From an uncultured Mucilaginibacter sp. (GTDB lineage: Bacteria; Bacteroidota; Bacteroidia; Sphingobacteriales; Sphingobacteriaceae), in assembly GCA_903863845.1 (NCBI GenBank), contig CAIPDP010000200.1, positions 1 through 64,000 of the forward strand: 64,000 nucleotides of DNA, read 5' to 3'. Shown piece after piece: positions 1 through 64,000 of the stretch. Within the stretch, counting starts at the first letter, position 1. Each line of letters begins with the position of its first letter. A program made the translations under genes and the position numbers. The notes beneath the pieces were generated by a model that saw nothing but the letters and a program-made list of their open reading frames with translations, did no database searches and was not told the DNA's origin.

Positions 1-101
1 CAGCGATTGGCTCGTATAATTTTAAAAAAATAAAATGCCTTCAGTTTTTGATTCGAACAAATCACCTATATTTATTCAACCCTAAATTATAACAAGCAAC
101 A

Positions 102-1352
102 ATGAGCCAACAAGAAAACCATCTTAACCGTCGGCGGTTTTTGACGCAATTATCGCTAATCTCAGCTGCCATGGTAGCACCACGCTATGTGATGGGCTGC
201 AAATCGGCATCAGATAAAGTCAATTTGGGCTTTATCGGAACAGGCAAACAGGCGCTAGGTCTGCAGGAATCTTTTTTAAAAACCAATGCGGTAAATATCC
301 TCGCAGCTGCTGACGTTTATGAAGCGAAATTGCAACATTTTGCCAGCACGCTTACCGGTTGCGAGTTGTATCATGATTTCAGGAAAATACTCGACCGAAA
401 GGATATTGACGCTGTTGTGATAGCGGTGCCCGATCACTGGCATGCTGTTATATCCATTTTAGCGGCGCAGGCCGGTAAAGACATCTACTGCGAAAAACCA
501 TTGTCTCTTACTGTAAAAGAAGGCAGGGCGATGGTGACTGCTGCCGGGCAGCATAAGCGTGTATTCCAAACAGGCAGTATGCAACGTTCATGGCCCGAGT
601 TCAGGCAGGCTGTTGAACTGGTACGTAATGGCTATATAGGTGACATAAAAACCGTAAGAGTAAACGTTGGACCACCGCCTAAACCTTATGACCTTCCTGA
701 AGAAACTATTCCGGCTGGCGTGGATTGGGATTTTTGGTTGGGACCTAATGTAAAACCCGTAGTCTTTAATCATAACCTGGCACCGGGTTTGAAGGATGAT
801 TTTTGGGCACACTGGCGCGATTATAAGGAATTTGGCGGCGGCGGCATGACCGACTGGGGCGCACACATGTTTGATATTGCGCAATGGGGTTTGGATATGG
901 ATGCCAGCGGACCAATATCGGTAACACCGCCGGATAATGAACACCCTTTCCTTACCTATCAGTATGCCAATGGTATCACTATGACCCATGAGCCCAGCAA
1001 AGGCGACCAGGGCTTAACTTTTGTTGGCACCAAAGGCGAGATACATGTCGTACGCGGTAAACTGGAAACCAATCCGCCTGAACTAAGAGATAAAGTGATT
1101 GGCGACAGCGAAAAACACGTGTACAAAAGCGAAAATCATTATGATGATTTCCTGCAGGCCATACGCAAACGTAGCAAACCTGTTGCTGATGTCGAGATCG
1201 GGCATCGTACCGCAACCGTATGCAATATAGGCAATATCGCCTATGCCTTGAATCGCCCGCTGAAATGGGATCCGGTAAAAGAAGTTTTTGACGATGCCGA
1301 GGCTAATAAATTAACAGGCAGGGAAATGAAGAAAGAGTGGAATATTTTGTAG
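102..1352 (+). CDS. Gfo/Idh/MocA family oxidoreductase with Tat-type signal
   Basis: N-terminal NRRRFLTQLSLISAAM twin-arginine-like signal; GFIGTGKQ nucleotide-binding motif; EKPLSLTVKEG typical of the Gfo/Idh/MocA family. Confidence 0.9.
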   Translation: MSQQENHLNRRRFLTQLSLISAAMVAPRYVMGCKSASDKVNLGFIGTGKQALGLQESFLKTNAVNILAAADVYEAKLQHFASTLTGCELYHDFRKILDRKDIDAVVIAVPDHWHAVISILAAQAGKDIYCEKPLSLTVKEGRAMVTAAGQHKRVFQTGSMQRSWPEFRQAVELVRNGYIGDIKTVRVNVGPPPKPYDLPEETIPAGVDWDFWLGPNVKPVVFNHNLAPGLKDDFWAHWRDYKEFGGGGMTDWGAHMFDIAQWGLDMDASGPISVTPPDNEHPFLTYQYANGITMTHEPSKGDQGLTFVGTKGEIHVVRGKLETNPPELRDKVIGDSEKHVYKSENHYDDFLQAIRKRSKPVADVEIGHRTATVCNIGNIAYALNRPLKWDPVKEVFDDAEANKLTGREMKKEWNIL

Positions 1353-1454
1353 TTCTGGTTTTTCAACAATCTATTTCATTCTGAGCAGGAGGACGAAGAA
1401 TTTAAGACTCGGTACTCTAAAACAGTTTTGCTAATTTTTTTTTAATTTGTTAAT

Positions 1455-1670
1455 ATGACCATCGTAGTTAAACCTCATAATAAAAATGAAGAAATGGAAC
1501 TACTTGCTTTTCTTGACCGTATGAAATACGACTACAGTCGGGAAGAGCCTGTTGCCTTATCTGAAACTCAATTACAAGAGACATTAAAAAGGGACCGTTT
1601 GTATGAAGACGGCAAAACTGACACCTTCAGCATCGAGGATATTATTACTCATTTTAAGCTGAAAGCATAA
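1455..1670 (+). CDS. small hypothetical protein, antitoxin-like
   Basis: Intact 71-aa ORF, acidic, ending in an S/DIxxHFK tail; no toxin ORF follows. Confidence 0.5.
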   Translation: MTIVVKPHNKNEEMELLAFLDRMKYDYSREEPVALSETQLQETLKRDRLYEDGKTDTFSIEDIITHFKLKA

Positions 1671-1734
1671 TCCAGCATTGTTTAAAATTCTGGTTTTCCC
1701 ACCTGCTATAATATCCCAAAAAAGCCGTATAAGT

Positions 1735-3708
1735 TCATTTACTAAACCCATCCAGCAAATGTAGCTGATGCGGGTCGTAAATATGCCCGGCCTTGATCAC
1801 GGTGGTGACATTGCGTATATCTCGAATATTTTTGAGCGGATCGCCATCAACGATGATCAGATCGGCGCTTTTACCTTCTTCTACAGATCCCGAAGTTTTG
1901 TCAAGATTCAATACCCTTGCCGGTATTATTGTTGCAGTTTGTATAGCATCAGCTGGTGTTAGGCCCGACTGTACATAAAGCTCCAGTTCGCGGGGAACGC
2001 TAAAGCCAGGAAATCCCTGATCAGTTCCTGCAACAATGGTTACTCCCCCATCATGCAATTGTTTTACAATAGCTACCATACTTTCATATAGTGGTTTGAA
2101 TTTTTTCGCACCGGCGGCGTCTTCTCCTGTATTTTTTAACAAAGCCTGTAAGGGCAGTGGCAATGTATAAAAGGCAGGTTCAATTACTGAAATATCATCG
2201 CTTATCGAGCGGAAACTCATCTCAAAAACGCCCAAAGTTGGGTCAATAACGGTATTGTGTTTCTTCAAAAAAGAAATAACCGCCTTGCTCGTTGAATCAT
2301 CGAAATTGATCGAACGATCTTTATTACGTTTCATCACCGAATACACGTATTGCACATGATTCACCATATCCATACCCGAATCAACACCGGCCTGGATGGT
2401 CATCCCGATTGGAATATGCCCCGTAACGGTCAGCCCCTGTTTATGCGCTTCGTCGCAAATTGCTTTAACGATAGCTGGCTTTACCGAGCTGTATATTTTG
2501 ATCTGTCCAAAACCATTGCTTTTATAACGATCCACGGCTTTAATGGCTTCTTCTTTGGTATCAGCCTGTATGATACCTAAGGCAAATTGCCCTTTACCAT
2601 CGATGATACCGGCCTTAATAATGAGCGGCCCCACTCCTTTTCCGTCATCGATCGCCTGTTTGATCGCATTGATAAAATCATATTCATTGCCACAATCGCG
2701 CACGGTTGTAACGCCCGCTGCGAGGTAAGCCGGCCCCCATTCTGCCTGCTCAAAATGCGCATGCATATCCCATAATCCCGGAAAGATCATTTTGCCGGTG
2801 GCATCGATCACCTTTGCACCTGCAGGAATACTTACTTCCCCCTTTTTGCCGACTTTTTTTATGATACCATTTTCGATGATCAATACCGCATCCGGAATAC
2901 TCTTTTCGTTTACAACATCATAAACTGTACCGCCCGTAATAGCGATAAGTTTTTCGGCCTGGCTGCCCAACCCTGCTGATTTGGTAAACAGACGCATGCT
3001 ATAGGTTGCAGTCTTACCAATAAGCTGAGGTAACAGATCCTCATAAGCTTCCCTAACTGATTCAAACTTGTCAAACTCGGCATCATTGGTGATGATGGCA
3101 ATAACCTGACCCTGTTTGTCGGTCCAGACAAATTCATTACCCCAGATCAGGCCGCCAATCGTATACCGGTCTAAACTGAGTGCTACGCCTTTCAGGCTAA
3201 CTTCATCTTGTCCATCGAGCCGGATCTGTACCGAACCAACAGGTAGAATTGGGATATTGGCAGGCCTGCCATGTTTTTTCCAGAATTGTATCAGCACCTG
3301 CTGAACGATAGTGGGTGCATAACCTGCTACCGGGAAAGTTATAGCTGATATTTTTTTATGATATACCGAATCATCCACTTTAACATAAGCCTCTTTTCCA
3401 TTGATCCTGATCGTATCATTGACCGTAGCACCGCGCGCCACATTACCTTTAATAGAAAGTGAAAGAGGATCCAAAGCCGGATTTACACGCAGTTCGGCTT
3501 TTAAAGGAACCGGAGAACCACGGTCGACAAATTTGAAATCAGCCCCATAGATATTGGCATCTTTTTCATGGCTTAACTGATAAGTTTCTTTACCGATCTT
3601 TTGCTGGAATTTATGGAGCAGGAAGGTGCCGGTATCGGTAGCAGAGGTTTGGGCATGAGCATAGGTAAATACTACACCAGAAGCAAGCAGCAGCAAATAT
3701 TTTTTCAT
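1735..3708 (-). CDS. secreted amidohydrolase family protein
   Basis: Signal peptide; GLWDMHAHFE metal-binding motif, TGHIPIGM, AGTDQGFPG, and EEGKSADLIIVDGDPL C-terminal amidohydrolase motif. Confidence 0.9.
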   Translation of the reverse strand: MKKYLLLLASGVVFTYAHAQTSATDTGTFLLHKFQQKIGKETYQLSHEKDANIYGADFKFVDRGSPVPLKAELRVNPALDPLSLSIKGNVARGATVNDTIRINGKEAYVKVDDSVYHKKISAITFPVAGYAPTIVQQVLIQFWKKHGRPANIPILPVGSVQIRLDGQDEVSLKGVALSLDRYTIGGLIWGNEFVWTDKQGQVIAIITNDAEFDKFESVREAYEDLLPQLIGKTATYSMRLFTKSAGLGSQAEKLIAITGGTVYDVVNEKSIPDAVLIIENGIIKKVGKKGEVSIPAGAKVIDATGKMIFPGLWDMHAHFEQAEWGPAYLAAGVTTVRDCGNEYDFINAIKQAIDDGKGVGPLIIKAGIIDGKGQFALGIIQADTKEEAIKAVDRYKSNGFGQIKIYSSVKPAIVKAICDEAHKQGLTVTGHIPIGMTIQAGVDSGMDMVNHVQYVYSVMKRNKDRSINFDDSTSKAVISFLKKHNTVIDPTLGVFEMSFRSISDDISVIEPAFYTLPLPLQALLKNTGEDAAGAKKFKPLYESMVAIVKQLHDGGVTIVAGTDQGFPGFSVPRELELYVQSGLTPADAIQTATIIPARVLNLDKTSGSVEEGKSADLIIVDGDPLKNIRDIRNVTTVIKAGHIYDPHQLHLLDGFSK

Positions 3709-3858
3709 CGGGAAAGCTTGTTAATGACAAGTAAATTTATCATTTATTTCATGAAGTGGTAGGTAAGCTTCGCCAATGTTGCGGTTTTTGAAAAATAAAG
3801 CCTGAATCGGCAGCGTGTTTATCCACTACCAAAGCCGGTCAGTCTTTCAAAATTACTA

Positions 3859-5166
3859 CTACAGCTTCTCGCCGTGCTGGCTAATATCCAAACCAACCAA
3901 TTCTTCTTCTTTGGATACCCGCAATGGCGAGATCATATCGGTGATCTTCAATAACAATAAGGATCCGAAAAACGAGAACACGGATGCAGCAACCAGGGCA
4001 ATACACTGCACAAAGAATAAATGCGTCTCGCCAAAGAATAAACCGTTGCCTGTGGTATTGCCGGGGTTAACGTTTTGATGGGCAAATACACCTGTCAACA
4101 ACATACCTACCATACCGCCCACACCATGGCATGGAAAAACGTCTAAAGTATCATCAATAGAAGTACGGGTGCGCCATTCAACCACCAGGTTGCTTACTAA
4201 TGCCGAAATTATCCCTATGGCCAATGAATGCGGGATGGAAACATACCCGGCTGCAGGTGTAATGGCCACCAGACCCACCACTGCACCAATGCAGGTACCC
4301 ATGGCTGATGGCTTTTTATTGCGTAGCATATCAAAGAATATCCAGGTTAAACCAGCTGCAGCCGAAGCAGTTGTACTGGTGGCAAGCGCATTTACTGCCA
4401 AATGGTTAGCGCCAAAGGCCGAGCCCGCGTTAAAGCCAAACCAACCAAACCATAGTAGACCGGTACCGATGATCACATAGGTTACACGTGCAGGTGCATG
4501 GCTGGTTTCCGTACGCCCTTTAAGGTAAATGGCAGATGCCAATGCCGCCCATCCGGCCGACATGTGTACAACTGTCCCACCGGCAAAATCAAGTACACCC
4601 AGTTTCGACAAAATACCATCAGGGTGCCAGGTGGCATGTGCCAGTGGCGAGAAAATGAAGATGGAAAACAAACAAAGGAAAACGATATAACTATTAAACC
4701 GGATGCGCTCGGCAAATGCACCTGTTATCAAAGCCGGAGTGATAATGGCAAATTTTAACTGGTACATGGCAAAAAGCAACAATGGAATAGTAGGCGCCAG
4801 TTTCCAGGTTGCATTGCCGAGCATGCCTTTCATCATAAAATAAGTTGCAGGGTTGCCAATGATGCCATGAAAGGAGTCGCCGAAAGCCAGACTGAAACCG
4901 AATATACCCCAGATAACCGTAATGATCACCATACAAACCACGCTTTGCAACATGGTTGAGATCACGTTCTTTTTATTCACCATACCGCCATAGAAAAAGG
5001 CAAGTCCCGGCGTCATGATCAAAACCAAAGCCGTTGACATCAGCATCCAGGCTACATCACCGGTATTAAAATTAGCTTTAGTGTGATCGGTAATCTCTAC
5101 CGATGGGAAAAGAAAAGTCAACAAAAGTACTACCAGTATCAACTGGAAGGGTAAATAACGCTTCAT
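3859..5166 (-). CDS. amt: ammonium transporter
   Basis: LVLIMTPGLAFFYGGMVNKKNVISTM, DFAGGTVVHMSAGWAAL and DVFPCHGVGGMVGMLLTG are Amt hallmarks. Confidence 0.96.
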   Translation of the reverse strand: MKRYLPFQLILVVLLLTFLFPSVEITDHTKANFNTGDVAWMLMSTALVLIMTPGLAFFYGGMVNKKNVISTMLQSVVCMVIITVIWGIFGFSLAFGDSFHGIIGNPATYFMMKGMLGNATWKLAPTIPLLLFAMYQLKFAIITPALITGAFAERIRFNSYIVFLCLFSIFIFSPLAHATWHPDGILSKLGVLDFAGGTVVHMSAGWAALASAIYLKGRTETSHAPARVTYVIIGTGLLWFGWFGFNAGSAFGANHLAVNALATSTTASAAAGLTWIFFDMLRNKKPSAMGTCIGAVVGLVAITPAAGYVSIPHSLAIGIISALVSNLVVEWRTRTSIDDTLDVFPCHGVGGMVGMLLTGVFAHQNVNPGNTTGNGLFFGETHLFFVQCIALVAASVFSFFGSLLLLKITDMISPLRVSKEEELVGLDISQHGEKL

Positions 5167-5275
5167 AATTCAGGACAATAATCGGTTTATAATTGCGGCA
5201 TCTAAATTACTATTTTATCTAAAAAATGAGCGATATTTTTTGATTTTTTTAAGATTTTATCGATTTGGTTAGCAA

Positions 5276-6781
5276 TTACAAATATTTGTAAGCAAAACCC
5301 GGAAATATTCCAAAATACAATACGATGAGTACGATGATGGCTATGGTAATAAATAATGCCCTGCTTCCGCTCGCAAAACCGGTAGTCCGTTCGGTTTTAT
5401 AGAGAAATAGATTGCGGGGAATTTTAATATAGTAAAACAATGATACTACTGTTGTGATGGCACCGGTGATCATGAGCAAAAGCAAAGCTATTTGGTGCGT
5501 GTCTTTATAAACCCCATAAACTGCCGAAAAAGCCAAAAGCTTGCCGTTAAAACCTGCTGTAAGCGGGATTCCGGTAAGCGAAATTAAAATAATAATAAAA
5601 GCAATGCTGGCCATGGGGTATTTAAAACCAAGACCCTTATACCCTTCTATATCTTCGGCACCGGCAATTTCTTCAAAAAAACTGGCCAGCATCCAGGCTG
5701 CGGTACTGGCTAAAGCATAGGCCAGCAAATAAAACCTTAGTGCCGAAATTCCTTGTCCATCTAAATTAAAGTTGACGAGCGCCATGATGGCAAAACCAGT
5801 ATGACCAATGCTCGAATAAGCCAGCATGCGCTTCACATTGTTTTGCAGGGTAGCCGCGAAATTACCGGCGATCATGGTGATGATACCAATTACGGCAAGC
5901 AATAGCTGGAAATCGAAGGCTTTCCATTGTACCGAAGGGTCGATGAATGGAGAAAGAAAATTGATCAGTAAAGCAAATGCGGCGATCTTTGGTACGGTAG
6001 ATAAAAAGGCTGAGATCGGTGTTGGTGCTCCTTCGTAAACATCGGGTACCCAAAAATGCAGGGGAACAAAGGATAGTTTAAAGCCTATGCCGACTAAAAA
6101 AAGAATTAAGGCAAGGCCTGCGGTCAGTGGATTGGCATGTGCCAAACCGGAGGTCAGGGCGCCGGTGTACAGATCGAGCGTACCGCTCAATCCATAGAGT
6201 AAAGAAATTCCGTAGAGCATGATGGCGGAACATGCCGCCCCGAATAATACATATTTCAGACCCGCTTCGCTGCTCCATTTCCTTTCAGTACGGTAAACCA
6301 CCATCAGGTAAGAAGTAATGGATACCATTTCGACCGACAGGTATATCGATAATAGATTGGCAGCCATCGACATCAGATGAAGACCGAGGATAGCTGCAAG
6401 GGTAATGGTATACAGGTCGGATAATTTTTTTGAATGGGAACGCAAGTCTGCGTCCCATTCAAAATATAGCAACATCAGGATCGAGATAAGGTCGATCAAT
6501 ATTTTAAATTTCAGTCCCGCTGTATGCAGGATAAGCATGTTATTAAAAAACAATGCCGTATTTTCCAGCATGGGCGCCTGTTGGAGATCTTTTAACAAAA
6601 CGATCACCATACCTGCGATCGCTATTGTACGGCACAACCAGCCACTTCGCCTGCCAAATAACAGATCGGTTAACAAAACCAGCACCAACAAGGCCGCAAG
6701 GTATATTTCCGGCATGAATAGCGGCAGGCTATCTAATACCTGGTTGAGTTGTTGGTGTAGTGATGGAAACAAACCTTGCAT
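5276..6781 (-). CDS. nuoN: NADH-quinone oxidoreductase subunit N
   Basis: Multi-TM; FKLSFVPLHFWVPDVYEGAPTPISAFLSTVPK; operon context. Confidence 0.95.
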   Translation of the reverse strand: MQGLFPSLHQQLNQVLDSLPLFMPEIYLAALLVLVLLTDLLFGRRSGWLCRTIAIAGMVIVLLKDLQQAPMLENTALFFNNMLILHTAGLKFKILIDLISILMLLYFEWDADLRSHSKKLSDLYTITLAAILGLHLMSMAANLLSIYLSVEMVSITSYLMVVYRTERKWSSEAGLKYVLFGAACSAIMLYGISLLYGLSGTLDLYTGALTSGLAHANPLTAGLALILFLVGIGFKLSFVPLHFWVPDVYEGAPTPISAFLSTVPKIAAFALLINFLSPFIDPSVQWKAFDFQLLLAVIGIITMIAGNFAATLQNNVKRMLAYSSIGHTGFAIMALVNFNLDGQGISALRFYLLAYALASTAAWMLASFFEEIAGAEDIEGYKGLGFKYPMASIAFIIILISLTGIPLTAGFNGKLLAFSAVYGVYKDTHQIALLLLMITGAITTVVSLFYYIKIPRNLFLYKTERTTGFASGSRALFITIAIIVLIVLYFGIFPGFAYKYL

Positions 6782-6786
6782 ATTAA

Positions 6787-8733
6787 CTATTGTACGATGA
6801 CCGATTGGCTTTTAGGGTATTTAACTAAATATTTTAATTCAACTTTTTTATCATCCTGCGGGCTCAGCTGAAAATCCCAGGTTACTTTCCCGCTCTTTTC
6901 GTCAAGCTTACCACCGGATAGCTCCTGCTTTTCTACCTCGATCGACGAATTCTGCGATACCGGTATCTGATCTTCTACCAGCAAATTTATCAATTGGTTC
7001 TTACGGTTCTTCACTTCTATTTCCCAATCGCGTGTTTCTTTCCGGTTCGAGCCCAGATTTTGCTTCTCGGTCAGCGTTTTAACAGAAGTACGTGTAACCA
7101 CAATATTCTTATCGGCACCCAATGATAAATTCAGCGTATCGGCTGTAGCATTAGCATCTATGACCGATTTGCCGATAAATGTACCTTCAAAAAACAAATT
7201 AGCCTCACCCGAAAGAAAATTATATTTATTCCAATCGGTTAACTTCGCTGTTAAAAACACATCGGTACTTACTTTTGGCACCACGGCATATTGGTAGATG
7301 GCTTTCAGATCAAACTCATTGATATCAACCGTACATTGCTTGCCATCATTCGTAATGGTATAAGGATCGGTGATATCAAACTCTATATTGGTTTGGTTTT
7401 CCACCTGGTTGACTTCAATAGGTAGGGTTGCTTTTGACACCCCTGCAGCCTGGCCCTGGAGTATATTTTTCTCATTGATACTACTTGTACCCCTGATATA
7501 TACCGCGCTGCTTGCGCCTGGCTGAGCATCCATGCTAATGGTAGACGTGGCTCCGGTTACATCGCTTTTACGCTGGGTACCATAGCCGGTAACCACAACC
7601 TCATTGAGCGCATTAGACGAAGGTTCGAGCCTGAAACTTGCCTGACCGCCGGTAATTGCAGTTTCCTGAACTTTATATCCAATATAGGATGCAACCAGCG
7701 CTTGCGCGCCATGGGGTAATTGTAAAGAGTAATTACCGTTCGCATCGGTGACCGCCCCGATCGATGTCCCCTTAACTTTAATGGTAGCTCCAGGCAGCGG
7801 TTGATTGTCATCACCGTCTACAATTCTTCCGGAAATAGTATTGGGGATACTTGCAGGATTTGTATAATACATACCATATCCCAGGTAATAAGGATTCAAT
7901 TCCGGCTTGCTGCCACTTACTGAGGGGTTGCCGGTTGATAGCGTCAGCCGGATATTCTTCCATTCCTCACCACATTGCTGAGAAACATTGGCCTTGTAAG
8001 AGATCTGTATCGGGCTATTGATATCTTTTGCCCTGATATCATAGGTTGGAAACCAGGCTGCACTGCGTACAACATAACTCAGGGAAAATTCGGCTTGCAA
8101 TGCAGTTTTTGAAGATATAGTCACGATCACATTGCTGGTAGCCGTTGAAATCCCTTTTGAAAGATCGGCCAGTTGCTTGTCGTATTTCTGCAGTTCCCGG
8201 TTCAGATCCTCGATTTCACTGTTGATCGCCTGCTCTTTTTTCCGGATCTCGGTAAAACGTTCGGTCTGAAAATCCAATACCTGTTTCAACTTTACCACAT
8301 CTAACCCTGTAGTTTCGCCCGATACTACCTGGTTTTTACGCAGCAGGTTAGCTTCCTCTTCGTAAATAGTTAAAAAATTGCTTTCAAAATTGATCTTATC
8401 CCGAAGTGCTTTTTGTTTGGCTCTGAGTTCTTCGGCTGTAGTTTGTTTGGCCTGCTCGTTAATAAAATCCATTTCGTGCTTTACCGCAAGGATCGTGAAG
8501 GGCCCATTGGCATGCACCTGTATGCTTTGGGCGTCAATATCAGGCGAAAGGTTATTAAAAATGAGTGTCGATGTACCCTGCTTGATACTGACATCGGCTG
8601 TACGCTTAACCTGTGCCCCGCTCAGGAACACAATAACCCGCTGAACTTTTGAACTGATCTTTTGGCCTTCATCAGCTTGTGATGTTATTGCAATAAGGGA
8701 AAAGCAAACAGCCATTAATGAATTTTTTAACAT
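6787..8733 (-). CDS. MuiA-like DUF4140/DUF4139 protein with an embedded carboxypeptidase-regulatory/TonB-plug-like segment
   Basis: VQRVIVFLSGAQVKRTADV...LSPDIDAQSIQV (DUF4140-like), SYVVRSAAWFPTYDIRA (DUF4139-like); internal SGRIVDGDDNQPLPGATIKVKGTSIGAVTDANGNYSL and NEVVVTGYGTQRKSDVTGA. Confidence 0.85.
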   Translation of the reverse strand: MLKNSLMAVCFSLIAITSQADEGQKISSKVQRVIVFLSGAQVKRTADVSIKQGTSTLIFNNLSPDIDAQSIQVHANGPFTILAVKHEMDFINEQAKQTTAEELRAKQKALRDKINFESNFLTIYEEEANLLRKNQVVSGETTGLDVVKLKQVLDFQTERFTEIRKKEQAINSEIEDLNRELQKYDKQLADLSKGISTATSNVIVTISSKTALQAEFSLSYVVRSAAWFPTYDIRAKDINSPIQISYKANVSQQCGEEWKNIRLTLSTGNPSVSGSKPELNPYYLGYGMYYTNPASIPNTISGRIVDGDDNQPLPGATIKVKGTSIGAVTDANGNYSLQLPHGAQALVASYIGYKVQETAITGGQASFRLEPSSNALNEVVVTGYGTQRKSDVTGATSTISMDAQPGASSAVYIRGTSSINEKNILQGQAAGVSKATLPIEVNQVENQTNIEFDITDPYTITNDGKQCTVDINEFDLKAIYQYAVVPKVSTDVFLTAKLTDWNKYNFLSGEANLFFEGTFIGKSVIDANATADTLNLSLGADKNIVVTRTSVKTLTEKQNLGSNRKETRDWEIEVKNRKNQLINLLVEDQIPVSQNSSIEVEKQELSGGKLDEKSGKVTWDFQLSPQDDKKVELKYLVKYPKSQSVIVQ

Positions 8734-8842
8734 GGTCTTCGGTTTAAATGAACATTTATTGATTTAACCCCTAAATGGGTTTTGTATCAATGATGCTCTG
8801 GCAGCGGCTATTCCATAAAGCTGCAACCGAAAAACCGAATAT

Positions 8843-10447
8843 TTATTTATTACCTAAAAAATGGACCAGTGCCAAAACCGAATCATTTACCTTATCAAAC
8901 ACCAGTGAAGGCATAATACCCAGTGCCAAAGCCAGCGCAGCCAGAGGCAGCAGCGTTAACACTTCACGGGTATTTAGGTCGACTAACGCTGCTTTCCATA
9001 CATCGCCGCCTTTAAGGGAGAGCGATCCAAAAAACATGCGCTGTAGTGTCCAGAGGAAATAAGCTGCGCTCAGCAATACACCTACTGACCCGGTCACGGC
9101 CATCCAATAAGGCAGGAAGCCATTAACGGAGGTCGATTTAAAAGCCCCCAGCAGGGAGAACGATTCACCCATAAATGCTGATAGCCCCGGAAGCCCCAGC
9201 GATGCGAAAAACGCGATCAGCACAAAAGTGGTATACTTTGGCATCAGGTTGGCCAGGCCATGGAAATTGTAGATCTCGCGGTCGTGCACCCGGTTATAAA
9301 TTACGCCGACAAGGAAGAATAACATGGTTGAAAGAAATCCATGACTCACCATTTGCATCAATGCGCCACTAATACCTTCTGTAGTTTGTGAAGCGATACC
9401 CAGCAGCACAAAGCCCATGTGAGAAACGGATGAATAAGCGATCAATCGCTTCAGGTCGCGCTGAGCCAATGCGTTCAGTGCGCCATAGATGATGGATATA
9501 ACACCCAAAAGGCCAAGCCACCAGGCCCCGGAGGCAGCAATATCAGGGAAAATTCCTAAACAGATACGGATGATGCCGTAACCACCTACTTTCAGCAATA
9601 CACCTGCAAGGATAATTGATACCGGTGTAGGAGCCTCTACGTGTGCATCTGGTAGCCACGTATGCAGGGGCACCACGGGCACTTTAATTGCAAATGCGAT
9701 AAAGAGTACAACGAAACCAACCGTCCGCGCTGAGATGCCAAAAATGGTCTTGTGCGCCAGAACTGAGAAAACCGATCCCGCATCATAGTTAGCCGGGTTC
9801 ATCATCTGGATCATGTTAAAAGTATGATTTCCCGTTACCGGATCCTTTACTGACAAGTATAGTCCAACCATCACTAGTAGCATGAACACCGAGCCAAACA
9901 GGGTATACAGGAAGAACTTAATGGCTGCATATTGACGCCTTGCCCCACCCCACATGCCGATGAGGAAATAGAGCGGCAGCAGCATCAGTTCGTAAAAAAT
10001 ATAGAACAGGAAAAAGTCCAGAGCGCAAAACACGCCTATAACAGCCGTATTAAGCAGCAGGAACAAGGCAAAATAACCTTTAAGGTTACTTTTGATCTCC
10101 CAGGAGGCCAGAGCCGCAATCACCATCACCACTGAAGTTAGCATTACCAGCGTGATGGAAATGCCATCGATCCCCACAAAATAATCGATCTGCATATGCC
10201 CCATGCTGCCGAGGTCGAGGTTGATCCAGTGCAGTTTTTGCAGGAACTGGAACTGCGATTCGACATTAACACCGGCAAAACCACTGCCCGTTTTAAATTG
10301 CAGGTATAGCATGATGCTGATACCCAATTGCACCAGCGTTGCCAGCAGGTTTATATATTTAAATCCTGCACGCAGCGACGAAGGCAGCACCACGATGAGC
10401 AGTGCAAACAACAGGGGAGCGAATATGAGCAGCGACAGTAAATTCAT
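8843..10447 (-). CDS. nuoM: NADH-quinone oxidoreductase subunit M
   Basis: KVPVVPLHTWLPDAHVEAPTPVSIILAGVLLKVGGYG and LKRLIAYSSVSHMGFV. Confidence 0.96.
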   Translation of the reverse strand: MNLLSLLIFAPLLFALLIVVLPSSLRAGFKYINLLATLVQLGISIMLYLQFKTGSGFAGVNVESQFQFLQKLHWINLDLGSMGHMQIDYFVGIDGISITLVMLTSVVMVIAALASWEIKSNLKGYFALFLLLNTAVIGVFCALDFFLFYIFYELMLLPLYFLIGMWGGARRQYAAIKFFLYTLFGSVFMLLVMVGLYLSVKDPVTGNHTFNMIQMMNPANYDAGSVFSVLAHKTIFGISARTVGFVVLFIAFAIKVPVVPLHTWLPDAHVEAPTPVSIILAGVLLKVGGYGIIRICLGIFPDIAASGAWWLGLLGVISIIYGALNALAQRDLKRLIAYSSVSHMGFVLLGIASQTTEGISGALMQMVSHGFLSTMLFFLVGVIYNRVHDREIYNFHGLANLMPKYTTFVLIAFFASLGLPGLSAFMGESFSLLGAFKSTSVNGFLPYWMAVTGSVGVLLSAAYFLWTLQRMFFGSLSLKGGDVWKAALVDLNTREVLTLLPLAALALALGIMPSLVFDKVNDSVLALVHFLGNK

Positions 10448-10452
10448 CGGGT

Positions 10453-12477
10453 TCAGATCAGGATTTTAAAGATAAAAATAGCCAGTATAATTGCCAGCAT
10501 ACTGAACAGGTAATATTGAACTTTCCCATTTTGAAAGCGGCGCGCAAAATTACCGATACCAAGCACTAAAGCAGCAAGCAGGTGTAAAAAGCCATCGACA
10601 ATATTTTTATCGAGCCATTCGGTCACTTTTGCAAAGGCAAGGGTAATTTTTGACAGCAAATGTAGAAATCCGTCGATAATATTAGGGTCGATCCAACAGG
10701 CAAATCGACTTAGTGCCAATACGGGTTTAACTATGATGCGCTGGTAACTGCGGTCTATATACCATTCGTTATAAGAAAACCGAACCAAAAAGGCTGTGGC
10801 GGAAATGGGCAGTCTTCTTTGCCCGATATAAATAGTGTAGGCCCAGTACAATACCAGCACAACGCCAAGGTTAACCAATACGGGTATATAAGTTTGGTAA
10901 ATGCTAAGCTCGTTGGCGGTATCCGCCGAAGAAAAGCCTTTGACCAACCAGGCATTTTCTGACGCCAATGGATTGTATGAAAATAAAGGGAAAAGCGAAC
11001 CTATCGCCAACAATATCAATGGCAGTTTGTATTGCCAGCCACCATCGCTAATATGCAGATTAATTTTAGGGTTGCTGATAGCCGGTTTAAATTCACCGAA
11101 GAACACCTTGTAAACCATTCTGGCAACATAAAATGCCGTCAGCCAACTGGTCAGAAATAACACCAGCGGTAGAAGCTTTTCTATTCCGTTGCGGTCTTCC
11201 GCCCATTCAAAGGATCTCACCAGGATACTGTCTTTGGATAAATAGCCGGATGTTAGCGGAAAGCCGATCAATGCAAATCCGCCAATAACAGCGGCAATAA
11301 AAGTAAGCGGCAATTTCTTGCGCAAACCGCCCATGGTTTGGATATTCTGAGGGTCGATCTCTAAATTATTCTCCTCTTTGATATGCTGCATTTCGTGGAT
11401 AACGATACCAGCCACCAAAAACAAGAGACATTTGAAAAAGGCATGTGTAGCCAAATGAAAGAGCGAAGAAGAATAAGCCCCGATACCCATAGCTGCTACC
11501 ATAAAACCTAATTGGGAAATGGTAGAATAGGCCAGGATCCTTTTCAGATCATTTTGCGTGAGCGCGATAGTTGCGGCCATAAAGGCGGTAAAGGTGCCGA
11601 TAATAGCCAGTATCGTGAGCTCATCCGGGGTGAAGAAAGGGTAAAATCTTCCCAGCAAAAACACACCAGCGGCAACCATAGTCGCCGCATGGATCAATGC
11701 AGAAATAGACGTGGGCCCTTCCATAGCATCCGGCAGCCAGGTATGCAACGGAAATTGCGCCGATTTTGCCGCCACCGCCAGGAACAAGCCTGCGCAGGCT
11801 AAATATTGCCAGTTGGTTGGTATGGCTATTGTTTTCACAAGCGCATTGGCACCAAACAGCTGTGTAATATCAAATGTATGGCAGGAAACAAACAAGGTTA
11901 TGATGGCGGTTAACAAGCCAATATCCCCTATCCTGTTCATAATGAAGGCTTTTTTATTGGCAAGGATGGCTTTGGGTTTGGTGAACCAGAAGCCAATTAA
12001 AAGGTACGATGAAAAACCAACCAATTCCCAGAATGCATAAAACAGCACCAGGTTATCCGTAACCACCAATGCCAGCATGCTGAAACAAAAGAAACTTAAG
12101 TAGGTAAAATAGCGACCATACCGGGCATCTTCCTTCATGTAAGCGGTGGAGTAAATATGCACCGGCAAAGCCACCAGCGATACCAATACCAGCATCAATA
12201 CCGATAGGTTATTGAGGAGGATACCGGCATATACCTTAGTATCGCCAATACTGAACCAAAGTTGTTGCTGGTGTACCTCGTGCTGGTTCCATACTTTGGC
12301 GAAGATGAAGGCGCAGAGTACCGCGCTGCCCAGGATAGCCAGCGTTGATATCCACCCGGTAATTTTTGATTTTGCAGGAAGAACATAGTTCACTATTGCT
12401 GCCAATAACGGCAGTAGTACAGCTGTTAAGGCGAACTTTGTGGTTAGGGTGTCGATATGGGTGAGGAAGTCTTGCAA
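10453..12477 (-). CDS. nuoL: NADH-quinone oxidoreductase subunit L, start reassigned to TTG
   Basis: FPLHTWLPDAMEGPTSISALIHAATMVAAGVFLL; ORF-track start at 12519 overlaps the preceding CDS by 40 bp, whereas an in-frame TTG at 12477 lies 2 nt after its stop. Confidence 0.9.
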   Translation of the reverse strand: MQDFLTHIDTLTTKFALTAVLLPLLAAIVNYVLPAKSKITGWISTLAILGSAVLCAFIFAKVWNQHEVHQQQLWFSIGDTKVYAGILLNNLSVLMLVLVSLVALPVHIYSTAYMKEDARYGRYFTYLSFFCFSMLALVVTDNLVLFYAFWELVGFSSYLLIGFWFTKPKAILANKKAFIMNRIGDIGLLTAIITLFVSCHTFDITQLFGANALVKTIAIPTNWQYLACAGLFLAVAAKSAQFPLHTWLPDAMEGPTSISALIHAATMVAAGVFLLGRFYPFFTPDELTILAIIGTFTAFMAATIALTQNDLKRILAYSTISQLGFMVAAMGIGAYSSSLFHLATHAFFKCLLFLVAGIVIHEMQHIKEENNLEIDPQNIQTMGGLRKKLPLTFIAAVIGGFALIGFPLTSGYLSKDSILVRSFEWAEDRNGIEKLLPLVLFLTSWLTAFYVARMVYKVFFGEFKPAISNPKINLHISDGGWQYKLPLILLAIGSLFPLFSYNPLASENAWLVKGFSSADTANELSIYQTYIPVLVNLGVVLVLYWAYTIYIGQRRLPISATAFLVRFSYNEWYIDRSYQRIIVKPVLALSRFACWIDPNIIDGFLHLLSKITLAFAKVTEWLDKNIVDGFLHLLAALVLGIGNFARRFQNGKVQYYLFSMLAIILAIFIFKILI

Positions 12478-12479
12478 TG

Positions 12480-13322
12480 TTATTTTTTTGTGGTGACGAA
12501 CACTTTTAAACCGACCCAACTTTCGATGGGTTTCGGGGACTGGATGACTACTGATTTGATTTTATTCGCTGGTACGTCATATAGCTTTGAAATAAAGTCT
12601 TTGTCACCATTTTCTACACTTTTTCCGTCAACAAAATAAGTACAGGACTTATCACCATTATTATTTTCAATATACTGTTTGTAATCTTTTGAAAAAGCGG
12701 AAAATTTGTTTTGATAGGATTTTACTGCCCCCGCTTTCGTTGTTATTAATACAAGAGAATCAACCGGAGAATCAGGAAAGGCATTCTTCATATCCTCTTT
12801 GGACAATATTTTTTTTTCTAATATTTCGGATGGGTTGACTTGAATCGTATCAACAACCTCGCCATCTACCACGTACATCACTTTCATTGGCTTCGGCGGA
12901 GGCGGTAAGTTTTCGGGTTGTATAAATGTATTGAGTACCCCGGCCTTGGTTTTTATAATAAATACTCCGTTTTTAGCTTCAGGGCCGTAGATCCCTTTTG
13001 CACCATCGCCTCTGATTACCTGAACTTTTCTGACATTCTGTTCATCGATCTTATGGAGGTCTCCTTTAAATACTGAATCATCAACCATTACTAAAGGATC
13101 CGAGGTACCCGGTTGCATTTTGATTTGCTGAAGCAGATCATACATTGTTTTGGCCATGATGGTATCCTTTTTTTGTGCGATTGAATTGAGCGACAGCGTT
13201 AAGCAGAATAAAAGGGCTAATACTGTCGGCAAAAGTTTACTGAAATACACCCCGGTCCCTGACTGGCACAGTTTGGAGATTGCTTCGTTCCCCGCAATGA
13301 CGGTTTTGTGGTGCTTGCTCAT
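12480..13322 (-). CDS. secreted TonB-plug-domain-like hypothetical protein between nuoK and nuoL
   Basis: Signal-like KLLPTVLALLFCLTLSLNSIAQ; PLVMVDDSVFKGDLHKIDEQNVRKVQVIRGDGAKGIYGPEAKNGVFIIKTK resembles plug motifs; N-terminus may be mis-called. Confidence 0.7.
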   Translation of the reverse strand: MSKHHKTVIAGNEAISKLCQSGTGVYFSKLLPTVLALLFCLTLSLNSIAQKKDTIMAKTMYDLLQQIKMQPGTSDPLVMVDDSVFKGDLHKIDEQNVRKVQVIRGDGAKGIYGPEAKNGVFIIKTKAGVLNTFIQPENLPPPPKPMKVMYVVDGEVVDTIQVNPSEILEKKILSKEDMKNAFPDSPVDSLVLITTKAGAVKSYQNKFSAFSKDYKQYIENNNGDKSCTYFVDGKSVENGDKDFISKLYDVPANKIKSVVIQSPKPIESWVGLKVFVTTKK

Positions 13323-13323
13323 C

Positions 13324-13629
13324 TCAATCCTTCAAATGATCGGTTTTGCCCGGGTCAATGGTTTTATATTTTTTGTAGACGTTGAGGATGATGGCCAGGG
13401 CAACGGCAGTTGTTGCGGCGGCCAGTACGATAGCGAACAGGGCAAAGGTTTGGCCCCCATTGCTGATCTTATCGTATTTACCAAAAGCTACCAGGTTAAG
13501 GATAGCAGCGTTCAGCATCAGTTCAATGCCGATCAAAACCTGGATGGAGTTGCGTTTGGTGAGAATGACATATAGCCCAATGCAAAATAATCCGGCGCTT
13601 ACTAACAGGAAATCGGATAAGTTGATCAT
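13324..13629 (-). CDS. nuoK: NADH-quinone oxidoreductase subunit K
   Basis: IGLYVILTKRNSIQVLIGIELMLNAAILNLVAFG; 4-nt overlap with nuoJ. Confidence 0.96.
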   Translation of the reverse strand: MINLSDFLLVSAGLFCIGLYVILTKRNSIQVLIGIELMLNAAILNLVAFGKYDKISNGGQTFALFAIVLAAATTAVALAIILNVYKKYKTIDPGKTDHLKD

Positions 13630-14174
13630 GCGCCCTGCTCCTTTCTTGATATATGGGCGGCACCTACAAGAGCGGCCAGCAGTAAAATGGATAAGATCTC
13701 GAAAGGCAGCAGGTAACGGGTAATCAGGCTTACGCCGATATTGCCTGTCATGGCATCATTCGGAGCTATCACATTTTTTTGAGCGATGGCATCATTTACC
13801 CAGGGCAGGGAGTTAAAATCGGTCCTGAATAAAATATTGACTATCACAATAAAGAACGCTATTGCCAATAAAAATGCAGGCAGTTTACTGATGCTCACAA
13901 AATGATTTTGCCGCCCTTCTAAATTGGCCAGCGTTTCTCTGCCAGAGAGCATAAAAGCGAATATCATCAATACTAAAACCCCACCAACATAAACCACAAT
14001 TTGGGTGATAGCGATAAAATCGGCCAGAGCCAACACGTATAAGCCAGCCAATGCCATTAATGTCACAAAAAACATAAAGATCGTACGCACCAGATTTTTA
14101 CTGGTAGCAATAAACAAGGCAGAAGCAAGCACGATGAAGCCCAGCAGGTAAAACATTATTTTAACCATCGTCAT
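13626..14174 (-). CDS. nuoJ: NADH-quinone oxidoreductase subunit J
   Basis: Multi-TM; DFIAITQIVVYVGGVLVLMIFAFML; 4-nt overlap with nuoI. Confidence 0.95.
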   Translation of the reverse strand: MTMVKIMFYLLGFIVLASALFIATSKNLVRTIFMFFVTLMALAGLYVLALADFIAITQIVVYVGGVLVLMIFAFMLSGRETLANLEGRQNHFVSISKLPAFLLAIAFFIVIVNILFRTDFNSLPWVNDAIAQKNVIAPNDAMTGNIGVSLITRYLLPFEILSILLLAALVGAAHISRKEQGA

Positions 14175-14758
14175 GATTCACCCCCCTTCTGTTTTAGGGC
14201 AGCTTCCTTGGCGGCCTGGCGTTCGGCTACCTGCTTTTCGAGCAGGGCACGTTTTTCCGCTGCTTCTTCGGGCGTCATATCTGAGAACTCGTAGTTCAGG
14301 TCCTTCAATTCAAAAACTGAGCGGTCGTATTGGTTCGTCATCACGATACACTCAGTTGGGCAAACGATGGTGCACAAACCGCAATACATGCACTTGGCCA
14401 TATCAATATCAAATTTGGCGGCGTACAAGCGTTTGGTCGTACCGTCGGAGGTCTGCCCGATGGCCTCCGTTGCTTTGATGGCCTCGATATCAATACAATC
14501 AACCGGACATATCTTGGCGCAAAGATCGCATACAATGCAATCATCGATCTCGACATCCAGTTGGTAGCGACCAACCTCAGGCACTGGCAATTGCTGTTTA
14601 GGATATTGAATGGTATTGGTGCCCCCTAACTGTTCAAAATAATTATCAGCACTCACCCGCACGATCTTTCGCTTCCGGTGAGAAGAAAAAAGATGTGCCA
14701 GGGTAAGACTCATGCCTTGCCATGCTGTTTTGAAACCGTTGAAGAAGTTTTTTAACAC
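14171..14758 (-). CDS. nuoI: NADH-quinone oxidoreductase subunit I (two 4Fe-4S clusters)
   Basis: CIVCDLCAKICPVDCI and CMYCGLCTIVCPTECI. Confidence 0.96.
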   Translation of the reverse strand: MLKNFFNGFKTAWQGMSLTLAHLFSSHRKRKIVRVSADNYFEQLGGTNTIQYPKQQLPVPEVGRYQLDVEIDDCIVCDLCAKICPVDCIDIEAIKATEAIGQTSDGTTKRLYAAKFDIDMAKCMYCGLCTIVCPTECIVMTNQYDRSVFELKDLNYEFSDMTPEEAAEKRALLEKQVAERQAAKEAALKQKGGES

Positions 14759-14780
14759 TATTGTTTGTTTACTTTCTATC

Positions 14781-14990
14781 GTCGCCTCACCCCAACCCCT
14801 CTCCGGGGGAGAGGGGCTTTTTGGTTTTGGTTCATTCTTTGATCCTTCTTTCGGACTTACTTTTGTCGCCTCACCCCAACCCCTCTCCAGGGGAGAGGGG
14901 CTTTTTGTTTTTGGTTCATTCTTTGATCCTTCTTTTGGACTTTCTTTTGTCGCCTCACCCCAACCCCTCTCCAGGGGAGAGGGACTTTTT
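14781..14990. repeat. 84-bp tandem repeat, about 2.5 copies, each with a GAGAGGGG-type hairpin
   Basis: GTCGCCTCACCCCAACCCCTCTCC(G/A)GGGGAGAGGG... starts at 14781, 14865 and 14949, exact 84-bp period. Confidence 0.95.
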
Positions 14991-15038
14991 TACCCCCAAT
15001 TACTGTTAACTAATAACTAATATCCGATAACTGCCCCG

Positions 15039-16109
15039 CTACATCACCCACAATCGCCATACGCCCGATAACAGCACGCATAAAAATGCAAGTGGAGTGA
15101 GCACCTTCCAGCACAAATTCATCAACTGATCTACGCGCAGGCGTGGCAGTGTCCATCTGATCCAAAGCTGTACTCCAACCAGGGTCAACACCTTGGCTAC
15201 CGTCCAGAATACACCCCATGTTGAGTTGGTTGTCCAGTCAGCCAGCTTTACCACGCCTATATTGGGCAGCGGGGTATTCCAGGCCCCTAAAAATAATACT
15301 ACGGAGATCATCGACACTAAAAACATCATCGAATACTCTGCCAAAAAAACAAAACCGAAACGCATTCCGGTAAACTCGGTATGAAAACCGGCTACAAGTT
15401 CCGATTCCGCTTCCGGGATATCAAATGGTGCGCGGTTACTTTCGGCCAATGAGGCAATAAAGTATACCACAAAAGCGATCAAAAGGTGGGGAGCACGAAA
15501 TATGTTCCAGCTCAATATGCCCCCATTGGCTGTTACATCCCAAATGCCTAAAAATTTTGTATGTTCTGAGGACAATATCCCCTGCTGTGCCGAAATGGTT
15601 TGCAGGTTCAGCGACTGAGCGATCATGACCACAGCAATAATGGCAAAACCAGCCGGTATTTCGTAAGAAATGATCTGGGCAGCCGAGCGCATCGCCCCCA
15701 AAATAGCATACTTGTTATTGGAGCCCCAGCCAGCCATTAATATCCCTAAAGTTTCTATAGATAGAATGGCAAAGATATAGTACAGGCCCAGGTTAAGATT
15801 GGACGGCGCTACCCCACCCGACCATGGAATGGCTGCAAAGCCTAAATAAACGGCGATGAAGATCAATCCCGGTGCGATCATGAAAAGTAACCTGTCTGCA
15901 GCAGCAGGAATGATCGGTTCTTTGATCAGCAATTTGATCACATCGGCCAGTGTTTGTAGCAAGCCATATTTACCGGTTTCGGTTGGGCCGAGCCTGTCCT
16001 GTATAAAGGCAGAAACCTTACGCTCGGCATATACACCTAACAAAGCGAAAAGACCTGAAAAAGCAAACAGGCCAATAGCAATAGTGAAATATTTGAGGTA
16101 AAAGTTCAA
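15039..16109 (-). CDS. nuoH: NADH-quinone oxidoreductase subunit H
   Basis: GPTETGKYGLLQTLADVIKLLIKEPIIP and ESNRAPFDIPEAESELVAGFHTEFTGMRFG. Confidence 0.96.
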   Translation of the reverse strand: MNFYLKYFTIAIGLFAFSGLFALLGVYAERKVSAFIQDRLGPTETGKYGLLQTLADVIKLLIKEPIIPAAADRLLFMIAPGLIFIAVYLGFAAIPWSGGVAPSNLNLGLYYIFAILSIETLGILMAGWGSNNKYAILGAMRSAAQIISYEIPAGFAIIAVVMIAQSLNLQTISAQQGILSSEHTKFLGIWDVTANGGILSWNIFRAPHLLIAFVVYFIASLAESNRAPFDIPEAESELVAGFHTEFTGMRFGFVFLAEYSMMFLVSMISVVLFLGAWNTPLPNIGVVKLADWTTNSTWGVFWTVAKVLTLVGVQLWIRWTLPRLRVDQLMNLCWKVLTPLAFLCVLLSGVWRLWVM

Positions 16110-16206
16110 CGATCAGTTTGCGTTAACTGCAAACTTAAACATTTTTGCTTGATTGAGCAGATTCGATGCCTATATCACCCGCTGAAATGACCCCGCAATT
16201 AAAAAA

Positions 16207-17037
16207 TTATTTCAGCGTCATAAACTCCGACAGCACCGGTTCGCCATAAAACAGGGAGGCATGGTGATCGAAATCCATAGTATCATCCGAAGTGGTAAAA
16301 AAGCGTTGGGACTTTCCTTTTGACAAACGCGGCACCATTTCGGGATGCCGTTGCAGGTAATCAACCAGGCTGGATGCAACAATATCACCTTGCGGTACCA
16401 CACGGATATGATCAGGCAGATAGGCCTCAATTTTTGCTTTCAGCAGCGGATAATGGGTACAAGCCAGCAGCAGAGTGTCGATCTTATCCGACTGCGCCAG
16501 TACCTGGTCGAGGTATTTTTTCACGAAATAGTCGGCGCCGGGCTGATCATATTCGGCATTTTCAATCAATGGCACCCATAGCGGGCAGGCTTGCTGGTAC
16601 ACTTTAACCTCCGGAAAAAAATGATTGATCTCCATCAGGTAGGAGCCAGACTGCACTGTGCCTTTTGTGCCAAGTACACCTATTTCTTTTGAACCGCTGA
16701 AATTGCCGATCACTTCGGCGGTAGGGCGTATAACGCCTAAAACCCTTTTTGTTGCGTCGATATTTGGGAGATCGCGCTGCTGGATGGTACGGAGTGCTTT
16801 CGCAGACGCCGTGTTGCAGGCCAGTATCACCAGCGGACAACCCAGGTCGAACAGCGCCTGCACTCCTTCAAGGGTATATTGATGGATGGTGTTGAATGAC
16901 CTGTTGCCGTAAGGAGCCCGGGCATTATCGCCAAGGTATATAAAATCATAATCGGGCAGCAGCTTTTCGATGGAACGGAATACCGTTAAACCACCATAAC
17001 CTGAATCGAAAATACCAATTGGTTGTTTGTCTGCCAC
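16207..17037 (-). CDS. murI: glutamate racemase (GTG start)
   Basis: GIFDSGYGGLTVFRSIEKLLPDYDFIYLGDNARAPYG, LVILACNTASA, LLACTHYPLL; start codon CAC on + strand at 17035-17037. Confidence 0.96.
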   Translation of the reverse strand: MADKQPIGIFDSGYGGLTVFRSIEKLLPDYDFIYLGDNARAPYGNRSFNTIHQYTLEGVQALFDLGCPLVILACNTASAKALRTIQQRDLPNIDATKRVLGVIRPTAEVIGNFSGSKEIGVLGTKGTVQSGSYLMEINHFFPEVKVYQQACPLWVPLIENAEYDQPGADYFVKKYLDQVLAQSDKIDTLLLACTHYPLLKAKIEAYLPDHIRVVPQGDIVASSLVDYLQRHPEMVPRLSKGKSQRFFTTSDDTMDFDHHASLFYGEPVLSEFMTLK

Positions 17038-17048
17038 AAATGCAAAAA

Positions 17049-17076
17049 TAAAAAAAGCGGACTTGAATTGTCCGCT
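17049..17076 (-). terminator. rho-independent terminator downstream of the ompH paralogs
   Basis: Minus strand: AGCGGAC-aattcaa-GTCCGCT followed by TTTTTTTATTTTT. Confidence 0.8.
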
Positions 17077-17099
17077 CTAATAAATTATGTTCAAATTAC

Positions 17100-17615
17100 T
17101 TATTTGATACCCAGTTTAACTTTTACAGCGGGCCCAAGGTCGTCTCCCGGAGGCGACACAATCAGATCGGTTTGTGAAGAGTCAAGCACGTAGGTATAAC
17201 CCTTCTCTTTCGCGACCTGCGCGATGGCGCTCTTCACTTTTTCCAATAATGGTTTAGAAAGCTCCCCGGTACGGGCAGCTACCTTTTGCTGGGCCTCGTT
17301 CTGGTAGTCGTTCATTCTTTTCTGCAGATCGGCTAATTCAACCTGTTTTGCCGAACGTACAGCGTCAGTCATGCTTGCCTGCTGCTTTTGAAAGTCTTGC
17401 CCTTTTGCCTGGTATTCGGTATACATCGATTTTAACTGATCCATGTATTGGTTGCTGTAAGCGTCGATCTTCGACTTAATATCAGCAGCTTCGGGTAATG
17501 CTTTTACCAATTCGGCAAAATTAACATACGCAACTTTATCTTGTGCTAAAACCAAATTGTTGTTTAGTAACAAACACAGGAAGCACGATAATGTTATCAA
17601 CAGCTTTTTCATCAA
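17100..17615 (-). CDS. OmpH/Skp family periplasmic chaperone
   Basis: KVAYVNFAELVKALPE, coiled coil, KEKGYTYVLDSSQTDLIVSPPGDDL; signal peptide. Confidence 0.92.
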   Translation of the reverse strand: MMKKLLITLSCFLCLLLNNNLVLAQDKVAYVNFAELVKALPEAADIKSKIDAYSNQYMDQLKSMYTEYQAKGQDFQKQQASMTDAVRSAKQVELADLQKRMNDYQNEAQQKVAARTGELSKPLLEKVKSAIAQVAKEKGYTYVLDSSQTDLIVSPPGDDLGPAVKVKLGIK

Positions 17616-17670
17616 TTTTCAGCGATCTGAAATAAAATTAAATAACAAAATACCTGCCAGACAATTTATT

Positions 17671-17712
17671 AAAAAAGAAAAGCGGTCAAAAAAATGACCG
17701 CTTTTCTTTTTT
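17671..17712. terminator. long bidirectional-type hairpin between two ompH paralogs
   Basis: Perfect 18-bp stem AAAAAAGAAAAGCGGTCA / TGACCGCTTTTCTTTTTT, loop AAAAAA. Confidence 0.8.
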
Positions 17713-17719
17713 GGATGGA

Positions 17720-18232
17720 CTATTTAACGCCCAATTTGGTTTTTACATCAGCGGTCAGGTCATCTGACGGCGGAGAAACGATCAAATCAGTCTGTGCTGA
17801 ATTGATCACATAAGAATAACCTTTTTCTTTTGCTACCTGCGCTACCGCAGCACGGATCTTATCAAACAATGGCTTAGAAAGCTCTGTTGTTTTTGCCTGA
17901 ACTTTTTGCTGGGCATCCTGCTGAAATGACTGGATACGTTTTTGAATATCACTCAACTCTGCTTCTTTGGCCGAGCGTACAGCATCGGTCATGGTTGCGC
18001 GCTGTGCTTCATAAGCCTGGCCTTTCGTCTGGTATTCAGAGGTCATTGCGGTGTATTGATCCTGGAACTGTTTGTTATAAGTTTCCAGTTGGGTCCTTAT
18101 AACTTTGGTTTCGGGCAATTGATCAACCAATTGATCAAAATTAATGTACCCGATCTTTGTTTGTGCTTTAGCAACGTTTCCGGCAAACAAAATACACACG
18201 GCAACCAAAGCAACTTTCAATAGTTTTTTCAT
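17720..18232 (-). CDS. OmpH/Skp family periplasmic chaperone
   Basis: KIGYINFDQLVDQLPE...YVINSAQTDLIVSPPSDDL; close paralog of the 17100-17615 product. Confidence 0.92.
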   Translation of the reverse strand: MKKLLKVALVAVCILFAGNVAKAQTKIGYINFDQLVDQLPETKVIRTQLETYNKQFQDQYTAMTSEYQTKGQAYEAQRATMTDAVRSAKEAELSDIQKRIQSFQQDAQQKVQAKTTELSKPLFDKIRAAVAQVAKEKGYSYVINSAQTDLIVSPPSDDLTADVKTKLGVK

Positions 18233-18280
18233 TGTTTTCTTTTGGGGGGGTTAAATTTGGGCTAATTTATCTATAAATCT

Positions 18281-18808
18281 TTATTTAGCAAAAACACCAG
18301 GCTTTAATCCGAGGCGGGTGATCACTTCATCACTCTTGTCTAATCGTGGATCATGGTAAAGCATCAATATTTCGCTGTTCTTATCAAATATCACTTCGTA
18401 TTGTTCACTTTCTGCTACAGCCTGTACAGCTTTCATTATCCTGTCCTGTATCGGTTTTAGCAATTCGGTACTTTTTTTGGCCAATTCTCCATCAGGGCCA
18501 AATTTTACGCGCTGAAAGTTTTTAACTTCTTTTTCCTTATCACCTATCTCGGCCTCGCGCCTTTTTTTCATATCCGCCGTCATTAGCACTTTATCTGCAT
18601 CATAGGCTTTATACATTCGCTCTATTTCCTGCGATTTGGCATCAACCTCTTTCTGCCATTGGTCTGAAAGTGCGGCCAATTGCTTTTGTGCCGCCTGGTA
18701 TTCGGGCATATGTTTCAGAATATAATCTGAATCCACAAATGCAAAGCGTTGCGCAAATGTAGTAATAGCGGCGAACGTAAAAAATATTACTAATATTATC
18801 CTTTTCAT
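18281..18808 (-). CDS. OmpH/Skp family periplasmic chaperone, divergent
   Basis: RFAFVDSDYILKHMPEYQAAQKQLAAL and C-terminal YEVIFDKNSEILMLYHDPRLD; signal peptide. Confidence 0.9.
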   Translation of the reverse strand: MKRIILVIFFTFAAITTFAQRFAFVDSDYILKHMPEYQAAQKQLAALSDQWQKEVDAKSQEIERMYKAYDADKVLMTADMKKRREAEIGDKEKEVKNFQRVKFGPDGELAKKSTELLKPIQDRIMKAVQAVAESEQYEVIFDKNSEILMLYHDPRLDKSDEVITRLGLKPGVFAK

Positions 18809-18817
18809 CCAGGCAAA

Positions 18818-21373
18818 TTAGTTGAACCCACCGTTCAGGCTCTGTGAAATTGAGAACGCGAACTGACCTTTGTTAGCACCTGGTATTCCGGGTATTTTAT
18901 CAAATCCATAACCGTAATCCAAACCAAGCAAGCCAAAAATAGGTAAAAATACCCGTGCTCCAAAACCAGCAGATCGCCTTACGTTAAAAGGGTTGTACTG
19001 GTCGAAACTGTTCCAAACGTTACCTCCTTCGGCAAAAGCCAATACAAATATCGTTGCCGACTGGCTGGAGATGACAGGGTGACGCAATTCAAAAGTAAAT
19101 TTATCGTAAATGGTGCTACCCGGATTGGTATTAGCATTATAGTTAGAGCCAATAGGCACAATAGAAAAGTTTTGGTAACCACGTAAACCGATGATATCAC
19201 TACCCTGCAGGTACTGATAGCTTTGCATACCATCACCACCCAATTTAAAGCGTTCAAATGGCGATGCCGGAACACTTGAATTGTATTCGCCCAGAAAGCC
19301 AAACCTGATCTGGCTCATCAATACTAACTTTCCATATATCTTTTGAAACCATTGGGCATCATACTTAACCTTATAATATTCAACAAAGTGATACACCTGC
19401 TCCTGTGTTGGAGGCAAATTGTAATTAATGTTGTTAAACAAAGAGTAAGGCGGCGTACCCTGTATTGTCAACTGGATATTTGAACCGGTAGTAGGGAATA
19501 TTGGTGCATCCAGCGAGTTACGGGTAAGCTGCTGCGTCAATTTAATATTGTACGACGTACCGTTAGTGAAGATATAGCCGGGATAGTTATCCAGATTATA
19601 ATGGTCGAAGTTTAAAGAGTAATTGAGCCTAAAGTAGTTATCGGGCCAGTTCAAAACCTTACCGAGGGTTACACCAACACCATTAATACGCAGGTTGTTA
19701 TAACGCGGGTCGGTTTTGGCATAATATTGACCGGTAGAACTTAGCTGGGTATAAGCCGATAATGCAAAATAAATAGGTTTTTTACCACCTAACCAGGGCT
19801 CAGAAAAGGTAAAGGAATAATTCTGATAGATACGACCGCTCGACTGGCCTCTAAGACTTAGCTTTTGACCATCGCCTTTGGGTAAAGGTTTGTAGTCTTT
19901 AAAATTGAAAATATTTTTTAACGAGAAATTGTTGAAGGTCAATCCAAGGGTACCAACGATCTGTCCGCCACCAAAACCACCCGATAGTTCGATCTGGTCA
20001 GAAGGTTTTTCAACTACGTTATAGATAATATCAACGGTACCATCTGCCTGGTTTACGTTTGTTGGTTTAGGTTCAGTTTTCTGCTCATCGAAATTGCCCA
20101 ACTGAGAAATTTCACGTGTGCTACGTATGAGCAGGGATTTGCTGAATTTTTGACCCGGTTTTGTGCGAATTTCCCTTCTGACAACCTTGTCATTTGTTAC
20201 GTCGTTCCCTTTAAGGATAATGCGGTTGAGGGTGTATTGAGGACCTTCGTAAACGCGGATATCAAAGTCGATCGTATCATTATAGATCTTTGTTTGAACA
20301 GGATCAGCACTGTAAGTAAGGTAGCCATTATCAAGGTAAAGTGTAGAAACATCATCGTTATTAGGTGTTGGTCCTACAAGTCTTTTATTCAATTCCTCTT
20401 CGCTAAACACATCGCCTTTCCTAACCCGAAGTAATTTGTTGAGCAGGTCTGTTGAGTATTGGGCATTACCCGACCATTTTACATTACCAAAGAAATATTT
20501 GTGCCCCTCGATCAATTTAATCTTTACGTCAACAGTATTTTCATCATGTTTGGTAACAGTATCGCTTACAATTGCAGCATCGCGGTAACCTTTGTCCTGC
20601 ATCTTTTCTATCAGATTCTCTTTGTCTTCTTCGTATTTATCACGCAGGAATTTCCTCGAGCCAAATATGTTGTACCATCGCCGCTCACGGGTCTTTTTAA
20701 GAAACTTCCGCAATTTCTTTTGCGAGAAAGCCATGTTACCCTCGAAAGTCACACTGTTGATCCTTACTTTTTCTTTTTTGTCTACCGCAACATCCAAAAT
20801 CACGCTATTGGCATCACCAGGGTCCTGCCTTTGTTTAATATTGACAGTTGTATTTAAAAATCCTTTTTCAGCGAAATGTTTTTTGATGATAGCGGTGGTC
20901 GTACTTAACAGGTTCTCGTTAACGATCTTTGAGTTTTTATCACTTAATTTCTTTTGCAGATCTTCTATTTCGCCTTTGCGGATACCGGTGATGTGCAAAC
21001 GCGACAAGCGGGGCCTTTCAACAACAACGATCTCGAGGTAGATGGTATCGAGATTAATTTTAGTCACATTCAACTGTACATCGTCAAAAAGCCCCTGGTC
21101 GAACATACGTTTTACAACTGCAGCATTTTGTTCGCCCGGCAAATTGATCTTATCCCCCTTGTTCAATTTAGATATCTGTACAAGCACATCTTTATCAAGG
21201 TTCTTAGTACCGCTTACAGTTACACCCCCAATAATATAGTCGCGTGGAGTAAGGTAACTCAAACTATCCGTTGGAATGGATTTTTGAAGCGCTGGCCTCG
21301 ATTGATTGGAGACCTGCGCCAAAGCAGCAGTACCGATAACAGAGAAAAGAAGGGCAAAAAGAAATTTATTCAT
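18818..21373 (-). CDS. bamA: outer membrane protein assembly factor BamA
   Basis: POTRA-like repeats, C-terminal barrel, RGYQNFSIVPIG; next to ompH genes. Confidence 0.94.
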   Translation of the reverse strand: MNKFLFALLFSVIGTAALAQVSNQSRPALQKSIPTDSLSYLTPRDYIIGGVTVSGTKNLDKDVLVQISKLNKGDKINLPGEQNAAVVKRMFDQGLFDDVQLNVTKINLDTIYLEIVVVERPRLSRLHITGIRKGEIEDLQKKLSDKNSKIVNENLLSTTTAIIKKHFAEKGFLNTTVNIKQRQDPGDANSVILDVAVDKKEKVRINSVTFEGNMAFSQKKLRKFLKKTRERRWYNIFGSRKFLRDKYEEDKENLIEKMQDKGYRDAAIVSDTVTKHDENTVDVKIKLIEGHKYFFGNVKWSGNAQYSTDLLNKLLRVRKGDVFSEEELNKRLVGPTPNNDDVSTLYLDNGYLTYSADPVQTKIYNDTIDFDIRVYEGPQYTLNRIILKGNDVTNDKVVRREIRTKPGQKFSKSLLIRSTREISQLGNFDEQKTEPKPTNVNQADGTVDIIYNVVEKPSDQIELSGGFGGGQIVGTLGLTFNNFSLKNIFNFKDYKPLPKGDGQKLSLRGQSSGRIYQNYSFTFSEPWLGGKKPIYFALSAYTQLSSTGQYYAKTDPRYNNLRINGVGVTLGKVLNWPDNYFRLNYSLNFDHYNLDNYPGYIFTNGTSYNIKLTQQLTRNSLDAPIFPTTGSNIQLTIQGTPPYSLFNNINYNLPPTQEQVYHFVEYYKVKYDAQWFQKIYGKLVLMSQIRFGFLGEYNSSVPASPFERFKLGGDGMQSYQYLQGSDIIGLRGYQNFSIVPIGSNYNANTNPGSTIYDKFTFELRHPVISSQSATIFVLAFAEGGNVWNSFDQYNPFNVRRSAGFGARVFLPIFGLLGLDYGYGFDKIPGIPGANKGQFAFSISQSLNGGFN

Positions 21374-21436
21374 TCGAATATTTTAGTGGGCTAAAAATAA
21401 TTTATACAGTTGTTAAAAAGTGTTAAAAGAAAAAAT

Positions 21437-22177
21437 TTAGTTAATCTGCTCGCTGATCATACCAAAACGGCGTTCGCGTTTTTGAAAATCTACTATGGCT
21501 TCAAACAGGTCCTCGCGCCTGAAATCGGGCCATAATTTAGGCGTAAAATACAACTCGGCATAAGCGATCTGCCAAAGCAGATAGTTGCTTATCCTGTATT
21601 CCCCGCTCGTTCTGATCATCAGCTCAGGATCAGGCATAGCGCTTGTGTATAAATTATTTTCAATCGTTTCTTCATTAATTTGTTCAATGCTTAATTCGCC
21701 CTTAAGTACTTTTGAAGCTATATTTTTTACGGCGCGAACAATTTCGCGGCGCGAACTATAACTAAGGGCGAGCGTTAATACCAATCCGGTATTGTTGGAA
21801 GTTCGTTCCATAGCTGATGTTAACTCACGATAACATTTTTCGGGAAGCATATTAAGCTCACCTATGGCGTTCAAACGCACATTATTTTTCATAAAGTTGT
21901 TGATCTCTTTATGAATAGTCGAGATCATCAACTCCATAATTGCCGAAACTTCAAGCCTGGGCCTGTTCCAGTTCTCGGACGAGAAAGTATAAAGGGTAAT
22001 ATACTTCACCCCGATCTCACCAGCTCCTTCTACCACATCGCGAACAGAGACCACACCATTACGGTGACCAAAAACCCTTAGTTTACCCTTGCCTTTGGCC
22101 CAGCGTCCATTTCCATCCATGATGATGGCAATATGCTCCGGTAACCTCGATAAATCGATCTGATCTTTAAATCCCAT
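21437..22177 (-). CDS. uppS: isoprenyl transferase (undecaprenyl diphosphate synthase)
   Basis: PEHIAIIMDGNGRWAKGKGKLRVFGHRNG and PDPELMIRTSGEYRISNYLLWQIAYAELYFTPKLWPDF. Confidence 0.96.
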   Translation of the reverse strand: MGFKDQIDLSRLPEHIAIIMDGNGRWAKGKGKLRVFGHRNGVVSVRDVVEGAGEIGVKYITLYTFSSENWNRPRLEVSAIMELMISTIHKEINNFMKNNVRLNAIGELNMLPEKCYRELTSAMERTSNNTGLVLTLALSYSSRREIVRAVKNIASKVLKGELSIEQINEETIENNLYTSAMPDPELMIRTSGEYRISNYLLWQIAYAELYFTPKLWPDFRREDLFEAIVDFQKRERRFGMISEQIN

Positions 22178-22425
22178 TTTGTCCGCTGCTCAAATTCGCT
22201 CACAGCTAAATAGATATATTTTAATAAAAATCTACTTGTTTGTGTTTAAATGCTCAACCATGGGAAAGGCATTTAATCCCTTTTGCCCACTTTTTTTCAG
22301 GGTACAAAGGTAAAACTTACTTTGTACTTTTTTAGTATGGTCGAAAAAAAGAAAAGTGCCGGGAATTAGAGGCAAAATTACGACAGCCGCCGCAACAGAT
22401 ACCGGCTTGTCTGTAATTCAGGTAT

Positions 22426-22944
22426 TTAATACGCGCCCTGCTGTTTGAGCATCCCGATATCTTTTGTCGAGATATCTGCAATGGCATATGATGGCACGTT
22501 AGTGATATTCAATTCGTCGATGGTATTTACCAGGTTATCATACATAGAATGTGCGCTGGGTTTAAGTATAACGATCATCGACTTCCCGGTTGCCTTTTGA
22601 ACGGCATCTGCAGTATTAATTAATGCCGCCCTTAATCCCGTTTTTGAATAGTTGACTATTTGTGGCCTTGCAAGAGGCTTATCTGCAAGTCCAAGGTACC
22701 AAAGCACCTGGTTGTTTTTACCCAGGCAGACGGTCATGGTGCGACTTGCCGGCACCGGGCCTTCGTTAGTACCGACAGGCATAGCCAGTTGCATGGCATG
22801 ATGTTGCTGCAGGGAAGTAGTCAAAATAAAAAAAGTAATTAATAAGAACGCCAGATCGACCATTGCTGTAAGGTCGATGCGCACAGGGAGCTTTTTGAGC
22901 GAGCTTCTGCCCTGATTTTTTCCGGAGGTGATCAATTCTGCCAT
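22426..22944 (-). CDS. ExbD/TolR family biopolymer transport protein
   Basis: LPVRIDLTAMVDLAFLLITFFILTTSL; start placed at internal Met (MAELITSGKNQ). Confidence 0.88.
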   Translation of the reverse strand: MAELITSGKNQGRSSLKKLPVRIDLTAMVDLAFLLITFFILTTSLQQHHAMQLAMPVGTNEGPVPASRTMTVCLGKNNQVLWYLGLADKPLARPQIVNYSKTGLRAALINTADAVQKATGKSMIVILKPSAHSMYDNLVNTIDELNITNVPSYAIADISTKDIGMLKQQGAY

Positions 22945-23218
22945 AATGTTAGGTTTTAGGTAATTTGCTTCTTTGATTGTCGTGCCCCGGGCCATCGTCG
23001 CCAGGGAGAACAACATTTGAAATGCATATAGATAATTTTAATAAATACAATATTTAAACGAATTAAATTTGTTAATTATTGCATTATGAAGAATTTTATT
23101 TTAAAATATGAATAGGCAAGCATCCCAATAACTATCGAGATTCCGAAAGATGTTTACGAAATCACCTGACTAACAAAATGCCCAATGACCTAATGGCGGC
23201 GCAGCCAAATGGCCCGAG

Positions 23219-23460
23219 GACGAAAGACAAATGACGAAAGACGAGAGACAAATGACGAAAGACAAATGACGAAAGACGAGAGACGAAAGACAAATGACGA
23301 AAGACGAAAGACGAAAGACAAATGACGAAAGACAAATGACGAAAGACGAGAGACAAATGACGAAAGACAAATGACGAAAGACGAAAGACAAATGACCTAA
23401 TGACCTAATGACCCAATGACCCAATGACTAATGACCAATGACTAATGACCAATGACTAAT
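23219..23460. repeat. heptamer/octamer array (GACGAAA / GACAAAT / GACGAGA, then GACCTAAT, GACCCAAT, GACTAAT, GACCAAT)
   Basis: 25 in-register heptamers at 23219-23393, four octamers at 23394-23425, five heptamers at 23426-23460. Confidence 0.97.
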
Positions 23461-24241
23461 AATAACACTTAGTACTAATAAAGGTAAAAGATATCCCGAG
23501 GTTGATGAACATATAGGAATCATGTGCTCTGCCGTCGCCGCGCTGGGTGCCGGGGGTGCCGATATAAACACCGGTAAGTTCGCCTGAGCGGTCAGATAAA
23601 GCCTGAGCAAGAGGACTGCTAAGTTTGTTTTTGTTGGGATATACGCCGGCAACATCATCCAGGTAGTCGGTATTTGGATTGCGGTAGCCTATGTCGGCGA
23701 TAAAGTTCCATTTGCCGGCAAAGTTATATTTGATACCCGCACCATAGGGAATAGAAAATGCAAGACTGGGATAAGGTTTCGATTCAGCCTCGGTTTTCAG
23801 GGGACGAAGATCATAATAATGCCCCTGGTATTCGGCCTGGGGATTATAGCCCAGGGCACCAAAACCAAAATAAATAAAAGGTGTGAATTTATTCTGCCCC
23901 ACTTCAGGTACATATTTAAAGAAATTAAATTCGCCTAATAAGGCACCTTCATTAAGTGTCGTTCGAAAGCTCAGGTTACGGGCTCTGAATTGCGGGTCGG
24001 AAGAGTTTTTATCAGCATAGGCTATGATGCCAAAGGTATATTTGAGTTTAAGCGACCAGTAGCCATCGAAATTTTTTGCCCCAAAAACGCCCAGAGCAGG
24101 GCCGCTAATTTGCAGTGGGTTGCCGGGATTTAAATCGCCCATATATCCCGCTGCACCAACGTTGCCCCCAATTTCCCAGGTTTGGGCCCTGAGGCTCAGC
24201 GAAAGCAAAAGAAAACATATAATTAAGACAGATCTGGGCAT
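23456..24241 (-). CDS. outer membrane beta-barrel protein (DUF6089-like)
   Basis: Signal peptide; WEIGGNVGAAGYMGDLNPGNPLQISGPALGVFGAKNFDGYWSLKLKYTFG; between nadK and the uppS-bamA cluster. Confidence 0.8.
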   Translation of the reverse strand: MPRSVLIICFLLLSLSLRAQTWEIGGNVGAAGYMGDLNPGNPLQISGPALGVFGAKNFDGYWSLKLKYTFGIIAYADKNSSDPQFRARNLSFRTTLNEGALLGEFNFFKYVPEVGQNKFTPFIYFGFGALGYNPQAEYQGHYYDLRPLKTEAESKPYPSLAFSIPYGAGIKYNFAGKWNFIADIGYRNPNTDYLDDVAGVYPNKNKLSSPLAQALSDRSGELTGVYIGTPGTQRGDGRAHDSYMFINLGISFTFISTKCYY

Positions 24242-24250
24242 TCACTCAAA

Positions 24251-25132
24251 TTAGTAGTTACGGGCATCCAGGCCCCATAACAGTTTATTTCTTAACGTGG
24301 ATAGGTAACTTTCATTATTCAGCCGGATGAGGTTTAACTTGAAATCAGCTTTACGGATATTGAATTTCATCGTCTTTTCTAAAACCGCCGTCCTTGAATC
24401 ACAGGAAACCAGGTAATTAGCACTTCGAACTTCCACTTCAAATGACAGTTTACTACTATCGGGTAATACGATAGGACGCACATTCAGGTTATGAGGCGAA
24501 ATCGGTGTTATCGCGATACTATTCGAAGCCGGGAAAATGATCGGGCCACCGCAACTGAGCGAATAAGCTGTCGACCCGGTTGAGGTCGACACGATGATGC
24601 CATCGCCCCAGTAAGAATTCAGAAACTCGTCATTTAAAAAGGCATGAACAGTGATCATGGCTGCATCATCCCGTTTGTGGAACGTAATATCGTTGATCGC
24701 AAAATTATCTTTCCCGAATATTTGTTGTTCGCAGTCTATCTGCAGCAATTCGCGACCATCAATAGTATAGTTTTTATTCATCACCGCGTAGATAGCCGCA
24801 GGAATATCGTTTTTATTGACGCTTGCCAGGAAACCCAGCCTGCCAAAGTTAATGCCGATAACCGGTATACCTGAATCTGATATCAATGCGACCATGTCTA
24901 ACAAAGTGCCATCACCGCCAAGCGTAAAGAACACATCGATCGACTGGCGAATGAAATGATCACCTGGGAGTAATTCGTACTTTACATTTGTAATTTTCCC
25001 ATCCAGGTAATCAAAAAGCTGTCGGTGTACAAAAATTTCGGCGTGGTGCTGGGCCAGGTTTTCAAAAACCTGCTGCACAAAAGGAATTACAGCCGAATCA
25101 TTAAATGGCCTGCCATAGATTGCTACTCTCAT
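24251..25132 (-). CDS. nadK: NAD kinase
   Basis: FFTLGGDGTLLDMV, GINFGRLGFLA, STSTGSTAYSLSCGGPI. Confidence 0.96.
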   Translation of the reverse strand: MRVAIYGRPFNDSAVIPFVQQVFENLAQHHAEIFVHRQLFDYLDGKITNVKYELLPGDHFIRQSIDVFFTLGGDGTLLDMVALISDSGIPVIGINFGRLGFLASVNKNDIPAAIYAVMNKNYTIDGRELLQIDCEQQIFGKDNFAINDITFHKRDDAAMITVHAFLNDEFLNSYWGDGIIVSTSTGSTAYSLSCGGPIIFPASNSIAITPISPHNLNVRPIVLPDSSKLSFEVEVRSANYLVSCDSRTAVLEKTMKFNIRKADFKLNLIRLNNESYLSTLRNKLLWGLDARNY

Positions 25133-25234
25133 GCTTTGAAGTTCATGGTTGATAGTTCATAGTTCATAGCCAATACAGATGATTTGTTTATGATGCAAAA
25201 GTAAGGATTCTATGAACCAAAGGCTATGTGCGGA

Positions 25235-25897
25235 TTATAAATTAAGATAATTCATTAACGAGTCATAGCGATCTTTCGAGCCATCGTTTTCATCAACATG
25301 GTTGAAAGTGGCCTTCACATCATATTCATATCGGATAAAAGTGGCTATGATCGCTGAAATATCAACTTTGTTCACTTTCAATGTAACCTCTATTTTAGTT
25401 GAATCGGGGAAGGTGCGAACATAGGAGCTTAGAATTTGCGCATTATCCGATTCAACAATTTGCGCCATATGTGCCAGCGAATTGTTTTTATTACCGATCT
25501 CGAGCACGATAATACCACCCGGTTCCGAAACTGATGTCAGTTTAGCGAAATAGGCATTCATGGTATTAATGGAAATCACACCCAGGTAAGTGCTTTTTGC
25601 ATCAAGCACCGGTACGATCGACAATTGCTGTTCATAAAACAACCTGATCACATCATAAATATGTTGTTCTTCGTGAACGTATGGATTTACCAGTGATAAT
25701 TTCAGTGTTTCGATGGCTGCATGGTAGTCGGTTGCTTCAACCAGATCATTTTCAGATATCAGTCCAAGAAACTGATCCTCGCCCACAATTGGCAGGTGCC
25801 TCACTTTAAACTCCGCCATTCTGTCGAACACTTTCTGAATCGGGTCAGTAGGGTGCACCGGTAGAATGATGTTAGTTATCAGCTCAATTGCCAGCAT
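25235..25897 (-). CDS. CBS-domain protein
   Basis: Two CBS-like repeats: RHLPIVGEDQFLGLISENDLV and LSIVPVLDAKSTYLGVISI. Confidence 0.88.
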   Translation of the reverse strand: MLAIELITNIILPVHPTDPIQKVFDRMAEFKVRHLPIVGEDQFLGLISENDLVEATDYHAAIETLKLSLVNPYVHEEQHIYDVIRLFYEQQLSIVPVLDAKSTYLGVISINTMNAYFAKLTSVSEPGGIIVLEIGNKNNSLAHMAQIVESDNAQILSSYVRTFPDSTKIEVTLKVNKVDISAIIATFIRYEYDVKATFNHVDENDGSKDRYDSLMNYLNL

Positions 25898-25898
25898 A

Positions 25899-26690
25899 TT
25901 AAACTTTTATTTTATCGCGTTCTAAAAAAGCCCTTAATAATTTATTAAACTCATCGGGTTGCTCCATCATGGCTGCATGACCGCATTGATCGATCCAGTG
26001 CAATTCTGAATTGGGCAACAGGTTGTTAAACTCTATTGCAACCGCCGGCGGTGTTATCCTGTCATTTCGTCCCCATATCAACAAAACCGGGATATGGATC
26101 TTATGCAGTTCCTTACCCATATTATGCCGTATGGCCGATTTTGCCATAGCTAATATTCTTATTACGCGATTACGGTCATTAATGGTTTGAAAAACATCAT
26201 CAATTAATTCTTTTGTTGCTGTTTTTGGATCGTAAAAGGTATACTCTACTTTCTCTTTAACAAAATCATAGCTTTCGCGACGTGGAAACGAGCCGCCAAA
26301 TGCGTTTTCATATAACCCCGAACTGCCCGTTAATACCAAAGCCTTTACCGGATGAGGATGGTTGATGCAATAGATAAGACCCACATGCCCGCCAAGCGAA
26401 TTGCCAAGCAGTGTAAAGTCTTTCAGATCCATATAGGTCACAAAACGATGGACATGTTTAGCCAGCGTTTTTACACCAGTAGTAAGCAGGGGTAGATCAT
26501 AAATAGGCAACATGGGAATAATGATGCGGTAATCGTCCTTAAACTCATTGATCACCCTTTCCCAGTTGCTTAATGCCCCCATTAAACCGTGCAAAAGCAA
26601 CAATACTTCTCCTTCGCCCTCATCGATATAACTAAAACCGTTTTCCTCTTTAAGCACGAAATCCATAAATACCTTTGTAATTGCTAGCAT
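25899..26690 (-). CDS. alpha/beta hydrolase
   Basis: LLLHGLMGALSNW, LLGNSLGGHVGL nucleophile elbow, C-terminal CGHAAMMEQPDEFN. Confidence 0.92.
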   Translation of the reverse strand: MLAITKVFMDFVLKEENGFSYIDEGEGEVLLLLHGLMGALSNWERVINEFKDDYRIIIPMLPIYDLPLLTTGVKTLAKHVHRFVTYMDLKDFTLLGNSLGGHVGLIYCINHPHPVKALVLTGSSGLYENAFGGSFPRRESYDFVKEKVEYTFYDPKTATKELIDDVFQTINDRNRVIRILAMAKSAIRHNMGKELHKIHIPVLLIWGRNDRITPPAVAIEFNNLLPNSELHWIDQCGHAAMMEQPDEFNKLLRAFLERDKIKV

Positions 26691-26795
26691 TCAACTTGTT
26701 CATACCAAAGTTTGATCTGGTATAAAAATTATTTTTATCGCCATAAAAATAGTCTATTGCAAATTACTTGCAAGCAATATTGCGATTTATTTTGT

Positions 26796-27245
26796 TCAAT
26801 TTAATAATTCCTTAACCAGTTCAGATATCGTTCTGCCGTCGGCCTTGCCGGCTAATTCTTTATTGGCGGCACCCATCACTTTTCCTATATCCTTTATGGA
26901 TGTTGCACCAACTCGGACTATCAATGCTTTTAAAAAAGCTTCTATTTCCGGGCGGTCCATTTGTTTGGGCAAATAGGCTTCTATTACTTCTATTTCTTCA
27001 GCCTCGATCTTATAAAGATCATCGCGTTTTTGACTGATATAGATTTCTGCTGATTCTTTACGTTGCTTGATCAACCTTTGCAACACTTTGATCTCAGTTT
27101 CCGGAGAAATATCTTCTGATGCCCCCTTTTCGGTACGCGCCAGTAATAATGCTGATTTGATGGCACGTAGCCCCCTGAGCCTGGCTTCCTGCTTTCCCAG
27201 CATAGCCTGCTTGATATCCTGGTCTATTTGATTGGTGAGTGACAT
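26796..27245 (-). CDS. GatB/YqeY-domain protein
   Basis: MSLTNQIDQDIKQAMLGKQEARLRGLRAIKSAL, VGATSIKDIGKVMGAANKELAGKADGRTISELVKELL; start moved to internal Met. Confidence 0.92.
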   Translation of the reverse strand: MSLTNQIDQDIKQAMLGKQEARLRGLRAIKSALLLARTEKGASEDISPETEIKVLQRLIKQRKESAEIYISQKRDDLYKIEAEEIEVIEAYLPKQMDRPEIEAFLKALIVRVGATSIKDIGKVMGAANKELAGKADGRTISELVKELLN

Positions 27246-27404
27246 GTTGATAATTGGTGAATGAGTGAATGTTTTATTTCCGGATCCCGGATGCACTTTT
27301 TCGTATAGGTATGATAAGTTGATCAGACAGTTAAATCATTTTTCAAAACTAAGACTATTTTAACTAAAACAAAACAGCGTACACCTGAATTTGCCTCCCT
27401 CCGG

Positions 27405-27421
27405 TCCCGATAGCTATCGGG
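27405..27421. repeat. dispersed palindrome copy TCCCGATAGCTATCGGG
   Basis: Same core as at 33513, 34643 and 44505. Confidence 0.85.
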
Positions 27422-27428
27422 CTTCGGA

Positions 27429-28187
27429 CTACTTCCTAAAAATATTGGTAGCGCTGGCCTGGGCAGCAGGCATAACTATTAATTCGTTAATATTTACATG
27501 GGCCGGGCGCGATACGGCGAACCAGATGGTTTCGGCAATATCAACCGCAATAAGGGGTTCAAAACCGTCGTACACTTTTTTAGCGCGGGTTTCGTCGCCT
27601 TTAAATCTTACAATTGAGAATTCTGTTTCAACAGCACCGGGATGTACAGCGGTTACCCTGATTCCGTATGGCAACAGATCGGCGCGCATTCCTTTGCTCA
27701 ATGCATCGACTGCGTATTTGCTGGCGCAATAAACATTGCCATTGGGGTATACTTCCTTGCCGGCGATAGACCCAAGGTTGATGATATGTCCAAAGCCATT
27801 GCCGATCATCCAGTTGGATACCGCTTTGGTCACATACAACAAGCCTTTGATATTGGTATCGATCATGGTTTCCCAATCGTCGATATTGCCATTCTGAATG
27901 GGATCCAGCCCCTGGCTAAGTCCTGCATTGTTAACCAATACATTGATTTTTTTCCATTCGTCGGGCAGTTCTTCGAGGTTTTTGAACACTCTTTCACGAT
28001 CACGCACGTCAAACTCAAGGACTTTTACGGCCACATTATATTCCGAAACCAACTGGCTGGCAATTTTTTGAAGGCGATCTGCACGGCGACCGGTCAATAC
28101 GAGATCATACCGTTCGCGGGCAAAAACATGTGCACAGGCCTCGCCTATTCCGGCGGTTGCGCCTGTTATAAGAGCTATTTTCGACAT
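27429..28187 (-). CDS. SDR family NAD(P)-dependent oxidoreductase
   Basis: ALITGATAGIGEACA, NNAGLS, YCASKYAVDALSKGM. Confidence 0.95.
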   Translation of the reverse strand: MSKIALITGATAGIGEACAHVFARERYDLVLTGRRADRLQKIASQLVSEYNVAVKVLEFDVRDRERVFKNLEELPDEWKKINVLVNNAGLSQGLDPIQNGNIDDWETMIDTNIKGLLYVTKAVSNWMIGNGFGHIINLGSIAGKEVYPNGNVYCASKYAVDALSKGMRADLLPYGIRVTAVHPGAVETEFSIVRFKGDETRAKKVYDGFEPLIAVDIAETIWFAVSRPAHVNINELIVMPAAQASATNIFRK

Positions 28188-28269
28188 AGGTAGTTTAAAA
28201 GTGCGAATTTATGAAATTTTTGTCCGATTCGAAGTGGGAAGTAGTCCGAAAGTCCGCATAAGTCCGAAA

Positions 28270-28510
28270 GTCCGAAAGATGGATTATCAAATTAAACCAA
28301 AAGCCCTCTCCTCGGAGAGTGCTTGGGGTGAGGCGACGAAAGCAAGTCCGAAAGTTGGATTATCAAATGAAACGAAACCAAAAAGCCCCTCTCCCCCGGA
28401 GAGGGGTTGGGGTGAGGCGACGAAAGCAAGTCCGAAAGATGTATTATCAATCGAAACGAAACAAAAAGCCCCTCTCCCCGGGAGAGAGCTTGGGGTGAGG
28501 CGACGAAAGC
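28270..28510. repeat. second locus of the 84-bp hairpin repeat family, 3 units (about 76/84/80 bp)
   Basis: Unit starts GTCCGAAAG at 28270, 28346 and 28430; each holds CCTCTCC..GGAGAG..TTGGGGTGAGGCGACGAAAGC; reverse orientation relative to 14781-14990. Confidence 0.93.
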
Positions 28511-28658
28511 AAGCAAGGAAATAAATTGCTACTCAATTGACGAAGGCTATTTCAAAATTAAAATCCCAGATTTAATTTTCATCCTCCAAAGTTTCAAACA
28601 TCAGCAAATGCAACTTTCGGAATTTCGGACTTCTACGGACTCCTCCGGACTTAAAAAC

Positions 28659-29390
28659 CTACTCAAAAATCAAACTCAACGTAACGGAGTGCAGCGACAA
28701 CTTGCTGAGCGGAGAAGAATACGGGTTTGCTTCGGGGATTAAAATATTATTAAAGGAATTAGACAACTTGATCTCAGGGGATAGTTTGAAATATTCGAGA
28801 TAAATATCGGCGCCAAAACCAAGTTCATAGGAACCGAAACCGGATTTATTTCGAAGAACGGCCTGAAGGGGGTCGATATCAGGAGCGTTTTTCTTTGAAC
28901 TGACCGCGATCGAATACTTGATACCAGCGAGCATGTAGGCTCTGAAATCTTCAATTCGTTCTGATTTTAATTTGAAGGAAAAAGGAAATTCCAGCTCAGT
29001 GGCTGGTACAGTGTTACTGACATTTTCAGATGGTGTAGCGTAGGTATAACTTACGGTCCGGTCGGCAAAAACAAGCGATGGCGTAGCGCGGATCTCCAAA
29101 AAATCCGTCAGACTGTACCGACCCAGGAAACCAACCGCAAAACCGGGCGCATTGGGTGAGGTAATGCTGGTTACAGCATCGGTAATATTATGACCAACAC
29201 CGGGGTCGAAATACGGACTTTGCCAGTTTGGCTTTTTCCATATCTTGTAATAGCTGGTGACCGACTGAAAACTAAACCCAAAACTGTAATCGGTTTGATC
29301 GGCACCGCCACCCCATGCCGGCACCTGGGCAAAAGCAAATTTGCCGGAGATAAGCAGGATCAGGATGAACAGGAACCGTTTTCTATGCAT
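28659..29390 (-). CDS. porT: PorT-family outer membrane protein (T9SS-associated)
   Basis: Beta-barrel protein with signal peptide, DYSFGFSFQSVTSYYKIWKKPNW, directly upstream of ubiE as is common in Bacteroidota. Confidence 0.75.
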   Translation of the reverse strand: MHRKRFLFILILLISGKFAFAQVPAWGGGADQTDYSFGFSFQSVTSYYKIWKKPNWQSPYFDPGVGHNITDAVTSITSPNAPGFAVGFLGRYSLTDFLEIRATPSLVFADRTVSYTYATPSENVSNTVPATELEFPFSFKLKSERIEDFRAYMLAGIKYSIAVSSKKNAPDIDPLQAVLRNKSGFGSYELGFGADIYLEYFKLSPEIKLSNSFNNILIPEANPYSSPLSKLSLHSVTLSLIFE

Positions 29391-29439
29391 ATTTTTCTTT
29401 ATTCGTTACCTGTCGTAACGGTGTTTGAATATCGGAATA

Positions 29440-29590
29440 TGAACGCCAAAATACTTCATTATTCGATATTCAGGATTCGGTGTTCGATATTATTCGCGTT
29501 TGTCTTAATATCGAATACTGAATGTCGAATATCGATCTTTAAAATAATTCATTATTCGTTATTCAGTATTAATTATTCGATATTTGATAC
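29440..29590. repeat. degenerate TTCGATATT / AATATCGAA-rich intergenic repeat
   Basis: Many partial copies of attcgatatt, tattcg, atatcgaata between porT and ubiE. Confidence 0.7.
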
Positions 29591-29611
29591 CCTGTTCGCT
29601 ATGCTCCACAC

Positions 29612-30352
29612 TTATTTCACTCCAGTATAAATCGAACAAATCCCAAACGCCAGCGGCCTGCATTTGGTATTTTTATAGCCCACTTTATCCATCAGCCCCG
29701 TAAAATCTTTCCCATCCGGAAATGCAGCTACCGATTCGGGCAGATAGGTGTAGGCGCGCGCATCTTTAGAAAACAATTTGCCAATACCCGGCGTGATATA
29801 ATTAAAATAAAAATTGTACAACTGCTTGATCGGAAATGCTTTGGGTTTCGAAAACTCCAGCACTACTGCTTTACCACCGGGTTTTAATACCCTTAATATA
29901 TCGGCAATGCCTTTTTCCAAATTCTCAAAATTTCGCACCCCATAGGCCACGGTAACCGCGTCAAAAGCATCCGCTTCGAAAGGCAAACCTTCCGAATCAC
30001 CGAGTTTTACCTCGAAACGATCATTTAGGTTGCGTTTGGCTATCTTTTGATCAGCAATGTCCAACATGCCCCGTGATATATCAACACCGATGATCTTTTC
30101 AGGTTTCAATATGTTAAGTGCTTCGAAGGCAAAATCACCGGTACCGGTAGCCACATCCAGGATCAGTTTTGGCTGATCTTTCTTCAATTCGTTAATTGCT
30201 TTTTTACGCCAGATGATATCAATACCCAGCGACAAAAAATGATTCAGGAAATCGTAGGTTTTGGAGATGTTATTGAACATATCGGCCACCTGCTCTTTTT
30301 TGGTGCCCTGCTCTTCGGTGTAGGGAATTACTGTTTTGCTCATTGGGGGCAA
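29612..30352 (-). CDS. ubiE: demethylmenaquinone/ubiquinone methyltransferase
   Basis: MFNNISKTYDFLNHFLSLGIDIIWRKKAI, LDVATGTGDFAFEAL, VTVAYGVRNFENLEKGIADILRVLKPGG. Confidence 0.95.
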   Translation of the reverse strand: MPPMSKTVIPYTEEQGTKKEQVADMFNNISKTYDFLNHFLSLGIDIIWRKKAINELKKDQPKLILDVATGTGDFAFEALNILKPEKIIGVDISRGMLDIADQKIAKRNLNDRFEVKLGDSEGLPFEADAFDAVTVAYGVRNFENLEKGIADILRVLKPGGKAVVLEFSKPKAFPIKQLYNFYFNYITPGIGKLFSKDARAYTYLPESVAAFPDGKDFTGLMDKVGYKNTKCRPLAFGICSIYTGVK

Positions 30353-30373
30353 AGATAGGTTGAAATGTTGGAA

Positions 30374-30498
30374 GGTGGTAGTGGTTGTGTTAGTTGTATT
30401 AGTTGTAGTAGGGTAGCTGACTACAGACTAGCAATTCGCTTTAAAACACATCATTCCTAATTCAACTAATACAACCTCTACAACCAGTACAACTACTA
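30374..30498. repeat. nonamer (CAACTAATA-type) arrays in inverted orientation
   Basis: Reverse copies TTAGTTGTA x2 near 30378-30411; forward CAACTAATA CAACCTCTA CAACCAGTA CAACTACTA at 30463-30498. Confidence 0.8.
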
Positions 30499-30984
30499 AT
30501 TAAGCAACGCAAGCAAGCCATGCAGATCCAGCGCCCGGGTAAACATGGTGAGGTCGCCGTTCTCATCTTTGGGCCATTCTTCGCGGGGCCTGTCCCAATA
30601 CAATTCAACGCCGTTACCGTCGGGGTCATCCAAATAGATCGCTTCGGATACACCGTGATCTGATGCGCCGGTGATCGGGTATTTTGCATCAATTATTCTT
30701 TGAAGTTCCACCGCCAGGTCCTTTCTTACAGGGAACAGGATAGCCGTATGGTAAAGGCCCGGTGCTTCGGGTGGTGCGGGCGGCTGGCCTTTACTATGCC
30801 AGGTATTTAGTCCGATATGGTGGTGGTATCCTCCTGCCGATATAAATGCGGCCTGACTGCCATATTTCATTACCAGTTCAAAACCCAGTAATCCGCAATA
30901 AAAGTCGATCGACCTTTGAAGGTCGCTTACCTTTAAATGTACGTGCCCGATGCGGGTATTTGCAGGGATTTTATAGTCTTCCAT
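30496..30984 (-). CDS. VOC (glyoxalase/dioxygenase superfamily) protein
   Basis: RIGHVHLKVSDLQRSIDFYCGLLGFELV, AAFISAGGYHHHIGLNTW, YLDDPDGNGVELYWDRPREEW. Confidence 0.93.
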   Translation of the reverse strand: MEDYKIPANTRIGHVHLKVSDLQRSIDFYCGLLGFELVMKYGSQAAFISAGGYHHHIGLNTWHSKGQPPAPPEAPGLYHTAILFPVRKDLAVELQRIIDAKYPITGASDHGVSEAIYLDDPDGNGVELYWDRPREEWPKDENGDLTMFTRALDLHGLLALLN

Positions 30985-31120
30985 AATTTATGTGTTTAAA
31001 CATCAAATTTAGTGATTAGAGACCAGTTAATTGGTTATCAGGTGCTCCATGGGTGAAAAAATGACAATTTGAGTATTTCTCAATACTAAACTAATCACAA
31101 ATTAACTAATCTCTAATCAC

Positions 31121-31128
31121 TAACTTTG
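31121..31128 (+). promoter_or_regulatory. candidate Bacteroidota -7 box (TAACTTTG) for a leaderless engB mRNA
   Basis: Matches TAnnTTTG, starts 12 nt before the ATG; no clear -33 TTTG. Confidence 0.35.
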
Positions 31129-31132
31129 CGCC

Positions 31133-31774
31133 ATGATCGTAAAATCAGCCGAGTTTATTTGCAGCAATACGCAGGTATCCAAATTACCGCCGCCGCTTAA
31201 ACCGGAATACGCTTTTATTGGGCGCTCAAATGTGGGTAAATCATCGCTCATCAACATGATAACCGGGAAAAAAGCTTTGGCCAAAACCTCGCAAACTCCC
31301 GGCAAAACGCAGCTGATCAACCACTTTCTGATCAATGATAACTGGTACCTGGTAGATTTGCCCGGCTACGGTTTTGCACGGATATCAAAAAGCAAAAAAG
31401 AGGACTGGAACAAATTTATCCGCACCTATCTGGATAAACGGGAAAGTTTGCAATGTGTTTTGGTATTGATAGACAGCAGGCTTGAGCCGCAGAAAATAGA
31501 CCTGGAATTTTGCAACTGGCTGGGCGAAAAAGGCCTTTCGTTTGTAATAGTTTTTACCAAAGCCGACAAGCAATCAGTCACCAAAACCGATCAAAATGTG
31601 GCTAAATTTAAAAAAGCACTATTAACTACCTTCCACGAATTGCCACCCTATTTCGTCACCTCGGCCGAAACCCAATTGGGCCGCGATGAAGTGCTGGGTT
31701 TTATAGACGGGGTAAATAAAAGTTTTGACGTTTCGAGTATAGGAGATACCTGGCAGCAGGTTGGCAAGGAATAA
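31133..31774 (+). CDS. engB: ribosome biogenesis GTP-binding protein YihA/YsxC
   Basis: FIGRSNVGKSSLINMITG, TPGKTQLINHF, LVDLPGYGFA, FTKADK. Confidence 0.95.
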   Translation: MIVKSAEFICSNTQVSKLPPPLKPEYAFIGRSNVGKSSLINMITGKKALAKTSQTPGKTQLINHFLINDNWYLVDLPGYGFARISKSKKEDWNKFIRTYLDKRESLQCVLVLIDSRLEPQKIDLEFCNWLGEKGLSFVIVFTKADKQSVTKTDQNVAKFKKALLTTFHELPPYFVTSAETQLGRDEVLGFIDGVNKSFDVSSIGDTWQQVGKE

Positions 31775-31835
31775 TGAGGCAACTGTTACATCATTATTTA
31801 ACATTAGATATTCGTTATTCGATATTTTATTATTC

Positions 31836-32690
31836 ATGAAGAAGTATTTTTCACTCGTGCTATTTGCACACACAATTTTTGCACTGCCTTTCGCTATTAT
31901 CGGCTATTTTCTGGCAGTTACTACTACCGCCAACCATTTCGACTGGCTGAAACTGGTATTGATGCTGGCATGTATGGTCTTTGCCCGTAATTCGGCGATG
32001 GCTTTCAACCGTTACCTGGATAGGGATATAGATGCAATAAATCCCCGAACGCTCAAACGTGATATCCCGGCGGGCCGTATCAGTGCGAAAGCTGCACTTA
32101 CCTTTACCATTGTTAATTGCAGTTTGCTGGTAATCACCACCTGGTTTATTAACCCGCTTTGCTTTTACTTGTCGCCTGTCGCATTATTGGTGATACTTGG
32201 CTACAGTGCAACCAAAAGATTCACTGCATTATGCCATTTGGTACTTGGTCTTGGTTTGGCACTCGCTCCCATTGGTGCTTATCTCGTTGTAACAGGGGCA
32301 TTCGCTTTGCTGCCTGTTTTCTTTTCGCTTGCGGTGTTATGCTGGGTTAGCGGGTTTGATATCATTTACGCTTTGCAGGATGAGGATTTCGATCGCGGAC
32401 AGGCCCTGCACTCTATCCCTGCCTGGCTGGGTAAAGTAAATGCTTTGCGCTTGTCAACGCTACTACATGTTTTTTCGGCTTTGTTTATCATCTTGCCGGT
32501 ATTCTTTACCACGGTTAGCTGGCCTTATTATATCGGCATTGCCTTCTTTTGCTCGATGCTTATTTACCAGCACCGACTGGTAAAACCAAACGACCTGAGC
32601 CGCGTAAATTTTGCATTCATGACCACCAATGGTATTGCCAGTGTGGTTTTTGCAGTTTTTTTTCTGATCGACCGGATTCTTGTCAAATAA
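31836..32690 (+). CDS. UbiA-family polyprenyltransferase
   Basis: NSAMAFNRYLDRDIDAINPRTLKRDIPAG and DIIYALQDEDFDRGQALHSIPAWLG; start set to internal ATG at 31836. Confidence 0.92.
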   Translation: MKKYFSLVLFAHTIFALPFAIIGYFLAVTTTANHFDWLKLVLMLACMVFARNSAMAFNRYLDRDIDAINPRTLKRDIPAGRISAKAALTFTIVNCSLLVITTWFINPLCFYLSPVALLVILGYSATKRFTALCHLVLGLGLALAPIGAYLVVTGAFALLPVFFSLAVLCWVSGFDIIYALQDEDFDRGQALHSIPAWLGKVNALRLSTLLHVFSALFIILPVFFTTVSWPYYIGIAFFCSMLIYQHRLVKPNDLSRVNFAFMTTNGIASVVFAVFFLIDRILVK

Positions 32691-32748
32691 GTACAATCAG
32701 GTTGGCTAAGGGCTAAAGAGCCAATAATTCTTTTAGTATCTTTACGAT

Positions 32749-33354
32749 ATGGACGCAAACTCGGCCTTAAATATCTACCGCGAACAGCTAAAAAAATATA
32801 TCGACTTTAATGAGGCCGAATGGATCATTTTTTCGTTGCATCTAAGCATAAACCAGCTTAAAAAGAAACATTACTTTGCTGAGCCTGGTAAGGTTTGCGA
32901 TAAGGTTGCCTTTATGATCATAGGAACGGTTAGGTATTTCCACATCAAAGACGGGCAGGAAATTACCGGCTATTTCAGTTTCGAGAACGAATTTGTTACC
33001 TCGTACAAAAGTTTCCTCACCGGGCTGCCCGGTCTTACTTATATCCAGGCGCTGGAAGACTGTTTACTCATCACCTTTACCCATCGCGATCTGGACCAAA
33101 TGCTGGCCAACCCTATGCTGGCCTACAAAGTAGAAAAATTCGGCCGACTGGTTGCCGAAGAAACCATTATTTGCTATGAGGATCGTGTAGCATCATTCAT
33201 CACCCAGACACCCGAAGAGCGCTACCTGCAATTGTACAATACCGGCAAGGATATCTTAAGGCGCATGCCCCAGCATTATATTGCCAATTACCTGGGCATC
33301 ACTCCGGTATCGCTATCGCGTATCCGACGAAGAGTACTTACCGGGGTTAAGTGA
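32749..33354 (+). CDS. Crp/Fnr-family transcriptional regulator
   Basis: cNMP-binding-like fold, CYEDRVASFITQTPEERYLQLY, HTH HYIANYLGITPVSLSRIRRRV. Confidence 0.93.
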   Translation: MDANSALNIYREQLKKYIDFNEAEWIIFSLHLSINQLKKKHYFAEPGKVCDKVAFMIIGTVRYFHIKDGQEITGYFSFENEFVTSYKSFLTGLPGLTYIQALEDCLLITFTHRDLDQMLANPMLAYKVEKFGRLVAEETIICYEDRVASFITQTPEERYLQLYNTGKDILRRMPQHYIANYLGITPVSLSRIRRRVLTGVK

Positions 33355-33455
33355 TTGGCTAACTGGTGATTAGTTAATTTGTGATTGGTTAACTGGTGAT
33401 TGGTCAACTTGTGATTAGTTACCCTGTCATTTGTTAACCTGTGATTTACCAAATG
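33351..33455. repeat. 15-mer array (GTGATTGGTTAACTG-type), 7 units
   Basis: GTGATTGGCTAACTG / GTGATTAGTTAATTT / GTGATTGGTTAACTG / GTGATTGGTCAACTT / GTGATTAGTTACCCT / GTCATTTGTTAACCT / GTGATTTACCAAATG. Confidence 0.93.
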
Positions 33456-33512
33456 GCAATTTAGCCATTACCAAAAAGGTTTAAACCTAGATAATGCCAA
33501 ACCAGTACAACT

Positions 33513-33532
33513 GTCCCAATAGCTATCGGGAC
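33513..33532. repeat. dispersed palindrome copy GTCCCAATAGCTATCGGGAC
   Basis: Near-perfect palindrome abutting a nonamer array. Confidence 0.88.
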
Positions 33533-33594
33533 AACCAGTTCAACCAATACAACCAGTTCAACCAATAAAACCAATAAAACCAATAAAACTAATC
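33532..33594. repeat. nonamer array (CAACCAGTT / CAACCAATA / AAACCAATA), 7 units
   Basis: Seven in-register 9-mers. Confidence 0.93.
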
Positions 33595-33703
33595 CCAACT
33601 TTCGGACTTCCGTACTTCCCAACTTCCCCACTTTCTTATCTTTTGTTAACGTTTCCTCTAACAAGGGCCCATTAAATTTGTATAACATTAAACAGGAAAA
33701 ATT

Positions 33704-34651
33704 ATGCATACCATATTAGGAGCCGGCGGCCCGGTAGCAAATGCTCTCGCCCGCGAACTGCAAAGCAATAATAATGAACCTACCAGACTTGTGAGCCGGA
33801 AAGAGATCAAAACAAACGGCAAGAACCAAACCTGGGCAAAAGCTGATCTGCTCATCTTTAAAGAAGTACTGGAGGCTGTTAAAGGCTCGAAGGTGATCTA
33901 CCTGACCGCCGGCCTGGTGTACGACAAAAAAATATGGGCCCAACAATGGCCCGTGGTGATGAATAACTTCATCAACGCAGGCAAGGAAACAGGTGCCCGA
34001 CTGATCTTTTTTGACAATGTTTACAGCTATGGTCTGGTCAACGGACCAATGTTGGAAACAACACCCTATAACCCCTCCAGCGTAAAAGGGGAGATACGTG
34101 CCCGTATTGCTACACAATTGCTGGACGAAGCGAAGGCTGGTAATATAACCGCATCGATAGCCCGCGCTGCAGATTTTTATGGCACCGATAACGGCAACAG
34201 CTTTTTTGATGTAATGGTTTTAGACAAGTTTGCGAAAAAGCAAAAAGCCCAATTAATAGGTGACCCTAGTAAGCTGCATAGTTTTAGCTACATCCCGGAT
34301 ATGGGCAAAGGACTGTTTTTATTGGGACAGGATGCTTCCTGTGATAACCAAACCTGGCACATGCCGACTGCAAAGCCCTTAACCGGCCAGCAATTTATTG
34401 AAATTGCTGCAAAGGCAAATGATACCAAACCCAGTTTTATGACCTTGGGTAAATTCATGCTATGGAGCTACGGACTGTTTGTTAAATTTGCTGGTGAAAG
34501 TGTTGAGATGTATTATCAGTACAATCACGATTATATTTTCAACTCTGATAAGTTTGAGAAAGCTTTTAATTTTAAACCGACGAGCTATTTGGAAGGGTTT
34601 AAGATATATGCAGAGAAGGCTGGAAGTTCAAATAAGTCCGTATCCCGATAG
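33704..34651 (+). CDS. NAD-dependent epimerase/dehydratase family protein
   Basis: TILGAGGPVANALARELQ, VIYLTAGLVYDKKIWAQQWPVVMNNFINA, FFDNVYSYGLVNGPMLE. Confidence 0.9.
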   Translation: MHTILGAGGPVANALARELQSNNNEPTRLVSRKEIKTNGKNQTWAKADLLIFKEVLEAVKGSKVIYLTAGLVYDKKIWAQQWPVVMNNFINAGKETGARLIFFDNVYSYGLVNGPMLETTPYNPSSVKGEIRARIATQLLDEAKAGNITASIARAADFYGTDNGNSFFDVMVLDKFAKKQKAQLIGDPSKLHSFSYIPDMGKGLFLLGQDASCDNQTWHMPTAKPLTGQQFIEIAAKANDTKPSFMTLGKFMLWSYGLFVKFAGESVEMYYQYNHDYIFNSDKFEKAFNFKPTSYLEGFKIYAEKAGSSNKSVSR

Positions 34652-34660
34652 CTATCAGGA
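34643..34660. repeat. dispersed palindrome copy TCCCGATAGCTATCAGGA
   Basis: One mismatch from the core; overlaps the 3' end of the epimerase CDS. Confidence 0.8.
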
Positions 34661-34684
34661 GTACGCAAGGTGCATATTGGTTGT

Positions 34685-34717
34685 TTACCACTTGCAAGAG
34701 TTTTCAACTCGTGGTAA
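34685..34717 (+). terminator. candidate terminator hairpin after the epimerase gene
   Basis: TTACCAC ... GAGTT-ttc-AACTC ... GTGGTAA, interrupted stem. Confidence 0.4.
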
Positions 34718-34767
34718 AAATCAATAAGCTTCCAACTGATAGTACTGTTGGCTTTAAAAACTCGGCC

Positions 34768-37416
34768 TCAAAATTGAAAATTGACCTTAAACATCAACGA
34801 CCGGGGACGTAACGTATATGTTGACATCGTAAAAATGTTTGCTGTATACCCGTAGCTTTTAAAAGTTTTTGCGTCGAAAATATTATCAGCTCCAACAGAC
34901 AGATCAATTTTCGGTTTAGCCAGGGTTTTCTGAAAATAAAAGTCAGCGAAATAACTTTCGAATTTTGACATCGAGCGTTGGAAATCGGCATACTGCGTAA
35001 CATTACCACCAATACTCCAACGGGGCTGCAAAAATAGTTTAAGTGATAGGTTTTGTTTTAAGGATAAAATAGGGCTTTCGATCAGCTTCTTCCCTCCTGC
35101 ATCATTTGAATTATAAAAAGCAGATAAACTGGTATTATAGATGACCGAAATATTTGGCGAAAAGCTGGAAGTGATCCTCGTATGAACCGAATATACCTCC
35201 GCAATGATATGATACAGGTTGTTTTGTTGCAGCTCATTCAGGCGGTTAAGGGTATAATTTCCTCCAATATTAAAATTTGTCCTGATCACATCATCATATT
35301 TGCTCCCATTTAATGAAGCACCGAAACTTTCTGTCCGATTAGGGAACGCTACAAAATTTCTGGTTGTTAAAATACCCGCGTATAGGTAATCAACCAGGAA
35401 ATTATTAGCTGTGCTTACGTACAGTAAATCAAAATTTGCAAAAATTCCCCTTACAATATTTCGATAGTTCAAGGCGTAAACTGCCGCATAACTTTTTTTC
35501 TGATCGATCGTTTGCTGGTCGTTTACCAGGTCCCTGTAATCAACCAGGACATAACTGCTGTTGCCATTGTTGATAATGCTGGTTGATCTGGATAGGGATA
35601 GGGTATTTTCAACATAAGCATTTATGGTATACCTGACCGTCAATGCAGGCTCAATTAATAGCAAACGGTCATTTCGGTTAACCCGCTTTTCAGTATTCTC
35701 GATGTAATTATAACTACTTTTCAGATCAATAGAACCGTTCCAGTTATCGCTTTCAAAGGCCAACCCCACATTTTCAAAAACCCGGCTAAATTGACGGTTA
35801 ATGGTATCTGTAAAATCTGCTCCCGGAATTAAATACATTCCATTTTGAATCTTAAAAAGGGCGTTGCTGGTCCGTTCATTTTTAACTTCGAACCCTGATA
35901 GGGTGCTGATCGAAAAATCCCGAAGACGCAACAACCAGGAAATATCATTTTCCGTGGAAAATGTTTTACCTGAAACTTTTTGTGAAAGCCCATCATAGGA
36001 ATAGCCCCCATTCAATGTATCAGCAAACAGTCCCGGTTTTATCGTTAGACTTTGTGGCTGAGTACTATAATTAACCATCGAGTTGATATCAACTGTACTA
36101 TTACCTGTTTTTATGATCGCTTTTAGCCTGTTAACCAGGTTAAAAAGGGGTTGTAAAAGCTGCTGATCCGATGCAGGAGCTAATAGATCATCTGTATTCG
36201 TTTCCCGGGACGCATAGCCATTCAGGCTATTTCGCAGGTATAAATTATCGGTGTTTTGTTCGAGTACGATGCAGGAAATGAATTTGGAATAAGCGTTGAT
36301 GGAAGAATGATGCTCTGTTAAATTGATCGAATCAGCCGGTAAATAGATCGCGGTTTGTACCAACGATCGGGAGCTTATCCTGTCATTTTCCAGGGCAATA
36401 TTGAGTTTCAGATCAATGTTTTTACTGACGCCGAACAAAAAATTACTTGAAATCAAATTGTTATTATTGAACCAAAAGCGCGACTGGTCAATTTGAGGGA
36501 CATCCGGTTTTAAGACCGAAAGTTGCGGTGTTCCGGCGCTATAGTTATCAGACCAACCGGATGGCTTATTTTGTTCCATTATTTCGGGGTCGAGATTTTT
36601 GCCCGTATTATTAGTTTTTATTGTATTGATAAATTGCAGATCCTTATCAAACTTCAATAACGCAACCTCGTCATTCCTTGTATTTAAGGGCATCCCCGCA
36701 CCAACCGAACCCATTCCAATGATTCGCGATTTTGCATCTTTTCGAAGTTTAATATTGATGGCGGCCCGGTTTGAATAGATGCTACCTTTCAGGGCCTTTA
36801 TCGGCTGGTGGTCGGGCAGAACCTGAACCTGGTCAACATCAGCTGATGGCAAATTATTGCTGGCGATGGCATATTGATCTTCTAAAAGATCCTTCCCCTC
36901 GATGTAAAATTTGTTGATCGCCCGATTGTTAAATAATATCTGGCCCGTTTCTGAAACAGAAATACCCGGCAGTTTTTTGATGACATCAATGATACGCCGG
37001 TCGCTACTATCAGAAAAGGCTTTGACCGAATAGCTGATCGTATCTTTATTACCACGTATGGGTGCTGGCGCCTGTTTTATGATAACCTCTGGCAAGTTGT
37101 TAATTGCGGGCTTCATCACAACAACAAACGTTTTAGAAATATTCGGCCCTAATACAATTATTTGCTTTTCAAACCCAAGAATTGAAACTTCCAGCAGGGT
37201 ACTATCCTTTGTAACCGACTTAAGACTAAAATTACCCTCAATGTCAGTAATTGTATAAGCCAATATATCCTGATGATTATTTGAAAACAGGATAACATTT
37301 GCCTCAGCGATCGCTTTGTTACCTGTTGATACAATAGTGCCTTTAATATTTATTTGAGCTTTTGCAACGAGTGTTGCGGAAAAGAAAAAGAGGATACAAA
37401 TTAACCGGACATTCAC
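34768..37416 (-). CDS. TonB-dependent receptor-like outer membrane beta-barrel protein
   Basis: Signal peptide; INIKGTIVSTGNKAIAEANVILFSNN (CarboxypepD_reg-like); plug-like KKLPGISVSETGQILFNNRAINKFYIEGKDLL; C-terminal LMFKVNFQF. Confidence 0.88.
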   Translation of the reverse strand: MNVRLICILFFFSATLVAKAQINIKGTIVSTGNKAIAEANVILFSNNHQDILAYTITDIEGNFSLKSVTKDSTLLEVSILGFEKQIIVLGPNISKTFVVVMKPAINNLPEVIIKQAPAPIRGNKDTISYSVKAFSDSSDRRIIDVIKKLPGISVSETGQILFNNRAINKFYIEGKDLLEDQYAIASNNLPSADVDQVQVLPDHQPIKALKGSIYSNRAAINIKLRKDAKSRIIGMGSVGAGMPLNTRNDEVALLKFDKDLQFINTIKTNNTGKNLDPEIMEQNKPSGWSDNYSAGTPQLSVLKPDVPQIDQSRFWFNNNNLISSNFLFGVSKNIDLKLNIALENDRISSRSLVQTAIYLPADSINLTEHHSSINAYSKFISCIVLEQNTDNLYLRNSLNGYASRETNTDDLLAPASDQQLLQPLFNLVNRLKAIIKTGNSTVDINSMVNYSTQPQSLTIKPGLFADTLNGGYSYDGLSQKVSGKTFSTENDISWLLRLRDFSISTLSGFEVKNERTSNALFKIQNGMYLIPGADFTDTINRQFSRVFENVGLAFESDNWNGSIDLKSSYNYIENTEKRVNRNDRLLLIEPALTVRYTINAYVENTLSLSRSTSIINNGNSSYVLVDYRDLVNDQQTIDQKKSYAAVYALNYRNIVRGIFANFDLLYVSTANNFLVDYLYAGILTTRNFVAFPNRTESFGASLNGSKYDDVIRTNFNIGGNYTLNRLNELQQNNLYHIIAEVYSVHTRITSSFSPNISVIYNTSLSAFYNSNDAGGKKLIESPILSLKQNLSLKLFLQPRWSIGGNVTQYADFQRSMSKFESYFADFYFQKTLAKPKIDLSVGADNIFDAKTFKSYGYTANIFTMSTYTLRPRSLMFKVNFQF

Positions 37417-37436
37417 AGTTTTTTTGGTGATTACCG

Positions 37437-38204
37437 TTATTGACTTTCAGATTTCAATTTTGCTTCGTCGCCATTTGAAAATTGTCCGGTTTTAAAAGCT
37501 GCCGCTTCGTTTGCAGCAGCTTTGTACCATTGTGTTGCCGTAACAAGGGCAAAAGGCTCTGTTTTAATTTTCTCCCGGGGCTTGTTAACTGGCCTCATTC
37601 GCAATAATTCAGCGCTGATTCCGGCTGTTGATCTTACCTGTACGATCAAGCCGGGCAAGCCGTAATAATAATAGGGCCCTTCGGGTAAAGGGATCTCAGT
37701 TGTGAACCATGCTGTTATTGTTGAAGTATCTTTTCTGGTTGTTGCCTTTCGGCAGAAGAAACCGTCGATCTTTTTCGTTTCTTTCCCAATGACCCATTTC
37801 CTGCTACTTAAAGTATCCTTAACAAATCCGAGATTTTGCCGGCCAATATATTGAACCATAACAGCCATCCGCTTTGCATAGTCTTTTATTATTTTGAACT
37901 CACAGGCGTTTTGAGCGAAATCCTTGCTGCTTAGGGGGGCTAAAGTGATATGATTGCTACCATTGCTTGCCCTTGCAATTCTTTCGTTCAACATTTTTTT
38001 GTCGTCGTCAGCACCCTTCCCATGGAAATAGCTTTTGTCTCCCGCAATGTCTAAAATGCCAATGTCGTCAATGATAGTTTCACCATTTTTGATGTATTTG
38101 AACTGATATTCAACCGTAGCAACTATTTTATCGCTGGTTTGTGCCTTTACCGACATGATCGATAAGAGTCCAAATACAATTAAGATGGCGAAACTCCTGA
38201 ACAT
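37437..38204 (-). CDS. GLPGLI family protein
   Basis: Contains the family signature GPYYYYGLPGLIVQV; signal peptide. Confidence 0.95.
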   Translation of the reverse strand: MFRSFAILIVFGLLSIMSVKAQTSDKIVATVEYQFKYIKNGETIIDDIGILDIAGDKSYFHGKGADDDKKMLNERIARASNGSNHITLAPLSSKDFAQNACEFKIIKDYAKRMAVMVQYIGRQNLGFVKDTLSSRKWVIGKETKKIDGFFCRKATTRKDTSTITAWFTTEIPLPEGPYYYYGLPGLIVQVRSTAGISAELLRMRPVNKPREKIKTEPFALVTATQWYKAAANEAAAFKTGQFSNGDEAKLKSESQ

Positions 38205-38299
38205 AAATTATAGTTATTAGTGTCATGAAGAAAATCACGCTTCTCCGCGAAGGAAAAAAAGCTAATTATTTACCCCTATTTTTAGTGATTTTTAACAGG

Positions 38300-38586
38300 C
38301 TAATTCGGCACAATAATTTGCGAAATGTTTGTACCGCAGGCAGCATCTGAAAGTTTTGCCATGTTTTGCAGCCCCTGCATAGCCTCGTCATAGCTTGCAC
38401 CATAGGCAACTATATTCCAGGTTACACCGCATTTGCTGATATAGAATGCTGCAATGCGCACCTGAAGTGCACAAAAGCTGATGCAGATTTATCGTAACAG
38501 ACGGCTGATCCGTTAATATTCGGCGTACTTGCGAAACCTGCAAGAGTGCAGAACGCTAAATAAAAGAACAATACAAGTTTTTACAT
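38300..38586 (-). pseudogene. decayed small secreted protein gene
   Basis: Minus strand: ATG TAA then KLVLFFYLAFCTLAGFASTPNINGSAVCYDKSASAFVHF, shift of frame, then VRIAAFYISKCGVTWNIVAYGASYDEAMQGLQNMAKLSDAACGTNISQIIVPN-stop; total 287 nt, not divisible by 3. Confidence 0.65.
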
Positions 38587-38922
38587 TTTCTATTTTGATT
38601 GGTTGAACTTTCGAACCTGATTATCTGCAATAGCTAATTAATTCTTCGGAAACTGATCTTATTTAAACAGGTTGTGCAGATAAAGCATTTAACTGCCGTC
38701 GGGATAAAAACTTTTACCAGAATATTTCAGTAATTATTTCAAACTGGGTATACTCAAAATTCACCTATTTTGTGGCTGAGCACAACTACAAAACCATGTA
38801 GTATTGACCCACAAAAAAATGTAGTACCAAAAAAGTGAGAATAGTTTAATATTTCAAAGATTCGCATCGTGATCGTTTGTCTTCCGCACCACACCTTTTG
38901 TCCATCAATGCATCTTTCGGAA

Positions 38923-38940
38923 TCCCAAAAACTATCGGGA
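38923..38940. repeat. degenerate palindrome copy TCCCAAAAACTATCGGGA
   Basis: Same outer arms as the TCCCGATAGCTATCGGGA family. Confidence 0.6.
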
Positions 38941-38998
38941 TGCAGACTTACGTCGAATCCCGACTTAAAACTTAAATTTGCAAGGAAACTCAACCGCC

Positions 38999-40702
38999 AT
39001 GATAGCCAAAAAGCCAAGAAAATACATTCCTGAGAATTTCGAGATCAAATGGGAAAGCCTGGAACCACTGTTTACTGAACTAAAAGACAGGCAGATCAAT
39101 TCTGTTGACGCTCTGGAACAATGGCTCCGCGACCGCAGCGAACTGGAAGCCGTGCTCGAAGAAGATTTCGCCTGGCGCTATATCCGCATGACCTGTGATA
39201 CGGCCAGTGAAGAATTGCTGCAAAAATTTCAATATTTCGCTACCGAGATCGAGCCCAAAATTGCACCCTACAGCAATGAACTTAACAAGAAGTTAATTGC
39301 CAGCCCTTATACAGAACAGCTGGACCAGCAAAAATATTTCATCTACCTGCGCGGTGTAAAAAAAGCACTCGAATTATTCAGGGAAGAAAATATTCCAATC
39401 CTCACCGAGATACAGGTAGAACAGCAAAAATACCAGTCGATTACCGGCTCTATGTCGGTACACCTTGACGATAAAGAATTTACGCTCGAACAAGCAGCCG
39501 TTCGTCTGAAAGACACCGACCGCAAAATCAGACAACAGGCCTGGGAAACTATTACCTCCCGCCGCCTGCTGGATACAGATCAACTGAACAGCTTGTTTAA
39601 CCAGTTACGGGAACTACGTCACCAGGTAGCCCTGAATGCCGGGTTCGAAAACTTCCGCGATTATATGTTCCAGGCGCTTGGTCGGTTTGACTATACCCCG
39701 CAGGATTGCTATGCTTTTCATGAGGCAATTCAACATGCTATAGTGCCTATCCTTCACCAACAGGCCGAAAAACGTAAACAAGCACTTGGATTAGACCATT
39801 TGGAACCCTGGGACATGGATGTAGATGTATCTGGCAAGTCGGCCCTGAAACCCTTCAAGGATGGCAGTGAACTGATCGAGAAATCGATCCGTTGTTTCAG
39901 CAATATCGGACCGTATCTTGGCGAAAGGCTGGAAATCATGAAGGAAAATGGCTTGTTCGATGTCGAAAGCCGTAAAGGTAAAGCCCCCGGCGGCTACAAT
40001 TACCCGCTGGCTGAAACCGGTGCACCTTTCATCTTCATGAACTCGGCCAATACTTTCCGCGACCTTACCACGATGGTGCACGAAGGCGGCCATGCCGTTC
40101 ATACCTTTCTTACGGCCGACCTCGAACTAAACGATTTTAAACATTGTCCTTCTGAAGTTGCCGAACTGGCCTCTATGTCGATGGAACTGATATCCATGGA
40201 CAATTGGGACGTTTATTTTGACAACGAAGAAGACCTCAAACGCGCCAAGCGGGATCAGTTGTTCGACGTACTTAAAACTTTACCATGGGTAGCCGTGGTT
40301 GACCAATTCCAACATTGGATCTATACCAACCCAACTCATACCAACGAAGAGCGTACACAAGCATGGCTGCAAATATTTGAAAGCTTCGGTGCCAGCTTTG
40401 CCAATTGGAGCACGCATAAAGAAGCAGAGGCCAATCTCTGGCAAAAACAACTTCATATTTTTGAGGTTCCATTTTACTATATCGAATATGGGATGGCACA
40501 ATTAGGTGCTATAGCTGTATGGAAAAACTATAAAGAAAATCCAGAAAAAGGTCTACAACAATACATCGACGCACTCAAACTGGGCTATACCAAAACTATC
40601 AAACAGATCTACGAAACCGCTGGTATAAAATTTGATTTCAGCGCCGGCTACGTGAAAGAGCTGGCTGAATTTGTGAAAAATGAGATAGAGAAATTGGGTT
40701 AG
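38999..40702 (+). CDS. M3 family oligoendopeptidase
   Basis: TTMVHEGGHAVHTFLT zinc-binding HExxH; PSEVAELASMSMELI; start set to internal ATG. Confidence 0.94.
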   Translation: MIAKKPRKYIPENFEIKWESLEPLFTELKDRQINSVDALEQWLRDRSELEAVLEEDFAWRYIRMTCDTASEELLQKFQYFATEIEPKIAPYSNELNKKLIASPYTEQLDQQKYFIYLRGVKKALELFREENIPILTEIQVEQQKYQSITGSMSVHLDDKEFTLEQAAVRLKDTDRKIRQQAWETITSRRLLDTDQLNSLFNQLRELRHQVALNAGFENFRDYMFQALGRFDYTPQDCYAFHEAIQHAIVPILHQQAEKRKQALGLDHLEPWDMDVDVSGKSALKPFKDGSELIEKSIRCFSNIGPYLGERLEIMKENGLFDVESRKGKAPGGYNYPLAETGAPFIFMNSANTFRDLTTMVHEGGHAVHTFLTADLELNDFKHCPSEVAELASMSMELISMDNWDVYFDNEEDLKRAKRDQLFDVLKTLPWVAVVDQFQHWIYTNPTHTNEERTQAWLQIFESFGASFANWSTHKEAEANLWQKQLHIFEVPFYYIEYGMAQLGAIAVWKNYKENPEKGLQQYIDALKLGYTKTIKQIYETAGIKFDFSAGYVKELAEFVKNEIEKLG

Positions 40703-40723
40703 GAGTCCGGAAGATAAACACAG

Positions 40724-40756
40724 AGAATTACGAAGTTTTAAAAACTTCGTAATTCT
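40724..40756 (+). terminator. hairpin after the oligoendopeptidase gene
   Basis: AGAATTACGAAGTTTT-a-AAAACTTCGTAATTCT, perfect 16-bp arms. Confidence 0.6.
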
Positions 40757-40925
40757 TTCCTGAAACCCTTTCGGACTTTCCAACTAAAACATTTGTCGCC
40801 ATAGTGTAATTCATCAAAAGAATTTAATCCTTTTAACTCCTTTCTTATCAAACAGATAATAAACCCATAAGGCTTTCAATGTGTATTTAAAAAACCACGG
40901 GCCCGATATGGTGTTATTAAATGAT

Positions 40926-41588
40926 ATGAAAAAGCTAAGAATTCTATTTGCCCTGCTGTTTTCGGTGAATACAGTATTTGGGCAGGGCTATAAACCCACT
41001 AAGATCGACAAACTGGTTACAATATCTTTACCGTCGGGCTATATTCAAAAAGATACGTTGGGTCAGCACATTTATTCGGCCAATACCGACTTTGGTTATT
41101 TAGTTGCTACAGTTGAGCCAAATGCAAAAGACAACCAGGCTCTTAAACGCGAAAAAGACCTGAATGCACTGATGAAAAATTATATTAGGGGTATTCAGCA
41201 GCAATCCGGTGATGGCAGCACACAAAATGTACGGGATACTACTGTTGGCAATTTAGAGGCTAAAGCATTTACGCTGGTCACCGACGATGGTAACGGCAAT
41301 GTGCAGGACCGGAACTTTTTGGTGATCTATACAAAAGACGCCACCTATTCTTTCCAATATGCCTACCCTGATACAAGAAAAGACCTTGTGAACAGTGAAG
41401 CAAAAGCATTTTTCGGTTCTATCAACCTTTCACCTGAATTGCAACGAGATGACCAGTATACTGATATCAACAGCACATCTTCTGCCAGCATTACGCTGAT
41501 AATCTGGATGATCGCTGGTGGTATAGCTGTAGTTGCCGGCGGCTGGTACCTTTATTCCAAAAGTCAACGCAATAACGAACTAGCTTAA
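40926..41588 (+). CDS. secreted hypothetical protein with C-terminal transmembrane helix
   Basis: MKKLRILFALLFSVNTVFGQG signal; SITLIIWMIAGGIAVVAGGWYLYSKSQ TM; internal ATG start preferred. Confidence 0.7.
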   Translation: MKKLRILFALLFSVNTVFGQGYKPTKIDKLVTISLPSGYIQKDTLGQHIYSANTDFGYLVATVEPNAKDNQALKREKDLNALMKNYIRGIQQQSGDGSTQNVRDTTVGNLEAKAFTLVTDDGNGNVQDRNFLVIYTKDATYSFQYAYPDTRKDLVNSEAKAFFGSINLSPELQRDDQYTDINSTSSASITLIIWMIAGGIAVVAGGWYLYSKSQRNNELA

Positions 41589-41591
41589 TTG

Positions 41592-42245
41592 CTAGCGCAG
41601 CAGGCCCCTTTGCCAACCGGGCTTTTGAATAAAAGAACGGCTATCCAGCCAATATAGCCAAACAACAGTAAGTACAAAGCCTATAACCGAACCGGCGAGT
41701 ACATCTTCAAAAAAATGCTCGCTAAGGTACATGCGGGAGTACCCTACCATTATAGCTAAGAGTAAGAATACGGGCGCCCAGCCTTTATTCTTACTCCAGT
41801 AGCTTAACAGCACCGCTGCTGAAAATGCTGTGGTCGTGTGTCCGGAAGGAAAGCTATGTTGACTTAATATTTCAACTCCTTTTACAAAATGGGCATGATC
41901 TAACAAATGTCCGAAATACAACTTTGGCCTGGGCGCATCAAACAGAAATTTAATGAGCTGAGCCGAAAGGGAAGTTATGGCATAGGAACTTGCCAGGATG
42001 AGCGCTTTGCGATAGCTAAAAAACAAGAGAAAAAGGGAAAGACTGATTGCGGTCCAACCATCGCCCAGGTCGGTAATATACGGTGCCAGGCTATCAGCCA
42101 GCGGAAAATTTAGTCTGTTTACTGCAAAGTAAATTTCCGGTCGCGAAAAATTCATTTTGATAACCAGACAGATAATCAAAATCGCCAGATAAGGTACAAC
42201 CATCCACCTTATCTTACGTAATACGGAACGCAAACTATTTTCCAC
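41592..42245 (-). CDS. PAP2 family phosphatase
   Basis: KFLFDAPRPKLYF, SFPSGHTTTAFSAA, YSRMYLSEHFFEDVLAGSVIG. Confidence 0.94.
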   Translation of the reverse strand: MENSLRSVLRKIRWMVVPYLAILIICLVIKMNFSRPEIYFAVNRLNFPLADSLAPYITDLGDGWTAISLSLFLLFFSYRKALILASSYAITSLSAQLIKFLFDAPRPKLYFGHLLDHAHFVKGVEILSQHSFPSGHTTTAFSAAVLLSYWSKNKGWAPVFLLLAIMVGYSRMYLSEHFFEDVLAGSVIGFVLTVVWLYWLDSRSFIQKPGWQRGLLR

Positions 42246-42319
42246 GGCTGCAATTTATACTATTTAATTCAATGCAAAAAAATAGTATGTTTGGATGCAG
42301 CCTAACTCAATAGAACTGA

Positions 42320-44032
42320 ATGTCGAAAAGTATATTCCGTAAAAAGACAATAGAAAGAATTTTATCCGATGTCGCAAGTGGCTTTAGCGACGGTGAACAT
42401 TCAGGAGACCCCCACCTAAAAAAAGAATTACGCGTCCGCGACCTTACCCTGATGGGTATCGCTGCCGTAGTTGGCGCAGGAATTTTTTCCACCATCGGCG
42501 AAGCTGCTTTCCAGGGTGGACCGGGGGTAAGTATATTGTTTGTAATTACTGCCGTTACCTGCGGTTTTTCAGCCCTTTGTTACGCTGAATTTGCCGCCAG
42601 GATACCGGTTGCCGGTAGTGCTTATACCTATGCCTATGCTTCCTTCGGCGAACTGATCGCCTGGATCATCGGTTGGGACCTGTTAATGGAATATGCTATC
42701 GGTAATATTGCTGTCGCCATATCCTGGAGCGACTATTTTGTGAACCTGCTCGAACTTTTCAGGATACACCTTCCAAGATGGACAACAATTGACTTTCTTA
42801 CCGCCTTCAATGCTCATAAAGATATTCTTAATCTTACGGCATCACACCACCTGGCCGAAATTACCGACCGGATGAAAATGGATGCGTCGGCGTGGGAAAA
42901 TGCACCCGGGATAGGCTCATTGAAGTTTATAGCCAATTTACCGGCATTGGCTATTGTGGCTGCCATTACCTACCTGGTTTATGTGGGTATTCGCGAAACC
43001 AGGAAAGCTACCAATGCCATGGTGATCCTGAAGATCGCTATTGTGATCGGTGTTATCCTTATCGGCTTTTTTTATGTGACTCCAGCCAACTGGCATCCTT
43101 TCTTGCCTAATGGATTCAGCGGCGTAATGAAGGGTGTATCTGGCGTTTTCTTCGCCTATATCGGATTTGATGCCATATCAACCACAGCCGAGGAATGCGA
43201 GAACCCGCAGCGCGACCTTCCTCGTGGTATGATCTATTCGCTGATCATTTGTACGGTGTTATATATTCTGATATCATTAGTATTGACTGGCATGGTAAGC
43301 TACAAGGAGTTACAGGTCGGAGACCCCTTAGCTTTTGTATTTGCAAAAATTGGCCTTCATAACATCAGCTATCTTATATCGATCAGTGCCGTTATCGCAA
43401 CAGCCAGTGTTTTACTTATCTTCCAGTTAGGCCAACCCCGTATCTGGATGGCCATGAGCCGCGACGGTCTTTTACCAAAAGTATTCTCACGTATCCATCC
43501 CAAATACCATACACCTTCTTTCTCGACGGTGGTTACGGGTTTTGTAGTAGCCATTCCTGCCCTTTTCCTCAACCTTACGATAGTTACTGACCTGACCAGC
43601 ATAGGCACGCTGTTCGCTTTCGTATTGGTATGCGGCGGCGTTTTGTTGCTACCGCGTCAGGCGCAACGCAGGGGCAGGTTCCATTTGCCTTACATCAACG
43701 CCAAATGGATAACGCCTGTGATGTTTATTTTGGGGGTAGTTTTTTTCAGGGACTTCATCATCACAAAATTCACAGAGAAAAACGCCTACGAAAACTTTCC
43801 GTTTTTTATTTTCCTTGTGTTGACCGCGGCGCTTACCATCTTGTCATACCTAAAAAATTTATCCCTCATCCCGGTTTTGGGCCTCACCAGTTGCCTGTAT
43901 TTAATGACAGAGATGGGCTATACAAACTGGCTGCGTTTCCTTATTTGGCTGATTATCGGATTAGTGATCTATTTTACTTATAGCTACAAAAACAGCATCG
44001 TCGGAAAAGAAGCCGCTGAGGCGAAGATTTAA
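42320..44032 (+). CDS. amino acid permease (APC superfamily)
   Basis: LTLMGIAAVVGAGIFSTIGEAAF, FFAYIGFDAISTTAEECENPQRDLPRGMI. Confidence 0.95.
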   Translation: MSKSIFRKKTIERILSDVASGFSDGEHSGDPHLKKELRVRDLTLMGIAAVVGAGIFSTIGEAAFQGGPGVSILFVITAVTCGFSALCYAEFAARIPVAGSAYTYAYASFGELIAWIIGWDLLMEYAIGNIAVAISWSDYFVNLLELFRIHLPRWTTIDFLTAFNAHKDILNLTASHHLAEITDRMKMDASAWENAPGIGSLKFIANLPALAIVAAITYLVYVGIRETRKATNAMVILKIAIVIGVILIGFFYVTPANWHPFLPNGFSGVMKGVSGVFFAYIGFDAISTTAEECENPQRDLPRGMIYSLIICTVLYILISLVLTGMVSYKELQVGDPLAFVFAKIGLHNISYLISISAVIATASVLLIFQLGQPRIWMAMSRDGLLPKVFSRIHPKYHTPSFSTVVTGFVVAIPALFLNLTIVTDLTSIGTLFAFVLVCGGVLLLPRQAQRRGRFHLPYINAKWITPVMFILGVVFFRDFIITKFTEKNAYENFPFFIFLVLTAALTILSYLKNLSLIPVLGLTSCLYLMTEMGYTNWLRFLIWLIIGLVIYFTYSYKNSIVGKEAAEAKI

Positions 44033-44069
44033 TCATTTGCTAACAGTATTTGATTAAATTTACCAATAG

Positions 44070-44330
44070 ATGCATTTTACACTAGTAGATATCATAGGTT
44101 ACATGGCTGCTTGCGGCACCACAGTTTCCTTTTTGCCACAGGCAATCAAAACTATTCGAACTAAAAATACGACTGGGATTTCTTTATCCATGTATAGTCT
44201 TTTCACCGCCGGTACCCTGTGCTGGCTCATTTATGGCATCCTGAGCGGTAGTCTTCCCGTAGCCATCGCCAATGCAATTACACTTGTTTTTGCGAGTATT
44301 ATTCTCATTTATAAAATTCGGTATAAATAG
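44070..44330 (+). CDS. SemiSWEET-like PQ-loop transporter
   Basis: 86 aa, three TM; GTTVSFLPQAIKTIRTKNTTGISLSMYSLFTAGTLCWLIYGI. Confidence 0.92.
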   Translation: MHFTLVDIIGYMAACGTTVSFLPQAIKTIRTKNTTGISLSMYSLFTAGTLCWLIYGILSGSLPVAIANAITLVFASIILIYKIRYK

Positions 44331-44462
44331 GGTTGGCGGTTGGTGGAAGGGTAAATAGGTTTGTGATCAGTTATTTGTTAACTAGTCTCTAATTATAAAT
44401 ACAAAATGGTAAATCCCTAATACCTAAACTCCGATACTCCAATATCCTTATAAATATCAGGT

Positions 44463-44522
44463 CAACTAATACAACTAATTTAACCAATGCAACCAGTACA
44501 ATTATCCCGATAGCTATCGGGA
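44463..44522. repeat. nonamer array followed by palindrome TCCCGATAGCTATCGGGA
   Basis: CAACTAATA CAACTAATT TAACCAATG CAACCAGTA CAATTA then perfect 18-bp palindrome at 44505-44522. Confidence 0.9.
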
Positions 44523-44622
44523 CATCCAACCCAATGTTAAATATTGTTAAAATCAAATATTAAATTAAACCATGCGCAAATCCTGAGTCCATTATTTATA
44601 TTTTTGTAATATAAATCAACGC

Positions 44623-45114
44623 ATGAGGATAAATTATACCTACAAAACTTCCTGGATAATATTGATCGTACTCGCGGTAACGATCAATATTGCCTTTGCG
44701 GGTGGGTATGGTCTTAAGCGAGCGGATACAATCCATAAATTAACTGCAACAAAATCATCTTATTTGCGCAATGGTCTGCATCTTTCGTTGCCTCCGCTCC
44801 GACCGGCTGTTGTTTCGGTACAGAAAGTAAACGTTGCCCGGCCCGATGACAAATTGCTTAACGACGTGCAGGTATTTCCAAATCCAATAACCGACCAGAT
44901 CAATATTAAATACACCCTTTCCCGAAATGCAATTGTAACTGTTAAGGTTGTAGATGTTTTGGGGAATGATGTGATCACGCTCATCTCTCAACGTATCTCC
45001 TCAGGCGAACAAAACTTTACCTACCAACTAAACAACCGCTTACAGCGGGGATTTTACTTTATCCGGGTTGTTGCTGGCACAGAATCAGTGATAAAAAGGA
45101 TATCGGTGTTATAA
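44623..45114 (+). CDS. T9SS type A sorting-domain-containing protein
   Basis: VQVFPNPITDQINIKYTLSRNAIVTVKVVDVLG...LNNRLQRGFYFIRVVAGTESVIKRISVL. Confidence 0.9.
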   Translation: MRINYTYKTSWIILIVLAVTINIAFAGGYGLKRADTIHKLTATKSSYLRNGLHLSLPPLRPAVVSVQKVNVARPDDKLLNDVQVFPNPITDQINIKYTLSRNAIVTVKVVDVLGNDVITLISQRISSGEQNFTYQLNNRLQRGFYFIRVVAGTESVIKRISVL

Positions 45115-45183
45115 ATCCCAGCTGCCGGTTTACTGGCCCCGTGCTGACTTTATCTTTCATTTGCCCTGGCTTTAATTGCCCCC

Positions 45184-45246
45184 CAACCATTACAATTAGT
45201 TAACCTAATACAACTAGTAAAACCAATACAACTAATACAACTGGTA
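45184..45246. repeat. nonamer array (CAACTAATA-type), 7 units
   Basis: CAACCATTA CAATTAGTT AACCTAATA CAACTAGTA AAACCAATA CAACTAATA CAACTGGTA. Confidence 0.9.
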
Positions 45247-45299
45247 CTACTCCCACATCTGTCCCCAAAATTTCCTAAATTTACCGCAAATACCCACGA

Positions 45300-45911
45300 A
45301 TGAAGATCATCGCCATAGGCCGCAATTACGCCGAACATGCTAAAGAGTTGAACAACCCGGTTCCAACTGTTCCAGTTATATTTCTGAAGCCGGATACCGC
45401 ATTACTGCGCGAAAACAAAGCATTTTATCATCCCGATTTTTCGCAGGACATTCACCACGAGATCGAAGTGGTTTTGAAAGTTTGCAAAGAGGGGAAAAAT
45501 ATCAGCGAGAAATTCGCATCCAATTATTATGACGAGATCGGCCTCGGTGTAGATTTTACTGCACGTGATATACAAAGCCGGCATAAAGAAAAGGGCCTTC
45601 CCTGGGAATTGGCAAAAGCATTCGACGGCTCGGCACCTGTCAGTAATTTTATACCTAAATCAGAATTCACCGATCTTTACAACCTTGATTTTAAGCTCGA
45701 GATCAACGGAGAGGTTCGTCAGCATGGAAATACAAAAGATCTCCTATTTTCCTTCGAACGCATCATCACTTTTGTTTCACAATACATCACGCTAAAAAAA
45801 GGCGACCTGATTTTTACAGGAACTCCCCAGGGTGTTGGCAAAGTGAATATCGGCGATCACCTCGAAGCTTTCCTGGAGGGCAAACGAATGCTCGATTTTT
45901 ACGTTAAATAA
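45300..45911 (+). CDS. fumarylacetoacetate hydrolase family protein
   Basis: MKIIAIGRNYAEHAKELNNPVPTVPVIFLKPDTAL, IHHEIEVVLKV, GDLIFTGTPQGVGKV. Confidence 0.95.
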   Translation: MKIIAIGRNYAEHAKELNNPVPTVPVIFLKPDTALLRENKAFYHPDFSQDIHHEIEVVLKVCKEGKNISEKFASNYYDEIGLGVDFTARDIQSRHKEKGLPWELAKAFDGSAPVSNFIPKSEFTDLYNLDFKLEINGEVRQHGNTKDLLFSFERIITFVSQYITLKKGDLIFTGTPQGVGKVNIGDHLEAFLEGKRMLDFYVK

Positions 45912-45913
45912 GC

Positions 45914-47632
45914 ATGAGGCTTATATCGTTTGTATTACTTGTTGCATGCGCTGGGATGCTACTTACTGCCAATGCTCAAAATATTGTACAAACTAAAACC
46001 TACCCGAAGAACTACTTCCGCTATCCACTTGATCTTCCGCCAACTACTGCGGGTTCATTTGGCGAGTTACGACCAAATCACTTTCATTCAGGACTCGATT
46101 TTAAAACAAACGGTACAGTTGGCTTCCCTGTGCACGCGGCTGCGGACGGCTATATTTCAAGAATAAGAGTTCAATTTGGTGGCTTTGGAAACGCACTGTA
46201 CATTACCCACCCCAATGGTTATACTACGGTTTATGGTCATTTGCAGCGCTTTGCGGTTGAAATTGAAAAACTGCTGAAGGAAAAACAATATCAATTGCAA
46301 AGTTTTGAAGCTGATATCGATGTAACACCCCTTCAATTGAAGGTATGCCAGGGCGACATTGTCGCATGGTCGGGCAATGCGGGTGCATCCGAAGGGCCAC
46401 ATCTGCATTTCGAGATCAGAGACACACAAACCCAGGAGACCATCAATCCGCAACTTTTTGGTTTAACCATCAAAGACAAGGTGCCGCCCGGCCTGTCAAC
46501 AATTTGCATTTATAATTTAGGGAATGAGCCATTTAGTGAAAAAACAACGAGACGATTATTCGGCATTAAAGGCGGAGCAGGCCATTACTACCTCATGAAA
46601 CCACAAGTGATCAACGTTAGCGGACCTACCGGCTTCGGTATAACGGCGACTGACATGAATAGTACCTCGTTCAATCATAACGGGATCTACTCTGTCGAGC
46701 TTAAAGTTGACGACCAAACGGTTTATACCTTTGCAGTTGAACGATTTGCTTTCGATCAAACACATGCAATCAATGCCTATATCGATTATCCTATATACCT
46801 GACTTCGCATCGTTTTATTCAGAAATGCTTTATTTTACCGGGCAGTAAAATCACCGTTTACCCACAATCGATCGATCGCGGGATCATCAATTTTACGGAT
46901 AATAACACCCATCTTGTATCTTATATTGTTAAAGATATAGCTGGTAATACTGCGATAGTGTCAGTCGAAGTAAAATCATCACCGCCCAAATTACAGCAGC
47001 CAACTGCTAAACCCGCGGCAACATTTTTTCATTACGATAAGCAAAATGAATTTGGTACAGATAAAGTAAAAGTGGTTATCCCAACAGGAAATTTGTATGA
47101 TGATCTGGATTTCAGCTATGCCATTTTACCTGAGAAAAAAGGCACTTACTCCGAGGTCCACCGCATAGATAACCGCATGACGCCTATTAATGACACCTTC
47201 GAGCTTTGGATAAAACCGGATAATTCGATCGGCCACTTAGCTAACAAAGCCGTGATCGTCAATACTGATGGCACTTGTGAAGGGGGCGATATGGAAAATG
47301 GCTATGTTAAGGCGAAAGTGCGCACATTTGGCGATTATTATATCAAAGTCGATACAGTGCCGCCAACCGTAAGGCCAATCAATATCAGGGAAGGCGCAAA
47401 TTTGTCGAAAATGAAAAGATTATCTCTAAAAATTGGTGATAACCTATCGGGCATAAAAAGCTATGCCGGTAAAATAGATGATAAATGGGTTTTAATGGAA
47501 TGGGACTATAAAACGCATGTGCTTAGCTATAGTTTTGATCAAACTCTTAGCCCGGGCAGGCATCAATTTGAATTAACAGTGACTGATTTTAAAGATAATA
47601 TTGCTCACTTTACAGCAAACTTTATAAGATAA
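45914..47632 (+). CDS. M23 family metallopeptidase
   Basis: GELRPNHFHSGLDFKTNGTVGFPVHAAADGYISRI, GASEGPHLHFEIRD. Confidence 0.95.
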   Translation: MRLISFVLLVACAGMLLTANAQNIVQTKTYPKNYFRYPLDLPPTTAGSFGELRPNHFHSGLDFKTNGTVGFPVHAAADGYISRIRVQFGGFGNALYITHPNGYTTVYGHLQRFAVEIEKLLKEKQYQLQSFEADIDVTPLQLKVCQGDIVAWSGNAGASEGPHLHFEIRDTQTQETINPQLFGLTIKDKVPPGLSTICIYNLGNEPFSEKTTRRLFGIKGGAGHYYLMKPQVINVSGPTGFGITATDMNSTSFNHNGIYSVELKVDDQTVYTFAVERFAFDQTHAINAYIDYPIYLTSHRFIQKCFILPGSKITVYPQSIDRGIINFTDNNTHLVSYIVKDIAGNTAIVSVEVKSSPPKLQQPTAKPAATFFHYDKQNEFGTDKVKVVIPTGNLYDDLDFSYAILPEKKGTYSEVHRIDNRMTPINDTFELWIKPDNSIGHLANKAVIVNTDGTCEGGDMENGYVKAKVRTFGDYYIKVDTVPPTVRPINIREGANLSKMKRLSLKIGDNLSGIKSYAGKIDDKWVLMEWDYKTHVLSYSFDQTLSPGRHQFELTVTDFKDNIAHFTANFIR

Positions 47633-47633
47633 T

Positions 47634-48095
47634 ATGAGCACACTAAAAGAGGGCGATAAGGCCCCTGACTTTATTGGCAATGACCAGAACGGCAACACCA
47701 TTTCCTTATCAGATTTTACCGGCAAAACTTTGGTCCTGTATTTTTATCCACAGGATAATACCCCCACTTGTACCAAAGAGGCCTGCAATTTCAGGGATAA
47801 TTACCAGTCGCTGGTTGATAAGGGGCTGTCGGTGATCGGCTTCAGTTTTGATACCGAAAAATCGCATAAAAAATTCATCGACAAATTTCAGCTTCCTTTT
47901 CCGCTGATAGCCGATCCTGATAAGAAGATCATTGAAGCCTACGGTGTTTGGGGCGAAAAAAAACTATATGGCAAAGTTTATATGGGCACATTACGAACCA
48001 CATTTATTATCGATCAGCACGGCATGATAAAACACATCATTCAAAAAGTTGATAGCAATAATGCCTCGGCCCAGGTACTCGAATTATTAAAATAA
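47634..48095 (+). CDS. bcp: thioredoxin-dependent thiol peroxidase
   Basis: GDKAPDFIGNDQNGNTISLSDFTGKTLVLYFYPQDNTPTCTKEACNFRD. Confidence 0.96.
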   Translation: MSTLKEGDKAPDFIGNDQNGNTISLSDFTGKTLVLYFYPQDNTPTCTKEACNFRDNYQSLVDKGLSVIGFSFDTEKSHKKFIDKFQLPFPLIADPDKKIIEAYGVWGEKKLYGKVYMGTLRTTFIIDQHGMIKHIIQKVDSNNASAQVLELLK

Positions 48096-48136
48096 TCACT
48101 ATTTTCGCAATAAAGGCAGAAACCAAAATTCAATTC

Positions 48137-48691
48137 ATGGCGGTACAGGTTGAAGACGCAGAAATATTACGCAAGTTTCAGGACGAAAAAACGCGAAACG
48201 AAGCGTTTAACCTATTGCTTAAAAAATATCAGCAAAAAATTTACTGGCATATCCGGCGCATGGTTATCGATCATGATGATGCTGATGATATCACCCAGGA
48301 TACGTTTATAAAGGTTTGGAAAAACTTACCCGGTTTTCGCAATGACGCGCAATTGTATACCTGGATGTACCGGATCGCCACCAATGAGAGTATTACTTTC
48401 CTGAATAAAAAGAAACAAAAAAATAATATTCCATTGGATGACGTGGCATACGAACTGGCAGATACGCTGGCCGATTCAACCTATTTCAATGGCGACAAGG
48501 CACAATTAAAATTACAGCAAGCGATACTTACTTTGCCTGAAAAACAACGACTGGTCTTTAATATGAAATATTATGACGACCTGAAATACGAGGAAATTTC
48601 GGAAGTGCTTGGTACCAGCGTGGGAGCTTTAAAGGCATCCTTTCACCTGGCTGTAAAAAAGATCGAGGCATTTTTATTGGCCAGGGATTAA
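48137..48691 (+). CDS. ECF-type RNA polymerase sigma factor
   Basis: DDADDITQDTFIKVWKNLPGFRNDAQLYTWMYRIATN; LPEKQRLVFNMKYYDDLKYEEISEVLGTSVGALKASFHLAVKKI. Confidence 0.95.
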   Translation: MAVQVEDAEILRKFQDEKTRNEAFNLLLKKYQQKIYWHIRRMVIDHDDADDITQDTFIKVWKNLPGFRNDAQLYTWMYRIATNESITFLNKKKQKNNIPLDDVAYELADTLADSTYFNGDKAQLKLQQAILTLPEKQRLVFNMKYYDDLKYEEISEVLGTSVGALKASFHLAVKKIEAFLLARD

Positions 48692-48743
48692 TTTTTTAAA
48701 TTTAGTTTAAACCATTGAGCTCTAATTTCATCTATATACAGAT

Positions 48744-49670
48744 ATGAAAAGGGAAAGTGAAACCAGGGAATGGCTAAATGAATATATGTCACTTAAACAG
48801 GTAAACCCAAAATGCCCGTTTACAGTGCCTGAAGGCTACTTTGAGAGCCTGAATGGGATGATTTTGTTGAAAATTTCACTTGAGGAAGCGAAGGGAGGAA
48901 AACAGGAGACTGGTTTCACAGTGCCTCAAAATTATTTTTCCGAATTAAACGACAACATCAATTCAAGGATCAATATTGGAGATGCTAACGATAAAACTGC
49001 TAAAGGGTTTGTTGTTCCGGATGGTTATTTTGAGTCGTCGGCAGAACAGATCAATGCAAGGATAAGTATTGAAGAGGCAGCAGACGCAGAGCAAAATAGC
49101 TTTACTGTGCCCTATGGTTATTTTGACGAACTTTCTGCTCATATAACCGCCCGAATTAATATCGAGGAGCATGTAGAAAAAGATGCCCCAGGTTTTGCAA
49201 TACCAAGCGATTATTTCGAGAACCTGCAGCAACAGATACAAAGCCGAATTCAGGTTGACGAGGTATTAAGCACACAATCTTGTGAGTTCACGGTTCCTGA
49301 TAATTATTTTAACAAGCTTACTGATAACATCCTCAGCCAAACTGTTGCTAAAGAAAAACAACGTAAGGGCGGTGCTATCATAAGAAGGCTTATCACTTCA
49401 GGTGCAATAAAATATGCTTCGGCAGCCTGCCTGGTGCTGGCAGTTGGTGGTACGTTATTTTTTAATCGTACGATAGATCCTAATGCTGAACATAACAAAT
49501 CGTTTTTACACAAATCATTGGCTACTATACCTTCAGAAGATATTCAAAACTACCTGCAGTTGCATTTAGACGGCAATGATACGCGTACACTAATGGATGA
49601 AACCAAGGCTGCTGATGCAGTTAATTTAAGTAACGACCTGCAACAGGCTTTAGATACTGCCTCCCAATAA
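48744..49670 (+). CDS. putative anti-sigma-like membrane protein with six 31-aa FTVPxGYF repeats
   Basis: F(T/V/A)(V/I)P..YF motif at residues 26, 58, 89, 120, 151 and 182; single TM YASAACLVLAVGGTLFF; follows the sigma factor. Confidence 0.75.
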   Translation: MKRESETREWLNEYMSLKQVNPKCPFTVPEGYFESLNGMILLKISLEEAKGGKQETGFTVPQNYFSELNDNINSRINIGDANDKTAKGFVVPDGYFESSAEQINARISIEEAADAEQNSFTVPYGYFDELSAHITARINIEEHVEKDAPGFAIPSDYFENLQQQIQSRIQVDEVLSTQSCEFTVPDNYFNKLTDNILSQTVAKEKQRKGGAIIRRLITSGAIKYASAACLVLAVGGTLFFNRTIDPNAEHNKSFLHKSLATIPSEDIQNYLQLHLDGNDTRTLMDETKAADAVNLSNDLQQALDTASQ

Positions 49671-49671
49671 G

Positions 49672-50175
49672 ATGAATAAAACCAGCCGTCATATCTTTAT
49701 TTTATTTTTGTTGCTGGCAGGTAGCATTCAAGGTTTTGCTCAGCTTCGGCCCGTTATCAGACGTCCTCCCGGTGCTGAAAGACGTATCTTACGGGAAAAC
49801 GCTATTGAACGTGTCGAACGGGTTAAAGAACATTACATTACCCAGCGTCTCGATTTGACAAGTGACGAATCAGCTAAATTTTGGCCGGTTTACAGGCGTT
49901 ACCAGGCTGAGATCACTGAAATAAGGACCAAAAGAAGGATCAATAATTCGGCAGCAGAACCTGATGGGGCAGAGCAAATCAAAAATGAATTGAATTTTGA
50001 GTCGGATCTGGTCAATGTCCGTAAAAAGTATACTTCTGAATTTTTGAAATTTTTGCCCGCTGAAAAGGTAAGTGCCTTATTTAAAGCAGAACGTGAATTT
50101 AACGACGAATTGATACGTCAGTTACGTGAACGCAACCAGTCCAGTTCGACAACTTCAAATAACCCACCCAGCTAA
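49672..50175 (+). CDS. secreted helical protein, possible periplasmic sensor of the sigma locus
   Basis: Signal peptide; ERVKEHYITQRLDLTSDESAKFWPVYRRYQAEI resembles Spy/CpxP-type helical proteins. Confidence 0.7.
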   Translation: MNKTSRHIFILFLLLAGSIQGFAQLRPVIRRPPGAERRILRENAIERVERVKEHYITQRLDLTSDESAKFWPVYRRYQAEITEIRTKRRINNSAAEPDGAEQIKNELNFESDLVNVRKKYTSEFLKFLPAEKVSALFKAEREFNDELIRQLRERNQSSSTTSNNPPS

Positions 50176-50275
50176 CAGCATAATTCTAAAAAAAGCTGTT
50201 AATATCCGATCTTTATCACCAAATTGGAACGAATCACAAATTGGAGATAGATAATTGATCTGTTGCTATTCAAAT

Positions 50276-51472
50276 ATGCTTACACTTCGTCAAACTTTTC
50301 TTTCACATAACGCTCAAACCACCAACTTTCCTTTATTACTGGAGTTTGAACGGGCAGAAGGAGTTTATTTATATGACCCTAAAGGCAAGCCTTATCTCGA
50401 TCTGATATCCGGTATTGGTGTTAGTAACCTGGGCCATGGCAATAAAAGGGTTATCCAGGCCATCAAAGATCAGGCTGAAAAATATATGCACCTGATGGTT
50501 TATGGCGAATACGTGCAAAGCCCACAGGTGAAGTTCGCCGAAAAGCTGATATCCTTATTACCCGACAGTTTAAACTCGGTTTATTTCGTTAATTCGGGAG
50601 CTGAGGCCCTTGAGGGTGCGATGAAACTTGCCAAACGGTACACCAATAGACGGGAAGTTATAGCCTTCCATAACGCTTACCATGGCAGCACCCACGGTGC
50701 CCTAAGTGTTATGGGCAACGAAGAATTCAAGCAAGCTTACCGACCACTACTGCCAGGCGTAAAATTCATTCATTTCAATGAACCTGATGAACTTAAAAGC
50801 ATCACCGACCAAACGGCATGCGTTATTGTGGAGACCGTTCAGGGCGAAGCCGGGATACGGGTTCCGGAAATTGGGTATCTAAAGGCGCTGCGCGATCGAT
50901 GTACAGCAACAGGTACCCTATTGATCCTGGATGAGATCCAGGCAGCCATGGGCCGTACGGGTAAGCTATTTGCATTCGAACATTTTGGTATAGTTCCGGA
51001 TATTTTAATGATGGCTAAGGCGCTGGGCGGCGGTATGCCGATCGGTGCATTTATCGCATCTAAAGAAATCATGGATTCGCTGAAAGAGAATCCTATTCTG
51101 GGGCATATTACTACCTTCGGAGGTCACCCAGTTTGTTGTGCAGCCGGATTAGCCGCCTTAGAGGTTTTGATCGACCAGGATCTGATAGTATCAGTTGAAA
51201 GGAAATCAAACTTGTTCAAAGAATTATTGGTGCATCCCGCAATCAAAGAAATTCGTGGTAAGGGCTTGATGTTAGCTATCGAACTGGAGAGCTTTGAGTT
51301 TAATAAAAAAGTGATCGACCAGTGTATCGACGATGGCGTAATTACCGATTGGTTCCTGCATTGTAGTAATTCGATGCGTATCGCTCCTCCGCTGATCATT
51401 AACGAGGATCAGATCAGATTTGCCTGCAAGGTTATCCTGGATGCTATCGACAGGGAGTACCAAAATAAATAA
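50276..51472 (+). CDS. class-III aminotransferase
   Basis: FVNSGAEALEGAMKLAKRYTNRREVIAFHNAYHGST, LDEIQAAMGRTGKLFAFEHF, PDILMMAKALGGGMPIGAF. Confidence 0.94.
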   Translation: MLTLRQTFLSHNAQTTNFPLLLEFERAEGVYLYDPKGKPYLDLISGIGVSNLGHGNKRVIQAIKDQAEKYMHLMVYGEYVQSPQVKFAEKLISLLPDSLNSVYFVNSGAEALEGAMKLAKRYTNRREVIAFHNAYHGSTHGALSVMGNEEFKQAYRPLLPGVKFIHFNEPDELKSITDQTACVIVETVQGEAGIRVPEIGYLKALRDRCTATGTLLILDEIQAAMGRTGKLFAFEHFGIVPDILMMAKALGGGMPIGAFIASKEIMDSLKENPILGHITTFGGHPVCCAAGLAALEVLIDQDLIVSVERKSNLFKELLVHPAIKEIRGKGLMLAIELESFEFNKKVIDQCIDDGVITDWFLHCSNSMRIAPPLIINEDQIRFACKVILDAIDREYQNK

Positions 51473-51698
51473 AGAGGTACAAGCCCTCTCTATTTTACTA
51501 TTAACTGATCTTATTGCCGAAATAAAGAACGGTAATTAACTATTCGACTTTTGATGCCGCAAAAGTAGACAGACCAATGTAAAGTAAATGTTATGATTTG
51601 AAACTCAAACCAAGCTACTTAACATGATGACAAAACAGCAACAAAAAAACCGACTCATTTGCATGAACCGGTTTAAAAGCTAAATAATTGACGTTTGG

Positions 51699-52613
51699 TT
51701 ACCTGATGGTATGGGCTTTAACAAAATTGCCATTGGCGTCAAAACCCACGATATACTTGGTTGTATTGTCTTCGATGATTACGATATAGGCTTTAGCCGA
51801 TCCATTGAGCTTAACTTCAACCGCATTTTCGAACACAAAACCCGGGTAAGTAGTTGTAAGATAAGTGCTGATCGCAGCGGGTAATTGGGCCTGAGTCAAT
51901 TTAGTCTGACTGATCACATGCGGATAAATCTCGGTACGGTTTACAAGTTTTCCTGCCTTGGTAAGCACTGTTGCATAAATACCGGTATCCTTGCTGATCA
52001 CCAGGTAGCTCGTATCACGGTTAACAAATGCGTGTTGCAAGGTGTCTTTTGGATAATTGCTTGTAAAGTAACCGGTAATTGCTGCGGGCAAAGTGCTCAA
52101 TGCAACTGAATCGGGATGCTGGCCATCACGGTCACCAAAACGCCCTCCTGGGTGCCATCCTGGTCCGTTATATAGGTCTGGCCCCTGGCGTTGTTCTAAA
52201 ACTGATGTAAAAATACCACTGGCGTTAAATTCCAGTGCGACAGGATTGTTGTTGAATTTAATAGCGACCACATAGCCTTGTACCGTGGCAGCAGCATTTT
52301 GAATTTTGAAGGCCGCCTTGAAAGTATAGCCTGCATAATTAGCCGTCAGGTATTTTCCGATGGTATCCGGAAGCGAGGCGAATGCTACCGTGTCGGCGAG
52401 CAAGCCCCGCCTGCAAACATTGACGGCAAAGATCGTATCTCCGGATGAGGAAGATAAAGCAATCGCCGGGGCATTAGTAAATGCAGCTGTTTGGATAAGT
52501 CCGGATGAGCGGTTGACAACAGGTGCCTGGTAGTTTTTCTGACATGATGCCATTAGCATCAATCCAATTGCACCAGCTATTAGCGCAATTGGCGTGAATA
52601 ATTGTTTTTTCAT
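51699..52613 (-). CDS. lipoprotein with three PepSY-like repeats
   Basis: Lipobox-like LMLMASCQ; LPDTIGKYLTANYAGYTFKAAFKI, LPAAITGYFTSNYPKDTLQHAFV, LPAAISTYLTTTYPGFVFENAVEV. Confidence 0.8.
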   Translation of the reverse strand: MKKQLFTPIALIAGAIGLMLMASCQKNYQAPVVNRSSGLIQTAAFTNAPAIALSSSSGDTIFAVNVCRRGLLADTVAFASLPDTIGKYLTANYAGYTFKAAFKIQNAAATVQGYVVAIKFNNNPVALEFNASGIFTSVLEQRQGPDLYNGPGWHPGGRFGDRDGQHPDSVALSTLPAAITGYFTSNYPKDTLQHAFVNRDTSYLVISKDTGIYATVLTKAGKLVNRTEIYPHVISQTKLTQAQLPAAISTYLTTTYPGFVFENAVEVKLNGSAKAYIVIIEDNTTKYIVGFDANGNFVKAHTIR

Positions 52614-52724
52614 GATAGTTTTCGTTTGGGGTATTAATTCATTGCGTTAAAAATAAATTGCAATGATGAAAACATCATGAAAATGAAATAGGCATCAAAA
52701 AAATTGAAAGATTTTGATCAAAAA

Positions 52725-52753
52725 AAAGGCTGCCAGTCATCGGGGCAGCCTTT
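52725..52753 (-). terminator. rho-independent terminator after the subunit-3 gene
   Basis: Minus strand AAAGGCTGCC...GGCAGCCTTTTTTTT. Confidence 0.8.
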
Positions 52754-52758
52754 GGAGA

Positions 52759-53436
52759 TCAACTCTTGGTATCGAAACTGATACATTCTTTGAGTTCTTT
52801 TTCTGTATAAGCCAGGTTGTATTGTTTTAGTACATCGTCTGGAACGCCATTCCATTGGTTCGGTCGGTTGCCCACATAACCGATATCCTTTATACCAATT
52901 TCTGAAGTATAAAAGCCGGTGATGGTCAGGTTGCGCATCAGTGTAAAGAATGCAACACCCTGTTTCATGTTTGGTTTTGCCTTATTAGGGTAAGCGATCT
53001 CGTCAACAATAGCGATCTGCTGCGTAGCATCACAGTCTTTGAATGTTTTTTCAAAACGCTTCAGGCATTGCATATCGAGCCAGCGCAATCCGCCTTTCAT
53101 AGGCACCTGATGTTCGGGCATGTCTTTGACGATAAATTCTATAAAATCCGCCACCTTAGCATCCGAGGCACTACCGCTTACTTCATCTTTTGGGATGATG
53201 ATATCGCCCAAAATGGTGATGGTCGCAAACTCATGATCGGTAAAGAATTTTGGCTCCTGGAGTAATTTTTTGTCAAAGGCTTTTTCTTCGGCCATCCGTT
53301 CCGGGTGGTCCTGGTCAGCACCAGTTTGCGTATCTGTACCAGCATCTTTACCGGCTGGCGTTTTGCAGGCATCAACTAAAACTGCAGCCGAAAGGCCACC
53401 TACTACCAATGCTCTTAATGAATCTCTTCTGTTCAT
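52759..53436 (-). CDS. gluconate 2-dehydrogenase subunit 3 family protein
   Basis: MNRRDSLRALVVGGLSAAVLVDAC Tat-like signal; TDHEFATITILGDIIIPKDEVSGSASDAKVADFIEFIV. Confidence 0.92.
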   Translation of the reverse strand: MNRRDSLRALVVGGLSAAVLVDACKTPAGKDAGTDTQTGADQDHPERMAEEKAFDKKLLQEPKFFTDHEFATITILGDIIIPKDEVSGSASDAKVADFIEFIVKDMPEHQVPMKGGLRWLDMQCLKRFEKTFKDCDATQQIAIVDEIAYPNKAKPNMKQGVAFFTLMRNLTITGFYTSEIGIKDIGYVGNRPNQWNGVPDDVLKQYNLAYTEKELKECISFDTKS

Positions 53437-53446
53437 AATAAAAAGA

Positions 53447-55192
53447 TCAAATATTTTGTTTCTTCAACTGGTCAACGATATACTCTGATGCACGCATAGA
53501 CAGCGCTAAAATGGTCCAGGTTATGTTTTTATCGGCTTGGGATACAAACTGACCGCCATCAACACAAAACAGGTTCTTCACGTCATGCGACTGGCTGTAT
53601 TTGTTCAATGGCGATTTCCTTGCATCATTACCCATGCGCACCGTACCAGCTTCGTGGATGATATTGCCGGGATTGTGTAGCCCCCATTTGTTATGTTCGC
53701 CATCGTCGTCACCCCAGGTAATTACTGCACCCATATTGGTCAGTATCTCCTTAAAGGTTTCTTTCATGTGTTTGGCTTGTTTGATCTCGTAGTCGGTCCA
53801 TTGGGTATGGAAACGCAATACCGGGATACCATATTTATCTACAACTTCGGGATCGATCTCGCAATAGCTATCCTCGCGGGCTATACCTTCGCCCCGACCG
53901 GCCATACCTATGCTTGCGCCAAAAAAGAAACGATTGTCTTCTTTTAAGGATGTGCCATAGCCACCGGCTTCTTTTTGCTTACCTTTCACCTTATAGCTGC
54001 CGTTCAGTTTTTCGATACCCCAGTTAAAGCCATATAAAGGCATATCGAAACCGCCGCCATATTCGATATGGTAACCACGGGGGAAATCAAGTTTATCTTT
54101 TTTATTATCAAGCCACCATGGAGTATAAACGTGCATACCTCCCACCCCATCTTCGTTATAACGCTTGCGATCAAATAATTGGGGCAAAATACCGCCCATA
54201 TCTGCTCCAGTTGAATCGTGCAGGTATTTACCTACAGCGTTGCTCGAGTTAGCAAGCCCGTTAGGGAAACGCTCAGATTTGGAGTTCAGCAACAAACGTG
54301 CACTTTCGCATGCGCTTGCAGCCAGAATTACGGTACGGCCGTAAACCTGGTATTCCTGCATATCGTCTTTGCTGACATAGGATACACCGCTTGCCAAACC
54401 GTCGCGGTTGGTCAATACTTCGCGGGCCATGGCATTGGTAACCAGGTCGACATTACCTGTAGCCAAAGCTGGTTTCACCAAGACCGAGGATGAGGAAAAG
54501 TCGCCGTAAACCTTACAACTTCTACCGCATTGCGCGCAAAAGAAACAGGCTTCACGGCTGTTGTTGATCTTTTTAGTAAGGATAGATAAGCGCGATGGAA
54601 TTACCGGGATATTGATTTTAGCATTGGAGCGCTGCAGCATGATCTCATGCAAGCGGGGTTTCGGAGGAGGAAGGAAATAACCATCAGGATCATTATATAA
54701 ACCTTCATTGGTACCAAATACCCCGATCAGCTGATCTATTTTATCATAATAAGGTTTGATGTCATCGTAACCGATGGGCCAGTCGTCACCTAAACCGTCG
54801 ATACTTTTACGCTTAAAATCATTCGGACCAAAGCGAAGCGAGATACGTCCCCAGTGATTGGTTCTGCCGCCCACCATACGGGCGCGCCACCATTCCCAAT
54901 TGCTACCAGGCGCCTGCGTATAAGGTTCCCCATCAATCTCCCAACCCCAGTAACAGCCATCGAAATCGCCGAACGGTCTGTATTTGGTACTAGCACCCCT
55001 GCGCGGCGAATCCCAGGGGTTTTTTAATTGGGATGAATTTTCGCGCGGATCAAAGTTTGGCCCTGCTTCAAGCAAACAAACTTTTAAGCCTGCATTCGCC
55101 AAAACGTAGGCTGCCATGCCGCCGCCTGCTCCTGAGCCTACAATGATCGCATCATATTTCTTTGATTGCTTCTTGATCTGGATATCGTCCAT
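53447..55192 (-). CDS. GMC family oxidoreductase
   Basis: DAIIVGSGAGGGMAAYVLANAGLKVCLLEAG; HEAGTVRMGNDARKSPLNKYSQSHDVKNLFCVDGGQF. Confidence 0.95.
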   Translation of the reverse strand: MDDIQIKKQSKKYDAIIVGSGAGGGMAAYVLANAGLKVCLLEAGPNFDPRENSSQLKNPWDSPRRGASTKYRPFGDFDGCYWGWEIDGEPYTQAPGSNWEWWRARMVGGRTNHWGRISLRFGPNDFKRKSIDGLGDDWPIGYDDIKPYYDKIDQLIGVFGTNEGLYNDPDGYFLPPPKPRLHEIMLQRSNAKINIPVIPSRLSILTKKINNSREACFFCAQCGRSCKVYGDFSSSSVLVKPALATGNVDLVTNAMAREVLTNRDGLASGVSYVSKDDMQEYQVYGRTVILAASACESARLLLNSKSERFPNGLANSSNAVGKYLHDSTGADMGGILPQLFDRKRYNEDGVGGMHVYTPWWLDNKKDKLDFPRGYHIEYGGGFDMPLYGFNWGIEKLNGSYKVKGKQKEAGGYGTSLKEDNRFFFGASIGMAGRGEGIAREDSYCEIDPEVVDKYGIPVLRFHTQWTDYEIKQAKHMKETFKEILTNMGAVITWGDDDGEHNKWGLHNPGNIIHEAGTVRMGNDARKSPLNKYSQSHDVKNLFCVDGGQFVSQADKNITWTILALSMRASEYIVDQLKKQNI

Positions 55193-55322
55193 GTATTTTG
55201 ATAATAAGCGTTAATATTTTAAAAAGGAGTTTTTATGTGCTGAACACAAATCTACATTTTGATTCGTGTTTTAAAAATTCAAGACTGGCTCTTTTTGTAT
55301 TTAATTTGTTACCTGCCGAGGC

Positions 55323-56243
55323 TTAAATCATGTTATTGCGTTTTACAAGGTACGATTTTAGCAGATGGTTATATCCTTCATGAATATTGGCATCCACCAG
55401 GTCGATATGGTATTGCGCGCACTTCAATTCGAGCTGGTGGCGGTAATTTCCTACACTGGCCTGGTAAACCTCGCGGATCTTAGCCGGGTGCACTTTTAAC
55501 TCCTCTCCGCTCTCGATATCAATAAAATGATGCGGACGGTTATCAAAATCAAAATCCAGCTCTTTTGCGCGGTCGTTCACATTAAAAATGATCACCTCAT
55601 GTTTGTTATATTTAAGATGCTGTATGGCAGCAAATAAAGCCGCTGATTTTTCTTCGCTGGCATTATTTTCCAGCATATCGCTAAAAATAATGATCATCGA
55701 GCGTTTATGGATCTCTTCGGCAACATGGTGCAATACCTCAGCAATATTGGTCCTTGAATTTTGCCGGGGCTGGTTGTAGGTCCGTTCTAATTCGGTATAC
55801 AAATGAAAAAGGTGACTACCGGTTGATCTGGCCTGGCTCATCCAATCGATCTTGTCAGAAAATAAACATAAACCAAAGGCATCCCGTTGCGACTTAAACA
55901 GGTACATCAGCGAAGCCGCCGCATAAATTGAGAATTGAAGTTTGTTATTGCCCTTTTCGGGAAAATTCATTGAAGATGAAGTATCGAGCAACAAATAACA
56001 ACGCAGGTTGGTTTCTTCTTCAAATTGTTTGACAAATAATTTATCGGTGCGGGCATACAATTTCCAATCGATATTCTTTACCGATTCGCCATTGTTGTAC
56101 AAACGGTGCTGAGCGAACTCTACCGAAAATCCATGGAAAGGGCTTTGATGCAAACCAGTAATAAAGCCTTCAACTACCTGGCGAGCCAGCAGCTCGAGGT
56201 TATCCAATTGGCGTATCTGTTGTTCTTCGCGCAGTGAAGGCAT
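55323..56243 (-). CDS. DUF58 domain-containing protein
   Basis: FSVEFAQHRLYNNGESVKNIDWKLYARTDKLFVKQFEEETNLRCYLLLDTSSSM. Confidence 0.94.
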   Translation of the reverse strand: MPSLREEQQIRQLDNLELLARQVVEGFITGLHQSPFHGFSVEFAQHRLYNNGESVKNIDWKLYARTDKLFVKQFEEETNLRCYLLLDTSSSMNFPEKGNNKLQFSIYAAASLMYLFKSQRDAFGLCLFSDKIDWMSQARSTGSHLFHLYTELERTYNQPRQNSRTNIAEVLHHVAEEIHKRSMIIIFSDMLENNASEEKSAALFAAIQHLKYNKHEVIIFNVNDRAKELDFDFDNRPHHFIDIESGEELKVHPAKIREVYQASVGNYRHQLELKCAQYHIDLVDANIHEGYNHLLKSYLVKRNNMI

Positions 56244-56355
56244 GTTACGAATGTAACGTGTGTGGATTTAGTATGCAAGGAAAGCGAGAAAAGAAATGAG
56301 GAGTGCGTCTGAACCGTTGATTCGTTTGATTAGTTTGATTTCGTTGACAAAAAAT

Positions 56356-56420
56356 GCCAGCACAGCAAAATGACCCAATGACAGTGCAGCAAAATGACGC
56401 GAAGCAAATGATCAATGACC
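56356..56420. repeat. AATGACC-type degenerate repeat
   Basis: GCACAGCAAAATGACCCAATGACAGTGCAGCAAAATGACGC...AATGATCAATGACC; shares words with 23394-23460. Confidence 0.7.
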
Positions 56421-56453
56421 AAAAAAAAACCGGTCCTGGAAAACCAGGACCGG
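56421..56453 (-). terminator. rho-independent terminator for trxA
   Basis: CCGGTCCTGG-aaaa/tttt-CCAGGACCGG followed on the minus strand by a T-run. Confidence 0.85.
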
Positions 56454-56476
56454 CTGCATTTATGCTGATTGATTAT

Positions 56477-56797
56477 TTATGCTAATTGTTTATCCAACTT
56501 GCCTGCAAGTATCGACTTAGGCACTGCACCTATTTGTTTGTCTACGATCTCGCCTTTATTGAAGTACAATAAAGCCGGGATATTGCGGATACCAAACTTC
56601 ATCGATATACCTGGGTTATGGTCGACATTTACTTTGCCTACTACAGCTTTGCCGCTGTATTCTTTAGCAATTTCTTCTACAACCGGACCAACCATACGGC
56701 AAGGACCGCACCATTCTGCCCAAAAGTCTACCAATACAGGTTTATCTGATTTAAGGACCAATTCCTCGAAGTTTGCATCTGTTATTTCTAAAGCCAT
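56477..56797 (-). CDS. trxA: thioredoxin
   Basis: PVLVDFWAEWCGPCRMVGPVVEEIAKEYSGK. Confidence 0.97.
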   Translation of the reverse strand: MALEITDANFEELVLKSDKPVLVDFWAEWCGPCRMVGPVVEEIAKEYSGKAVVGKVNVDHNPGISMKFGIRNIPALLYFNKGEIVDKQIGAVPKSILAGKLDKQLA

Positions 56798-57010
56798 GAT
56801 CTTTTAATTTTAAATATTTCCTCCAAATATACTGTATTCAAATAGCTTGCCACAAGTGCAAGGCTGTCAATGTGACAATGTGATTATTTAACCCTAAAAC
56901 TCTAACTATTGGGTGACGATAAAAGTAGGGTTTAAACCAATTAAACACCAATTTAATTATTAACACGCCGCCCCGGCAGGTTGTTTATTAACACCGTGTC
57001 CGGCAATTTG

Positions 57011-57724
57011 TCAGTTCCCTTTACGGAAATCAGAGGCTTTTGCCTTGATATACAATAATATATCATAATCACTTGCCTTTTTTACCCAGTCGATTGTAGG
57101 GTAATATTTATCCATATAGGTTTGCAGTGAATCGCCTTTAAGGCCGGTTACCCTGGTTACCAAACCGCGGTTGAACCGGGTTGCAATGTAGTCGCCCTGT
57201 TCATCGCGTTTTAATACTTTTTGCAGTTTATATTTCGGGTCGGAATTCCGGGTTAGTGCACTTATTACCCGTAACAAGTCTATGCTTACAAAAGTGAAAG
57301 GCACATTGGATGGCGGCGCAACAAATGCGTCTTTTAATTTGGTTGGCTGGTAATTAAACACCTTGCTGTATTCGGCACGGCGATCAATGGAGTCTTTTTG
57401 ATGATTGCGTTCAGCTTTAACAGTCACCTCTTTCAGATTGACCGAAGCTGTTTTGACTCGCAAAACGATATACCTTGGTAATGGGGCCTTTACCGGAAAT
57501 ATGAGGGTTTGATAACCTATAGCAAATACTTTTATCGTATCTCCGGCTCCCTTCACCTGGAAATTGAAACTACCTGCCGCATCCGTAGCTGTTTGATAGC
57601 CTGAATGCGTAAAGAGCCTGGCAGCAACCGGTGCATTGGTTGAATCGGACACGATCTTTCCGCTGATCACTTGTGCTTCGACCGTCGCACAGCAAAAAAC
57701 TAAAAGGATAAATAACCAGCGCAT
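57011..57724 (-). CDS. carboxypeptidase-like regulatory domain protein
   Basis: Signal peptide; VISGKIVSDSTNAPVAARLFTHSGYQTATDAAGSFNFQV. Confidence 0.85.
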   Translation of the reverse strand: MRWLFILLVFCCATVEAQVISGKIVSDSTNAPVAARLFTHSGYQTATDAAGSFNFQVKGAGDTIKVFAIGYQTLIFPVKAPLPRYIVLRVKTASVNLKEVTVKAERNHQKDSIDRRAEYSKVFNYQPTKLKDAFVAPPSNVPFTFVSIDLLRVISALTRNSDPKYKLQKVLKRDEQGDYIATRFNRGLVTRVTGLKGDSLQTYMDKYYPTIDWVKKASDYDILLYIKAKASDFRKGN

Positions 57725-57790
57725 TTACAAAAATAGCTCTTGGAGTGATTGGAGGGTAAGGGTTTAACAGTATTTAACGGACTGTTATGG

Positions 57791-58042
57791 TTATCGAAGT
57801 GTATTATTAGTTAATTGCTTTCTGGCTTTTGCTTTGACCTGTTCCCAAAGGATCCCAGGTTCTTTACCGCTTTCAAAAGAATCAATTCTGATTTGAAGTT
57901 CATTTAGAAAGGCTTCGCATTCCCACAAATTTACTGCGTTAATACCCTCAATCCCGAACGAATATAGCGCCTCCCCCGGATACTTGTTATCATCAGCGGA
58001 AATTTGGTTTTTAACGTTTATCCGTGTTGCTACTTTTTTCAT
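57791..58042 (-). CDS. hypothetical protein
   Basis: Intact 83-aa ORF in an otherwise non-coding gap. Confidence 0.5.
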   Translation of the reverse strand: MKKVATRINVKNQISADDNKYPGEALYSFGIEGINAVNLWECEAFLNELQIRIDSFESGKEPGILWEQVKAKARKQLTNNTLR

Positions 58043-58080
58043 TTACTAAAATAAAGAAACAAATAAAACGAAATTATAAC

Positions 58081-61000
58081 CTAATTCAACATCGGCTGCA
58101 CATGTGTCAATTGATGGATCTCGTCCAATAACTCATCATTCGGGTTCACTTTATAGGTTTTTGACGGGAGCTCGATCAAAATCGATTCTTCAATATCCTT
58201 TACCAGAAAACGCAGCGTACAATTTTTTACTGGGTACTTTTTGTTATTACTTTCAACGATCTGCTGCAGGCCGTCCACCAGGCTATCATTCAGAGAATTA
58301 AGTTCGAGGCAAACGGTAATTGATTTTGCCAGTTTATCCCGCACCTCGGTCAACAAACCGATGGAGCTAATGCGCAGGTCCCAATTATCTTTTTGTTTGA
58401 ATTTTTCATCGATACTGCCTTTGATCTGCAAAAAATAACCTTCCACCATCAGGTTACGGTATTTGATATAATCATCGCCGAATAGGGCAAATTCGTAGGA
58501 GTCGAAATAATCCTCCAGCATAAAAGTGCCAAAAGGTTTGCCCGTCTTGGTCATTTTATGCTGCACATTGGAAGCCAGGCCACCAACGCTGATCTCACCG
58601 CGTTTACGCAATTCGGCAAAGGCCACCTTGATATCGTCGCCTCCCTCCCCTGATCGTGCTTTTTGCATGATCTTCAGGTCGGATACCGTTGTATTGCAAT
58701 AGCGGTTAAGCTCCAGTTTGTAATTGTCAAGCGGATGCCCGGTCAGGTAAATACCGATCACATCTTTCTCATATTTTAATTTTTCGATCAGCGGAAACTC
58801 TTCTGATTCAGGCAGCGGTGGTTCGGGAATATAAGAAGCCACGGCTCCGCCAAATAATGAAACCTGCGAACTGCTTTGGGTGTTCTGGTAATCATTAGCG
58901 TATTTGATCATGCGTTCGATCCCATTGAGCAGGCCATTTTCTGTTTTTGCAAAAAATTGCGCACGATTGTATTTAAACTCGTCAAAAGCCCCGCTGTAAA
59001 CCAGGTTCTCGTAGGATTTTTTATTCACCGAACGCACGTTTGAGCGCCGGGCAAAATCATAGATACTTTGATACGGACCATTGGCAACCCGTTCCTCAAT
59101 AATACTTTCGATTGCCTTATCTCCTACTCCTTTCACACCTGTCAAACCAAAACGTACCTGCCCTTTGTCGTTTACAGCAAAAGCCATGTCAGATTCGTTG
59201 ATATCCGGACCAAGTACAGGCACACCCATACGCCGGCATTCCTCCATAAAGAAGGATATCTTTTCAATGCTGTTCTGGTTATTTAATACCGCCGCCATAT
59301 ACTCAGCCGGATAATGGGCCTTTAAATAAGCTGTCTGGTAGGCAACAAACGCGTAACAGGTGGAATGCGATTTATTAAAGGCATATTGTGCAAAGGCTTT
59401 CCAGTCGTTCCAAATCTTGGTCAGTTTATCCTGGGCATGGCCTTTGGCAGTTGCACCAGACATAAACTGGGCCTCCATCTTGTTCAGCACCTCGATCTGC
59501 TTTTTACCCATTGCCTTACGCAAAACGTCGGCATCACCTTTGCTGAATCCGGCGAGTTTTTGCGATAAAAGCATCACCTGTTCCTGGTATACGGTGATAC
59601 CATAGGTCTCGCCCAGGTATTCCTCCATATCGTCCAGATCGAAGGTGATCGGCTCCAGTCCGTGCTTACGTTTGATGAAGTTTGGTATGTACTCAATCGG
59701 ACCCGGACGGTATAGGGCATTCATGGCGATCAAATCCTCAAACTTATCCGGTTTCAGCTCGCGGAGGTACATTTGCATACCATCACTTTCAAACTGGAAC
59801 GTTCCGTTGGTGTCGCCCCGTTGGTACAATTCAAATGTTTGCTGATCTTCTAAGGATATATAATCTATATCAATTTCAACATTATGGTTTTGTTTGATCA
59901 GCCGCAGCGCATCTTTAATGATCGTGAGCGTTTTAAGCCCCAGGAAGTCCATCTTGATAACGCCTGCATCCTCGATTACGCGACCGTCAAACTGTGTAAC
60001 CAGCAGGTCGGAATCTTTAGCGGTGGCTACGGGAACAATATTGGTCAGGTCATCAGGCGCAATGATGATGCCAGCGGCATGCACACCGGTATTACGTACC
60101 GAGCCTTCTAGCTTTTCTGCTTCGCGGAGCACGATACCTTTCAAACCCGGGTCATTGTATATCTCTTTTAATTCCGGAACCTGGTCGATAGCCGCACGCA
60201 GGGTAATTCCGAGCGTTTCAGGCACCAGCTTTTTCAAGGCGTTAACTTCAGAGAGGGGCATATCCAATACCCGTCCAACGTCCTGTATGCTGGTACGGGC
60301 AGCCATTGAGCCATAAGTGATGATCTGCGCCACCTGGTTACGGCCGTATTTATCAACTACATAATCAATTACCTTTTGACGGCCGGCGTCATCGAAGTCG
60401 GTATCAATATCGGGCATCGACTTACGGTCGGGATTTAGGAACCTTTCGAAAAGGAGATTATATTTTATCGGATCGATATTGGTGATCCCGGTACAGTAAG
60501 CAACCACTGAACCGGCAGCCGAACCACGTCCCGGCCCGATGAAAACGCCCATTTCCCTGCCCGATTTAATAAAGTCGGATACAATAAGAAAGTATCCGGC
60601 AAAACCCATTGTTCGGATAGTGAATAACTCGAAATCAATTCGCTCCTGTACTTCGGGGCTGATATCCTTATAGCGTTCCTTGGCTCCTGTATAAGTTAAA
60701 TGCTTCAGGTACTCCCATTGGTTCATGTTCTCGGATTCAGGTCCACTATGGATCTTGAATTCGGGAGGAATAGGGAAATTAGGCAGCATAATATCCCTTT
60801 TCAGCTTCAACACTTCCACCTTATCGACGATCTCGTTGGTGTTATCGAGTGCCTCAGGCAGATCATGAAAGAGCTTGCCCATTTCATCCTGCGTTTTAAA
60901 GTAAAACTGGTCGTTCGGGAAACCGAAGCGATAGCCTTTACCACCTTCTTCATCCGTTGCGATAGGAGTGCTCTGCATATCGCCGGTATTTACGCAAAGT

Positions 61001-61665
61001 AAAATATCATGCGCGTTAGAGTCCTGTTGATCAACGTAGTGTGAGTCGTTAGAACAAATAACTTTTACCTGGTGCTTTTTGGCAAATTTTAGCAGACTGT
61101 TGTTGACGATTTCCTGCTCGGGTATATTATGGCGCTGTAGCTCGATATAATAATCTTCTCCAAAAAGATCAAGCCACCATTTGAATTCCTTTTCACCTTC
61201 ATCTTCCCCATTTTTTAAAATAGCCTGCGGCACCGATGCGCCTATACAACAAGTGGTAGCGATCAGTCCTTTATGGTATTGCAGGATCAATTCTTTATCG
61301 ATCCGTGGCCATTTACTGTAAAGGCCCTCAATATAGCCCAGGGAGCAAAGCTTTACCAGATTGCGATATCCCTCAGCATTTTTCGCGAGCAGCAACTGGT
61401 GATGCCTGACATCCTTTTTCTCTTTCGTAAATTGTTTTTTATGACGATCCTCTACCACATAAAATTCGCAACCTACTATCGGCTTGATATTATGTTTTCC
61501 CGCTTCGGCAACAAACTTAAACACACCAAACATATTACCATGGTCGGTAATGGCAAGCGCCTTCATACCGTCGGCGGCTGCTTTTTTGTAAAGTTTGGAT
61601 ATATCGGCCGCCCCGTCTAATAACGAGAACTGCGTATGTACGTGTAAGTGCGAAAAATCTGGCAT
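58081..61665 (-). CDS. dnaE: DNA polymerase III subunit alpha
   Basis: FSHLHVHTQFSLLDGAADISKLYKKA PHP domain; GRGSAAGSVVAYCTGITNIDPIKYNLLFERFLNPDRKSMPDIDTDFDD. Confidence 0.97.
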   Translation of the reverse strand: MPDFSHLHVHTQFSLLDGAADISKLYKKAAADGMKALAITDHGNMFGVFKFVAEAGKHNIKPIVGCEFYVVEDRHKKQFTKEKKDVRHHQLLLAKNAEGYRNLVKLCSLGYIEGLYSKWPRIDKELILQYHKGLIATTCCIGASVPQAILKNGEDEGEKEFKWWLDLFGEDYYIELQRHNIPEQEIVNNSLLKFAKKHQVKVICSNDSHYVDQQDSNAHDILLCVNTGDMQSTPIATDEEGGKGYRFGFPNDQFYFKTQDEMGKLFHDLPEALDNTNEIVDKVEVLKLKRDIMLPNFPIPPEFKIHSGPESENMNQWEYLKHLTYTGAKERYKDISPEVQERIDFELFTIRTMGFAGYFLIVSDFIKSGREMGVFIGPGRGSAAGSVVAYCTGITNIDPIKYNLLFERFLNPDRKSMPDIDTDFDDAGRQKVIDYVVDKYGRNQVAQIITYGSMAARTSIQDVGRVLDMPLSEVNALKKLVPETLGITLRAAIDQVPELKEIYNDPGLKGIVLREAEKLEGSVRNTGVHAAGIIIAPDDLTNIVPVATAKDSDLLVTQFDGRVIEDAGVIKMDFLGLKTLTIIKDALRLIKQNHNVEIDIDYISLEDQQTFELYQRGDTNGTFQFESDGMQMYLRELKPDKFEDLIAMNALYRPGPIEYIPNFIKRKHGLEPITFDLDDMEEYLGETYGITVYQEQVMLLSQKLAGFSKGDADVLRKAMGKKQIEVLNKMEAQFMSGATAKGHAQDKLTKIWNDWKAFAQYAFNKSHSTCYAFVAYQTAYLKAHYPAEYMAAVLNNQNSIEKISFFMEECRRMGVPVLGPDINESDMAFAVNDKGQVRFGLTGVKGVGDKAIESIIEERVANGPYQSIYDFARRSNVRSVNKKSYENLVYSGAFDEFKYNRAQFFAKTENGLLNGIERMIKYANDYQNTQSSSQVSLFGGAVASYIPEPPLPESEEFPLIEKLKYEKDVIGIYLTGHPLDNYKLELNRYCNTTVSDLKIMQKARSGEGGDDIKVAFAELRKRGEISVGGLASNVQHKMTKTGKPFGTFMLEDYFDSYEFALFGDDYIKYRNLMVEGYFLQIKGSIDEKFKQKDNWDLRISSIGLLTEVRDKLAKSITVCLELNSLNDSLVDGLQQIVESNNKKYPVKNCTLRFLVKDIEESILIELPSKTYKVNPNDELLDEIHQLTHVQPMLN

Positions 61666-61682
61666 AACTGATCTGGATCACC

Positions 61683-61700
61683 TCCCGATAAATACCGGGA
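61683..61700. repeat. dispersed palindrome variant TCCCGATAAATACCGGGA upstream of dnaE
   Basis: Arms match the TCCCGATA/TATCGGGA family with one change. Confidence 0.6.
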
Positions 61701-61830
61701 CCCGGGGAATACAAATCTATCAAAACAGCCGAAATTTCTTGAGTACATTTATGCACACTTTACTTTGATATTAACATTTGTGCATGTGCTTAAATACTAA
61801 ATAATTGAACTAAAACCTTATCATTGCCCC

Positions 61831-62250
61831 ATGTTGACTACCATTCCGCTTCAGATCATCGACTTACACGACGATGGGTTTCACCCGCTGATAACTGTCT
61901 CTGTTTTTGGAAAAATATTTAAGTTGGTGCTCGACACAGGTGCATCAAGAACCGCTTTCGATCATAGCACAATTCTTCAGGAAAATATCGAGATCAAATC
62001 AAGCGATCGCTTGTCAACCGGACTGGGTACCAATAGCATGGTTTCGCATACAGCAATCATCAGCGATTTGCACCTGGACGAATTATTGATCGAACCATTT
62101 GAAGTTGCCGTGCTCGACCTTTCGGGAATCAATATCGCTTACCGGCAATTAGATCAGGCGGAAGTATTGGGAGTTTTGGGTGGAGATATTTTGGTGAAAT
62201 ATAATGCGGTTATAGACTACGGGGCAGCGATGCTTACCTTTCAATCCTGA
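61831..62250 (+). CDS. retropepsin-like aspartic protease domain protein
   Basis: FKLVLDTGASRTAFD active-site motif; VLGVLGGDILVKYNAVIDYGAAML. Confidence 0.88.
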   Translation: MLTTIPLQIIDLHDDGFHPLITVSVFGKIFKLVLDTGASRTAFDHSTILQENIEIKSSDRLSTGLGTNSMVSHTAIISDLHLDELLIEPFEVAVLDLSGINIAYRQLDQAEVLGVLGGDILVKYNAVIDYGAAMLTFQS

Positions 62251-64000
62251 TCAAAGCTTCACAAACTTCGCCTGCCCAACAAGACTGTTGTTGGCAGTAT
62301 TAACCACTTGTATAAGATAGGTACCTGTCAGCAAATCGCTCACATTAGCGCCCCAGTTAGATTGGTTCAATGTTGCACTACGCACAACAATACCAAGGCT
62401 ATTACTTAACATCACCCGATATTTGCCGGTGCCTGAGTTTGGTACGTTGATCGTCAGGTTGATGACATTGCGGGTAGGGTTCGGGTAAAGTGACACCGGA
62501 TGGCTACTACGATCAACAATATCGATGCCGACAGTATTAGAATACGTTATATTACCATCAATATCTTGTTGCATCAGCCGGTAAACATTTTGCCCATAGG
62601 CAGGGCTTTTATCAACTAAACCATAGTTACCCAAATCACTCGAGGAAATTATGCCAATATCGGTGAAAGAATTGCTATTGTTGATACTCCTTTGCACCGT
62701 AAAGTTAGTATAGTTTTGTTCGTTGACTGTAGACCAGTTGAGTTGCACCTGCGTGCCCTGGTCGACAGGAGCGCCAGTGAACTTTACAAGTTTATAAGCA
62801 TAAGCTGAATCTTCGCGAATATTTAACCTAAACCTGGCTGATCCAAATGAATTAGTATCTGCTTTAGCGATTGCAAAGCTATACAAGGGGTTTTTCCGAA
62901 GATCAACAGAATCCTTTTTATAAGTGTCTATCAGCCAAATATCATAAAGCATCGGCACCTGGCTTATCGCAGTCAATTTTAATTGGTAATTACCGTCAGC
63001 CGAGGCGCCTATTTTCAAAGGTATAGTCAGTGTTTGTTTGTTTTTAGGGAGAGGCACCTGGCCTATCGCTAAAGGCACATTATCGCTGGAGATACTTGAG
63101 ATACTCACGGCGCCGGTTCCGGTCCGATACCTTGCATCAATCATTGGATTGAACGCTGTGGTAGCATTATTGTCAAAACTGATGATACTTTCGTCGCTAT
63201 TGATAGAGTCTTTCGCCATTTGCAAGCGAATATATTGGATGGTGGCATTTGTATTAACTGGTTTACCCATAAACAAGGTAGATCCTACAACTGCCTGTGT
63301 ATTAGTTTTGGCACTCTCGCTGAATACCAATTGTGGCGAAGCTCCGGTTGCCTGCACAAAAAAGCCAACTCCGCTACCAATTATATTATTTGCACCATTT
63401 GTTCCACCCGAGCCCGAATGACCTGCACTATAAACACCATAATTGCCAGAGCCTTGTAATCCGGATGGTATCAACTGATAGCAAAAGCTGGCCACATTAG
63501 GAGCATAAATACCGGCTGAAGTGTTAGTAGCGCTATATTGATCCCAATCGATCGAACTGGCATAAGGATTACCGACCAGATTTGCACCTTCAATAGCAAC
63601 ATTACCTGAAATCGTTGTGTTGCCGAGGTTTGATGACGACGCTGTATACCAATCTCTAACGGTAATTGTTCCTTGATTCAAAATACCGGTAGCCATTAGC
63701 GTATCGTTAGTTGCCGCGGCGCCCGCCATGGTTAATTTAGCTAAAGTGGCTTGTTTGCGGCTGCCCCGGTAGTAAAACATAAAACCGTTTCCAACCGGTA
63801 TATTGTATGGGCCGCCATCAACGTCCAACAAATAGTTAAGTGTATCTGTAATTCTATTGATCCCGCGGAAGTTGCTGGTTAGAAAAGTTGAATAAGTTGG
63901 TGCGAGGTTTTCACGGTAAAGATAGATGGTCGGATTACCTGTTTTGTCGAAACCACCAGTAGTGCCCGTAGTACCTGTCGTATAAATCGCACGGCTAAGG
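62251..64000 (-). CDS. T9SS type A sorting-domain-containing protein, truncated at the window edge
   Basis: C-terminal VSLYPNPTRNVINLTINVPNSGTGKYRVMLSNSLGIVVRSATL...GTYLIQVVNTANNSLVGQAKFVKL; frame stays open from 63831 to 64000. Confidence 0.88.
   Translation of the reverse strand, partial: LSRAIYTTGTTGTTGGFDKTGNPTIYLYRENLAPTYSTFLTSNFRGINRITDTLNYLLDVDGGPYNIPVGNGFMFYYRGSRKQATLAKLTMAGAAATNDTLMATGILNQGTITVRDWYTASSSNLGNTTISGNVAIEGANLVGNPYASSIDWDQYSATNTSAGIYAPNVASFCYQLIPSGLQGSGNYGVYSAGHSGSGGTNGANNIIGSGVGFFVQATGASPQLVFSESAKTNTQAVVGSTLFMGKPVNTNATIQYIRLQMAKDSINSDESIISFDNNATTAFNPMIDARYRTGTGAVSISSISSDNVPLAIGQVPLPKNKQTLTIPLKIGASADGNYQLKLTAISQVPMLYDIWLIDTYKKDSVDLRKNPLYSFAIAKADTNSFGSARFRLNIREDSAYAYKLVKFTGAPVDQGTQVQLNWSTVNEQNYTNFTVQRSINNSNSFTDIGIISSSDLGNYGLVDKSPAYGQNVYRLMQQDIDGNITYSNTVGIDIVDRSSHPVSLYPNPTRNVINLTINVPNSGTGKYRVMLSNSLGIVVRSATLNQSNWGANVSDLLTGTYLIQVVNTANNSLVGQAKFVKL

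Follow-up and report, generated by a model that had tools for sequence, protein, structure and literature searches.

The window, a 64,000-nucleotide stretch of contig CAIPDP010000200.1 from an uncultured Mucilaginibacter sp. (assembly GCA_903863845.1), carries a gene for a DUF6089 outer-membrane beta-barrel protein with an ExbD/TolR gene downstream, both on the minus strand. A longer ExbD/TolR open reading frame extends to 23016. The gap between the two genes is about 500 bp and contains a long tandem array of 7- and 8-nt units, the focal array (Table 1). The genome is 3.98 Mb and is assembled in 201 contigs. Its NAD kinase is 71-72% identical to those of two genomes labelled Mucilaginibacter, a level similar to that of genus mates and in keeping with an organism in or near this genus.

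Table 1. Coordinates of the focal array, its flanking genes and other array-bearing features of the window
Feature	Position	Strand	Basis
ExbD/TolR gene, downstream	22426..22944	-	Pfam PF02472, E=2.2e-16; start at the ATG of the orthologue
Degenerate inner edge of the focal array, GCCCAATGACCTAATGG...CAGCCAAATGGCCCGAG	23180..23218	.	direct reading
25 in-register heptamers GACGAAA, GACAAAT, GACGAGA	23219..23393	.	exact parse; TRF
Octamer block, four units	23394..23425	.	read in sequence; parse
Five heptamers GACTAAT/GACCAAT, outward ATTAGTC/ATTGGTC	23426..23460	.	sequence; sister comparison
DUF6089 / outer-membrane beta-barrel gene, 3' end bears array	23456..24241	-	Pfam PF19573, E=3.6e-19
Gap upstream of NAD kinase, used in cross-species test	25133..25234	.	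orthologue comparison
9-mer mirrored pair, GTTGTATTAG outward at both ends	30344..30495	.	two-arm analysis
Mirrored gap	33351..33593	.	TRF and scans
9-mer array (CTAATACAA), outward-G, ahead of gene starting at 45300	45205..45251	.	TRF and scan

The largest block parses exactly into 25 heptamers (A, GACGAAA; B, GACAAAT; C, GACGAGA) in the order ABACBABACABAAABABACBABAAB, as a sequence-only reading of this DNA had set out. Read outward, on the minus strand, these words are TTTCGTC, ATTTGTC and TCTCGTC. The layout given for the remainder also holds: GACCTAAT twice (23394-23409) and GACCCAAT twice (23410-23425), outward ATTAGGTC and ATTGGGTC, are followed by GACTAAT and GACCAAT in alternation, and the last of these units includes TAG, the DUF6089 stop codon. 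The vocabulary comprises three words in the 25-unit block and seven overall, with TRF matches of 79-89%; words vary by scattered point substitutions between adjacent units, and the period is kept. The best period-7 score in the window is 71, against a maximum of 11 in 20 third-order Markov surrogates; the array is far beyond chance, and as a tandem run of units in the 5-11 nt range it has the length by which LSSRs are defined. TRF finds additional higher-order periods of 21 and 35, which show growth by duplication of blocks of three and five units. A slippage-generated VNTR, one of two possibilities offered at first sight, was correctly named as a candidate; the other, a structural spacer, is without specific support. 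Because the assembly is a draft, the number of units is to be taken as provisional.

The array is neither a CRISPR nor a codon repeat, as had been recognised from the letters. The heptamers adjoin each other without unique spacers, which rejects a CRISPR array. All three minus-strand frames are open across the 25-unit block and encode LSFVF/LSFVI-type repeats, merely because the block words contain no stop codon on that strand; plus-strand frames are closed by TGA. Two of the three open frames are the overlapping spurious ORFs of the original list (23162-23356 and 23170-23424). A coding repeat is rejected: open frames coexist on one strand, as a stop-free 7-mer array predicts, and the flanking genes supply the coding content. 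These frames and the draft state of the assembly are what could be said for a coding repeat or an assembly artefact, a reading that is barely credible. The words are polymorphic and stand in ordered, non-identical series, and similar arrays occur in many independent assemblies, closed chromosomes included. An Rfam scan of 22000-26000 gives no match near the gathering score, and the array words contain no compact GC-rich stem with a U run of the kind that marks an intrinsic terminator.

In gene sense, the array begins inside the DUF6089 stop codon (ATTATTAG, then TCATTGGTCATTAGTC...) and heads towards ExbD; it is assigned to the DUF6089 3' end because its first words begin at the TAG. An inverted partner array was sought in the gap and none was found. 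A two-arm design is rejected here: the best self-complementary stretch of the gap is AT-rich and lies on the ExbD promoter side, at about 23033-23095. This stretch is an imperfect palindrome of about 60 bp upstream of ExbD, where orthologues have similar AT-rich sequence; it is perhaps an operator.

The closest sister species examined (G070) has a median protein identity of 92.5%. At the 3' end of its DUF6089 gene the ATTAGTC words are present and the 25-unit block is absent; the words common to both species are those nearest the stop codon. Among the congeners examined, only this sister has the same words at the focal site. G056 has instead a mirrored AGAGATT pair downstream of DUF6089 (read by eye), and most other congeners examined have no above-threshold array there. 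The closest sister examined lacks the 25-unit block, which is therefore young. Across 51 orthologous gaps compared with G070, above-threshold arrays are present in both genomes at two, here only at eight and in the sister only at one. At several of the eight, G070 has shorter or other words in the same place; its arrays at orthologous gaps are shorter, reordered or replaced. The focal array is a young, one-armed and ordinary member of a remarkable class.

What is said of the genome as a whole is based on about 1.03 Mb of its sequence, a quarter or so of the total: 591 kb made up of the window and stretches around family matches, and a control set of 443 kb from 40 contigs unselected for arrays. 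The larger sample was thus chosen by array matches. Genes were called with a simple home-made hexamer caller without annotation, and starts are less certain than stops. The search for further arrays that the sequence-only reading had suggested places the focal word family at 44 sites in this genome; in genus relatives the count differs widely, from none to more than 20. In the control set there are 14 intergenic arrays at period 7, seven at period 8 and nine at period 9, just one or two at each of the periods 2-6, and none in coding DNA at periods 7-9. An array of period 7, 8 or 9 is present in 28 of the 201 control gaps of at least 80 bp (about 14%), and a few hundred such arrays are estimated for the genome. 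At least eight word families can be distinguished (outward ATTRGTC, GGTATYA, AAAGGTG/AAAGGAT, GTTCATAG, TTAGTGAA, AATTTGAA, GTTGAAAT and GTTGTATTG). Arrays are nearly missing from the inside of genes, and most start at or near stop or start codons. TAG is the stop codon beside 22 of 44 outward arrays, compared with 194 of 826 (p=8e-5).

The arrays follow an orientation rule. When each is read away from the closest gene end, G exceeds C in 100 arrays and the reverse is seen in 24 (p=3e-12). The rule applies to both stop and start ends, across all four gene arrangements (71:15 in tandem, 18:5 in convergent and 11:4 in divergent gaps), when the ATTNGTC family is set aside (82:15), in the control set alone (25:5) and in the sister species (11:0). 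It also applies in Cyanobacteria: among the 69 listed matches to the ATTNGTC pattern, arrays are outward-G by 120:42, and by 73:24 for the families that were not searched for. Ordinary gap skew is rejected as the cause; gaps without arrays are too weakly skewed outward (about +0.05 at stops and +0.09 to +0.18 at starts) compared with +0.22 to +0.40 at the stops of array gaps. A stop codon in every outward word, as the reason for the orientation, is likewise rejected, since the common word ATTGGTC has none. In the focal array, the outward G excess of the 25-unit block is not strong, and the heptamers nearest the stop follow the rule. Identical ATTNGTC words are present in arrays of Nostoc, Tychonema, Microcoleus, Verrucomicrobia, Anaerolineae and Nitrospinae, among the matches listed (L091-L170). 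The first reading was sound on CRISPR, codons, spurious ORFs and slippage; it overlooked the genome-wide class, the placement at the DUF6089 3' end, the orientation rule and the inverted pairs.

Arrays are found at both ends of 31 gaps. In the mirrored gap at 33351, for example, a GTGATTGGTTAACTG array follows the stop codon (33351-33446) and an inverted AACCAATAA/CAACCAGTT array precedes the next gene (33532-33593). Inverted 6-mer similarity between the two arms of a gap is 0.36, against 0.09 for permuted arms, and unit order matches no better than in shuffled arms (score 40.5 versus 40.2). Paired arms have a common vocabulary without a common word order. Exactly palindromic arms and a recent copy of one arm are both rejected, as unit order is mismatched between arms.

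The gap upstream of the NAD kinase gene allows the same comparison across species. In the window it has an ATGAACY array at 25141-25169 and a weak inverted partner. In 20 congeners, arms of ATGAACY, AATGAACY, AATGACC, ATGGACT or ATTCGATA type, some of them weak, are situated just past the upstream stop codon and just ahead of the ATG. When non-overlapping halves of each gap are compared, own arms match at 33.4 and permuted arms at 22.3 (20 species; p<1e-4); in direct orientation there is nothing (12.05 versus 11.96). The mirrored design recurs in the 20 congeners while the family changes, both arms together. In five species the gap measures about 450-560 bp; judged by eye, a small gene that separates the arms is apparently the reason in at least some of them.

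The main rival to slippage is that the arrays act as functional RNA hairpins. In read-through transcripts, G/U-rich arrays in 3' UTRs would pair with C/A-rich arrays in 5' UTRs, and in convergent gaps the 3'-UTR arrays would pair among themselves; these would be candidate terminators, insulators or processing sites, whose architecture is selected while the words drift. The persistence of same-family mirrored arms in the 20 congeners despite word changes would be expected. Own arms form better duplexes than mismatched arms (-0.77 versus -0.43 kcal/mol per nt; 0 of 5000 permutations as extreme), canonical intrinsic terminators are fewer in array gaps (6/124) than in other gaps (30/268), and in the unbiased control set arrays are found in 7 of 27 convergent but only 3 of 45 divergent gaps. 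However, selection for pairing would demand that unit order match between arms, and it does not. Many arrays, the focal one included, are one-armed; same-family arms are in places separated by some 450-560 bp; the focal array is missing from most congeners, and some relatives are array-poor overall. The evidence for functional hairpins is weak and the reading is unlikely. A more specific proposal is doubtful to a greater degree: that mirrored arrays are selected gene-boundary elements, conserved in architecture and not in sequence, which serve as putative two-way transcript insulators. Arrays poor in C behind stop codons and arrays poor in G ahead of start codons would be able to pair across the gap, and such elements, built from interchangeable 7-9-nt words, would have originated repeatedly in Bacteroidota, Cyanobacteria and Xanthomonas.

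Inverted pairs, dispersed copies and restriction to gaps are also features of miniature mobile elements of the MITE or REP type, whose inverted ends would be tandem arrays by coincidence. A distinct REP-like palindrome, CCCGATAGCTATCGGG, often sits inside 9-mer arrays. This origin is nevertheless very improbable. No full-length copy or element body common to different gaps was seen, and words, their order and the sequence in the middle differ. The arrays also lack the discrete boundaries at which a target-site duplication or an empty site could be recognised. Arms share words without order and are sometimes drawn from different families. Between the arms, the sequence varies by gap; that of the NAD kinase gaps contains promoter-like TAnnTTTG motifs (read by eye).

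The palindrome CCCGATAGCTATCGGG is present in the window at 27406-27421, 33515-33530, 34644-34659 and 44506-44521. At up to two mismatches there are 59 copies in the 1.03 Mb, 58 of them intergenic, and none in shuffled sequence. In 9-mer arrays it is often flanked by GTTGT on one side and ATGGTTGT on the other. A literature search on the palindrome GATAGCTATC gave nothing useful. Tandem repeats of 84 bp with CCCCTCTCC...GGAGAG cores, at 14781-14990 and 28268-28513, form one family in opposite orientations, both in gaps. Sequence of AATCTGTGAAATCAG type is found near or between AATGACC arrays in two gaps, again in opposite orientations (L033:500-570 and L033:14990-15060). An insert, GCGCAGCAA/GCGAAGCAA, recurs between heptamers at L024:9626-9732, L025:9144-9296, L033:14910-15148 and L023:8200-8341; its presence at several unlinked loci suggests that composite units may spread between loci.

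Outward G on both sides of a gap, in the same family and whatever the gene direction, is what an extension of DNA ends would predict. The 3' ends of breaks in gaps would be extended outward with G/T-rich 7-9-mers, in telomere-like synthesis that is either templated or stuttering, before the ends are joined again. This is very improbable: the sequence between arms is partly kept in orthologous gaps, and the words grade into the sequence of the gene ends (stop TAG, start ATGAA).

The best explanation, to which we give a probability of about 0.6, is that slippage made the focal array grow as an intergenic minisatellite, one of many that have colonised gene ends in this genome, in quasi-palindromic gaps, and that are filtered by selection on those ends. 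A short sequence at a gene end, around a TAG stop or an ATGAA start, would be duplicated by slipped-strand mispairing; the seeded repeat would then grow, and point mutations in single units would spread along it. Where a gap has two arrays, its quasi-palindromic arms could pass words to each other by template switching, so that both arms would change family jointly. The focal gap has no inverted partner array, and this part of the model is inapplicable to it. Selection would keep arrays out of genes. Orientation would come mostly from selection acting on the genes to either side: sense RNA poor in G may be tolerated in 5' UTRs, and where the adjacent 3' end bears the inverted partner arm, that arm would consequently be G-rich. 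The focal array needs no specific function. Two points count against slippage alone. It does not explain outward G in convergent gaps and in so many unrelated words, nor does it account for finding the same ATTNGTC words, among the matches listed, in Cyanobacteria, Verrucomicrobia and Anaerolineae.

The STRR repeats of Calothrix, reportedly described by Mazel in 1990, resemble the class in that several tandem heptanucleotide families share one genome. Three tandem heptanucleotides are recorded in Calothrix PCC 7601 (PMC4692102). In unit size and length, the focal array belongs to a described kind of repeat, the long heptamer SSRs (Mrazek 2007). Its placement is that of the heptamers which Rehm et al. 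2015 (PMC4692102) describe at gene ends, the G-rich GGGAATC of Xanthomonas and GGGGA(C/T)T of Nostoc PCC 7120. The outward-G rule is already known for these two, since Rehm et al. state that quadruplex heptamers prefer to have the G-rich strand outward (the coding strand downstream of genes, the non-coding strand upstream), with inverted pairs in Xanthomonas. Words free of G-tracts and periods of 8 and 9 lay outside the scope of that paper. In the literature found, the rule at gene ends, often mirrored, is described only for these quadruplex-forming repeats. The class described here shares the orientation and the frequent inverted pairs, although the focal gap has none of the latter. It differs in that most of its words have at most GG and many have no GG; in the focal array, the 25-unit block words lack GG on either strand, and GGG is present in ATTGGGTC only (two units). 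It differs also in its periods of 8 and 9, in its many coexisting families and in its occurrence in Bacteroidota. The same rule holds for non-quadruplex words, in another phylum and in 8- and 9-mers, which speaks against quadruplexes as its cause.

Heptanucleotides were the most abundant class among the LSSRs (5-11 nt) of Mrazek et al. 2007, and polymerase slippage was proposed, according to the summary in PMC4679880; period 7 is likewise dominant here and slippage is likewise invoked. That summary mentions neither orientation nor mirrored pairs, both of which are features of the arrays here, and its ten genomes richest in 5-11 nt repeats include no Bacteroidota. Direct repeats of TAACTGA, known from Beggiatoaceae, Cyanobacteria and some Bacteroidetes (MacGregor 2015; PMC4679880), are also gap heptamers, scattered over Cyanobacteria and Bacteroidetes, strain-specific and missing from close relatives. 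They differ in being a single fixed word, mostly in short sets just ahead of starts, and TAACTGA is not among the focal array words. Degenerate heptanucleotide repeats in the P6b stem of the Nostoc trnL(UAA) intron show hairpin base pairing and changing copy number (PMC3488679), at one intron site as opposed to gene ends throughout a genome.

Earlier work has thus established an excess of heptamers (Mrazek 2007) and, for G4 heptamers, the outward-G rule (Rehm 2015); new are words incapable of forming G-quadruplexes, periods 8 and 9, the occurrence in Bacteroidota and the concerted switching of families. The class accounts for one type of spurious annotated ORF (SLVIGHWSLVISHW, LSFVFRHLSFV). 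The NAD kinase gap offers a specific, testable example of paired minisatellites evolving in concert. The excess of heptamers in bacterial gaps, noted in 2007, is still without a settled explanation, and the outward-G rule has so far been treated as a quadruplex matter.
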